The notes: generated by a model from the sequence alone, not told the origin. Counted from the stretch's first letter, positions 1-49,247 are shown. The stretch: DNA of 49,247 bases from Anaerolineales bacterium (GCA_025450445.1 JANWHN010000087.1:1-49247); one strand, 5' to 3'. Made by a program: numbers and translations.

Positions 1-96
1 ATGCAGGCTGGCTATGCACTTGGTTATCGCAAGGATGCTGACCTGCGCTGTGAGCTGCCCGCTTATGACGCCGCGGCTTGGCAAGCTGAACATTAA
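1..96 (+). CDS. C-terminal fragment of an unidentified protein upstream of etfB (probably truncated by window edge)
   Basis: Open frame from base 1 to TAA at 94-96 ([31 protein letters not shown]); too short to assign. Confidence 0.3.
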
Positions 97-114
97 TTCC
101 GTTCGGAGGATCGT

Positions 115-894
115 TTGAAAATAGCTGTCTTTATAAAACAGGTGCCCGACTCGGCTGCCAAGATCGCAGTTGAGAACGGCGTTGTGAAATGGGGTGATGC
201 CCCACTGGTGATCAACCCATGGGACGAATATGCGGTGGAAGCTGCGCTCCAGCTTGCCGAGAAGCACGGCGGCGAAGTAACGGCTTTCAGCATGGGCGGC
301 GACAGCTCAAAGGAAGCACTGAAGCATGCCCTGGCGATGGGTTGCGGCAATGCCGTCTTGATCAACGACGCGGCCCTTGCTGCGGTTGATGCGGCTGGCA
401 GCGCGCGGGTGTTTGCCGCAGCCGTGAAAAAGCTGGGCGATGCTGACCTGGCTGTTTTCGGGAAGCAGGCAATTGATTCGGACACAGGATTAGTAACAGC
501 CATGACAGCTCGTGTTTTGGGCTGGCCGGCGCTTACCCTGGTCGCTTTGGTGGCTGAGCTAGACGCAAGCGCAAAGACCATTAGGGTGGAGCGCGGGGTC
601 GAAGAAGGCCGCCAAGTTGTCGACAGTAAACTGCCAGCAGTATTGAGCATCATCAAAGACTTTGGCGAGCCGCGCTACCCCTCCTTTATGGGAATTCGCA
701 AGGCGTCCAAAGCTGAGATAGGAACCTGGACGCTGGACGACTTGGGCATCAGCGCACCGGACGCGAAAGTTTCATGGCCCGAGCTGATCAGCCCACCTAA
801 GCGGGACGTAACTACCGAAATGATCACAGGCAGCAGCCCGGAAGAAATTGCCAACACCTTGGCTGACAAGATCATCACCGAAGGGGTGCTGTAA
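115..894 (+). CDS. etfB: Electron transfer flavoprotein subunit beta
   Basis: KIAVFIKQVPDSAAKI...INPWDEYAVEAALQL, typical ETF-beta N-terminus; TTG start; overlaps etfA. Confidence 0.95.
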   Translation: MKIAVFIKQVPDSAAKIAVENGVVKWGDAPLVINPWDEYAVEAALQLAEKHGGEVTAFSMGGDSSKEALKHALAMGCGNAVLINDAALAAVDAAGSARVFAAAVKKLGDADLAVFGKQAIDSDTGLVTAMTARVLGWPALTLVALVAELDASAKTIRVERGVEEGRQVVDSKLPAVLSIIKDFGEPRYPSFMGIRKASKAEIGTWTLDDLGISAPDAKVSWPELISPPKRDVTTEMITGSSPEEIANTLADKIITEGVL

Positions 895-1925
895 TGGCCG
901 GCAAGATCTGGGTTTACATCGACCATTTCAAAGGGAAACCCCTGCCCGCTTCTTGGGAAGCAGTAAGTGCCGGCGCGAAATTGGGCGAGGTAACCGCGCT
1001 GGCATTTGGGCAAGATGCGGAAGCATTGGCAAAACAGGCAATCCACTATGGCGCCAGCGACGCATTCTTCGCGGACGATGCCGGCCTAGCTGACTTCCGT
1101 GGCGAGCCGTACGCTTCGCTGATCTCTAAATTGGCAAAAGAACACCAACCCGAAGCGATCCTGTTCCCGGGCAGCACCCGTGGCCGCGAACTGGCGGCGA
1201 TGGCAGCTATCGATCTGGACAGCGGCGTGCTGCCGGATGTGATCGAGATCAAGGATGAAGGCGAAAAGCTAGCTGCTGTGCGCCCTATTTATGCTGGCAA
1301 ACTGTTTTCGAAAGTCGTGTGTAATTCAAAACCAGCGCTGCTTACACTGCGCGTGCGCGCCTTTGGCAAACCGGTGGTGGACACCGGGCGAAGCGGCACG
1401 ACGACGAAAGTGGAAGCCGCAATTGCTGAAAAGGACATCGCAACCAAGATCGCGGAATACAAAACAGTAGAAGGTCGCGTGAGCTTGGGTGATGCGGCGG
1501 TCATTGTTTCAGGCGGACGCGGCACCTCAAATAACCCGAACCTTACGCCTCCCGCAGAAATCACGGACGAGAAGCAAAAGGAAATTTGGCGTGCACAACA
1601 AGGCTTCAAGATGATCGGCGAGCTGGCTGGGGTACTGAGCGCTGCAGTCGGCGCCAGCCGAGCTGCGGTGGACGCAGGCTACGTGCCTTACCGGCATCAA
1701 GTTGGGCAGACGGGCAAAGTGGTTTCGCCGGATCTGTATATTGCGCTGGGGATTTCTGGGGCGATCCAGCATTTGGCCGGCATGCGTACCAGCAAAGTCA
1801 TTGTGGCAGTAAACAAAGATCCGGACGCGCCGATCTTCAAGATGTCGCGCTTCGGCGTAGTCGGCGACTTGTATGAGATCGTGCCAGCGCTGACCAAAGC
1901 ATTCAAAGAAAGATTGCATAAATAG
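894..1925 (+). CDS. etfA: Electron transfer flavoprotein subunit alpha
   Basis: C-terminal FAD domain VSGGRG...[45 protein letters not shown]. Confidence 0.95.
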
Positions 1926-1935
1926 TAAGCTCAAG

Positions 1936-1960
1936 AAAAGTGCAGCTTAGCTGCACTTTT
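1936..1960 (+). terminator. Intrinsic terminator after etfA
   Basis: AAAAGTGCAGC-TTA-GCTGCACTTTT perfect hairpin with T-rich tail. Confidence 0.85.
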
Positions 1961-1976
1961 CATTTAATACAGGGAT

Positions 1977-3161
1977 ATGAAAGCTAGCAGCACAACAATA
2001 CTGATCGGATACCTGGCGTTCGGGACTTTCGGAATTTACGAAGGTCTGCTGGGCGTAGTTTGGCCGGCGATGAGCGAAACGTTTGGCGTTTCGCTCGACA
2101 CGCTGGGGGTGCTGCTGATCGCTGGCCTATTCGGATTCGTTCTGGTCAGTTTCACCAGCGGCTCGCTGATCCGTTGGCGATCGATACATTGGGTCTTGCT
2201 CGCAGGCACCACCATTCGCACAATTGGATATCTGGGGATGGCTTTTTCGCCGGTGTGGGAAGGCGTAATCGCGTCAGTGTTGCTGCTGACGATGGGCGGG
2301 GGCGCGATCGACACGAGCCTGAACGGATTCGTATCTACACAGGGAAACTCGCGGCAAATGAACTGGCTGCACGCAAGCTTCGGTGTTGGAGCAACAGTCG
2401 GGCCGTTCCTGGCCGCGGCGATCATTGGGCTGGGTGGCGATTGGCGAGTGAGCTTTGCAGTAGTAGCCGCTATGCAGGGGTTGGCTGCTTTGCTGGTTGC
2501 GCTGACCGCGCCTTCTTGGAAAGTTAAATTAGTCGAGACAAAGGAAGAAGTAAAACCTGAGGCTAGCCTGGCTTCGACAATCAGATTGCGGGCGGTCTGG
2601 CTGGGGATTTTGTTCTTCTTCCTATATACAGGCACCGAGTTGAGCGCGGGGCAATGGAGCTTTGCCTTGTTCGCGCTGGGGCGTGGCGTGCCCGAGGTAA
2701 TAGCCAGCTACTGGGTTGGCATATTCTGGGGAACCTTCACGATCGGTCGAATTCTGTTTGGGTTCGTTGCGGACAAGTGGCAGCCCAAGCTGATGTTGAG
2801 GATCTCGCTGGTCGGCGTGGTCCTGGGAGCCGGGCTTTTTTGGTGGAGCCCACTAGCCGCTTGGGTCGGGTTTGCTGGACTGGCGTTGATGGGGTTGGCG
2901 CTGGCGCCGCTGTTCCCGACCTTGATTGCCGGCACGCTCGGCCGGGTGAGCATAACCCACGTGGCCAACACGATCGGCTTCCAGATCGCCGCGGCCGGGC
3001 TGGGCGGCTCGATCATCACTAGCGCTGTCGGCGTATTGGCGGAGTCTCAAGGGCTGGAATGGATCGGCGGAAGCGTATTTGTTCTATCTGTTGTTATGCT
3101 TGCAGTCTACGAACTGCTTGAATACCTAGCGATTCGCGAAACAATAAAAAGACCGGCATAA
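1977..3161 (+). CDS. MFS transporter
   Basis: About 12 hydrophobic segments; MFS-type glycine-rich TM pattern; SD-like aggga upstream. Confidence 0.85.
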   Translation: MKASSTTILIGYLAFGTFGIYEGLLGVVWPAMSETFGVSLDTLGVLLIAGLFGFVLVSFTSGSLIRWRSIHWVLLAGTTIRTIGYLGMAFSPVWEGVIASVLLLTMGGGAIDTSLNGFVSTQGNSRQMNWLHASFGVGATVGPFLAAAIIGLGGDWRVSFAVVAAMQGLAALLVALTAPSWKVKLVETKEEVKPEASLASTIRLRAVWLGILFFFLYTGTELSAGQWSFALFALGRGVPEVIASYWVGIFWGTFTIGRILFGFVADKWQPKLMLRISLVGVVLGAGLFWWSPLAAWVGFAGLALMGLALAPLFPTLIAGTLGRVSITHVANTIGFQIAAAGLGGSIITSAVGVLAESQGLEWIGGSVFVLSVVMLAVYELLEYLAIRETIKRPA

Positions 3162-3178
3162 GCCGGTCTTTTTATTGT
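3141..3178. terminator. Bidirectional intrinsic terminator between the MFS gene and the convergent lipoprotein gene
   Basis: ACAATAAAAAGACCGGC-ATAA-GCCGGTCTTTTTATTGT, perfect 17-bp arms. Confidence 0.92.
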
Positions 3179-3185
3179 CTAGAGA

Positions 3186-3635
3186 TTATCCTGGATACGT
3201 GAATTCGCCGACCAACTGGCCGTTAACCAAAACGCTATAGGTGCCGTCAGCAGCACCGGTCATGGGGATCGAGACATTCTCATCGAAAGGCTGCAAGACC
3301 TGGGTGCACATGACCATCGGATTGACTAGCGAATAGACGCGCACATGGATCTCGTTCTGAGAATTAGGTGCGGAGACATCAGCTTGGAAATGGTGGCAAG
3401 GCGTGGGTAAATTGCCAACAAGATGGAGATTGATCTGGACGGGGTAACTTTCCATGATCAGCAGGTCGGAGGAATCAATGAAGACTGCTCCTTCTTGCAT
3501 ATCGCCCAGGTCGCGAGTTGAAGTTGGCATAGGTTGTGGGTCGCTGGGCTGCGAAGTAACCGGAGTGTCAGCCCCGACGCAAGCGGCAAGGAAAAGGACA
3601 AGAACTGTTAGAGTAGCAAGTAAATGTCGAGGCAT
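3186..3635 (-). CDS. Small putative lipoprotein
   Basis: Signal peptide with lipobox-like LAAC; Thr/Pro/Ser linker. Confidence 0.7.
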   Translation of the reverse strand: MPRHLLATLTVLVLFLAACVGADTPVTSQPSDPQPMPTSTRDLGDMQEGAVFIDSSDLLIMESYPVQINLHLVGNLPTPCHHFQADVSAPNSQNEIHVRVYSLVNPMVMCTQVLQPFDENVSIPMTGAADGTYSVLVNGQLVGEFTYPG

Positions 3636-3763
3636 AGTTTCCTTTCATGTTGTTAACGTATTTCATCGTAGCTTAGTTCCTTCTCATTGACCAACGAATT
3701 AATCGTAGATAAATGCACCGCTAAAACAGCGCCCGATTGTGGAAAACGATACAATGGAAAACG

Positions 3764-4543
3764 ATGAGCCAATCACTCAATAAACTAGAGGCGCGCTTGC
3801 AGCGCCTGATCGAAGAGGGAACAGCACGGCTCTTCGCATCCCAAGATACTCGCGGACTCCTGGCTTCCCGGCTAATCGAAGCCATGCAAGCCGAGGTGAC
3901 TTTCGGCCAGGCAGACCAGCTGCTAGCACCCAGCACGTACACTATTCATTCTAATAGCGAGCACGCCGCGGCACTCAAATCCAACCAAGTGCTATTGGAC
4001 GAACTCTCGACCGCACTGAAAAGGGCCGCGTCCGAATCCGGGATCCAGCTTGCCGGGGAGCCAGTGCTGCATATTGCTCCGGCAGAAGAATTGCAAGCCG
4101 GCGAATTCCGCGTGCGCTGCGCGGGCTTGGGTGAAAGGCTGCAGAGCACGCAGTCGCTGCGGACGAATGGAACACCCCTCCAGCATCAGATCCCTAACGG
4201 CGCATTTTTTATCGTGGGCGGCGCCCAGATCTTCCAGCTCAAACTGCCAATCGTCAATATCGGGCGCAAGAATGATAATCACCTCGTCGTCGAAAACCCG
4301 CAGATCTCGCGCCGCCACGCCCAATTGCGCGCAATTGCCGGCAGCTATCACTTCTTCGATCTTGGCTCGACTGGCGGATCGCAGATCAACGGCGTAGACG
4401 TAAAGAGCGCAGCGCTGCTGACCGGGGACGTGATCAGCCTGGCCGGTGTTGTCCCATTGATCTATAGCCAGGATGAAACGAAGACCGTTTCAGTGACGCA
4501 GGAATACAAACCCGGAGAAAACGGCCGCACATCCACTTTTTAA
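3764..4543 (+). CDS. DUF3662 (FhaA N-terminal-like) plus FHA domain protein
   Basis: MSQSLNKLEARLQRLIEEGTARLF... and VNIGRKNDNHLVVENPQISRRHAQLRA...GSTGGSQING FHA core; ORF 3737 trimmed to ATG 3764. Confidence 0.85.
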   Translation: MSQSLNKLEARLQRLIEEGTARLFASQDTRGLLASRLIEAMQAEVTFGQADQLLAPSTYTIHSNSEHAAALKSNQVLLDELSTALKRAASESGIQLAGEPVLHIAPAEELQAGEFRVRCAGLGERLQSTQSLRTNGTPLQHQIPNGAFFIVGGAQIFQLKLPIVNIGRKNDNHLVVENPQISRRHAQLRAIAGSYHFFDLGSTGGSQINGVDVKSAALLTGDVISLAGVVPLIYSQDETKTVSVTQEYKPGENGRTSTF

Positions 4544-4551
4544 TAGTGTGA

Positions 4552-5001
4552 ATGGAAAATTTCAGCGCGTATCTTTTATTGGCCCTGCGCCTGCTTCTGG
4601 CGCTGGCACTTTACGCATTCCTCGGTTGGACCTTTTACATCATCTGGCGCGACCTGCGCCAACAGGCTGAAAGCCTGACGCATCTGCGAGTGCCACCGTT
4701 ATTGATCTCCCAAATTGGCGAAAATGGCCTTGGCGAACAATTGCGCTTCACCGCGCCCGAGATCGTGATCGGCAGGCACCCGAACTGCGAGTGGGTGCTG
4801 GCAAACGAAACCGTTTCGACCAAACATGCGCGGCTGCTATTCCATCATGACCAATGGTGGCTGGAAGACCTGCATTCCAGGAACGGCACGTTTCTCAACG
4901 AACAAATTCTGACTTCACCGGTCGTCCTGGCAAATGACGATAGAGTACGATGTGGTCAGGTGAATTTTGACATTCGGTTTGAAGAATTGAGCAAGAAATG
5001 A
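4552..5001 (+). CDS. Membrane-anchored FHA domain protein (FhaB-like)
   Basis: One TM then IVIGRHPNCEWVLANETVSTKHARLLF...LEDLHSRNGTFLN. Confidence 0.9.
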   Translation: MENFSAYLLLALRLLLALALYAFLGWTFYIIWRDLRQQAESLTHLRVPPLLISQIGENGLGEQLRFTAPEIVIGRHPNCEWVLANETVSTKHARLLFHHDQWWLEDLHSRNGTFLNEQILTSPVVLANDDRVRCGQVNFDIRFEELSKK

Positions 5002-5864
5002 ACAAGAAACCGGTCCTAGGGATCATTGGCGGCTCCGGCATTTATTCGATGCCGGGCCTCAAAGCTGTCGAAGAAAAGAAGGTCAGCACTCCGTTCGGCG
5101 CGCCAAGCTCGCCAGTCGTGATTGGCACGCTTTCGGGAACGCGGGTCGCCTTCCTCGCCCGACATGGCGTAGGCCACACGATCCCGCCGACAATGGTGAA
5201 CTATCGCGCCAACATTTACGCACTCAAATCGCTGGGCTTGCGCTTCGTAGCCGCGGTCAGCGCCTGCGGCTCGCTCCGCGAAGATTACGCCCCAGGGCAC
5301 GTCGTCATTCCCGACCAGCTAGTCGATGCGACCAGCCGCCGGGAGCGCTCCTATTTTGATCATGTCGGATTGGTTGCCCATGTTGGCGTAGCCGAACCTT
5401 TTTGCAATGATTTTGCCGCCCAGCTTTTCCAAGCCTGTGAGAAGGCCGGCGGAAAGGTACATGAAGGCGGAACTTACATCACCGTTGAAGGACCGCGATT
5501 TTCCACTAGAGCCGAATCGAATAGTTTCCGCGCGTCGGGCTATTCGATCATTGGCATGACCACCTCGCCCGAAGCATTCCTGGCCCGCGAAGCCGAGCTG
5601 TGTTACGCGGTGATGGCGCATGTGACCGATTACGACGTGTGGCACGAAGAGCCGGTAAGCGTCGATATGGTCATGAGCACAATGCATGAGAACACCGAAC
5701 TGGCTCAAGGGGCGATACGCCATTTGGCTGAGGACCTGAATGAAAAGCAACAATGTGATTGCGACACCGCATTGGCGAATGCCCTTGTGACCAACCGCAA
5801 GAACGTTTCTAAGACCGTGCGCAAAAAACTAGGAATTCTCGTCGACAAATATTTACCGAAATGA
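4998..5864 (+). CDS. mtnP: S-methyl-5'-thioadenosine phosphorylase
   Basis: LGIIGGSGIYSMPGL...FLARHGVGHTIPPTMVNYRANIYALKSLG...TYITVEGPRFSTRAES; 4-nt overlaps on both sides. Confidence 0.93.
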   Translation: MNKKPVLGIIGGSGIYSMPGLKAVEEKKVSTPFGAPSSPVVIGTLSGTRVAFLARHGVGHTIPPTMVNYRANIYALKSLGLRFVAAVSACGSLREDYAPGHVVIPDQLVDATSRRERSYFDHVGLVAHVGVAEPFCNDFAAQLFQACEKAGGKVHEGGTYITVEGPRFSTRAESNSFRASGYSIIGMTTSPEAFLAREAELCYAVMAHVTDYDVWHEEPVSVDMVMSTMHENTELAQGAIRHLAEDLNEKQQCDCDTALANALVTNRKNVSKTVRKKLGILVDKYLPK

Positions 5865-8503
5865 ACGTCGCGCAAGCTATTCGGCGGTGGATGCCCGCCA
5901 GCAACTCCGCCAGCTTGATAAGGCTGGCGGGTTTGTTTCTGGGGTTTTACGCGCTGGCGCTCACTCTGGCGCCGGCTGTGCGCGACCGCTCCTTCGATGG
6001 CTTGAGCGAGCTGAATTGGGGACATTGGTTTGGGATGCTGATGTGGGCGGTGTCCTTTTATTTTCTGGATCGGCGCATCCGCAAAGAGTTGCCGAATCGC
6101 GATGTTTTCATCGTTCCATTGGTCGCCATACTTTCTGGCTGGGGACTGCTAACGATCTGGCGACTGACGCCGTTCTTCGGCTTTCGCCAAACATTATGGC
6201 TCGGGCTTGGTACTGCTTTTTTTATCTTAGCCTTGCGCTACAAAAACGAGATCCTGAACGCACTGCGCCGCTATAAATACCTTTGGCTGCTTGCCGGATT
6301 TTTACTGACCGCCCTAACTTTTCTCTTTGGCACCAACCCATCCGGCATTGGGCCGGACCTGTGGTTGGGATGCTGCGGAATTTATTTCCAGCCATCTGAG
6401 CCCCTGAAATTACTGTTGATCATTTACCTTGCAGCATATCTCGCAGATCGTCAACCGCTGATGTCGGGGCTCGTGCCGCTGCTTGCCCCAACAGTGTTGA
6501 TGGCTGGGATCGCGTTGATGCTGTTGCTCGTGCAACGCGATCTTGGAACCGCCTGGGTTTTTGTTTTTATCTACACGATCTTGATCTATGTTGCCTCAGG
6601 CAAACGGCGCGTTCTCGTTTCAAGTTTGCTGACCCTCGCGCTTGCGCTGATCGCCGGGTACTTTTTAGTGGGGCTTGTCCACGCCCGAATTGATTCGTGG
6701 ATCAACCCATGGCTCGACCCGAGCGGAAGTTCGTATCAGATCGTGCAAGGCTTGCTGGCGCTGGCCGCTGGCGGCATTTTTGGGCGCGGGCCGGGGCTGG
6801 GCAGCCCAGGGTTTGTGCCGGTCTCGCACAGCGATTTTATTTTCACATCCATCGCCGAAGAAAGCGGTCTCATTGGTGCGATCGCGCTGCTGTTGATCGT
6901 TTTACTGCTCAGCCTACGCGCCCTGCGCATTTCATTACTGGCCCGAGACGCTTACCAACGCTATCTGGCCGTCGGGGTGTGCGCGTATTTAGCGAGCCAA
7001 AGCCTGCTCATCGTGGGGGGCAACATCCGCATGCTTCCGCTGACCGGGGTAACGCTGCCATTTGTTTCTTATGGCGGCTCGTCCCTGCTCACCTCTTTTG
7101 TCGCCCTGCTGCTGCTGTGTTTGGTGAGCAACGAAACCGTGAACCGTGCCACCCCGGTCTCGCGGACGCGCACCACACAAGGCGTTGGCGCGGGACTATT
7201 GGTCGCGTTCGGCATTGCCGCGCTGATCTGCGGCTGGTGGGCCGTCACCCGCGGGCCAGACCTGCTGACCCGCAACGACAATGCCCGGCGCTCGCTCTCG
7301 GATCGTTACGTGCCGCGCGGTGCGTTCCTCGATCGCAACGGCCAATTGTTGAGCGAAACAATTGGTGAGGGAGGCAACTACCAACGCCAGTATCTGCATC
7401 CGGAGCTGAGCAGCGTGCTGGGTTACACGCACCCAAATTTCGGCCAGGCAGGTTTTGAGTCCGGCCTGGATCCTATTTTGCGCGGCGAAGAATTTCAGCC
7501 TGCGCTGGATCTATGGTTGAACCATGTACTGTACGGCCAGCCCTCGCCGGGCTTGGATATTCGCCTGAGCCTTGACCTGAAGTTGGAGCAACAAGCGGCT
7601 GAGCTGCTGGCAAACGAGGCTGGCGCAGCAGTCGTGTTGAACGCCAGCAACGGCGAAATCCTGGGCATGATTTCGCAACCAACATTCGACTCCAACAATC
7701 TCAATGAGAATTGGGAGACGCTGTTGGATTCTTCCGGCTCGCCATTATTGAATCGCGCAACACAAGGCGCCTATCCCACCGGAACGGCGCTCGGTCCTTT
7801 CCTGCTCGCTGCCGCCCGCGCCCAAAGCACAATCCCCGATCCGCCGGCCGAGTTGAGTTTTGCTGTTGACGATTTGCAACTGGAGTGCGTCCGCCAGCCG
7901 CTGGACGCGGCGGTGTGGAGCGAACTGGTCGCGGCGGCCTGCCCCGGCGCGCTGGCCGAACTAGGGATCGCGCTGGGTGGTGAAAATTTATTAGCTTTGT
8001 TCGATGATCTCGGCTTTTATACGGCGCCTGCTCTCGACCTCGATTTGCGCGCCCAAACCATGCCGAGCACGCTGGAACGCCCGGGCAATGCCGGAGTTGG
8101 CCGGGACGAATTGCGCATCAGCCCATTGCAAATGGCGCTGGCCGCCGCGGCACTCACCCATTACGGGCAGATGCCCGCGCCCCAGATCGCGCTGGAAGTC
8201 GAAACCGTTGAAGGCGGCTGGCGCCAGTTGCAGCCAGAGGGAGAGCCGGTCCAAGCGCTGAACAATACGTTGGCGCAAGCGACTGCGCAGAATTTGGCCA
8301 GCGCAACCCTCCCGATCTGGGAAGTTACCGGGCGGGCTATTGGCGATGACGGGCAGATCTACATTTGGTACTTGGCTGGCACTCTGTCGGAGCAAACCGA
8401 AGAAGGCGAGGCTCGTTCAGTTGTAATTTTGCTGGAAAGCGACAAGCCTGCCTTGGCGCTTTCCATCGGGCAAGCCCTATTGCTGGCGGCGATGGGTCAG
8501 TAA
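5861..8503 (+). CDS. SEDS (FtsW/RodA) polymerase fused to a degenerate class B penicillin-binding protein module
   Basis: N-terminal ~430 aa SEDS core (FQPSEPLKL, QRDLGTAWVF, GRGPGLGSPGFVPVSHSDFIFTSIAEESG), then a second TM and PBP module (RGAFLDRNGQLLSE... NRATQGAYPTGTALG). Confidence 0.92.
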   Translation: MNVAQAIRRWMPASNSASLIRLAGLFLGFYALALTLAPAVRDRSFDGLSELNWGHWFGMLMWAVSFYFLDRRIRKELPNRDVFIVPLVAILSGWGLLTIWRLTPFFGFRQTLWLGLGTAFFILALRYKNEILNALRRYKYLWLLAGFLLTALTFLFGTNPSGIGPDLWLGCCGIYFQPSEPLKLLLIIYLAAYLADRQPLMSGLVPLLAPTVLMAGIALMLLLVQRDLGTAWVFVFIYTILIYVASGKRRVLVSSLLTLALALIAGYFLVGLVHARIDSWINPWLDPSGSSYQIVQGLLALAAGGIFGRGPGLGSPGFVPVSHSDFIFTSIAEESGLIGAIALLLIVLLLSLRALRISLLARDAYQRYLAVGVCAYLASQSLLIVGGNIRMLPLTGVTLPFVSYGGSSLLTSFVALLLLCLVSNETVNRATPVSRTRTTQGVGAGLLVAFGIAALICGWWAVTRGPDLLTRNDNARRSLSDRYVPRGAFLDRNGQLLSETIGEGGNYQRQYLHPELSSVLGYTHPNFGQAGFESGLDPILRGEEFQPALDLWLNHVLYGQPSPGLDIRLSLDLKLEQQAAELLANEAGAAVVLNASNGEILGMISQPTFDSNNLNENWETLLDSSGSPLLNRATQGAYPTGTALGPFLLAAARAQSTIPDPPAELSFAVDDLQLECVRQPLDAAVWSELVAAACPGALAELGIALGGENLLALFDDLGFYTAPALDLDLRAQTMPSTLERPGNAGVGRDELRISPLQMALAAAALTHYGQMPAPQIALEVETVEGGWRQLQPEGEPVQALNNTLAQATAQNLASATLPIWEVTGRAIGDDGQIYIWYLAGTLSEQTEEGEARSVVILLESDKPALALSIGQALLLAAMGQ

Positions 8504-8513
8504 GCTTTACGGC

Positions 8514-9728
8514 TTACTTTTCAACGCGGACAAAGCGGCGCTTACCGGCTTGCAGAACGCCCGGTCCAGGGAACGGCTGATTCGGGTCCGTGAGGACGGC
8601 ACCATCCAAGCGCACGCCGTTCTGCTCGATCAGCCGCTTTCCCTCACCTTTGCTCTTCGCCATACCCGTCTCGACCAATACGTCCAGCACCGTTTGCTTT
8701 GCCTTTAACTTATACGTCTCCAGATCCTCGGGCGCATTCCCTTTTTGGAACACGCGCACAAAGTTTTCCTGCGCGGATTTTGCTTCAGCCTTGCCATAGA
8801 AAATTTCGGTGATCTCTGAGGCGATCTCCGCTTTGAGATCACGCGGGTGCAAGCTGCCATCTGCGGTTGCCTTTTCTTTGGCAGCGATCTCGCTGGCGGT
8901 CCAGCGCGTGACCATGCGCATGAAGTGCCCCATTGCTTTATCGGGCACGCTCATCACTTTGCCGTACATGTCGTTGGCATCCGTGTTGAGCGGGATGTGA
9001 TTCCCGAGCGACTTGCTCATCTTCACTTCGCCGTCAGTGCCGGGCAAGATACCCATGATGATCCCAATGTTGGGTTGCGCTCCCAGCCCGGTCATCAGCT
9101 TGCGCGCCGCGGTGACAATGTTGAACAGCTGGTCGGTGCCCCCCACCTGAACATCGGCCTTGAGCATGTAGGCGTCGTAGCCTTGCATGAGCGAGTAAAA
9201 GGTCTCGTGCAAATAAATGGGATCACCCTTTTCCCACCGAAGATGGAAATTCTCGCGGGTCAGGAATTGCTGAATGGTGAAGTTGGAAGCGAACTGGATC
9301 AGCTCGCCAAACGAAACTTCCGAAAGCCATTCGGCGTTGTAGCGGACCTTGGTTTTTTTCCGATCCAGCACCCGAAAAGCCTGGTTCGCGTAAGTCTGGG
9401 CATTGCGCTCAACATCTTCTGCCGTAAGCTGCGGGCGCAACTGGTCTTTATCCGATGGATCTCCGATCAGCGAGGTGAACGTGCCAATGAGGAATGTGAC
9501 CTCGTGTCCAAGCTCCTGGAACTGACGTAGCTTGCGCATCGGGATCGTGTGGCCAAGATGCAGGTCCGTGGTGCGCGGGTCAAAGCCACAATATACACGC
9601 AGCTTGCGCCCGTTCTTCTCGGCTTCGGTCAGTCGCTGGCGCAGCTCGGTTTCCATTGCGGCGCGCAGCTTGTCGTCGCCGTACTCGGTGCCTTGCATCA
9701 GCGTTGCGATCTGTTCGTCGATCTTCAT
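8514..9728 (-). CDS. tyrS: Tyrosyl-tRNA synthetase
   Basis: YCGFDPRTTDLHLGHTIPMRKLRQFQELGH; QVGGTDQLFNIV; KMSKS; C-terminal S4-like domain. Confidence 0.96.
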   Translation of the reverse strand: MKIDEQIATLMQGTEYGDDKLRAAMETELRQRLTEAEKNGRKLRVYCGFDPRTTDLHLGHTIPMRKLRQFQELGHEVTFLIGTFTSLIGDPSDKDQLRPQLTAEDVERNAQTYANQAFRVLDRKKTKVRYNAEWLSEVSFGELIQFASNFTIQQFLTRENFHLRWEKGDPIYLHETFYSLMQGYDAYMLKADVQVGGTDQLFNIVTAARKLMTGLGAQPNIGIIMGILPGTDGEVKMSKSLGNHIPLNTDANDMYGKVMSVPDKAMGHFMRMVTRWTASEIAAKEKATADGSLHPRDLKAEIASEITEIFYGKAEAKSAQENFVRVFQKGNAPEDLETYKLKAKQTVLDVLVETGMAKSKGEGKRLIEQNGVRLDGAVLTDPNQPFPGPGVLQAGKRRFVRVEK

Positions 9729-9742
9729 ACTCTCTCCAGGTT

Positions 9743-9772
9743 AAACAAAAACGCCCTCAAAAGCGAGAGGCG
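9743..9772 (-). terminator. Candidate attenuator/terminator hairpin in the tyrS leader
   Basis: Minus strand CGCCTC-tcgctttt-GAGGGCG followed by TTTTTGTTT, ending about 15 nt before the tyrS ATG. Confidence 0.55.
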
Positions 9773-9858
9773 CAAAAGCTAAGCGCGAAATTCCTCGCTA
9801 AATTAGTCGAACGAAGTATAGACGTAACTTTCGCGGATAAATCGCCACATATGGGGGC

Positions 9859-9888
9859 ATTATAGCATCTGACCCCATATGCTATAAT
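9859..9888. promoter_or_regulatory. Divergent promoter region for tyrS (-) and HNH gene (+)
   Basis: TATAAT on + at 9883-9888 and on - at 9859-9864, embedded in CATATGGGG...CCCCATATG inverted repeat. Confidence 0.65.
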
Positions 9889-9915
9889 TTTGCCCGTTGC
9901 TAATCGGCATTCGTT

Positions 9916-10431
9916 ATGCAAAGTAATCTCAAGGAACCAGTCCTTGTCCTCAATGCAAATTACGAACCCCTAAACGTTTGCACGATCCGCCGCGCTGTTG
10001 GGCTAATGCTTGCCGATAAGGCAAGCATGTTGGTTAACGGCCGCGGCGAAATCCACACCGCCCGCGAGATCTATCCCGCCCCATCCGTCATCCGCCTCGA
10101 TCGCATGGTCAAGCGGCCGCGCCCGAATGTAAAGCTGAATAAGCAAGAAGTGTTCCGCCGCGATGACTACACCTGCCAATATTGTGGCCGCAACGATGCC
10201 GACTTGACTCTTGATCACGTGATCCCGCGCCGTTTGGGAGGCAAGCATAGCTGGGAGAACTTGGTGACCGCTTGCAGGGTTTGCAATCACCATAAGGGCG
10301 GGCGCATGGCCGATAGCGCCGGTATGCGCTTGATGAAAATGCCCGATATTCCGGCGGCATCGGCGCAATACATTTTCGGGCGCTACCTCAACAACAACAG
10401 CGAGTGGGGATCCTACATTCAAGGCTGGTAA
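9916..10431 (+). CDS. HNH endonuclease family protein
   Basis: VFRRDDYTCQYCGRNDADLTLDHVIPRRLGGKHSWENLVTACRVCNHHKG. Confidence 0.93.
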   Translation: MQSNLKEPVLVLNANYEPLNVCTIRRAVGLMLADKASMLVNGRGEIHTAREIYPAPSVIRLDRMVKRPRPNVKLNKQEVFRRDDYTCQYCGRNDADLTLDHVIPRRLGGKHSWENLVTACRVCNHHKGGRMADSAGMRLMKMPDIPAASAQYIFGRYLNNNSEWGSYIQGW

Positions 10432-10449
10432 ATTTTTTGGTCTAAAAGC

Positions 10450-10476
10450 AAAAAGCGGGCCGTTGGCCCGCTTTTT
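10450..10476. terminator. Bidirectional terminator between HNH gene and lgt
   Basis: AAAAAGCGGGCC-GTT-GGCCCGCTTTTTT. Confidence 0.92.
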
Positions 10477-10488
10477 TGTTCTAACTGA

Positions 10489-11313
10489 TTACTTTCTAGA
10501 CCTTTTCTTTGCCGGGCGAGCCGTGTGCCGGGAGATCAACAAACCCGCCGAAGCGATGAAGACAACTCCCATAACCAGCTGGTTGGTGCTGTAGCCTCCA
10601 ACCAACGACGCATCCAGCCGCAAGAATTCCAGCATGAAGCGTATCACTGCATAAGAAGTTAGATAGCTTAGAAACAGATCACCTGGTTTCAGCCGCTTGC
10701 CATATTGCCGATCCAACCAGATCAAAAATAAAGCTGTCCCAAGCATCCAAAGCGATTCATACAGAAATATCGGGTGGTACGTCTCGAATTGGGCGTATTG
10801 AGGCAGCCGGTTTTCAGCCGGGATCGTAATCGCCCACGGCACCGTCGTCGGCGCGCCATAAAGCTCATGGTTGACAAAATTGCCCCAGCGCCCGATTGCT
10901 TGCGCAACCGCGGCGCCCGGAGCGAGGATATCGATCCAGGCTAGAAAGCTTTCGCCTTCACGGCGTGTCAGGTAATAGAGCATGGCAACCGCGGCGATGA
11001 CTGCACCGGGGATACCAAGACCGCCCTGCCAGATCGCAATGGCCTCAAGTGGATGCGACAGGTAATAGCTGGTGGTGAGCCCAACCGCCGTCATTGAAGG
11101 CGGCGGGGTGAAAATGTGCCACAGGCGGGCACCGATCACTCCGGCAATAAAAAGCCAGATCACACTGCCATAGAGAAAATCCGGGTCTTTCTTTTTCTTT
11201 ACCGCCAGGCGGTCTGAAAGAACAATGCCGGCAACCACGCCGAGCATGATGATGAGGGCATAAAAGCGAATGTACAAAATGCCGATATGAATTCCGTATT
11301 GGTCAATTGACAT
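10489..11313 (-). CDS. lgt: Prolipoprotein diacylglyceryl transferase
   Basis: GGLGIPGAVIAA; IGRWGNFVNHELYGAPT; HPIFLYESLW. Confidence 0.95.
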   Translation of the reverse strand: MSIDQYGIHIGILYIRFYALIIMLGVVAGIVLSDRLAVKKKKDPDFLYGSVIWLFIAGVIGARLWHIFTPPPSMTAVGLTTSYYLSHPLEAIAIWQGGLGIPGAVIAAVAMLYYLTRREGESFLAWIDILAPGAAVAQAIGRWGNFVNHELYGAPTTVPWAITIPAENRLPQYAQFETYHPIFLYESLWMLGTALFLIWLDRQYGKRLKPGDLFLSYLTSYAVIRFMLEFLRLDASLVGGYSTNQLVMGVVFIASAGLLISRHTARPAKKRSRK

Positions 11314-11322
11314 GCAAGATCC

Positions 11323-11964
11323 TTAGTAGCGAAGTTTTCGTTTGCGCGAGCTCTGGCGCACATGCAGGATGCGCTGAACAGCAGTGAGATTGGAACCGAT
11401 CGCGATCAAAGTGACGCCGATAAACGGAACACTAAATAGCAATGATGGCGCCAGGATCAGATAGCGCTCTACGCGGCTAAATAGCCCGACTTTTGCATCC
11501 AGCCCGACGCTTTGGGCGCGGGCACGGATGTAAGAAACGAGCACCGAGCCGAACGCAGCAAAATAGATGGACATGCTGAACCAAGCGTCGCTTTGGGTTT
11601 GCGCATACCAAAGCAACCCCGCATAAATAACCAATTCAGAATAGCGGTCCGTAACGGAGTCGACGAAGCCGCCGAAATCTTGCGGCTCACCGCGCAGGCG
11701 AGCCAATGGACCATCGAGTGCGTCCAGCGGCGTCATCAGCAGGAACATGATGCCGCCCAACGTGAACCTTCCCTGCGATAAGAAATACGCCCCGATCGAA
11801 ATCCCGACCAAGCCAGCCAGCGTGACCATGTTGGCGCGCACGCCCAGCCGGTTGAGGAATTCCGCAGTCGGCTCCAAAATCCAGTTGAAGCTGATCCGCA
11901 GCCGGTCGGTAAAGGTAACCGGATCTTTGTGTTGGACGGTTGCAGAGCGGTTAGCCAAGGTCAT
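11323..11964 (-). CDS. CDP-alcohol phosphatidyltransferase family protein
   Basis: Signature DALDGPLARLRGEPQDFGGFVDSVTDR; multiple TMs. Confidence 0.9.
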   Translation of the reverse strand: MTLANRSATVQHKDPVTFTDRLRISFNWILEPTAEFLNRLGVRANMVTLAGLVGISIGAYFLSQGRFTLGGIMFLLMTPLDALDGPLARLRGEPQDFGGFVDSVTDRYSELVIYAGLLWYAQTQSDAWFSMSIYFAAFGSVLVSYIRARAQSVGLDAKVGLFSRVERYLILAPSLLFSVPFIGVTLIAIGSNLTAVQRILHVRQSSRKRKLRY

Positions 11965-14170
11965 CCTCTTCGTCTTGGTTATCCAGATTATCGAGGTCCA
12001 TCAGCACCTCGCGCTCGCGTCCGCCGCTTTGCACGGGTCCCAAGATACCCATCTCTTCGAGCTCATCCACTAGCCGGGCGGCGCGCGGGTAGCCGATGCG
12101 CAGGGCGCGCTGCAAATGCGAGGCGCTCGATTTACCCGTGCGGCGGATCTCGGCGATCGCGCCCTCGACCAATTCATCGCGATCTTCGATCATCGCATCT
12201 TTTTGCAGCAACGTGTCCCATGGGATAGCCTCGGGCGCTTCGTCTGATGCCCAGGCTTCTTGCCAATAAGCGATCACGCGTTCAATTTCTTGATCGTTGA
12301 TCATCACGCCCTGCGAACGGGCCGGGGCGGCGGCTTCGGGAGCCAGATACAGCATATCCCCGCGACCCAACAAGGATTCTGCGCCAGCTGTGTCGAGAAT
12401 TACGCGCGAATCGATGCCTGACGCGACTGCAAACGAAATGCGAGCGGGAAAGTTGGCTTTGATCAAGCCCGTGACCACATCCGTGCTGGGGCGCTGGGTG
12501 GCGACGACCAGGTGAATGCCAACGGCACGGGCCATTTGCGCCAAGCGCACCAGTGTGCTCTCGGTGTGCTCGGCAGTCGACATCATCAAGTCAGCCAATT
12601 CGTCTATAAGTACGACAATATGCGGCAAATGCTCAGCCTCAGCCTTGCGATCGGCTTTTCGGTTGTAGCCTTCGAGATCGCGCACGCGTTCAGCCTCCAG
12701 CAATTTGTAGCGACGCTGCATCTCAGCCACGACCCAGCGCAGAACTGCGTTGATGCGATCGAGTTGCGTTTCAACTTTGCCCAACAAATGTGGCAAACCG
12801 TTGAAGCGCACGAGCTCAACCATTTTTGGATCCAGCATGATCAGGCGCAGGTCAGCTGGGCTGTTGTTCATTACCAGACAAATTGCAACAGCAGACATCA
12901 TCACCGACTTGCCAGATCCGGTCGTGCCTGCGATAAGCAGGTGAGGCATCTTGGAGAGGTCGGCCGCGAGCGGCGCTCCGGAAACATCGCGCCCAAGTGC
13001 AATTCCAAGTGGTGAATTTATCTTGTGAAAAGCCTGGCTCTCCAAGATCGGGCGCAAGCGCACGATGCTCGTGCGCGTGTTTGGTACTTCGATACCGACA
13101 TACGAACGGCCGGGAACCGGCGCCTGAATGCGCAAGCGTTGCGCGGAAAGAGCGAGGGCCAGATCACGTTGCAGCGCGGAGATCTGTGCCACGCGCACTT
13201 TTTGGCGCGCCTCACCGTCCTCGTCGCCCTGTTTTTGAATATACCCGGGCTCAACCGCGTACTGGGTCACTGTGGGTCCAACCTGGAAGCCAACTACTTT
13301 GGCAGGGATCCCGAATTCAGCCAGAGTCTTTTCCAACAGGCCTGCCATTTGGTTGATATGACGCTCGTCTGGGCGAGTGCTGACTTCTTCACCGAGCAAT
13401 TCCATCGGCGGCAGATCGGCTGAGCGCGGCGCCGCCTTGACAGGCGTTCCGGCTTTTTCTTCCACCTTGAAGTCTTTGCGAAATTCGGCGGGCAGACGGG
13501 AAGAGCGCGGTTTGGCTGAAGTCGTCTGCGATTCTGAAACGCTTTCTTGGACCGGAGACACCGAAATAACGGGGTCGAGCACTGCAACCGCCGGGTTCTC
13601 CTCCGCCCTCATACCCAACCAGGAGCGAACGATGGCCATTTGGCTGAACGCGATAACTCCCGCAAATGCAAACAAAATAAATAAAAGCAATCCCGCTAAA
13701 AATAGTGATAACCAGTCTGGCAGAACAATGCCGAACAACAAGCGCAGGCTTTCGGCCAGACCCCAGCCAATAAGTCCGCCCGCCTGACCAGACTCGGCAA
13801 CCTCAAGCGATTGGCCCATCAGGAGGCTCAGCAATCCGAGCGCCGAGAAAGCCGCCCCTTCAAGAGCCAGCAACCTGCCCCAAGCGGGACCGCCCTGGCG
13901 GCGCAGCAAACGCCAGCCGGTAATCGCTAAACCGAGGACGACCAAGATCGAACCCCACCCTAGCCAGCGCTGCCAGATGTTTATCCACGGGGTTAGCCAG
14001 GCTCCGGCTGTGAAGCCGACCAAACCAAACATCGTGATGAGAGCCAGTGCGAGCAGAACAACCCCGGCAACCTCGAAGGCAAAATCGCCTAGACCGACGC
14101 GCAGGTTATCGAAGCGCGAAAGAAAAGAGCGGCGCGGTTGCCGCTCAACTGCCATGGGTCGCTTAGCCAT
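11951..14170 (-). CDS. ftsK: FtsK/SpoIIIE DNA translocase
   Basis: TM N-terminus; MPHLLIAGTTGSGKSVMMSA Walker A; VVLIDELADLMM Walker B; winged-helix gamma domain at C-terminus. Confidence 0.95.
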   Translation of the reverse strand: MAKRPMAVERQPRRSFLSRFDNLRVGLGDFAFEVAGVVLLALALITMFGLVGFTAGAWLTPWINIWQRWLGWGSILVVLGLAITGWRLLRRQGGPAWGRLLALEGAAFSALGLLSLLMGQSLEVAESGQAGGLIGWGLAESLRLLFGIVLPDWLSLFLAGLLLFILFAFAGVIAFSQMAIVRSWLGMRAEENPAVAVLDPVISVSPVQESVSESQTTSAKPRSSRLPAEFRKDFKVEEKAGTPVKAAPRSADLPPMELLGEEVSTRPDERHINQMAGLLEKTLAEFGIPAKVVGFQVGPTVTQYAVEPGYIQKQGDEDGEARQKVRVAQISALQRDLALALSAQRLRIQAPVPGRSYVGIEVPNTRTSIVRLRPILESQAFHKINSPLGIALGRDVSGAPLAADLSKMPHLLIAGTTGSGKSVMMSAVAICLVMNNSPADLRLIMLDPKMVELVRFNGLPHLLGKVETQLDRINAVLRWVVAEMQRRYKLLEAERVRDLEGYNRKADRKAEAEHLPHIVVLIDELADLMMSTAEHTESTLVRLAQMARAVGIHLVVATQRPSTDVVTGLIKANFPARISFAVASGIDSRVILDTAGAESLLGRGDMLYLAPEAAAPARSQGVMINDQEIERVIAYWQEAWASDEAPEAIPWDTLLQKDAMIEDRDELVEGAIAEIRRTGKSSASHLQRALRIGYPRAARLVDELEEMGILGPVQSGGREREVLMDLDNLDNQDEEDDLG

Positions 14171-15170
14171 TCTCTCTAGGTGAATCCAGGTAACTCGGGC
14201 CCTGTGCCTCTTGATCCTTCCAAGGCTCGCCGATCAGCTGCAGACTCAGACGCTGGCGATCAGCTTCGACCTGGAGCACGCGCACTTGTACCTTCATACC
14301 GCCTTCAAGAACTAGGCGCGGGTCTAAGCGATGGTGCAGGCTCATTTGGGTGATATGGATCAGACCTTCGAGGCCTTCTTCCATTTTGGCAAAGGCGCCG
14401 AAATGAACCACCTCGGTAATTTCAGCCGAGAATTCAGCGCCGACGGGATAGCGCTCAATTACGGTCGACCATGGATTGTCGCTGGCGCGTTTGATACTTA
14501 ACGATACTCGCCCAAGATCCTGGTTGAGATCGAGAATTACAACGGTTAACCGATCACCGGGTCCAGCGATCTCTTTGGGATGTCCCACCCGACCCCATGA
14601 AAGTTCAGAAATATGCACGAGCCCTTCAACTCCACCCAGATCTACAAACAATCCGAAGGGTGTCACGTTCGTAACCACGCCATCCAGCCGTTGACCAACT
14701 TTTAGGGTGCTCAGCAATTCCTGACGAGAGCCGGGTGCGCTCTGCGCTGCTCGTTCCGAAAGGACGATGCGGCCGCGCTCCGGATCGCACTCTATGACCT
14801 TCAATTCCATTTCCTTGCCCACATACCCTTCGAGCAATTTTTCGGTTACGCGCTGTCCTTTTGCGGTGGCAACCAAATGCGAACGTGGGACGAAGCCCTG
14901 GAATTCCTGAGCCCGAACCAAGAGGCCGCCTTTATTAAAACCGACAACTTCTGCATAGCAAACAGTTTCATTCTCTTGAAGTTCGACGACCCGCGTCCAA
15001 TCGACCCAGTCCATTGTGTTCTCTTTTGGTTCGGGCTTTGGTCCGCGCCGTGGAACTTTGCGAACTGGCTTTGCCTTTTGGCCGCCAAACCCTTGGCCTT
15101 CAGGCGTCAACGACTGCCACCAGCTATCTGAGGCATTCTTTGTATTGCTGCCAGAGTTGCTTCTGTTCAT
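14163..15170 (-). CDS. S1 RNA-binding domain protein (ribosomal protein S1-like)
   Basis: Several S1 repeats: VTPFGLFVDLGGVEGLVHISELSWGRVGHP...; VVHFGAFAKMEEGLEGLIHITQM. Confidence 0.88.
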   Translation of the reverse strand: MNRSNSGSNTKNASDSWWQSLTPEGQGFGGQKAKPVRKVPRRGPKPEPKENTMDWVDWTRVVELQENETVCYAEVVGFNKGGLLVRAQEFQGFVPRSHLVATAKGQRVTEKLLEGYVGKEMELKVIECDPERGRIVLSERAAQSAPGSRQELLSTLKVGQRLDGVVTNVTPFGLFVDLGGVEGLVHISELSWGRVGHPKEIAGPGDRLTVVILDLNQDLGRVSLSIKRASDNPWSTVIERYPVGAEFSAEITEVVHFGAFAKMEEGLEGLIHITQMSLHHRLDPRLVLEGGMKVQVRVLQVEADRQRLSLQLIGEPWKDQEAQGPSYLDSPRENG

Positions 15171-17065
15171 GCTTGCGCTTCCTTTCCATTCTGCTGCTCA
15201 AGAACATCTTTTTCCATTTCCAGCAAACTTTGGGCAACAGTTTCGATCGCTACCCTTTGTTTGCGGTACAGATCCGCTTCTGACATGGCCAAACGCATAG
15301 CAATATCGCGGACTTTGCGACCTTGCATAAATTTCATTTCGAGCAGGTTGTAAAGCATCCACTCTCCGCTCAGTCGCGGTTCGCCAGCGGGCTTGTTGCG
15401 ATCGATGGCTTCTTTTAGGATCGAACGCACGGCCTGGGACGGATTGCCCTCGTGATCCACCAATGATTGCTGAACAACTTGCAGGCCGCGTAGCGGGCTT
15501 TGAGTGAGCTTCGGGCCGCCCCAATAATGGGTCAGCGCATCCTTCACCCATTTAACCAGATCGCTATATTCGGGAAGGTCCGCAATATCGCTCATCACCT
15601 CTTGCTGGTCATAGCGAGATGCAGCCCGCAACCGCTGGATCACATCCAAGCGAGGTGTGACGCTCTCCAGCGAGCGCAAAGCCTGGCTTTGCTGGCGGCG
15701 GTCCTCGAGGGCAAGAGCCGCCCGAGCTCCGAGATCAAACAAGGCAGTTTTCTGCTCAGCAGACAATTCCGTTTTTTTGGTCCGCAAGACGCCCAAAATA
15801 CCAACTAATTCAGCGGTTTCCTCAGAGTGCAGAGGCAGCAGCCAGAATTGGCCCCATGAAAATAATTCGGGTTTGCCATTTGCAACCTGAGTTGCGCCAA
15901 GAAGTTCAGCTGACAGCTTTTGTTTGCTCAATATTTTCTTATCGCCGACTTCAAGGACGAGTTGCATCTCGCCCCGGTCCAGCGCGGTGACAAACGCGGT
16001 GCGGCTTTGCAGCCGATCACAGACTGCGGCAAGAACAGCTTCCAGGAATTGGCGCAGGTCCGTGTCAGTTAGGACCCGCTCCTGCAGGTTCTGCAGAAAT
16101 TGAACGTCGTCTTCGAGAGCTCCGAAGAAAATCCAGCGCTCGAGAGTCGGGGAGGCTAGCGTCAGCAGGTGGCCTAACAACAAGATGGTCAGCGCCACGA
16201 TAACCGGCAAAACTACACCCTCTTGGATACCAAGGAATGTTCCAATATCGCTCACCCAAGGAATAAGGGCTAGGATGATAAACACAGTCACTGGCCCGCG
16301 CAGCATCCAACGAAAAAGGCGGCTCTTGACGACCCGATCAGGCCAAGGGACCCCAAAGAACGCGGTGGCGTAAGCCATCGCCACCAACGCCCAGAAGGCG
16401 AGGATATTACCGAGCCCAGCACTGATCAGGAAAATCTCCGGGAAGCGGGCGGCGAAGCCTGAGCCAACAACCAGAAATGGATAGGCGCTGAACGCAAGGG
16501 CTAGCGAGCCGGCCAGCAGGTACGTCATGCGCCGCCGGCTGGCCGAAAGAACGGTGCGCTGCCAGGCGCGCCAAATGGTCAACATAGCCAGCAAAATGAC
16601 GATTCCGTAATAAGCGGTGAAAATGCTGGATAGTGGGGTCCGTTCCAGGAAGGCAACCGGGCGACCGTTTGGAACCAGCTCCCCAAGCAACAAGGTGCCG
16701 GGCAGGAGCGCAGCAAAAGCTCCCGAGACAATATACGAGAAGCGCACCAGCGCACGGCGGCGGCCGCGGGATGGGCGACCGGTGGTCTCCAGCAACGCGT
16801 CCGAGAAATGAAGATAAGCTGCCGGCAAAAAGATCGTGCCCAGCCATTCAAGCCGCAGCCAAATCTCAAGGCTGCCGGGATCATCGAGCGCGCCGCTGAT
16901 GGCCTCGCCCAGGAAACTGACCATGATGCAGGCCAAAATGACCGCGAAGGCGCGCGAAATTCGATCGCGCAGGTTGAATGTCAGCGAGCGCAAAAAGAGA
17001 GACAGCGCGGTGATAGCGATGCCGGCTTCAAAGACCTGATTGATGGTTATTAAACTATTGAGCAA
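15167..17065 (-). CDS. 7TM-type sensor protein with GAF-like region and C-terminal HTH-like segment
   Basis: N-terminal 7TM sensor-like region (SGALDDPGSLEIWLRLEWLGTIFLPAAYLHFSDALL); no kinase motifs; C-term KVRDIAMRLAMSEADLYRKQRVAIETVAQSLL. Confidence 0.65.
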   Translation of the reverse strand: MLNSLITINQVFEAGIAITALSLFLRSLTFNLRDRISRAFAVILACIMVSFLGEAISGALDDPGSLEIWLRLEWLGTIFLPAAYLHFSDALLETTGRPSRGRRRALVRFSYIVSGAFAALLPGTLLLGELVPNGRPVAFLERTPLSSIFTAYYGIVILLAMLTIWRAWQRTVLSASRRRMTYLLAGSLALAFSAYPFLVVGSGFAARFPEIFLISAGLGNILAFWALVAMAYATAFFGVPWPDRVVKSRLFRWMLRGPVTVFIILALIPWVSDIGTFLGIQEGVVLPVIVALTILLLGHLLTLASPTLERWIFFGALEDDVQFLQNLQERVLTDTDLRQFLEAVLAAVCDRLQSRTAFVTALDRGEMQLVLEVGDKKILSKQKLSAELLGATQVANGKPELFSWGQFWLLPLHSEETAELVGILGVLRTKKTELSAEQKTALFDLGARAALALEDRRQQSQALRSLESVTPRLDVIQRLRAASRYDQQEVMSDIADLPEYSDLVKWVKDALTHYWGGPKLTQSPLRGLQVVQQSLVDHEGNPSQAVRSILKEAIDRNKPAGEPRLSGEWMLYNLLEMKFMQGRKVRDIAMRLAMSEADLYRKQRVAIETVAQSLLEMEKDVLEQQNGKEAQA

Positions 17066-17101
17066 TCAACACCTATAAGGAAACCAATAAAGTGAATCTG
17101 C

Positions 17102-17662
17102 CTATACTAATTTTTTAGCAAAGAACAATGCAATATCCTGATTTTCGTAATAGCGATCGTTGTAACCTGCAAATTCAAAAGCTAGCTTTTGCGCCAGGCG
17201 AATGGCCGGGTGGTTCTTCGATTGCATTTCCATGACCATGCGTTCCTGTTTCTTGTCTCGCGCCCAGGTTTGGGCTGCCAGCGCCAGGCGGCTGCCGATG
17301 CCTTTGCGCCGTTGCGAGGCGCCAACGACGAGGTCGGTGAGCCACGCGGCCCCCGGGGCAACGCCCAGCGAGATACCTGCGTAGCCGACCGGCTGCCCGG
17401 CGCTCTCCGCGACCAGAATGACAGAGCGCTGTTTCCATTCCTTCTCCAACTGCTCTTTCGAACGCGGGTAACCGACTTGCATCGGACGCGGCAGCCGGGC
17501 TTCGCGGAACTTGGCGCCCATCTTTGGCACGCCCTGCTCCATTTCCATTTGCCAAACATATTCGGTGGAATAGCCATGGTCTAACACGAGCAGCAAGCCA
17601 AAATCTGCTTCAGTTGCTGCGCGCACAGTCACTTGCTGTTTGGCGTCATTCATCGACTGCAA
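17102..17662 (-). CDS. GNAT family N-acetyltransferase
   Basis: LVVGASQRRKGIGSRLALAAQTWA acetyl-CoA loop (start may be 17650). Confidence 0.88.
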   Translation of the reverse strand: MQSMNDAKQQVTVRAATEADFGLLLVLDHGYSTEYVWQMEMEQGVPKMGAKFREARLPRPMQVGYPRSKEQLEKEWKQRSVILVAESAGQPVGYAGISLGVAPGAAWLTDLVVGASQRRKGIGSRLALAAQTWARDKKQERMVMEMQSKNHPAIRLAQKLAFEFAGYNDRYYENQDIALFFAKKLV

Positions 17663-18338
17663 CTCCGATAGAAACTGGAATACGGCAAGGCGGCAGTTCT
17701 TGGCCTGCGCTGTCGGTCACGACCAACTGCAGCACGTACGCGCCGGGAGGCAGTCGCGACGTGTCCCAGTTCTCGACCAAGATCCCGTCACGAACAACAT
17801 TGCGGCCAGCTTGAATCGTTAACCAGAGTTCTTCTTCGGCGCGCGCCACTTCAAATTTATAAAAACCGAAATTGGGAAGGTCGACCGTCCCGCGCACTTC
17901 AACCGCACCGCTGATCGTTTCGCCTTCAGTGGGGGCGCTGATGATGACGCGATTCGGCACGCAGGCCGCCGGGTCGATACTGACGGTTGGCAGGACGCCG
18001 GATTGGGGAACCGTGCTGGTGGCCGCGGGTTGTGTTCCGCTCGGTGTGCCTAGCCCAAGATCCAAAGTTGGCGTGGAGAGCAAGCTTTGGGCCGGGAGCG
18101 TGGTGGCGACGAATGTAACCATTATGAAAACAAAGACCGCCAGGATCAGCAGAAAGAAAAGAACAACCGCGGCCTGGTTGAGCCGAGACCGGGATGCTTC
18201 GCGTTCGAGACCATAGACCGCGAGCCTGACTTCTTGCCAGGAATTCCAAAAGCGGTAGAGGTAAATGATGCCCCCCAGACCGAGAATGAAATATAAGACC
18301 GCTTCATATTGAACAAAAAAGCGTAATAGTTCTGCCAT
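17646..18338 (-). CDS. Hypothetical membrane protein with extracytoplasmic Ig-like/Big-like region
   Basis: Two TM segments; VIISAPTEGETISGAVEVRGTVDLPNFGFYKFEVA. Confidence 0.7.
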   Translation of the reverse strand: MAELLRFFVQYEAVLYFILGLGGIIYLYRFWNSWQEVRLAVYGLEREASRSRLNQAAVVLFFLLILAVFVFIMVTFVATTLPAQSLLSTPTLDLGLGTPSGTQPAATSTVPQSGVLPTVSIDPAACVPNRVIISAPTEGETISGAVEVRGTVDLPNFGFYKFEVARAEEELWLTIQAGRNVVRDGILVENWDTSRLPPGAYVLQLVVTDSAGQELPPCRIPVSIGVAVDE

Positions 18339-18355
18339 GCTTTGCCATTGACTTG

Positions 18356-19204
18356 TTACAGTTTGCGGAGCACCCCGCGCACCAGCTTTGTCAACTTGGG
18401 GACCAGCACTTGGCCAGCTTCCAGCACTTCAGCGTGCGTGGTCTCAGTGGCTCCATCTAAATTTGCTTTGTTGCTGATGCCCGAAACGCCCAGCACCCGC
18501 GTCCCACCGTGGCGGGCCACCGTGGCTTCGGGCACTGTAGACATCCCGACCGCGTCCACCCCGGCCGCCCGCAAAAAGCGCAGGTCGGCGGGTGTCTCGA
18601 AGCTGGGGCCGGCCAAACAGCAATAGACGCCTTCGCGTAAGCCAAGTTTTTCTTCTGCCGCCACCTGGCGGGCGAGGCTTTGTAAATCTCGATCGTAAAC
18701 CTTGCTCATATCCGGAAAGCGGGGGCCTAATTCGTCGAGATTGGGTCCGCGCAGTGGATTCTGTCCAGCCATGCCGATTAGATTCAAATGATCGGTGAGC
18801 ATCATCAAATCGCCGGGTTCAAAATCGGGATGGACAGCTCCCGCTGCGTTGGTGACGATCAGGATCTCGATGCCCAATTGCTGCATCACCCTCACCGGTA
18901 GGCCCAGACGCGGCATGTCGTAACCCTCGTAGTAATGGGTGCGTCCCTGCATCACAGCGACGGTTTGCTCCTCAAGAACTCCTAGCACCAATTGCCCGGC
19001 GTGGCCCTCAACGCCAGAAACCGGCCATCCGAGTATTTTTGCATATGGAACCACATCGGCTTTTTCAACCGACTCGGCCAGTGGACCCAAACCAGAACCC
19101 AAAATTAGCCCGATGCGGGGCCTGTGTTTGCTTTGTTTTTTGACTTGTTGGGCTGCTTTTTGTATCTCTTCTAAGGTGAGGAAGTCACCCATCAACTGCT
19201 CCAA
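18356..19204 (-). CDS. Purine-nucleoside phosphorylase
   Basis: IGLILGSGLGPLAESVE; VMQGRTHYYEGYDM; LIVTNAAGAVHPDFEPGDLMMLTDHLNL; VGMSTVPEATVARH. Confidence 0.95.
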   Translation of the reverse strand: MEQLMGDFLTLEEIQKAAQQVKKQSKHRPRIGLILGSGLGPLAESVEKADVVPYAKILGWPVSGVEGHAGQLVLGVLEEQTVAVMQGRTHYYEGYDMPRLGLPVRVMQQLGIEILIVTNAAGAVHPDFEPGDLMMLTDHLNLIGMAGQNPLRGPNLDELGPRFPDMSKVYDRDLQSLARQVAAEEKLGLREGVYCCLAGPSFETPADLRFLRAAGVDAVGMSTVPEATVARHGGTRVLGVSGISNKANLDGATETTHAEVLEAGQVLVPKLTKLVRGVLRKL

Positions 19205-19266
19205 TTATTAAGTTAATAAGCCCGAGCGGTAAGTGAAGATTATAACATTCGGGTGCTTCCAGCAGT

Positions 19267-20301
19267 TCAGTCGGTGAGTACCTTATGAAAAGCGGCTAAA
19301 GTCTTTTCCACCGCTGCGTCATCAATCCAATAGTGAGTAACCGCGCGAAAGCCCCAATATCCGCCGTAACCGATCCGCACACCCTGGTCATTCAGTTTGC
19401 TGGTCAATTCCTCGGGAGTAACTTTTGCGTCTTCAGCCATTTGGAAGCGAATAATGTTGGTGGCCGGCTCGGGGACCTCAAGCGAAGATATCTCTGATAA
19501 ACCCTCGGCGAGCGCCTTGGCTCGTGTGTGGTCTTCAGCCAGCCGATCGACCATCTTTTCCAATGAGATGATGCCCGCCGCGGCCAGTATGCCGGCCTGG
19601 CGCATCCCGCCGCCAAGCTGCTTACGCACACGCGTAGCCTTATGGATGAATTCATGCGAGCCGCAAAGGACCGAGCCGACCGGAGCGCACAGGCCTTTGC
19701 TGAGACAAAACGTAACCGAGTTTGCAGCTGCGACAAGTTTGCTCGCGGGAATACCCAACGCAACGGCGGCATTGAAGATGCGCGCCCCATCGATATGCAG
19801 CATTAAGCCATGCTGTTTCGCGAGATTGCCGACAGACTGAATATATTCCGCGCTCAAGGGAACACCATTGCGCCGATTATGCGTGTTCTCCAAGGCGATC
19901 AATCGCGTGATCGGATAGTGGACATCATCCCCGCGAATCGCTAATTCGATCTCGCCCAGATCAATGGTTCCGTCAACCTGATTTGCTAGCGTGCGCGGCT
20001 GGATCCCGCCAAGAGCGGACATGGCGCCACCCTCATAAAGATACGGGTGCGACAGATCGCCGAGAATAGCTTCATCACCGCGGTTGCAATGGGTCAGCAG
20101 AGCGGCGAGATTGCCCATCGCTCCGGACGGAACAAACAGGCCCGCCTCTTTCCCCATTCGTTGGGCGGCCAGCTCCTGGAGCCGGTTTACGGTCGGGTCT
20201 TCGCCGTATACGTCATCGCCCACCTCGGCGCGGGCCATTGCTTCGCGCATCTCAGGCGTTGGCCAAGTCACGGTATCCGAACGCAGATCGATGGTGTTCA
20301 T
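19267..20301 (-). CDS. ltaE: Low-specificity L-threonine aldolase
   Basis: [71 protein letters not shown]. Confidence 0.95.
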
Positions 20302-20316
20302 TGCGAAGCCGCCATT

Positions 20317-21252
20317 CTAAGCCCGTTGGCGCACGCGCAAAGTGTCCAAGACCTTCTGAAGATCCGCAGGCAAAGGCGCCTCAAACGTTGAATTCTGTTC
20401 GTCCCCTGGCAGCAGTAAGCTTAATTTGGCGGCATGCAAGAAATGTCTGTTTAGCGGAAGGGCTGGTTTACGCTTATGGCCATAAACCTTGTCGCCAACG
20501 ACCGGGCAACCGATAAATGCCATATGCACCCTGATCTGATGAGTGCGACCTGTGCGCGGGCTAACTTCAAGCAGCGTATGCTCCGGAAATTTCTCCAGGG
20601 TTTTATACTCGCTAAAGGCATCCCTTCCTTTCGCGGGGGTTACCACGGCCATGCGCTTGCGCTCGCGCGGGTCCCGCCCGATGGTCGCGTCCACGCGTCC
20701 GTTAGCTGAGGGCGGATGCCCTTCCACCAAAGCAATGTAAGTTTTCTTGACTTCGCGAGATTGAAATTGATCTTGCAATGAACGCTGCGCCAGCTCATTT
20801 TTTGCCAGCACGATAAGCCCAGACGTATCTTTATCCAATCGATGGACCAGCCCAGGCCTTCGCTCTCCGCCCACTCCTTCAATTTCTGGGGCATGAGCTA
20901 ACACTGCATGGATCAATGTGCCGTGGGCGTGCCCTGCCGCGGGGTGCACAACTAATCCCGCCGGCTTGTTTACTACGATCACATCCTTATTTTCGAAAAC
21001 TATAACAAGGGGGATGTTTTCAGGAACAAGCTCTGTTGCCATAGGTGCAGGGACAAACAGTTCGATCTGCTCGCCGCCCTCAAGGCTGAGGCCAGATTTG
21101 GTTACAACGCGATTATTAACCTTTAGCTGCCCATCTTTTATGAGGTTTTGCAGGCGCGCCCGCGAATGCTGCGGAAGCGCGGCAGCCAAAAATCGATCCA
21201 GACGCTGCGGTTCTCCGGAAGGGACGCTAAATTTATGGAGAGACCCGGCCAC
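20317..21252 (-). CDS. rluD: RluA family pseudouridine synthase with S4 domain
   Basis: [56 protein letters not shown]. Confidence 0.93.
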
Positions 21253-21810
21253 TCAGGCTTGTTCCTCGACCAAGACCTCTTCGGATGCTGGTTCCGAGCC
21301 GCCGCCGAACCAAATGCCAAGCAGCAAAACGATCACACCGACTGTGATGCTGGTGTCGGCCACATTAAAGACCGGGAATTGGGCGACCGAAATAAAATCG
21401 GTCACATAACCGTGTTGGAGTCGATCGATCAGGTTGCCGAGTGCCCCGCCGAGCTGCAGACCCATCGCCACTCGCAGAGCCCAGTCGCCGCGCTCGATCC
21501 GCGGAAAGTAGTAAATGATGAGCAATGCCACCACAACGGCCAAAATGGTGAAGATGCCTGCGCCCTCTTGAAAAAAACCGAAAGCCGCGCCGCTGTTGCG
21601 CCAATGCAGAATGCGAACCTCAGGCGGAAGCCATTCCAGGGGACGAATTGATTCGCCAAATGCCAGGTTGTCGCGCACCCAGGATTTGGTCCATTGGTCG
21701 AGGAAGAAGACCAAGCCGAAGATAGCTACGAGCGATAAGTAGCCACTTAGAAAAGGGCGGCGCGGAGGCGCAACAGGTTGAGCGAATTGTTCAGTCTGCG
21801 TAGATTCCAT
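21253..21810 (-). CDS. lspA: Signal peptidase II (lipoprotein)
   Basis: RNSGAAFGFFQEG; GGALGNLIDRLQHGYVTDFI; FNVADTSITVG. Confidence 0.95.
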   Translation of the reverse strand: MESTQTEQFAQPVAPPRRPFLSGYLSLVAIFGLVFFLDQWTKSWVRDNLAFGESIRPLEWLPPEVRILHWRNSGAAFGFFQEGAGIFTILAVVVALLIIYYFPRIERGDWALRVAMGLQLGGALGNLIDRLQHGYVTDFISVAQFPVFNVADTSITVGVIVLLLGIWFGGGSEPASEEVLVEEQA

Positions 21811-21834
21811 GCAATCTCTTCGAAGAACGCTATT

Positions 21835-22695
21835 TTACCCGCGGTATCTTCCGACTACATCCAGTTGGTGGGCGATGTAAACTAACTGTGCGTTAGCTAA
21901 TTGAGTTCGACGGACTTCCAGCCAGTCCTTTAATTTATTTTGATCCGAACCCGGGAAATTTTTAAGGGCCCCTTCGACAGTCAGCAAGATGCACTCGAGA
22001 AAGTAAGCTTCGTCGGCCGGATAGGTCGAATGTTGCGGCCGGACAATCCAATCTGAGCTGCCCGTTGCTAATATCTCGGCGCCGGCCGCGGGCAGCGCGG
22101 TCAAGAGATGTCGGCCCGTTTTGCTGTCGCCCGACGGCTTTCCGTCAACGACCCGCTCGTCCATCGTGCGATGATAAGCAGCCAGGATTTTCGACTCGAA
22201 CTCAGCATCGACTTCCGGCTGAAATGTGCTCAGCCCGTCATAGTTGATCGGGAAGTAAAAGAGGCCTCCAAGTTTCAAAGAAGCCAGCAAGCGTGGAATT
22301 GCAAAGTTAAGGTCGAGCAGATCCAGCAAGGCGTGGCCAATAAGCAGATCCCACTTTTCGCCACGCTTGCTCTCAAGAAATGAGTAGGCGTCTTCGCGGA
22401 CAACGTTGAACTGAGTCACATTGGGATCGACAGCATTCAGGGAATTCTTAGCGACGGTTAGATTCTCAGGAATTTCGTCGACAAGCGTGCATTCTGCTCT
22501 GTTCAGCAACCCATGATCGAGCAAGCGTGCAGCCATCGAGCCGACCCCGGCGCCAAGTTCGAGCACTCGTAAAGGATGCGAGGCGGATGCCAGCGCTTTT
22601 TCTAACGAATTCCAGACATGCATATTAAAGGAGCGGGCATCAACCGTGCGCTTGGCCAGTAGGTAGCGCTGGTAATCAAAGCGAGGCGTGTTCAT
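21835..22695 (-). CDS. SAM-dependent methyltransferase (class I)
   Basis: PLRVLELGAGVGSMAARLLDHG; WDLLIGHALLDLLD. Confidence 0.8.
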   Translation of the reverse strand: MNTPRFDYQRYLLAKRTVDARSFNMHVWNSLEKALASASHPLRVLELGAGVGSMAARLLDHGLLNRAECTLVDEIPENLTVAKNSLNAVDPNVTQFNVVREDAYSFLESKRGEKWDLLIGHALLDLLDLNFAIPRLLASLKLGGLFYFPINYDGLSTFQPEVDAEFESKILAAYHRTMDERVVDGKPSGDSKTGRHLLTALPAAGAEILATGSSDWIVRPQHSTYPADEAYFLECILLTVEGALKNFPGSDQNKLKDWLEVRRTQLANAQLVYIAHQLDVVGRYRG

Positions 22696-23450
22696 TCTTT
22701 CACCAGTTGCGCGTAAACTTCCCCAGCGCGCGCTTCTTGCTTAATCATCGCGAGTTCAGCTTTTATCGATTGTGCATCTACCCAATTTGGCAAATCGAGC
22801 CGGGGATACTCAGAACGGATCAGGTTAAATCGATAATCACCTAGCTCCGTCAATCGGTCCACACAGGCGAGCGCAATTTGCATTGCCGCCGGGACATATT
22901 CAAAAGATAAAGTTTTGATTGGCTGAGACAGACCGAGCACGACTTCAAGCTCGTAACCTTCAACGTCAATCTTACAAAAGACTGGCAGCTCATGTTCGGC
23001 GATCAATAAGTCCAGCGTGGTGACCTCAACTTTGACCTTATCATCCCAGTCGACCTTGGCGAAGCTTAGCGTCTTGCCGACTTGACCTGCCCATTCAGAG
23101 GAAAGAGTTGAAACAGTAGGCGCCTGAGTGCTGATCAGCATCTCATGGCTCCCGGGTTTTGCTCCGGCCCCCTTGACAAGGATATTAAGCTTAGGATTCC
23201 TGCCATAGAGCTTTTTCAACACCGAAATAAAAAGAGGTTGAGGCTCTAAAGCAATGACCCTGGCGCCAACTGCTAACAGGGCGCCGGTTCGGTTTCCTAC
23301 GTGGGCGCCAATATCGAAACACAGCTCGCCGGGGGAAACAAACTGGGCGTACAACTTCCGCCACCCACGCGCTCTACCGGGAATGGCGTAATACAGCAAC
23401 AAAGAACGCGCCAACCCCCATGCAGCGGCCGGCGAAGGACCTTTATTCAA
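22692..23450 (-). CDS. FkbM family methyltransferase
   Basis: ELCFDIGAHVGNRTGALLAVGARVIALEPQP; VFCKIDVEGYELEVVLGL. Confidence 0.88.
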   Translation of the reverse strand: MNKGPSPAAAWGLARSLLLYYAIPGRARGWRKLYAQFVSPGELCFDIGAHVGNRTGALLAVGARVIALEPQPLFISVLKKLYGRNPKLNILVKGAGAKPGSHEMLISTQAPTVSTLSSEWAGQVGKTLSFAKVDWDDKVKVEVTTLDLLIAEHELPVFCKIDVEGYELEVVLGLSQPIKTLSFEYVPAAMQIALACVDRLTELGDYRFNLIRSEYPRLDLPNWVDAQSIKAELAMIKQEARAGEVYAQLVKE

Positions 23451-23468
23451 CTGTTTTGAAATTTGAAA

Positions 23469-23813
23469 CTAAGCCTTGCCTTGCACACGTTTGAGGTTTA
23501 GCCACAAGAACACGATCAACAGAGCCTCAACGGCTTTGGTTGTGTAGCCCAGCGCGCCTTTCTCTGGAGCAATGGCAAAAAATGCCACGATAGTTGCGAG
23601 GGTATAGGCCATAAACGCGTAATGGATCAAGACTTGCTGCCCTGCCGGAGTTCGGAAAATCACTGCAGCCAGTAGTCCCAAATATCCGAGACCGTTCAGG
23701 ATGAAGAGCACGTCCGGGGGATGACCGGGTGCAAAGCCAAGCATAACCAAGTGTACAAATGCGGTGAATAAAGTGAGGATGATGATCAGGAAACGTGTTG
23801 ATTTTTCGTTCAC
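23469..23813 (-). CDS. Small integral membrane protein
   Basis: Four predicted TM stretches; between GT4 and FkbM genes. Confidence 0.7.
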   Translation of the reverse strand: MNEKSTRFLIIILTLFTAFVHLVMLGFAPGHPPDVLFILNGLGYLGLLAAVIFRTPAGQQVLIHYAFMAYTLATIVAFFAIAPEKGALGYTTKAVEALLIVFLWLNLKRVQGKA

Positions 23814-23827
23814 GGGTCCTCCAAGAC

Positions 23828-24910
23828 CTAATGGGGGTTTTGCAAATTATAGCCGGAAAGAAATTTCTCTATGTTCGCCAAACTTTTTTGCCAGGTCGGG
23901 TGCTCTGTATATCTTTTCCGCGCAGCAATGCCCATACCTGCAAGTAGTGCCCGATCTTCTTGTAATCGCCTCAAGTAATCGGTCAACTCTTCAGCAATAT
24001 CGACATTAATCAAAAATCCATTTTCGCCATGAGAGATCATCTCGCTCGCCGCGCCCGCCCGCGTACCGACCGCGGGCAGCCCGAAACTCATGCCTTCCAA
24101 ATAAGCGATGCCGTAACCCTCGTATGAGGATGGAACCACGAGCACGTGGCTCTTTCGCAAAACAGGAGCCAGCTCCTGTTCGTCCAAAAAGCCAAAAAAC
24201 TGCGCCCGTTCTTTGAGGTCTAGCCGCGTTACTAAGCGCTTCAAACTGGCCGCGTAGCTCGGCTCAGCATCTCCGCCACCCACCAAAGAGACGCTGACAT
24301 CTAGCAGCGATGTAATGGCTCGAATCAGAACATCTGGCGCCTTTCGGCGGATCAGGCTTCCCAAGAAGACGATTTGCAATGGTCCCGGGCGCTTTGCTCT
24401 TTCGCGAATCTCCCCATCGGTGATATCGGGGTTCATACGATCCCCGCCAGGCTGAGCTACGATGCTGGGTTTCGCCTCCATAAGGCCTTCAACAACCCGT
24501 TGGGTTGTGAAACTATTGAACACAAAACCATCCACGCTGTTTAGATATTTGCGCTCGACCATTCGATAAAACGCGTTCAGCAGGCCAAAATGTTTCTCGC
24601 TGCTGCGCAGGTGGTGAACAATCGAAATGATCGGTAAGCTTGTCCGATCCTTTAGCTTGCGGTTAAGAAAAAATAATGAGGGGTGATTTAGCTCGTCCTG
24701 AAGAAGAAGGCCGAGGTTTAAGTTCTTGATCCGGTCGAAAAGCGTTTCAGAAAAATTATCGACAAGATGGCTTAGGTAATTTCGCCAGGGCAATGATATG
24801 ACTTCGATCTCGTGGCCACTACTCCGCAGATAATCAACTAATTTACGATCATACAAGTAACCCCCGGAAGCCTGATCAATGCTTCCATAGATCACTAATC
24901 CGATCCGCAC
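23828..24910 (-). CDS. Glycosyltransferase family 4 (GT-B fold)
   Basis: PLQIVFLGSLIRRKAPDVLIRAI; VLVVPSSYEGYGIAYLEGMSFGLPAVGTRAGAASEMI. Confidence 0.92.
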   Translation of the reverse strand: MRIGLVIYGSIDQASGGYLYDRKLVDYLRSSGHEIEVISLPWRNYLSHLVDNFSETLFDRIKNLNLGLLLQDELNHPSLFFLNRKLKDRTSLPIISIVHHLRSSEKHFGLLNAFYRMVERKYLNSVDGFVFNSFTTQRVVEGLMEAKPSIVAQPGGDRMNPDITDGEIRERAKRPGPLQIVFLGSLIRRKAPDVLIRAITSLLDVSVSLVGGGDAEPSYAASLKRLVTRLDLKERAQFFGFLDEQELAPVLRKSHVLVVPSSYEGYGIAYLEGMSFGLPAVGTRAGAASEMISHGENGFLINVDIAEELTDYLRRLQEDRALLAGMGIAARKRYTEHPTWQKSLANIEKFLSGYNLQNPH

Positions 24911-25287
24911 TAGAATTCCAGTCGATAGCTGGCCCAGGCATTTTCATTTTCCCAGAGTTGGACGCTAAGCGCTTGCAGGTTCTGAGATTTAAGGCGTTCA
25001 AACAGAGCAGAACAAAGGATGCGAACAAAATGCTCGAGCGATGGATTTAGACCGGCGAATTCAGGCAGCTCGTTCAGATCAGCTTCGCGATATCGAACTA
25101 GTACATTGTCCAGGTTTTTTTCCACATCGAGCAAGTCAACCAGATACCCGTGCCTATCCAGCTTTTCGCCCTCCAGCCGTAATTCGAGCTTGTACGGATG
25201 GCTATGCGGGTCGTTCTCAGCGCCCCAGTCCCCGCCGATTAAATGATGGTATGCCCGAAAATCTCGGCTAAGCGCGAGGGTGAACAC
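24910..25287 (-). CDS. 6-pyruvoyl-tetrahydropterin synthase / QueD-like (COG0720) protein
   Basis: FRAYHHLIG...ENDPHSHPYKLELRLEG...GYLVDLLDVEKNLDNVL; three zinc His; C-term WENENAWASYRLEF. Confidence 0.85.
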   Translation of the reverse strand: MFTLALSRDFRAYHHLIGGDWGAENDPHSHPYKLELRLEGEKLDRHGYLVDLLDVEKNLDNVLVRYREADLNELPEFAGLNPSLEHFVRILCSALFERLKSQNLQALSVQLWENENAWASYRLEF

Positions 25288-25296
25288 TGAACTGAT

Positions 25297-25779
25297 CTAG
25301 AAGACGGGCGGCTTGGAAGTAACTACGAACCACGTGTAGTAGACCCACACGCCTAAAACGGTCGTAAGAAAATAAAGAGCGTAGGCCGTGCGCATGACGG
25401 GCTTGTAATTTTCGAAGCGCATGAACTTCGGGACCAACTTGTGACCGCGCAAAACCACAAAGTTCCCAAGCAGAAAGGCGAAGACGCCCAACCCGGCGTG
25501 CAGCATCGTCACTTGATAAAAGATCGGCTCACGCGGACCGCCGCTATCGCGGATGATGAAATCGCGATATGGCAGGATCATCAACCAGAGCACGAGAATC
25601 ACGTTGAGAATCGCTCCGCTCGTTTGCACCCACTTGTGGGTGTCATATTTCCCTTTGATCGCTAGGAAGAACCCGACGCTGAACAGAGTAATAACGAGCA
25701 AACTGAGCGTGAGTGTCATATCCGCGGCGAAGTTTGCATTTGTGCCAAGAAAACCGGGTTGATGCAAAAAGTCAGTCAC
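25297..25779 (-). CDS. DUF420-like membrane protein
   Basis: Multi-TM; HKWVQTSGAILN, MLHAGLGVFAFLLGNFVVLRG. Confidence 0.65.
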   Translation of the reverse strand: MTDFLHQPGFLGTNANFAADMTLTLSLLVITLFSVGFFLAIKGKYDTHKWVQTSGAILNVILVLWLMILPYRDFIIRDSGGPREPIFYQVTMLHAGLGVFAFLLGNFVVLRGHKLVPKFMRFENYKPVMRTAYALYFLTTVLGVWVYYTWFVVTSKPPVF

Positions 25780-25838
25780 GTCGTCCTCCGGACTCAGATA
25801 ACGATAAATGCTCCCTAGTTTTACTATGAAACTGGTTT

Positions 25839-26870
25839 TTAAAGAAAGTCGCTACCTCCGTAGGTCAAATGCACGCCAAGCGTTTCGGCCGGATTATTGT
25901 TCAACTGCTCGTACGCCTTGGCCGCGTAATCGAGCCCGAATCGATGGGTGACCAGCTGGCTCGGTTTGATATCAGCCAGCCACTTCCACGCCTGCTCGAA
26001 CCGCCGCGCCCGGTCCCAGCGGCCAGTAAGCGCCGGGGCGATGTGGCTTACTTGGCTGCTAATTAGGTTGATCCGGCCGCGGTGAAAGTGCCCGCCCAGG
26101 TCTATGGCCGCTCGCTTATTGCCGTACCAAGAGCCGACCACGATGCGTCCCTCATCGCCAACAAGTTTCATTGCAAGATCAAGCGCCTCCGGCTTGCCGC
26201 TGAGTTCGTAAACTAGGTCGGCTCGCTTGGCTCCAAGAACCTTCAATGCCTCTTCCGTGGATCCTGGTTTGCTCGAGTCAAAACTTTGCTGAGCACCCAA
26301 TTTCACAGAGAAATCTCTCCGCCCAGAATAATTATCAAAACTGACCAGGCTTGCCAATGGATACCGCGCCAAAATGGCCGTCAGAAAAAGACCAACTACT
26401 CCCTGGCCAAGAACAACGACCCGCTCGCCGAGTCGCGGCCAACCATCCAAAACCAGATTGACCGCGGTTTCCATGTTCGCCAAAAAGGCTGCATCCTCAG
26501 GCTGTATTTCCGCAGGAAATGGTTGCAGGTCTTCAATCTTCGCGTTGAAGGCAGACTCGTGCGGGTTGAAGGCAAACACCCGGCGACCCTTCCAATCCTT
26601 AGCCGCATCTGCCCCAAGCTCTGTGACTTCGCCAACAACCGAGTAGCCATATTTCAACGGATACGCGAGCTTGCCGCCAAGCGCCGAGATCGTGGGATCC
26701 GTTGGCAGATCGGCTGGAGCCTCGCCGCGATACAGCATCAGCTCTGTGCCTGCGCTGATCGCCGAGCAGATCGTCTGCACCTGCACCTCACCCGCTTGCG
26801 GGCTTGGCAGCTCCTCTTCGAGGACCTCAACCTTCAACGGCGCTGTAAATATTAGGCTTTTACGTTTCAT
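25839..26870 (-). CDS. Medium-chain dehydrogenase/reductase (BchC-like, without canonical Zn cysteines)
   Basis: ICSAISAGTELMLYRG; YGYSVVGEVTELG; RVVVLGQGVVGLFLTAIL Rossmann. Confidence 0.85.
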   Translation of the reverse strand: MKRKSLIFTAPLKVEVLEEELPSPQAGEVQVQTICSAISAGTELMLYRGEAPADLPTDPTISALGGKLAYPLKYGYSVVGEVTELGADAAKDWKGRRVFAFNPHESAFNAKIEDLQPFPAEIQPEDAAFLANMETAVNLVLDGWPRLGERVVVLGQGVVGLFLTAILARYPLASLVSFDNYSGRRDFSVKLGAQQSFDSSKPGSTEEALKVLGAKRADLVYELSGKPEALDLAMKLVGDEGRIVVGSWYGNKRAAIDLGGHFHRGRINLISSQVSHIAPALTGRWDRARRFEQAWKWLADIKPSQLVTHRFGLDYAAKAYEQLNNNPAETLGVHLTYGGSDFL

Positions 26871-26875
26871 GCTAA

Positions 26876-27550
26876 CTAGTGAAATTTTCCCAAAATGACA
26901 ATGTCTTCGCCGACATGCTCCACCCGCACACCCATCAAGGGCAATGGCTGCTTCAAGTCTAATGGAATTTTGTAACCATCTATCATTCTTGGAGAAATCG
27001 TTAGCATCAGGCGGTCAACCAAGCTATTACCAAGAAAGGCAGCAATAACCTGGCCTCCGCCTTCCACCATGAGGCCGCGAATACCCAGATCCTTTAGCCT
27101 TCTTAGCATTTTATGCAAATCTACCTGGCCAGAGACGCCAGCTTGTTTTTCTATCCTTGCTCCAGCTTTTCCCAGCGTTACAGAATTCTCGCTAGGTACG
27201 GAAGAAGTGCAAAAAATCCACGGTTTCTTTTTGGCTTTTAGCAATTTTGAAGAAAGGGGTAGTCGCAGATTACTATCCAAAATAACTACTTGCGGATTTT
27301 CACCATCAGCCAAACGCACGTTCAATTGCGGATCGTCCGCCAAAACGGTGCGAATCCCAACCAGGATTGCGTCATGCTTCGCGCGTAATTTGTGCGCGAG
27401 GATCTGGCTTTGCTCCCCGCTGACCGCAAGCGGCTGATCGCGGCGTAAACTGATACTACCGTCGAGAGTTTGAGCGTAGCTTAATGTGACTAACGGGCGA
27501 TCGTTTGGGACGCTGCCGGTTTCAGCCAGCCAGCGATCAAGAAACTCCAT
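26876..27550 (-). CDS. RibD C-terminal-type pyrimidine reductase (DHFR-like), stand-alone
   Basis: [61 protein letters not shown]. Confidence 0.92.
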
Positions 27551-28175
27551 TTGGAGATTTGGGATTTGATTCTGGAAGATCGAGCAAATGTTGCATGCGC
27601 GCGACCTTGGTATTCAAATAGCGCTCATTCTCGGGCGTCACTTCACCCTGCAGCGGAATGCGTTCGACGATCTCAATGCCCAGGCGCTGCAACTCCTCGA
27701 TCTTGCTTGGGTTGTTGGTTAGCAGCAAGATTTGCGTCAGCCCAAGCTCCTTCAACATTAAAGCCGCTACATCGTAATCGCGCGCGTCTGCCTGATGGCC
27801 TAGAGCGAGATTAGCTTCCACCGTATCCAGCCCCTGATCCTGCAAGTTATACGCACGCAGCTTGTCGCGCAGGCCTATCCCTCGTCCCTCCTGGCGCATA
27901 TAAAGAAGAACGCCCCTGCCTTCCCCAGAGATCATCGCCAGGCTGCGATCCAATTGCTCGCCACAGTCGCAGCGAGTTGAGCCCAGCAGGTCACCGGTAA
28001 GGCATTCTGAATGGACTCTGACCAGCACTGGCTCGGGCGAGGTTAGCTCGCCGATAACCAGCGCAAGATGTTCTTTTTGATCTAATGAATTGGAATACAG
28101 ATGGAGGTCGAATTCTCCGAAACGAGTAGGGAGCCTTGCGCTCACTACCCGCTGGAGATTAGCGGGAACGGCCAT
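27537..28175 (-). CDS. ribA: GTP cyclohydrolase II, stand-alone
   Basis: [69 protein letters not shown]. Confidence 0.95.
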
Positions 28176-28217
28176 TTTTCTTTCTTCGCTGCATTCTAAA
28201 TCCTACCATACCGATTT

Positions 28218-29180
28218 CTACGCTTTCGAAAGCGCGGCAACGCCCAGCCCGATCAACGCAAAGAAAATGTCACGGGCTCGAATAAGCAGGCTCAGGCTTA
28301 GCCCATACGCCGCGTCGAAACCAAGTGCCTGCATCACCAATACGTGGCTCGCTTCCAAGGCGCCCAAGGCGCCGGGGGTCGGCGCGAACAAAGCGACCCG
28401 GCCGGCAATAACGACAGCCAGCAATTGAGAGGCGTCCACGTTCAATCCTAAAAAGCGCAGCATTAGCCAAAACTCGAAGAACAATACTGCCCAAACAAGG
28501 ACAGAAACGCCGAGCCCTTGAATGAACAAGTTGGGATGACTTTGGATCAAATCTCCCAATTGATCCTCAGTTCTGTTCAATCCCCCCGCCATCCGGCCCC
28601 TTAACCTACCAATCAGTCCAGCAATTGGGCGGGCCCCTCTTTTTAAGAAGGACAGATAGGTGATCGGCATGACCAGAATCGGGATCGAGAGCAAGAGGAC
28701 CTGATTAACGGCCAAGCCCTCCAGTAAGCCGCTGCCCAGCAAAAGCAGCAACCCGACAGTCAGCACCAGAAAGTTGCTGAAAAGCTCGATCGATTTATCC
28801 AGTGCCACGGCCGCGAGGGCTGTGCTGGCCGGCACCTTATGGTTTCGCCGCACAAGCAGCACTTGCAGCGGCTCGCCACCGAAGTGCTGCCCAGGAGTGA
28901 AATAGCTCAGCGCGAACCCGGCCAAACGATAGCCTGTGATAGCGGCATAGGGCAGCCGGTAACCCTGCCGGCCCAGGATCAACCACCAGCGCAAGGCGAA
29001 CAGAACGATGATCCCCGAGTTCACCAGCAGGATCGTTACGATCTGCCAGGTTTGTAGTTGAGCCAGCACCGAAACGATTTCTTGCAACGGCGCAGCTCGC
29101 AACGCCCAAATGAACAAGCCCGCCCCTAGTAGCAAAAGAGCGACCCATAAAATAATTAGTCTGCTTCTTGGTTGAATCAC
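28218..29180 (-). CDS. Lysylphosphatidylglycerol synthase TM / flippase-like (UPF0104-type) membrane protein
   Basis: IALRWWLILGRQGYRLPYAAITGYRLAGFALSYFTPGQHFGGEPLQVLLVRR; ALFAPTPGALGALEASHVLVM; GTG start at 29180 overlapping upstream TGA. Confidence 0.88.
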   Translation of the reverse strand: MIQPRSRLIILWVALLLLGAGLFIWALRAAPLQEIVSVLAQLQTWQIVTILLVNSGIIVLFALRWWLILGRQGYRLPYAAITGYRLAGFALSYFTPGQHFGGEPLQVLLVRRNHKVPASTALAAVALDKSIELFSNFLVLTVGLLLLLGSGLLEGLAVNQVLLLSIPILVMPITYLSFLKRGARPIAGLIGRLRGRMAGGLNRTEDQLGDLIQSHPNLFIQGLGVSVLVWAVLFFEFWLMLRFLGLNVDASQLLAVVIAGRVALFAPTPGALGALEASHVLVMQALGFDAAYGLSLSLLIRARDIFFALIGLGVAALSKA

Positions 29181-30325
29181 TTTGCGAGCTTCTCCCCTGG
29201 ACGCCTGGCTACCCAACCTTCTTCGGGTTGCCACAACGAGAACGCGCCACTCCCCACAAAGAGGATGGCGGTGGCACATACGATCACAATTAGGTCTGAG
29301 ACCTGGTTCGGCTCCACCTGCAGCCGAATAGCCGTTTCTACCAAGATAGCGATGCTAGTGATGCGCGGGGCTATACCTAATGCGATGAGCGACGCGAGTG
29401 CAAGTTGAAGGGTCACAAATGGATCAAGTACTAAACCCGCGAAGACTTGCCAGGCCAGAAAGCTGGAGACCAGCGCACGGAGCAGCAACGGAAACCAACT
29501 CCGAAGAAAATTCCAGCCGCGTACTTGCCAAATTCGAAAATTTTTTTCTCGTTTTGTTTGTCTGCTGACTTGCAACCAATCCAGATAGAAGTTCCACAAA
29601 AACGGGAACATAAACAAAGTCGACGTCAGGACCGTGACAGAGGGTGAAAGGATGGGTGCAAGCATGCCTGTCGTGACGCCCATTTGCGTCCCAGCCAATG
29701 CGCGCCGCACAGGATTCGGACGCAGCGCATAGATCCGCTCGCCGCGTCGACGGCGTATCCACAAACCGAAAACAAAAAAATAGCGCGCCAGCCCGACCAA
29801 TGCAAACCACCAGCCCGCCGCGCCATACTGGACCGCCAGCAGGCTCGCTACCAGTAACCCACGCCCGTCGAGATCCTGGTCCAACTTTTGGCCGAGCAAT
29901 GTAACTTGGTTCGTTATCCTGGCCGCGTATCCATCAACAAAATCGCTAAGGTTGAAGAACAGACAAAGTGCAAAAGGCATCCAAGCAAATAAGTCCGAGG
30001 TTGAGGGCAACCCAAGAAATCCAGCCATCAAACTAATAGCTAGTACGCGTGTCAAAGAGATCCATGTGCCAGCGCCCAGCCAAGGAAGAATTGAACTCTC
30101 TTGGTTTTTTTTGTTTAGAGGCAGGTCATGCCACAAGATCACCAACTGAACAGCAAGCGTCGCAAATGCAACGATCGCCCATCTTGTAACAAAAGCGGCT
30201 TCCCAAAAAATTATAAGCTGCAAGTAAACAAAAAAGACAAGGGCGAGGCTTACAGCTGAAAAGGCAACAAAGGAAACTTTTAATTTATTTAGCGCATTAA
30301 TTGATGCGTGTTCCCTGCCTGGCAT
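29177..30325 (-). CDS. CDP-alcohol phosphatidyltransferase family protein
   Basis: Full CDP-OH-P motif SDFVDGYAARITNQVTLLGQKLDQDLDGRG; ORF opens at 30382, likely start M at 30325. Confidence 0.88.
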   Translation of the reverse strand: MPGREHASINALNKLKVSFVAFSAVSLALVFFVYLQLIIFWEAAFVTRWAIVAFATLAVQLVILWHDLPLNKKNQESSILPWLGAGTWISLTRVLAISLMAGFLGLPSTSDLFAWMPFALCLFFNLSDFVDGYAARITNQVTLLGQKLDQDLDGRGLLVASLLAVQYGAAGWWFALVGLARYFFVFGLWIRRRRGERIYALRPNPVRRALAGTQMGVTTGMLAPILSPSVTVLTSTLFMFPFLWNFYLDWLQVSRQTKREKNFRIWQVRGWNFLRSWFPLLLRALVSSFLAWQVFAGLVLDPFVTLQLALASLIALGIAPRITSIAILVETAIRLQVEPNQVSDLIVIVCATAILFVGSGAFSLWQPEEGWVARRPGEKLAK

Positions 30326-30524
30326 GGTGCGGCATTCTACCAGCGCGCTTCTGGGCGGATTTCCTGCGGGGCTGTCAGACAACGGCCTTGCCTAGCCCCT
30401 GAATTGTAAAAGCTCTGTAAACTCGCGTACCGTTCGTTGCGAACAGGGGTTATTAGAGGTGAGTGCCAGGCAAAGCCTGTGCATAGTTTAATTTTCTCGT
30501 TTTTCATCTCAGGAGGATGAAAAT

Positions 30525-30899
30525 ATGAATGCAAAGACTTGGAATCAAGTAACAGGCATCATTCTCATCGTTCTCGCCATTGTGGGCATCACGGGCATCG
30601 ATTTGCTGCCCGGCCTGCTCAGCGTGAATGAGACCCCCGAGATTGCCCTCCACGTGGTGACCGGTGCGCTGGCCTTGTGGGCTGGCTTCACGGCTGGTGG
30701 CTACAGCGCTTTCGCTGTGACCTATGCTAAGTATGGCGGCTTGTTCTACTTGGTTTTGGGTGTGCTCGGCTTCTTCAGCGCCGACATCCTCATGTCAGCC
30801 GGCATCCACTTGGACCTGGTCTGCAACGTAGCTCACCTGGCGCTCGGCGCCTGGGGTGCCTACGTTGGCTTCATGGCTCCCGCTGGCAAGAAGAAGTAA
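30525..30899 (+). CDS. DUF4383-like small membrane protein
   Basis: VTGIILIVLAIVGITGIDLLPGLLSVNETPEIALHVVTGALALWAGF; strong SD aggagg. Confidence 0.78.
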   Translation: MNAKTWNQVTGIILIVLAIVGITGIDLLPGLLSVNETPEIALHVVTGALALWAGFTAGGYSAFAVTYAKYGGLFYLVLGVLGFFSADILMSAGIHLDLVCNVAHLALGAWGAYVGFMAPAGKKK

Positions 30900-30912
30900 A
30901 AAAAGTCTCTCA

Positions 30913-30946
30913 AAATAAAAGAGGCCCATATGGGCCTCTTTTATTT
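30913..30946. terminator. Bidirectional terminator shared by DUF4383 gene and alr
   Basis: 34-bp perfect palindrome AAATAAAAGAGGCCCATATGGGCCTCTTTTATTT. Confidence 0.9.
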
Positions 30947-32095
30947 ATCCTGCAAGTAGATCCGCGGAACCCGGGTGTTGATATTGGTCAAAATTTCATA
31001 AGGGATTGTGCCCGACCACCCCGCTAGCTCTTCGACAGTGATTTTTTCTTTCCCGCTCTGACCCACCAGGATCACCTCGTCGGCATTGAATGCAGAATCC
31101 TCCTCAATATTGACCATGATTTGATCCATGCAAATAGTTCCCACGATCGGGAAACGTTTCTCATTGATAAGAACTTGGGCCTTACCCGACATTGAGCGGA
31201 AATAGCCATCTCCATACCCAACAGGTACCGTTACGACGCGTACATCGTGATCGCTCTGCCAAGTCGAGCCATAACTGACCGGATGCCCGGCTCGCACCAC
31301 CTTGAAATAAACGACCCGTGATGACCAGATTAGGGCCGGCTCAACTCTAATGGTTCGTTTTGCATCTTGCGACGGATAAACACCGTACAGCAGAATGCCG
31401 GGGCGAACCAGATCCAGCCAGCTTTCGGGCAGCTGCAAAATAGCACCCGAGTTAGCCATGTGGCGCACCGGCATCTGGATGCCGCGTTTTCCGTAAAAGC
31501 TCGTCACTTCCTCAAATCGCTCCAATTGCAATTTGGCGGATGCAAGGTCAGCCGCATCCGCATTCGCAAAGTGCGAAAAAATTCCTTCGACCTCAACATG
31601 CTTGCATTTCAACGAAGCTTCGAGCAGACTTTCCGCGTTGTAATAGTGCACCCCAATCCGTTCCATGCCAGTATCGATCTTGAGATGAACCTTGGCCCGC
31701 ACGCCTTTGGCCGCCGCTGCCTCTTCGATCTGTTCCAGCTTTATTAAAGACGAAGCTGTCAGCGTCAGGTCGTAATCAAGAAAAAGCGGCGCCTGGCTTC
31801 CCAAAATCCCGCCCAAGACCAATATAGGCGTGGTAATGCCAGCCTCGCGCAAGAGAATGCCCTCTTCTAAATAAGCCACGCCAATACTTTTGACGCCAAG
31901 TTCCTGCATATGCTGGCCAACGCGCACCAGGCCGTGGCCATAAGCATTGGCCTTTAGGATCGGCATCACAATCGCCGAGCCAACCTGTTTTTGAATTGCG
32001 CGGTAGTTTTGCGTCAGGCGCTCAAGGTCGATCTGCACGTGCGTGGGCCGCAAGGCCGCGGCCGTGCTAATAGTTGGATAATTGCTGACTTGCAT
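30941..32095 (-). CDS. alr: Alanine racemase
   Basis: MPILKANAYGHGLVRVGQ PLP site; MVRHMANSGAI-like; GTICMDQIMVNI. Confidence 0.95.
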   Translation of the reverse strand: MQVSNYPTISTAAALRPTHVQIDLERLTQNYRAIQKQVGSAIVMPILKANAYGHGLVRVGQHMQELGVKSIGVAYLEEGILLREAGITTPILVLGGILGSQAPLFLDYDLTLTASSLIKLEQIEEAAAAKGVRAKVHLKIDTGMERIGVHYYNAESLLEASLKCKHVEVEGIFSHFANADAADLASAKLQLERFEEVTSFYGKRGIQMPVRHMANSGAILQLPESWLDLVRPGILLYGVYPSQDAKRTIRVEPALIWSSRVVYFKVVRAGHPVSYGSTWQSDHDVRVVTVPVGYGDGYFRSMSGKAQVLINEKRFPIVGTICMDQIMVNIEEDSAFNADEVILVGQSGKEKITVEELAGWSGTIPYEILTNINTRVPRIYLQDK

Positions 32096-32115
32096 AATTC
32101 GTATTCTATCTTCCG

Positions 32116-33753
32116 CTATTTAAGCGCTGATTTGGCGAAGCTCAGGGCCTGATCGCGCGTAGTTACCACACCCGTCGCCTGGGCTTCGCGCAAGGCCTCA
32201 AGCAGCTCTCCCACTTTCGGTCCGGGCTTCAAGTTCATCTCGCTCATTAGTTCATCGCCGTTCAGCAAGATCGGCGGCGAAACGCTTTCCTCCGGGTGCT
32301 CATAATAAGCTTCGAACAGCGCCCGCAATGTATCCAGGTGTGCGCGCAGTTTATCCTCAGGGACCTCCGACCCATGCTTGCCAAGCAGATCGGCAAGTGA
32401 GAGCAGGCAAATATCAATCCCCGCATCGCCGGTGGCGCGGAAGAAGCGATAAATAGCCTTTCGTGTTGGCAGCTCTCCAGTTTGGGTGAGCTGCATCGGG
32501 CGCATATGGTTTACAACGATGGTGACCAGCAATTCCTTCTCAGCATTGCTCAAATGCAACGCATCGGCGAGCTCAGCGATCATCTCCGCTCCGCGCGCCT
32601 CATGCTCGTAGAAATGAATGCGTCCGTCCTCGCCTATACTCCGTGTTAGAGCTTTGCCAGCGTCATGCAGCAAAGCCGCGAAAACAAGCAGGGCTCGCCG
32701 CGGGCGCTCCATAACAATTTCGCTATCCAGATGCTGGCTCAGCTGCTGGCGATAACGCCCCAGGCTCAGCACGATCAGCCCACTTTGCAGATCGCTGGCG
32801 CCTTCGGATGGATACTCGGGAGCCAGCGCCATCATCACTTTCTCCAAACCGTCCAAAACATGCAGGCTGTGCTCCCATACGTCAAATAAATGCGGCGCGG
32901 ATTGTTGCAACCCTTTTAGCGGCATCAATTCGGGGAACACTGGATTCAATGCGCCCAAAAGGTCTAAAGCGCGGATCGAAGCCGATCGCTTGGGAGCCAG
33001 CAGCAACCGAAACAGCTCGTCCCGCGTTCGTTCTGGTGAGACCGATGCCAAATCAGAAGCGGCGGCTCGCATTAACTCGCGCGTCTCTTTCTCGATCTTC
33101 AACCCAAAGCTGGCAGCCATGCGGATGGCCCGCAGCACGCGCACAGGGTCGGAGCTAAACGATTGCGGTGAGCAGGCGCGCACTTGTTTCGCCACCAGGT
33201 CAGCCGCTCCTCCAAGTGGATCAAGTAGCGCGTCAGGCTGGCGCAGGTCGATCGCCATCGCGTTGATGGTCACGTCTCTCGCAGCCAGGTCGCGGTCAAT
33301 ATCGTTGTCCTGCATCCCGACAAAATCGAGGACGAGCCGCGAATTTAGCTCCTCATTTACGATCACGCGACCCGCGTCCCGATCCGGATCTAGTGGATAA
33401 AAATCTGCATCCAGCGCTTTTGCCACCTTCCGGGCCAGCGGAATGGCTTTGCCGGGTATCGCGAAATCGATGTCCCGCAAAGTTCGTCCAAGCAGCAGGT
33501 CGCGTACCGCCCCACCAACCAGGTATATTTCCTGGTCTTTTGGGAGGCTGGCGCGAACTTGCTCAACTATTGGAGGGAGGGAAAGAACATGCGAAGGCAT
33601 AAATTCCAACTCGGGCGTTTCTTTTGAGCGGGCCGCTTTTGCCGCAAGCAAAGCTTGCTTTGGCGTGCCGCCCTGCCCTACGATTCTGCCACGTAACCGC
33701 GCGATCCAACGCCCAGAATATGGGTCGTTGGAATTGCCGCTGGGAGTTGTCAA
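32116..33753 (-). CDS. cca: tRNA nucleotidyltransferase / poly(A) polymerase family protein with HD domain
   Basis: IYLVGGAVRDLLLGRTLRDIDFAI; RDVTINAMAIDL; FAALLHDAGKALTRSI HD motif. Confidence 0.9.
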   Translation of the reverse strand: MTTPSGNSNDPYSGRWIARLRGRIVGQGGTPKQALLAAKAARSKETPELEFMPSHVLSLPPIVEQVRASLPKDQEIYLVGGAVRDLLLGRTLRDIDFAIPGKAIPLARKVAKALDADFYPLDPDRDAGRVIVNEELNSRLVLDFVGMQDNDIDRDLAARDVTINAMAIDLRQPDALLDPLGGAADLVAKQVRACSPQSFSSDPVRVLRAIRMAASFGLKIEKETRELMRAAASDLASVSPERTRDELFRLLLAPKRSASIRALDLLGALNPVFPELMPLKGLQQSAPHLFDVWEHSLHVLDGLEKVMMALAPEYPSEGASDLQSGLIVLSLGRYRQQLSQHLDSEIVMERPRRALLVFAALLHDAGKALTRSIGEDGRIHFYEHEARGAEMIAELADALHLSNAEKELLVTIVVNHMRPMQLTQTGELPTRKAIYRFFRATGDAGIDICLLSLADLLGKHGSEVPEDKLRAHLDTLRALFEAYYEHPEESVSPPILLNGDELMSEMNLKPGPKVGELLEALREAQATGVVTTRDQALSFAKSALK

Positions 33754-33890
33754 GTTCCTTGAAATCTTAGTGAGTTTTGACTGCTAACTTGAGAGACGTG
33801 CATTAATAGGGACATGTTGTTAACTAGGATTACGCCCTGCAACCCGGAGGTTGTGCTTTTTGCAAAACTCAAAAGGATGTGCTTCCCGTT

Positions 33891-33963
33891 CTACCAAGCC
33901 TACCAAAACTACCAAAGCTACCAACTTCCAAGAAACCTACCAAATCTACCAAAACTACAAGCT
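33891..33963. repeat. Degenerate 9-bp tandem repeat, consensus CTACCAAAN
   Basis: Units start at 33891, 33900, 33909, 33918, then 33937, 33946, 33955. Confidence 0.85.
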
Positions 33964-33987
33964 CCGCAAACAGAGCCTGCCCTCCCT

Positions 33988-34021
33988 CGTCATTGCGAAC
34001 CGCTCTGCGGCGTGGCAATCT
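33988..34021. repeat. REP-like palindromic element
   Basis: CGTCATTGCGAACCGCTCTGCGGCGTGGCAATCT; ATTGC/GCAAT and CCGC/GCGG arms. Confidence 0.6.
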
Positions 34022-34052
34022 GGTTCCGATCTTGACCACAAACAAGGACCAA

Positions 34053-34619
34053 CTAATTGGGCGGAGTGTACTTTTTTGGATCCACCACACCGATAAAAGG
34101 GAGATTACGATAGTACTCGTCCAGATCGAGCCCGTAACCAAAAACAAACTTGTTCGGGATCACGAAACCTGTGTAGTGGATCGGGACTTCGGATTGGCGG
34201 GATTCAGCTTTATCAAGCAGGCTACATACTTTTAACGTTTTAGGTTGGCGCGATTCCAGAAAAGCCAGCACGGATGCAATCGTGTTCCCGCTGTCGACAA
34301 TGTCTTCAACAAGAAGCACATTGCGCCCTGAAATATTCATTGTCAGGTCCAGAGTGATACGCACTTGGCCCGTGGTTTCGCGCGCGCCGGCGCCATAGGA
34401 GGACACAGCCATAAAATCAACTGAATGTGGGATTGTGATATGGCGCATGAGGTCGGTTAGGAACATCACCCCGCCGCGCAGAATGCAGATCAGCACAAGG
34501 TCTTCGCCTGCATAATCCCTGCTGATCTGAGCGCCCAATTCGGGGATGCGCTTTTTTAGTTGTTCCTCAGTGACGAGGACTTCGCTTAGTAATTCCTCAT
34601 AGGGGCGCGGCAGCGACAT
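34053..34619 (-). CDS. hpt: Hypoxanthine phosphoribosyltransferase
   Basis: LVLICILRGGVMFLTDLMRHI; VLLVEDIVDSGNTIASVLAFL PRPP loop. Confidence 0.95.
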   Translation of the reverse strand: MSLPRPYEELLSEVLVTEEQLKKRIPELGAQISRDYAGEDLVLICILRGGVMFLTDLMRHITIPHSVDFMAVSSYGAGARETTGQVRITLDLTMNISGRNVLLVEDIVDSGNTIASVLAFLESRQPKTLKVCSLLDKAESRQSEVPIHYTGFVIPNKFVFGYGLDLDEYYRNLPFIGVVDPKKYTPPN

Positions 34620-34622
34620 AGA

Positions 34623-35189
34623 CTACGCGGGGACCTCGTGGTGCTCTCGGCAGCGGGCTTCATACAGCTCCGACGCGCCTACGATCACAACCGGATCGTT
34701 GTAATGCGCAGGCTTGCCATCTACCAGGCGCTGAGTGCGGGATGCGTCCTTGCCGCACACCATGCAGATAGCATGCAGCTTATCGACTTGCTCGGCTTGG
34801 GCCGTTAGGATCGGCATCGAGCCAAACGCCTCGCCGCGAAAATCTGTATCCAGGCCGGCGACAATCACGCGTAACCCGCTATCCGCCAGGTAATTGACTA
34901 CCGAAACGATCTCGGGATCCAGGAACTGGGCTTCATCGATCGCAACGACCGTTGTGTCGTCAGCCAGCTGAGCGCGGATATCAGCGGCTTTATCCACCGG
35001 CGCCGCATCAAATTCACTGCCAGCGTGCGAGGTGACCTTGGCCGCCGCATAGCGGTTATCGATCTTGGGTTTGAAGACCTGCACCTTTTGCTTGGCGATC
35101 TTGGCACGCCGCAGCCGGCGGATCAGTTCATCCGTCTTGCCGCAGAACATTGAGCCAGTGATCACTTCCAGAGAGCCAATATGGTCCAT
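34623..35189 (-). CDS. tdk: Thymidine kinase
   Basis: [38 protein letters not shown]; zinc cysteines CMVCG. Confidence 0.95.
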
Positions 35190-35249
35190 CTCTACCTCGG
35201 CATTAAACCATCTAGCGGTAGTGTACTTGAACTTTGATCTTAGGAAACA

Positions 35250-35278
35250 AAAAAGCGCACGGTGACCGTGCGCTTTTT
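35250..35278 (-). terminator. Intrinsic terminator downstream of rpmE
   Basis: AAAAAGCGCACGG-TGA-CCGTGCGCTTTTT. Confidence 0.9.
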
Positions 35279-35298
35279 CTTTACATCATTTCGCGAAA

Positions 35299-35781
35299 TT
35301 AGGCGCTGGCTTCAGCCTCAGCGGTTTGGCCTTCGGGCAACGTGTAGCCCAATCGGCGCAGAGCCTTCTTGGCATCGGCCAATGACTTGCGTCCCATGCC
35401 TTCGATCTCCAAGACGGCGGCATCGCCGGCAGCCAGGCGCTCGATAAATTGGCCGGCGGTTTCGATGCCAGCCTTCTTTAGAGCTTCCAGGCTGCGTTTG
35501 CCCAAGTCGAGGGTCGCCATTTGGCGCTCGGGCGAAGTCTGGGCAACCATCTTCGCATCCTTCTGTTCCTTGTACTGGGTGCGAATTTCAAGGCGCTTGT
35601 AGAAGCGATCGACCTGACCTTCGGTATCTACGATGCGCTGCTCACCGGTGTAGAACGGGTGACAGTTGGAGCAAATGTCCACGCGCATCTCGGCTTTGGT
35701 CGAGCCTGTGGTCCAAGAGTTGCCGCAGGCACAAACAACCTTGGCATCCGGATAATACTTTGGGTGAATTCCTTCCTTCAT
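35299..35781 (-). CDS. rpmE: Ribosomal protein L31 (zinc-type) with C-terminal RNAP alpha-CTD-like HhH domain
   Basis: [28 protein letters not shown]...[30 protein letters not shown] then [26 protein letters not shown]...[24 protein letters not shown]. Confidence 0.93.
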
Positions 35782-35826
35782 AACAACCTTCCTGGGCGCT
35801 GCTTTGCATACAGCACCACTAGACCT

Positions 35827-36084
35827 TTATTTCGCGGGATCGACGCTAACGCGCTTCTGCCCGTCTGTGATCGTTTCGTAAACCACCTGGCCATCGGCCG
35901 TGGCAAAAATCGTGTAGTCCTTACCCAAGCCAACATTGCGGCCGGGGCGAATGCTTGTGCCTACCTGGCGCACGAGGATACTGCCGGCGCGCACGATCTG
36001 GCCCGCGTATCGCTTAACGCCCAAACGTTGGGAATTGCTATCTCGTCCGTTGCGGCTTGAGCCGCCACCTTTTTTATGTGCCAT
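35827..36084 (-). CDS. rpmA: Ribosomal protein L27
   Basis: [40 protein letters not shown]. Confidence 0.97.
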
Positions 36085-36093
36085 TTCTTGCTC

Positions 36094-36552
36094 CTATTTC
36101 TTCTTGGCCTTGGCGCGAACGGCCGGTTTCTTGGCCGCGGATGCCTTTGGCTTGCTGCGCCGCGCAGCTGGCTTCGCTGCTGCAGCTTTCGTTTCAGCCT
36201 TCGGTGCTTTTTCTTTTGCTGCGGCTTTGGTTATGCCTTTGACGTCAATACTGTTGATTTGCAAGCGGGTGATCTGTTGGCGGTGACCAGTCTTGACCCG
36301 ATAACGGATCTTGGGTTTGTATTTGAATACCGTGATCTTTGGACCCTTATCCTGGGCTACCACGGTGGCAGAAATGCGAGCGTCGGAAAGCGTAGGAGCG
36401 CCAACCAGCACAGTATCGCCGTCAGCTACCAGCAAGACGTCCTTAAGTTCCACCTTCTTACCAACTTCAAGTTCCAGGCGGTCGACTTCGACAGTCTCGC
36501 CCTCTACGGCTCGATATTGTTTGCCGCCGCTTTCAATGATCGCGTAACGCAT
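36094..36552 (-). CDS. rplU: Ribosomal protein L21 with Lys/Ala-rich C-terminal tail
   Basis: MRYAIIESGGKQYRAVEGETVEVDRLE...KYKPKIRYRVKTGHRQQITRLQI. Confidence 0.96.
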   Translation of the reverse strand: MRYAIIESGGKQYRAVEGETVEVDRLELEVGKKVELKDVLLVADGDTVLVGAPTLSDARISATVVAQDKGPKITVFKYKPKIRYRVKTGHRQQITRLQINSIDVKGITKAAAKEKAPKAETKAAAAKPAARRSKPKASAAKKPAVRAKAKKK

Positions 36553-36596
36553 CTGCTGTTCTCCAAATCTGATCCGCCAACCGGATGGGTATTATC

Positions 36597-36630
36597 GAAA
36601 AAGCTGCCCTAGCAGTATCTGCCAGGGCAG
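36597..36630 (-). promoter_or_regulatory. Leader hairpin plus U-tract upstream of rplU
   Basis: Minus strand CTGCCCTGGCAG-ATA-CTGCTAGGGCAG (12 bp counting one G-U) then CTTTTTC. Confidence 0.65.
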
Positions 36631-36640
36631 AGCGGGCGGT

Positions 36641-36670
36641 ATTATAAGGGAAGAGGGGCGGGAATGTCAA
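36641..36670 (-). promoter_or_regulatory. Sigma70-type promoter for rplU-rpmA-rpmE
   Basis: Minus strand TTGACA (36670-36665), 18-nt spacer, TATAAT (36646-36641). Confidence 0.8.
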
Positions 36671-36722
36671 CCAGAGGCTCTCATTTGGCCTGCATCAACT
36701 TCAGATAGCATCACACCCCGCA

Positions 36723-37769
36723 ATGGAAACCTCAACGAATCCTGTATCAAAAGAAAGATCCAGCTTTTTTGCGCGTTTGACCGGGTGGTATCTCGGCTTG
36801 CTATTGGCCTGGTTTGTCCTTTTCGTCCTTTTCGGGGACGGCGCCGGCTACCTAGGCCTGATCAATGCCGTTGCCCTTTTCCTTTTCTTTCCGCTTCCCA
36901 TCGCACTTTGGATCGCATGGAGAGCTAAAAACAACCGGTTGCTCATCGCCGGCTTCGTTGGCATCACGATATTCGCATGGCTGTGGGGACCGTTGTTTTT
37001 GCCTCATCGAGCGCCAGAAGCTGACAGCCCCACCCTAAGAGTTATGACATTCAACATTCTGGGACGGATAGGCGATCCAGACGACATTTTGAGCAGCATC
37101 AAAAACGAGGATGCCGATGTGATTTTCCTCCAAGAATTAACCCATGAGTACAAACGTGTACTCACTGACGGATTAGAAGAGGAGTACCCTTACCAGATCC
37201 TTAACCCCGGTGAACGGTCAGCCGGGATGGGCGTCTTCAGCCGCTATCCCATTGAGCCGCTGGATATTTCGCTGGATGGACGCTGGCGGGGCGAACCGCA
37301 ACTCTTGCGACTCGACTGGGAAGGCGAACAGATCACGCTGGTTAATTTTCATGCCATCTCGACCGGCACGATTTGGCCGCGCTGGGTTCGGACTACTTTC
37401 GACTGGCGGGAGGAATCAATCGCCCTGCTGGCCGACTTTGCCGCGGAATCATCCATCGATGGACCCGTGATTGTTGCCGGAGACGGCAACTTAACCCGGC
37501 TCAACGACAGTTACAAGATCTTGGATGAAGTCCTTAACGATGCGTGGTGGTACGGCGGCTGGGGATTTGGACACACCTTCCCCGGCAAGATCGAGCCGGA
37601 TGACATATTCACACGCATCAGCATTTTTCTAATCCCACACTGGTTGGTGCGAATTGATTACATTTTCTATTCTGATCATTGGGAAACAAGCCGGACCTGG
37701 TTGGCCGACTTCAACGGCGGCAGCGACCACCGCGGCGTAGTAACCGATCTAGTCTTGATCGCCGACTAA
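36723..37769 (+). CDS. Membrane-anchored endonuclease/exonuclease/phosphatase family protein
   Basis: TM N-terminus; LRVMTFNILG; VIFLQELT; VIVAGDGN; GGSDHRGVVTDL. Confidence 0.9.
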   Translation: METSTNPVSKERSSFFARLTGWYLGLLLAWFVLFVLFGDGAGYLGLINAVALFLFFPLPIALWIAWRAKNNRLLIAGFVGITIFAWLWGPLFLPHRAPEADSPTLRVMTFNILGRIGDPDDILSSIKNEDADVIFLQELTHEYKRVLTDGLEEEYPYQILNPGERSAGMGVFSRYPIEPLDISLDGRWRGEPQLLRLDWEGEQITLVNFHAISTGTIWPRWVRTTFDWREESIALLADFAAESSIDGPVIVAGDGNLTRLNDSYKILDEVLNDAWWYGGWGFGHTFPGKIEPDDIFTRISIFLIPHWLVRIDYIFYSDHWETSRTWLADFNGGSDHRGVVTDLVLIAD

Positions 37770-38389
37770 GGCAACGCGGCGCTGGCCGCGGCAAAGATCG
37801 TAAAAGTGGAAATAAACCAATGGATCAAGAAGGGGTAAACAAAAGATTTGGTCCGCCAGGCAACCAGCCCGAACAGAAATCCGCCAAATATTGTTGAATA
37901 AGTTTCAACCGCGGGCTTGCTGATATGAGCCAGCGCAAACGGTACCGCTGCAAGCCAAAGCGCGTTCGCGCCAAAAACACGTGCGTAGCCAAACAAAAGG
38001 AAACCGCGAAAGAGGAACTCCCAGCCGATCAGGTCGAGAAAGGTGATGAGCGGCGCGGCCGGACCCCAGTTGTCGGCGTAATACTCGATCATGTTGGCAT
38101 CCGCGCGGGCCACAAACCATAAGATCGGGGCGGCAATGGCTATCACGATCGCAGTAAGCAACAGCCCAGCTTTCCAATCACCAACCTGAAAGCCATATTC
38201 GCGGGGCGATTTCCTGAAAACAAGAATGATCACGAGCAGGGGAATGATCAGATAAAGGGCGACGCGATCGATGACCTTGATCGGCGTCAGCCTTTCATAG
38301 TGATCAATCATTAGGAGCAGAGTCGTCAGGATCGTGATCGCCACAGCCTCACGATCAAACTTCAGGTCAAATCTAAAGAGATTGCGCAT
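37766..38389 (-). CDS. CPBP family intramembrane metalloprotease-like protein
   Basis: GWEFLFRGFLLFGYAR; FALAHISKP; FPFLIHWFIS-like C-terminus. Confidence 0.8.
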   Translation of the reverse strand: MRNLFRFDLKFDREAVAITILTTLLLMIDHYERLTPIKVIDRVALYLIIPLLVIILVFRKSPREYGFQVGDWKAGLLLTAIVIAIAAPILWFVARADANMIEYYADNWGPAAPLITFLDLIGWEFLFRGFLLFGYARVFGANALWLAAVPFALAHISKPAVETYSTIFGGFLFGLVAWRTKSFVYPFLIHWFISTFTIFAAASAALP

Positions 38390-39834
38390 TAGTAAGAGAA
38401 GTAGGAAACGTTGCCTTGGGGGCCAACGAGAATGGCGAGCTTATCTTGATCGCGCCAAAGTTCAAGCCCCCAATTCAACCACAGCAAGCTGACCAGCAGA
38501 ACCGCGAATACCAGCTTCGGTTTATTCGCTCGGGCAGCAAGGGAGATTTCGCGCCGCGCAGACCAAGCGTAGCCAGCCAGCACTGCCAGAACCGGCACAA
38601 TCGCCAAGTGAAATCGGTCCTCGGCGATCAGGATCAAATGCGGAGCTAGATAGGCAAGAAGAAAAATGAGCAGCAGTATCCGCTCCTTAGTCCACTCGAT
38701 AAAAGGAGCGGCAAATGCAGCCATCGAACTTAGCAAGGTGAATGGCAACGTAAAAAGCAGGAACAGCGCGATCAGCGGAGCTTGGGGGATGTGCCCAAAA
38801 AAGTTGCTGCTATAGAAATAGGTTAATGCGCGCCGCTCCAAGCTGAAGAAATAACCTAGCTTGGCGAATACAAGCGAAACCGCCCTGCCCGGATCATTGC
38901 GGATGAATTCGATACCTGCCTGAGTGCCCAATTCATTGCGCAGCCCGTCATCCAAATAAGGCACCAGTTCGAGCGAGATACCGTATTGAAACGACCCGTT
39001 GCCTTCGGGATGAAAGCCCATATGCAGGTTGTATCCAAGCGAATTCTCCACAAAAGTCGGGCGGCCATGTAGCAAGCTATTTCGGATGGTCCAAGGCAAC
39101 ACCGTAGCGATCACTGCCAGCAGAAAGAATAGAGCGCCCCGCCTTTGCTTGGTGGCGAGCCAGACCCACAAAAATGCCAGCCCAGCAAAACCAAAGATGA
39201 CCGAGCGAGTCAACGTTGCAGCCCCCAACAAAACCCCGGCAAATACGAAATGTTTTGCTTGCTGGCTTTCGCTTGCCCTTACCAAAAGCAGTAAGCCGGC
39301 TAACGCCAGCGGAATAAACAGGTTTTCAGTTGCGAGGGCTAGTGGATAAATAATCAGCATTGGGTAAATCGCTATGGCATAACCGGCAAAAACCGCGGCT
39401 GGCGGCTTTTTGGGAAACAGCCTAATAGCTAGTGCGAACGCCATTGGCGCCAAAGTGGCGCCCAAGAGAGCGTTGCCCAGCCGTGCTGCGAAGAGCCGCC
39501 ATTCGAGGCCGCTGCCGGAATAAATGGCCGCCAAGAATGCCGGATAACCCGGGGCGCGGAACGAAGTTTCAACGCCCCGCGGATCGTAATCGCCAATGAA
39601 GTTGAAGTCGGGAACGTAGCTATGAATCAAGTCCAGATCGGGTTGGGAATACCAGCGAAAGCCATTGCCGGCAGCCAAACTGCGGCCCAGCATGTCGTAC
39701 TGGAACATATCGTCCAAGCCGATCGGCAAATTGATCGAAATCAAAACCGGGATCAAGCGCAAACCCAGGGCCAGCAAGAAAAGGCGCGCGGTTATGGGCA
39801 GGAAAAGAAATTTATTCACGCGGCATGCGCCCAA
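38389..39834 (-). CDS. GT39-like (ArnT/PMT-type) membrane glycosyltransferase
   Basis: About 10+ TMs; GVETSFRAPGYPAFLAAIYSGSG; ATLTRSVIFGF. Confidence 0.8.
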   Translation of the reverse strand: MGACRVNKFLFLPITARLFLLALGLRLIPVLISINLPIGLDDMFQYDMLGRSLAAGNGFRWYSQPDLDLIHSYVPDFNFIGDYDPRGVETSFRAPGYPAFLAAIYSGSGLEWRLFAARLGNALLGATLAPMAFALAIRLFPKKPPAAVFAGYAIAIYPMLIIYPLALATENLFIPLALAGLLLLVRASESQQAKHFVFAGVLLGAATLTRSVIFGFAGLAFLWVWLATKQRRGALFFLLAVIATVLPWTIRNSLLHGRPTFVENSLGYNLHMGFHPEGNGSFQYGISLELVPYLDDGLRNELGTQAGIEFIRNDPGRAVSLVFAKLGYFFSLERRALTYFYSSNFFGHIPQAPLIALFLLFTLPFTLLSSMAAFAAPFIEWTKERILLLIFLLAYLAPHLILIAEDRFHLAIVPVLAVLAGYAWSARREISLAARANKPKLVFAVLLVSLLWLNWGLELWRDQDKLAILVGPQGNVSYFSY

Positions 39835-40171
39835 ACCAACTGTAACGGTTATGGGCGATCAGATTGTAAATTGGGTCGCGAATAAACCTGGGAAGCAGAA
39901 TGAATCCGTAAAGAAGCGGCCAAGGGAAACGTAAAAATCGAAACACCCTAAGAACTGCGGAAGAGCGAACATAGCAGCGGCCATTCAAGACCGCAACCAG
40001 CATGTCGGTATCTTTTGTAGATAACCCGCACAGCTTTAAAGCTGCCTGCCCGCGCTCAGATTGCTGTGACGCGTATTCGATAGCGTCGGGGCGCTGCCGG
40101 GCTTGCAAGAACTGGACACTGCGATTACAGAGCACACAGTAACCATCGTAAAGTACCAGCGGCTTGCTCAA
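39812..40171 (-). CDS. DCC family (DUF393) thiol-disulfide oxidoreductase-like protein
   Basis: VLYDGYCVLCNRSVQFL; DPIYNLIAHNRYSWFGR. Confidence 0.9.
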   Translation of the reverse strand: MSKPLVLYDGYCVLCNRSVQFLQARQRPDAIEYASQQSERGQAALKLCGLSTKDTDMLVAVLNGRCYVRSSAVLRVFRFLRFPWPLLYGFILLPRFIRDPIYNLIAHNRYSWFGRMPRE

Positions 40172-40191
40172 TGGATAGGGCTGAGAAGTTT

Positions 40192-40914
40192 CTAAAATGC
40201 CTCGCCATCCAGATCAGATAGGCGCAATCTTTCTTCCATAAGAGACGTGACCGCGGTGATATCGAGCAGCGGCTCGTTTGCCGGGCGACTGACGTAAAGC
40301 AAGTAAACGCCAACGGCGCCTTGGCGGAAAGCTACTACATCAATGCGAACCAGATTGCCATCGACGCGCAAAAAATCGGTTGCCCAAGTCGTCTCCGCCG
40401 GCATTTGTTGCATAGGAATTTCCGTTACAAATTGCTGGTCTTCCTCTAACAGCGGAACGTCTTCACCGGCGCCCATCGCCTCGTGGAATTCGGCAAGGAT
40501 CGCGGCTACATCTTCTTGCAACTCGGCATCAAACTGTGAGGTTACTAGTTCGTCGTCCAGGAATCCGGTCACGCCGCCTAAAAAGTCAGTTCCCGAAGAC
40601 TCGAAACCATAAGCCAATGACTCCGAAAATTGCGCATAAGTAACAATTGATTGCCCGACGCTTTCTACAAGACCCTTAGAGCTGGCCCGGATTCCCTTCG
40701 GCAGATCTTCGAGAGTCAGCGCAAAAGGCGAAAAACGTTCCTCAAGCGGAGAAAGCGGACGAGTGGTTTCGGTTGGCTGCGGCGTAGAGCTTGCGATTGG
40801 AATAAATGTTACTTGGCTTTGCAGCGTGATATCCGTTTGATTTTGAAAACTGGCCGGAGTGCACCCCAACAAACTGAGCGCAGCCACACCCAGCAGCACG
40901 AAAAGCCTGATCAT
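40192..40914 (-). CDS. Putative lipoprotein of unknown function
   Basis: Lipobox LLGC near N-terminus; Thr/Pro linker. Confidence 0.7.
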   Translation of the reverse strand: MIRLFVLLGVAALSLLGCTPASFQNQTDITLQSQVTFIPIASSTPQPTETTRPLSPLEERFSPFALTLEDLPKGIRASSKGLVESVGQSIVTYAQFSESLAYGFESSGTDFLGGVTGFLDDELVTSQFDAELQEDVAAILAEFHEAMGAGEDVPLLEEDQQFVTEIPMQQMPAETTWATDFLRVDGNLVRIDVVAFRQGAVGVYLLYVSRPANEPLLDITAVTSLMEERLRLSDLDGEAF

Positions 40915-42350
40915 TGCTTCAGCAATTCTTGCATGATCCGCTGCGCGGCATTCGGATCGGCTTTGCCTTTGGTGCGCGCCATCAGTTGCCCCACGAACCA
41001 GCCGATCAGCGTTACCTTGCCGCCGCGATAACTGGCAACCTGGTCAGGGTTGGCAGCCACAATCTCTTCCGCCATCTTGCGCAAGGCACCTTCGTCGCTT
41101 ACTTGCGCCAATCCTTCGCTTTGGACAATGTCACCGGGCGACTTGCCACTCTCTTGCACTTTTTGCAACAGTGATTTTCCAGTGGGCGTGTTGATCGTGT
41201 TCGTATCCATTAGCTTGAGAATGTCAGCCAAATATTCAGACGTCAGTTTTAGTTGATCGGCGCTTGTGCTTAATTCGTTCAGCATGGCCAACACGTCGTT
41301 CATCAGCCAGTTCGAAACGCGCTTCGGATCGCCGCCGTAAGCTTTTACCGAGGCTTCAAAATAATCGGAGAGCGCCCGTTCGCTGCTGAGAATATCGGCA
41401 TCGTATTCAGGCAGGCCGTATTGGGTCGTGAAACGGGTAAGCCTTGCCAACGGTAGCTCGGGCAAGCTGCTCAGGATCTTGCCACGCCAGGCATCATCAA
41501 GCACAACCGGAAGCAAATCGGGTTCGCGGAAATAGCGGTAATCGGCCTCGGTTTCTTTGGAGCGCATCTTCCGCAAGGTACCACTATTCTCGTCCCATCC
41601 CAACGTCCAGGGTTGAATTGCTTCGCCGTTCTCGACTGATTTGGTTTGGCGCTCGATCTCGGTTTCGATCGCTGTGCGCAATGAGTCGATCGAATTCACA
41701 TTTTTGATCTCGGTCTTAGTGTTAAGCACATTGCTGCCAACCTCGCGGATCGAGACATTCGCATCCGCACGCAGATGGCCTTTCTCCATATCCGCCTCCG
41801 AGACGCCCAGCCAGCGCAGCAACTGACGAAGCCGGATCAAATATTGGGCAGCTTCTTCGGCAGAGCGCAGGTCCGGGCCCGTGACCATCTCAACAAGCGG
41901 CACTCCACAACGGTTGAAATCAATCAGACGGCTGCCATCATCGCGATTGACGGTCTTGCCCGCATCTTCTTCCAGATGCAGCTTGTGGATGCTAACCCGG
42001 CGAACTTGGCTATCACCGGTGGGCAGATCCATACCGCCACCCCGCGCCAACGGCTCGTCATATTGCGAGATCTGGTAGCCCTTGGGCAGGTCGGGATAGA
42101 AATAGTTCTTGCGATCAAAGTAAGAAACGGACTGTAGCTCGGCGCCCATAGCGGCTGCCAGTAGCGCAGCTTTCTCGACGACGGCCTGGTTCAATACCGG
42201 CAGCACGCCCGGCAGCCCGGTGCACACTGGGCAGATATTGCCGTTCGGGCCGTCTTCCCAGGAATCGGCCTTGCAGGAGCAAAAGATCTTGCTGGCTGTG
42301 TTTAGTTGGACGTGGGTTTCAAGACCGATGACGGCTTCGTAACTAGCCAT
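40911..42350 (-). CDS. gatB: Asp/Glu-tRNA(Asn/Gln) amidotransferase subunit B
   Basis: YEAVIGLETHVQLNTASKIFCSC; FYPDLPKGYQISQYDEPLA; LHLEEDAGK. Confidence 0.97.
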   Translation of the reverse strand: MASYEAVIGLETHVQLNTASKIFCSCKADSWEDGPNGNICPVCTGLPGVLPVLNQAVVEKAALLAAAMGAELQSVSYFDRKNYFYPDLPKGYQISQYDEPLARGGGMDLPTGDSQVRRVSIHKLHLEEDAGKTVNRDDGSRLIDFNRCGVPLVEMVTGPDLRSAEEAAQYLIRLRQLLRWLGVSEADMEKGHLRADANVSIREVGSNVLNTKTEIKNVNSIDSLRTAIETEIERQTKSVENGEAIQPWTLGWDENSGTLRKMRSKETEADYRYFREPDLLPVVLDDAWRGKILSSLPELPLARLTRFTTQYGLPEYDADILSSERALSDYFEASVKAYGGDPKRVSNWLMNDVLAMLNELSTSADQLKLTSEYLADILKLMDTNTINTPTGKSLLQKVQESGKSPGDIVQSEGLAQVSDEGALRKMAEEIVAANPDQVASYRGGKVTLIGWFVGQLMARTKGKADPNAAQRIMQELLKQ

Positions 42351-42355
42351 CGGGA

Positions 42356-43204
42356 TTATGAGTATGTGTAAAAGCCGCGGCCCGACTTGCGCCCTAAGTA
42401 GCCGGCGTCGACCATGCGGCGGAGGAGCGGCGCGGGCCGATACTTGTCGTCGCCAAGATCGCGCTGCAAGACCTCCATGACGTAGAGAACAACATCGAGT
42501 CCGATCAGGTCGGCGAGGGTGAGCGGACCCATTGGGTGGGCCATGCCCAGTTTCATTACGGTGTCGATGCCTTCGGCGTCGGAGACCCCTTCGTCTAGCG
42601 CGTATATAGCTTCGTTAATCATTGGACACAAAACGCGATTGGAAACGAAGCCGGGAGAATCCTTCACAACAACGGCAGTCTTGCCCATTTGCTTGCCAAC
42701 TTGGAGCGCAACCTGCACTGTTTCCTCGGCCGTGCCTAAGCCGCGCACGATCTCGAGCAGCGACATCAGCGGCACCGGATTGAAGAAATGCATGCCGATC
42801 ACTTTTTCCGGGCGGCTTGTGGCGGCGGCCAGCTTGGTGAGACTGATCGAAGATGTGTTCGAGGCCAGGATGGTGCCAGGTTTCGCCAAGCCGTCCAACT
42901 CTTTGAACAACTTAAATTTCAATTCGGGGTTTTCTGTGGCGGCCTCAATCACAAGATCAACCCCGCCAGCAGATTTCAAATCGGTGACACCTTTGATCTT
43001 CAGCGCAGCTTGCTTTTGCTCAGCGGTAATGCGCTCTTTTTCGGCCAGCTTCTCAACTGATTTGGCTATGGCTGATTGGCCGCCCTCAAGCGGTTCTTTG
43101 GCGACATCCATCATGGTTACATCGTAGCCTGATACAGCGGCCGTCTGGGCAATGCCGTTGCCCATGGTGCCAGCGCCGATCACTAAAATGCTTTTGATCG
43201 CCAT
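42356..43204 (-). CDS. hbd: 3-hydroxybutyryl-CoA dehydrogenase
   Basis: [61 protein letters not shown]. Confidence 0.95.
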
Positions 43205-43701
43205 TACTTGGCGGCCTCTTGTTGTTTTTTCCAGGCAGCGTGGTTATCGCGAATTTGCCCGGCATGCTCCCGCGGATGATTAGCGTAGATCTTCAGCCAG
43301 CGTTCGAAACCATAAGGCTCATCATATTGCGGATGAACGACCGTCCTACTCCACATTTCATCAGGAAGATTTTTTATTAAGTCATAAGTCATTTTGCGCA
43401 CCCACTTGGTCACTTGCAATGCGTCGTCAGTGCTTTGATTGTGATAGTCGAGATTGTCGGCCCACACATCCTGGTCATACGCCATGAGCGGCTGGCCGGG
43501 CTCAGCCAGGAAGCGGCGGGCACGCAAGTAGCTATTGGTTTCGCTATCAGCAAGGTGCACGATGACTTGATGCACGCTCCATTCTTTGGGTGCCGGCTTA
43601 AAAAGCCAGGCTTCCTTTGGAATCGCGCTCAACGCGATGACAAACTCATCATACGCGGTGCGATATTTTTCGATCAATGCTTCGCGTTCTGCTTTGTCCA
43701 T
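43204..43701 (-). CDS. DinB family protein
   Basis: [28 protein letters not shown]. Confidence 0.88.
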
Positions 43702-44910
43702 TTACTGCTCGATCTCGATCGCCATCGCCACTGCTTCCGCACCGCCGAGGCAAAGCGAGGCAATGCCGCGCTTGAGGCCCCGGTCTTTCAGCGCATAGAT
43801 CAGCGTGGTGAGCACGCGCGCTCCTGAGGCGCCGAGCGGGTGCCCAAGCGCGATCGCACCGCCGTTAACGTTGACCTTCTTCCAATCCCAGCCGAGATCG
43901 GCCAGGGCATAGCCATCGGCCAGCACCTGAGCGGCGTAAGCTTCGTTGAGTTCGATCAGGTCGACATCAGCAAGCTTCCAGCCGATCTTTTCAAGTAGGG
44001 CTGGAATGGCGCGGGCCGGCGCAATAAATATGTGCTTGGGATCGACCGCAGCTTGGGCGTAACCCACTATGCGAGCGAGTGGTTTTTTGCCCCACTCTTT
44101 GGCTTTGCTCGCATCTGCGACGACCAGGGCAGCAGCGCCGTCGTTCAATCCGGGCGCGTTGCCGGCGGTCACTTTGCCATCAGGCTTGAACGCGGGCGGC
44201 AGCTTGGCCAGCATCTCCAGCGAAGTATCGCGCCGGGGTGACTCGTCGGTGTCGACGATGGTCACTTTCCCCTTTTTATCTTTTACTTCAACAGGAACGA
44301 TCTCGGCTTTGAATTTTCCGCTATCAATTGCGGCCAAAGCCTTGTGATGGCTGCCGAGGGCGAATTCGTCCATGGCATAGCGGGTGACTTCATATTCTTC
44401 TGCAATGAACTCGGCCGCGTCGCCCATGATCCATTGCTCGAATGGGTCCCAGAGGCCGTCGTATTGCAGCGCGTCGGTGAGCTGCTGGTTGCCATAGCGA
44501 AGCCCGCCGCGCCCATCCACAAGATAAGGCGCTTTGCTCATGCTCTCCATGCCGCCGGCGACAAATAGCTCGCCATCACCGGCTTTGATCGCTTGCGAAG
44601 CAAGCATGACGGCCTTGAGGCCGGAGCCGCAGACCTTGTTGATCGTGGTTGCGCCGACTGTGGGATCGAGCCCGCCGAAAATGCCCGCCTGGCGGGCAGG
44701 CGCCTGTCCCACGCCCGCGGAGACCACGTTTCCCATGATGACTTCGTCAAACTTAGCTTCGCCGTTTAGGCCGGCACGCGCAACCGCCGCACGCACAGCG
44801 GCCGCCCCCAGCTGGGTGGCGGTCAGGCTGCTGAGGGAGCTAAGGAATTTGCCTACCGGGGTGCGCACCGCGCTAAGTATGACTGGGACGTTTGAGTCGT
44901 TATTTGGCAT
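43702..44910 (-). CDS. Acetyl-CoA acetyltransferase (thiolase)
   Basis: [50 protein letters not shown]. Confidence 0.96.
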
Positions 44911-44969
44911 TGAACCTCAATTTAATTGCTGAGAGCCAATTATAGTCGTTCGAGAATCGGGATTTCTTT

Positions 44970-45467
44970 CTAGCTTTTTGCTTGCCAAGTCGTATGCACA
45001 CGTTCCCACGTCTCTTCTAAGCCTTCTGGGAGAACGCGGGTTTGCCCTACTGCAGCCATGAGATTCGTGTCGCCGGCCCAACGAGGCACGATATGCAGGT
45101 GTAGATGTTCTTCGATCCCTGCGCCGGCAGCCGACCCTAAGTTGGCGCCAAGATTGAAGCCCTCGGGTTTATAGACGGCGGTAAGAACCTGAACAGCTTT
45201 GCTTTGCAACTCCGTCATTTCGCTTCGAGTAGACCGGTCGAGCTCATCGAGCCGGGCTGCATGTTTAAATGGAAGCACCATCAAATGGCCGCTGGTGTAC
45301 GGATAGCGATTAATGATCAAAAACGCCAATTCGCCGCGAAAGATAATCAGATTCTCAGCAGTATCGGGTTGAGTCAAGGCGTGACAAAAAACACAGCCGT
45401 TGGCCTTCTCGGCTTCTTTGTCTCGTCCAATATATGGTTTGCGCCACGGAGAAAACAGACGTTGCAT
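44970..45467 (-). CDS. HIT family protein
   Basis: FLIINRYPYTSGHLMVLPFKH; HLHLHIVPRW. Confidence 0.94.
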   Translation of the reverse strand: MQRLFSPWRKPYIGRDKEAEKANGCVFCHALTQPDTAENLIIFRGELAFLIINRYPYTSGHLMVLPFKHAARLDELDRSTRSEMTELQSKAVQVLTAVYKPEGFNLGANLGSAAGAGIEEHLHLHIVPRWAGDTNLMAAVGQTRVLPEGLEETWERVHTTWQAKS

Positions 45468-45507
45468 GAGTGCTCAACGTAATTGTAGCAGGGGCAGTCA
45501 TCGCGAA

Positions 45508-45536
45508 TTGACACGCTACTAGACGGCGAGTATCCT
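45508..45536 (+). promoter_or_regulatory. Sigma70-type promoter directly upstream of xseA
   Basis: TTGACA-N17-TATCCT; only 7 nt between -10 and ATG. Confidence 0.65.
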
Positions 45537-45543
45537 GCTGCCC

Positions 45544-46770
45544 ATGGAACAGCTGGATTTTTTGCAGCAAACGAACGTGCCAGTCAGTGTGACCGACCTG
45601 ACGCGGCGGCTGCGCGGGGTGATCGAATCTGAGGACGGGTTGCAAAACGTCTGGGTGCAAGGCGAGCTTTCAAACTTTTCGAGACCGAAATCCGGGCATT
45701 GGTACTTTACATTGAAGGACGATGGCGCCCAGTTGCCATGCGTCATGTGGCGCAGCACCGCCGAATTGCAGATCCACGTTCCTAAAGATGGCGAGTCGCT
45801 TGAGGTACACGGCGGGTTGAGCCTTTACGAAGCCGGCGGCCGTTACCAACTGTATGTTGACGAGATTCGCCCGGCCGGCGCGGGCGCGTTGTACCTTGAA
45901 TTCCTGAAACTCAAAACCAAGCTGGAAGCTGAAGGCTTGTTCGCTGCAGAACGGAAACGCGCGGTACCCGCGGCGCCGCGCCGCATTGGCATCGTGAGCT
46001 CGCCCACCGGCGCCGCCTTGCGAGATATTGTCAACACGCTGACCCGGCGCTATCCGCTGGTCGAGGTCTTCCTTGCCGGGACGCAGGTGCAGGGACCGAC
46101 GGCGGCGGCGCAGGTGAGGCATGCGATCCAACGGCTAAACCATTACGTGGTGCCGGATGTCATTATTCTTGCGCGCGGCGGCGGATCTTTAGAAGACCTG
46201 GCGGCGTTCAACAGCGAAATGCTGGCGCGAGCAATTGTCGCATCAGCAGCGCCGATCATTTGCGGCGTGGGTCATGAGACCGACTTCACCATTGCTGATT
46301 TCGTCGCCGACCTGCGCGCCCCTACCCCAACGGCCGCGGCTGAGCTGGCCACGCCGGATCGCTTTGAGCTTGCCGCCGGCATCGCCGAGCAGCAGCTGAG
46401 TCTTGGCCGAGCTTTGGCGGACTTGGTGCGCGAGAAGAGCTGGGAACTGGATGCAATGGCGCAACGACTGCAAGCCAGGTCACCAGAAGCCAAGATTTCA
46501 AGCAGCCGGCAAAGGTTGGACGATTTGACCGTTCGCAGTGAACGCGCTTTGCAACAGCAATCCCGATTGCTGCGGGCAAACCTAGGCGGCCTGCAATCCA
46601 AGCTGGGCGCGCTGAACCCAACCGATGTGCTGAGCCGCGGCTATGCAGTAGTCTCGCAGAAGGATGGCAAGGTTGTAAGCCGAGCCAAACTGGTCAAAAG
46701 CGGAGAAACTCTGAAAGTGCAAGTTAGCGACGGCGACTTTGGAGTGACAGTTAACGACGGGAGCAAATAA
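45544..46770 (+). CDS. xseA: Exodeoxyribonuclease VII large subunit
   Basis: VSVTDLTRRLRGVIESEDGLQNVWVQGELSNFSRPKSGHWYFTLKD; IILARGGGSLEDLAAFNSE; GHETDFTIADFVADLRAPTPTAAAEL. Confidence 0.97.
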   Translation: MEQLDFLQQTNVPVSVTDLTRRLRGVIESEDGLQNVWVQGELSNFSRPKSGHWYFTLKDDGAQLPCVMWRSTAELQIHVPKDGESLEVHGGLSLYEAGGRYQLYVDEIRPAGAGALYLEFLKLKTKLEAEGLFAAERKRAVPAAPRRIGIVSSPTGAALRDIVNTLTRRYPLVEVFLAGTQVQGPTAAAQVRHAIQRLNHYVVPDVIILARGGGSLEDLAAFNSEMLARAIVASAAPIICGVGHETDFTIADFVADLRAPTPTAAAELATPDRFELAAGIAEQQLSLGRALADLVREKSWELDAMAQRLQARSPEAKISSSRQRLDDLTVRSERALQQQSRLLRANLGGLQSKLGALNPTDVLSRGYAVVSQKDGKVVSRAKLVKSGETLKVQVSDGDFGVTVNDGSK

Positions 46771-46994
46771 TGGCAAAAGAGAGCAATGTCGCTTCCCTTA
46801 CTTATGAGCAGGCGTTCGAAGAACTTGAGAAAACGGTCAAGCAGTTGGAAGCTGAGATCCAGAACCTGGATCAGGCGCTGCTCCTGTTCGAGCGCGGGCA
46901 GGCGCTGGCCAAACATTGTGCGGATTTGCTGGAGAAGGCCGAGCTAAAGGTTCAACAGCTTGGTGAAGATGGGGATTTACAGGTGCTGGATTAA
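46770..46994 (+). CDS. xseB: Exodeoxyribonuclease VII small subunit
   Basis: LTYEQAFEELEKTVKQLEAEIQNLDQALLLFERGQAL; overlaps xseA stop. Confidence 0.95.
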   Translation: MAKESNVASLTYEQAFEELEKTVKQLEAEIQNLDQALLLFERGQALAKHCADLLEKAELKVQQLGEDGDLQVLD

Positions 46995-47365
46995 CTGCTC
47001 TTTTGCAATTTTTCGCGCACAGCTTTCGGCAAGCCCTGAACAACCAGGGCATAAGATTGATCGACCATCTCGGTAACCAGCAGATCCGGCAAACTGTCAT
47101 CGAGCACAATCGTGTTCCAGTGTTTTTTGTCCATGTGATAACCCGGCGTTATCGACTTAGGATGGGCAGAGCGCAACGCTAAAGCTTCGTCCGGATCACA
47201 TTTCAGATTGATCGTTCCCGGGCTCTCGTCTTCACCGATCAGGGCGAACATCTTATTGGCTACTTTGAACACCAAGGCGCCTTCGCCAAAGGGATAGCTG
47301 CCGGATGCACCGGGCTTGGCGAGGATATAGGTCCGGATTGCTTTCGGCTTTTGCTTTTTTCCCAT
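46991..47365 (-). CDS. MmcQ/YjbR family protein
   Basis: FALIGEDESPGTINLKCDPDEALALRSAHPKSITPGYHMDKKHWNTIVLD; start trimmed from ORF 47518 to ATG 47365. Confidence 0.85.
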   Translation of the reverse strand: MGKKQKPKAIRTYILAKPGASGSYPFGEGALVFKVANKMFALIGEDESPGTINLKCDPDEALALRSAHPKSITPGYHMDKKHWNTIVLDDSLPDLLVTEMVDQSYALVVQGLPKAVREKLQKSS

Positions 47366-47367
47366 CT

Positions 47368-47709
47368 CTAATTTACTGCCGACTCCTGCGAGAAGAGCTG
47401 GATAACTACAACCCCGGCAATGATCAGTCCGATCCCGGCGATGGCCGGCCAGTCCAGGCGCTGCTTGTAAACCAGAAAACCCAAGATCGTGATGAGGATG
47501 ATCCCGATACCCGACCAAATGGCATAGGTGATGCCGAGCTTAATTGTTCCGAGGGTTTGGCTCAGAGCATAAAATGAAATGACATAGCCGATCACCGTAA
47601 TGACGCTCGGCACCAACTGGGTGAAGCCCTTTGTAGCCCGCAAAGCTGTGCTGGCGATCACCTCAGTGATGATGGCAACTATCAAAAACATGTAAGCCCT
47701 TGTCTCCAT
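47368..47709 (-). CDS. Small multidrug resistance (SMR/EmrE-like) transporter
   Basis: YMFLIVAIITEVIASTALRATKGFTQLVPS...YALSQTLGTIKLGITYAIWSGIGI. Confidence 0.93.
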   Translation of the reverse strand: METRAYMFLIVAIITEVIASTALRATKGFTQLVPSVITVIGYVISFYALSQTLGTIKLGITYAIWSGIGIILITILGFLVYKQRLDWPAIAGIGLIIAGVVVIQLFSQESAVN

Positions 47710-48398
47710 TATTCTTTCTCCTTGAGCCGGGTTTGCATTGCGTCACTGGCGAGTTCCCTGAGCACATCCTGGGCAATCCAGCGGGATGCCTTTGAATCAA
47801 CTTTGGCTATCTGTTTGGCGACCTTTACGGCTTCTTTGTTCAGAGCCAAATTACGCTTGCCAACACTGCGCAGTGCCCAACTGATCGCTTTCTTTACGTA
47901 ATTACGTTCGTCATTAGAGTATTCCACCATCAAGGGATAAAAAGTCGAGAACGTTTCTTTGCCGGCTTTTTTATCCTTGACCGCAATCCAGGCCATCATC
48001 GCAAACCCAGCCCGGCGAACGAATTCCTCTTTTCGTTTCGCCCATTGGATCGCTTTCTTGTGAGCGAAGGGCGTTTTGACCAAGAGGTTTCCTGCCAAGT
48101 CATCACAAAGGTCCCAGGAATTTAAGTCCTTGACCCAGGCGCCGGCTTGGGCCTCAGTGACCTGTTTTGGATCATCGACCAACGGCGCAACAAGGCGGGC
48201 CTCGTGGTAACCGCTATCCCAAAGTTCCAGTGCTAACTCATGATCTTTGCCGATCTCTTTGGCGATCTGCTTTAGGACAGGGTGCTTGATCCCAAAGGCG
48301 CGGTCGCTACGGATGCCGAAACGAGCCATCCCAGAAATGTTTTTCTCATTGCGCAAAGATTCAAAGCGCTTGAGGATTTCTTTTAGTTTCGCGCTCAT
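47709..48398 (-). CDS. DNA alkylation repair (AlkD-like) HEAT-repeat protein
   Basis: FGIRSDRAFGIKHPVLKQIAKEIGKDHELALELWDSGYHEARLVAPLVDDP; YVKKAISWALRSVGKRN. Confidence 0.9.
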   Translation of the reverse strand: MSAKLKEILKRFESLRNEKNISGMARFGIRSDRAFGIKHPVLKQIAKEIGKDHELALELWDSGYHEARLVAPLVDDPKQVTEAQAGAWVKDLNSWDLCDDLAGNLLVKTPFAHKKAIQWAKRKEEFVRRAGFAMMAWIAVKDKKAGKETFSTFYPLMVEYSNDERNYVKKAISWALRSVGKRNLALNKEAVKVAKQIAKVDSKASRWIAQDVLRELASDAMQTRLKEKE

Positions 48399-48400
48399 CG

Positions 48401-49247
48401 CTATAGACTCGTTAGAACTTTAGGCCGCTCAGTTCGCCAGGCTTCGCCTTCGGTTGCTTTCTCGAACGCTCGTGAAACGCGTAGTAGGGCGGCTTCTGAG
48501 AAATCAGGGCCGATGAACTGAATGCCGATCGGCAGCCTTTCGTCGCTCAATCCGGCCGGAACCGAGATCGCGGGGACGCCGGCGTGGTTTGCGGGGACCG
48601 TCAGCTGATCGGCGTATTGCATTAAGACAGAGTCACCGTAGATATCACCGACGGGAAACGCGGTGGTGGGTGTGGTTGCAGTAAGCAGCGCGTCAAGCTT
48701 GTGGGCCCCTTTCGCATCGAAGGCACGATCAAAATCACCCCGAATGAGCGAACGGACCTGCAATGCGCGTTTGTAATATTGCTCGCTGTATTGGGCGGCG
48801 CTGACGTACATGCCCATGAGGATGCGCAATTTGGGTTGAAGGCCGAAACCTTCGGCGCGACTTTTGCGATAGAGATCGCGCAAATTATCGACCTTTGTCT
48901 GAGTCCGATAGCCGTATTTGACGCCATCGTAGCGATGCAGGTTCGAGGCTGCTTCAACGCGTGAGAACACGAAATAAGTTGGAACGCCATAGCGAGTATG
49001 CGGCATGCCGACATTTTCAACAATCTCGGCGCCTTCGTCCGATAATTTATCGGCGGCTTTCCTGACGGCCTCTGCCATATCTTTGGGCAATGCCTGGCTT
49101 TCCAGCTCACCCGTCTCGTGATTGAAAAATGTGATCTTGTCGTAATCGGGCGAGAGGCCGATTCGCATGCCCTTTACGCCGTTTTCCAGCTCGGCCGTGT
49201 AATCCGGCACGGCGACTTTCGCAGCGGTGCTGTCGCGCGGGTCCGGG
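48401..49247 (-). CDS. gatA: Asp/Glu-tRNA amidotransferase subunit A, 3' part (gene continues past window edge)
   Basis: PDPRDSTAAK...RIGLSPDYD; YGYRTQTKVDNLRDLYRKSRAEGFGLQPKLRILMGMYVSA; NHAGVPAISVPAGLSDERLPIGIQFIG. Confidence 0.93.
   Translation of the reverse strand, partial: PDPRDSTAAKVAVPDYTAELENGVKGMRIGLSPDYDKITFFNHETGELESQALPKDMAEAVRKAADKLSDEGAEIVENVGMPHTRYGVPTYFVFSRVEAASNLHRYDGVKYGYRTQTKVDNLRDLYRKSRAEGFGLQPKLRILMGMYVSAAQYSEQYYKRALQVRSLIRGDFDRAFDAKGAHKLDALLTATTPTTAFPVGDIYGDSVLMQYADQLTVPANHAGVPAISVPAGLSDERLPIGIQFIGPDFSEAALLRVSRAFEKATEGEAWRTERPKVLTSL

Follow-up and report, generated by a model that had tools for sequence, protein, structure and literature searches.

The analysed window is a stretch of 49,247 nucleotides from an Anaerolineales bacterium (GCA_025450445.1, JANWHN010000087.1:1-49247). 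It contains a closely packed gene string that encodes an FhaA-like protein, an FhaB-like protein, a phosphorylase and, as the last gene, a fusion of a SEDS glycosyltransferase with a class B PBP (bPBP) (Table 1). The product of the fhaB-like gene scores 79 bits against the NF049868 FhaB profile, for which the cut-off is 125. In most loci of the class, the gene directly preceding that for SEDS is the phosphorylase gene; in the window the two genes overlap by 4 bases, with the ATG of the fusion gene sharing the sequence ATGA with the stop codon of the phosphorylase gene. A second phosphorylase homologue is encoded at 18356-19204 on the minus strand. The four genes of the string lie back to back, too close to accommodate a further gene, and no genes for the PstP phosphatase or a PASTA kinase are present in this locus. 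The FHA genes hint at control through phospho-threonine, by analogy with the mycobacterial locus (PMC6554272, PMC11898655).

Table 1. Genes, domains and key residues of the SEDS-PBP locus (positions in the window).
Feature	Position	Strand	Residues	Evidence
fhaA-like gene (FhaA_N + FHA)	3737..4543	+		PF12401, 5.6e-15; PF00498, 9.5e-15; conserved in the locus
fhaB-like gene (membrane helix + FHA)	4552..5001	+		PF00498, 1.7e-19
Purine nucleoside/MTA phosphorylase family gene	4998..5864	+		PF01048, 1.2e-46
SEDS-pseudoPBP fusion gene	5861..8503	+	880 aa	Single intact open frame
SEDS glycosyltransferase domain	6170..7138	+	aa 104-426	PF01098, E 1.9e-69
Asp325 of HSDF, equivalent of the RodA catalytic Asp	6833..6835	+	325	Aligned with FRHTDF of Thermus RodA
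PBP transmembrane anchor	7166..7249	+	aa 436-463	AlphaFold2 helix
Linker and pedestal (PBP dimerisation) region	7250..7528	+	aa 464-556	Conservation counts; PF21922 in relatives
Transpeptidase-fold pseudo-domain	7529..8500	+	aa 557-880	PF00905; Foldseek
Lost SxxK: TALG	7784..7795	+	aa 642-645	Alignment to intact orthologues
Cys676, first of the Cys pair	7886..7888	+	676	Co-conservation in dead rows
Lost SxN: ACP	7937..7945	+	aa 693-695	Alignment to intact orthologues
Cys694, second of the Cys pair	7940..7942	+	694	Middle residue of the ancestral SCN
Lost KTG: VTGR	8324..8335	+	aa 822-825	Alignment to intact orthologues

In agreement with the preliminary description of this DNA, which had recognised one long ORF combining SEDS and class B PBP, the frame is open throughout and both Pfam domains are matched. 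The SEDS domain scores 234.8 bits against PF01098 (cut-off, 26.4), and PF00905 (transpeptidase) is matched at aa 588-813 with an E-value of 7.6e-14. The PbpA dimerisation domain, PF21922, aligns with aa 486-554 at 24.7 bits, just below the 27-bit cut-off, and is matched at E 0.001 in 40 of the 44 fused relatives. An AlphaFold2 model of the fusion, built on an alignment of these 44 relatives (pLDDT 91.1, pTM 0.83), runs from the last SEDS helix (aa 407-428) through a short linker (aa 429-435) into the PBP anchor helix. A Foldseek search started with the PBP part identifies PbpA-type proteins from Eggerthella, Atopobium and M. tuberculosis as the top PDB matches, with a TM-score of about 0.8 of the target; for example, the M. 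tuberculosis PbpA entry 3un7 is matched at 0.79, and 3upo and the PbpA-like 4mnr and 4n1x are also top-ranked. The PBP part of the fusion thus possesses the transpeptidase fold together with the N-terminal anchor and the dimerisation region, yet it lacks the SxxK, SxN and KTG motifs.

The alignment with intact orthologues equates TALG, ACP and VTGR of the fusion with S-x-x-K, S-x-N and K-T-G, so that the degeneracy of all three transpeptidase motifs, noted previously, is borne out; the positions given for these segments and for HSDF of the SEDS domain (aa 323-326, 6827-6838) match exactly. VTGR does occupy the place of KTG, as proposed, but is no vestige of it, because the first position of the motif is freely variable among family members (H, F, W, V, Y, T and others). 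Relatives were compared at the same syntenic locus, using overlapping sets of the 60 nearest genomes, 120 genomes from the class and 151 from the phylum along with GTDB contigs. In a set of 81 loci sampled across Chloroflexota, 25 encode SxxK, SxN and KTG, 55 have lost all three (hereafter, dead) and one is partial. "Partial010" labels produced by a regular expression proved to be chance S-x-N matches and were dropped from the motif classes. The Ser of SxxK is present in 25/25 active-type loci and in 3/56 others (the 55 dead ones and the partial one), and the Lys in 25/25 and 0/56; the Ser and the Asn of SxN are each found in 25/25 active-type loci, the Asn in 1/56 others; and the Lys of KTG, present in 25/25 active-type loci, is replaced elsewhere by a mixture of residues. 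This contrast between the active-type and the other loci is far beyond chance. All three motifs are absent from every PBP seen at the locus in the order to which the window belongs. This order is Anaerolineales-like, with one relative annotated as Leptolinea. Close homologues with intact motifs were looked for and none was found, the intact orthologues being confined to families elsewhere in the class and to the phylum's other classes. Judging from these alignments, the PBP part of the fusion is almost certainly dead as a transpeptidase.

In other classes of Chloroflexota, the FhaA-FhaB-(phosphorylase)-SEDS-PBP string includes intact, separate PBPs. In a rooted tree of concatenated SEDS and PBP sequences, with the active-site columns removed and outgroups from the phylum, four intact families of the same class (f48, f54, f44 and f20) diverge successively before a single clade of 54 dead loci (SH-aLRT 98), which takes in all dead loci of the window's order along with several further families. 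A SEDS-only tree with outgroups recovers the same clade (94, not starred). The loss of the transpeptidase active site has a single main origin, early in the class. The extra losses implied by a first SEDS-only tree, made without phylum outgroups and with f20 placed near the dead families, were discarded once the outgroups and the PBP sequences yielded one dead clade. Two further losses lie apart from the main clade, one in f66 outside the class (fused, dead) and one in f20 (genome G065). The fused, dead SEDS-PBP seen outside the class (L168 3470-6130, G184) probably represents an independent loss. Within a single genus of f20, the PBP of G127 (L112 5203-6633) is intact, with GSAFK, SCN and KTGTA, and the G065 protein (L114 3128-4267) has GEELE at the SxxK position, lacks the SxN segment and retains KTGTA; this may be an apparent case of loss in progress.

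Among the 25 intact loci, 24 are split and one is fused; among the 55 dead loci, 40 are fused and 15 are split, although the independent pairs are too few for a formal test of the association between fusion and loss. The fusion state changes seven times on the tree, six of these within dead loci, and a split dead locus of family f46 groups as the sister of fused dead ones; therefore, inactivation preceded most fusions. Fusion is, as far as the tree topology indicates, a separate, later and repeated event relative to motif loss. Fusion and motif loss, for which the preliminary description proposed a survey of co-variation, are distinct events, and fusion is not a mark of the dead state given that both dead-but-split and fused-but-intact loci occur. 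A causal role of fusion in motif loss was considered and rejected in view of the frequent split dead loci and of one fused intact locus (L169 3656-6556, G299), which is located next to fhaA-fhaB outside the window's class and encodes intact SxxK, SSN and KTG. One genome with a split dead pair bears a second SEDS-PBP fusion (L071 1457-4231, G056:C441) that keeps SxxK and SDN; this possible contaminant, with its very long branch and a contig that ends before KTG, was left out of the analysis. At four loci (L126 and L127 of f39, L065 and L069 of f12), a SEDS gene is present with no recognisable PBP nearby; it is possible that the PBP has been wholly lost or has become too divergent.

The SEDS moiety retains the QPSExxK and GGSS motifs and the catalytic Asp of its family, and the model of a relative from the same order matches RodA (6pl5_A) with a TM-score of 0.85 of the target. 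The column of Asp325 contains Asp in 70/70 dead, 7/7 intact and 18/18 other SEDS proteins. Across the 70 SEDS proteins of the dead lineage, Q177, P178, E180, D227, D325, E333, G336 and others are invariant or nearly so; the Gln, Pro and Glu of QPSE, the Asp of QRDLG, the Glu and Gly of EExG, and the PLTG and YGG blocks show this in the dead loci as they do in the intact ones.

In the PBP moiety, constraint is unevenly distributed. Conservation in dead versus intact rows, the latter numbering only 25 and differing from the former in taxonomic spread, is 0.54 versus 0.52 in the pedestal, 0.44 versus 0.68 in the SxxK helix, 0.38 versus 0.52 in aa 661-746 and 0.39 versus 0.66 in the C-terminal 65 positions; of the 93 pedestal positions, 16 are at least 90% conserved in dead rows and 11 in intact rows. 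The same tendency is seen in pairs matched for a SEDS identity of 0.4-0.5, where the identity in dead versus intact pairs is 0.35 versus 0.40 in the pedestal, 0.20 versus 0.40 in the middle of the transpeptidase domain and 0.26 versus 0.50 at its end, with only 10 intact pairs drawn from 6 rows of the class. Compared with active relatives, the pedestal is therefore the best-kept stretch of the PBP moiety, and the catalytic cleft has been released from constraint. The sole positions of aa 661-746 that are at least 90% conserved in dead rows are Cys676 and Cys694, which occur together in each of the 37 dead rows that have a residue in both columns; we read this pair as a predicted disulfide that still holds the dead domain together. 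Both cysteines are missing from shortened families, and the helical subdomain is reduced or lost in several dead families. For example, in family f11 the transpeptidase domain is shorter, and its model (pLDDT 87.4) contains the pedestal and the sheet, with most of the helices that separate the SxxK from the SPLQ helix gone and the similarity to PbpA down to about 0.65; in this model, the catalytic cleft is physically dismantled. Taken as a whole, a clade-wide, ancient loss of three motifs, with the frame, the fold, the pedestal and the SEDS catalytic residues all kept, strongly supports the earlier proposal that the PBP moiety is a pseudoenzyme.

A search of the genome for a separate active-type bPBP, suggested in the preliminary description, identifies an intact PBP2 in the string mreB-mreC-PBP2-minC, with RodA downstream (contig C67), and a further PBP with intact motifs (C31); in addition, the genome encodes two GT51 proteins and a murD-ftsW-murG string (C105). 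Fourteen near-complete genomes of the dead clade contain 6-9 PF00905 matches each, some of these being fragments of one protein and the dead PBP being included where detected. Given the other intact PBPs in the genome, cross-linking need not depend on the fusion protein.

The activation model for SEDS-bPBP pairs locates the signal at the pedestal/ECL4 interface and accounts for the need for some bPBPs whose catalysis is dispensable; in B. subtilis, a catalytically inactive PBP2B is reported to support division (PMC8078798). Lipid II is still polymerised by engineered RodA-PBP2 fusions when mecillinam is present, an activity that requires RodA D262 (PMC6207328). The dispensability of bPBP catalysis is not general because S. 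aureus PBP1 needs its own transpeptidase activity (PMC9426605). The fusion locus is best read as the Chloroflexota counterpart of the actinobacterial fhaA-fhaB-pstP-rodA-pbpA-pknA-pknB locus (PMC6554272, PMC11898655), with the PbpA partner now non-catalytic. The two share the linkage of FhaA, FhaB, SEDS and a PbpA-type PBP as well as the PbpA-like fold; unlike the actinobacterial locus, the one described here has no kinase or phosphatase gene between the others, includes the MTA/purine phosphorylase gene, and encodes a PBP that is dead and fused. Under this reading, the ancestor would have had a separate, active PbpA-type PBP encoded next to the SEDS gene; the active site would have been lost once, early in the class, with the gene retained and, in several descendant lineages, later fused to the SEDS gene. 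The SEDS domain would polymerise lipid II with Asp325 as the catalytic residue, the PBP anchor and pedestal would contact it and hold or switch its active state, and the dead transpeptidase fold would serve as a rigid extracellular body. Cross-linking would be performed in trans by the other intact PBPs of the cell, and FhaA and FhaB may tie the polymerase to Thr-phosphorylation signalling. Retention of the PBP part for SEDS activation, as first suggested in the preliminary description, would fit both the pattern of constraint and the published genetics of activation (PMC8078798, PMC6207328): the loss of catalysis alongside retention of the pedestal and the SEDS site, frequently within a single chain, matches the prediction of the activation model for an activator-only PBP.

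Conversion of an ancestral RodA-PbpA pair into a SEDS polymerase with a non-catalytic regulatory PBP subunit appears reasonably probable as a full mechanism, and is put no higher because similar traces would be expected from a pure scaffold. Indeed, a PBP part that did no more than stabilise or localise the SEDS protein should also have a conserved pedestal. A dead PBP that acts as a localisation or assembly scaffold for SEDS or for an active PBP, with no allosteric action, would be compatible with a conserved pedestal and Cys pair in an otherwise released domain and with the FHA proteins encoded in the same gene string. However, the part that has been kept best is the one in contact with SEDS in the known complexes (PMC8078798), and the distal domain, where a binding site for an outside partner would be expected, shows the lowest conservation and has been trimmed in several families, so that we regard a scaffold as a rather unlikely explanation. 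The transpeptidase fold could also have acquired a new ligand-binding or sensor function, e.g., muropeptide binding, as in other pseudoenzymes, and its retention at high model confidence, in a reading frame that is open across dozens of species, is in line with this. Against such a function, which we consider improbable, stand the lack of newly conserved surface or pocket residues, with the two cysteines alone in aa 661-746, and the loss of that very subdomain in several families.

Most dead loci encode a Cys next to the former SxN site, which raises the question of whether peptides are still cross-linked or hydrolysed with a different catalytic residue. This is very improbable in view of the near-disappearance of the SxxK Ser and the complete disappearance of its Lys; an alternative S..K anywhere in the transpeptidase part, considered and rejected as a candidate, occurs in only 6/56 rows at scattered positions, and the Cys is paired with a second one, both being absent in the shortened families. 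As for a sequencing error, a mis-assembly or a pseudogene decaying in one genome, the source is a MAG that is 68% complete, and one genome of the same genus (L064 6113-6162, G004) has a frame break within the transpeptidase part, which, in a MAG, may itself be an assembly error. Nevertheless, the same losses are shared by 10/10 other genomes of the genus, with the frame open over its full length in 9/10, and by many other families; the conserved open frames of the relatives rule out a local error or pseudogene, leaving it a negligible probability.

The SEDS-bPBP complexes, PbpA, the fha-rodA-pbpA linkage and experimentally inactivated bPBPs are already known. The RodA-PBP2 and FtsW-FtsI complexes (6pl5, 8tj3, 8bh1) resemble the fusion in that a SEDS polymerase is combined with the anchor, pedestal and transpeptidase fold of a bPBP; the fusion differs from them in being a single chain without SxxK, SxN and KTG. 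The engineered RodA-PBP2 fusion (PMC6207328) likewise joins SEDS and PBP in one chain via a linker, but is artificial, with a GGGS linker and an active PBP. The B. subtilis PBP2B-type bPBPs (PMC8078798) offer a parallel to the role proposed here, of a bPBP that would act as a structural activator with cross-linking done by another PBP; theirs are intact and disabled by mutation or drug, whereas here the activity was lost by evolution and clade-wide. Neither natural fusions of SEDS with a bPBP nor class B PBPs inactive by nature were found in the open-access literature searched, an earlier mention of fusions in a subscription journal being possible, and a phage-protein library contains no match to the fusion. 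New relative to the open literature searched is a clade-wide, naturally inactivated class B PBP that is kept as a SEDS partner and has been repeatedly fused to it.

The class B PBP transpeptidase is the usual target of penicillin, and whether the essential role of bPBPs is cross-linking or switching on SEDS has so far been argued from mutants and drugs. The proteins described here provide a natural test of the view that the essential job of the partner is switching the polymerase on: evolution removed the cross-linking chemistry but kept the partner, and therefore natural proteins allow a direct test of both the dispensability of catalysis and the need for the pedestal. In vitro assays and structural studies of polymerisation without transpeptidase side reactions could also benefit from single-chain, non-crosslinking SEDS-PBP proteins, and the G127/G065 pair may capture motif loss under way. 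There is about an even chance that this clade of Anaerolineae-type Chloroflexota has, as a whole, turned a penicillin-binding protein into a dedicated activator of the polymerase. Its SEDS synthase would then be beta-lactam-blind, with the pedestal as the functional unit, the transpeptidase fold as a shrinking remnant, and cross-linking fully delegated to other PBPs; if so, evolution would have produced a separation-of-function form of the SEDS-bPBP machine.
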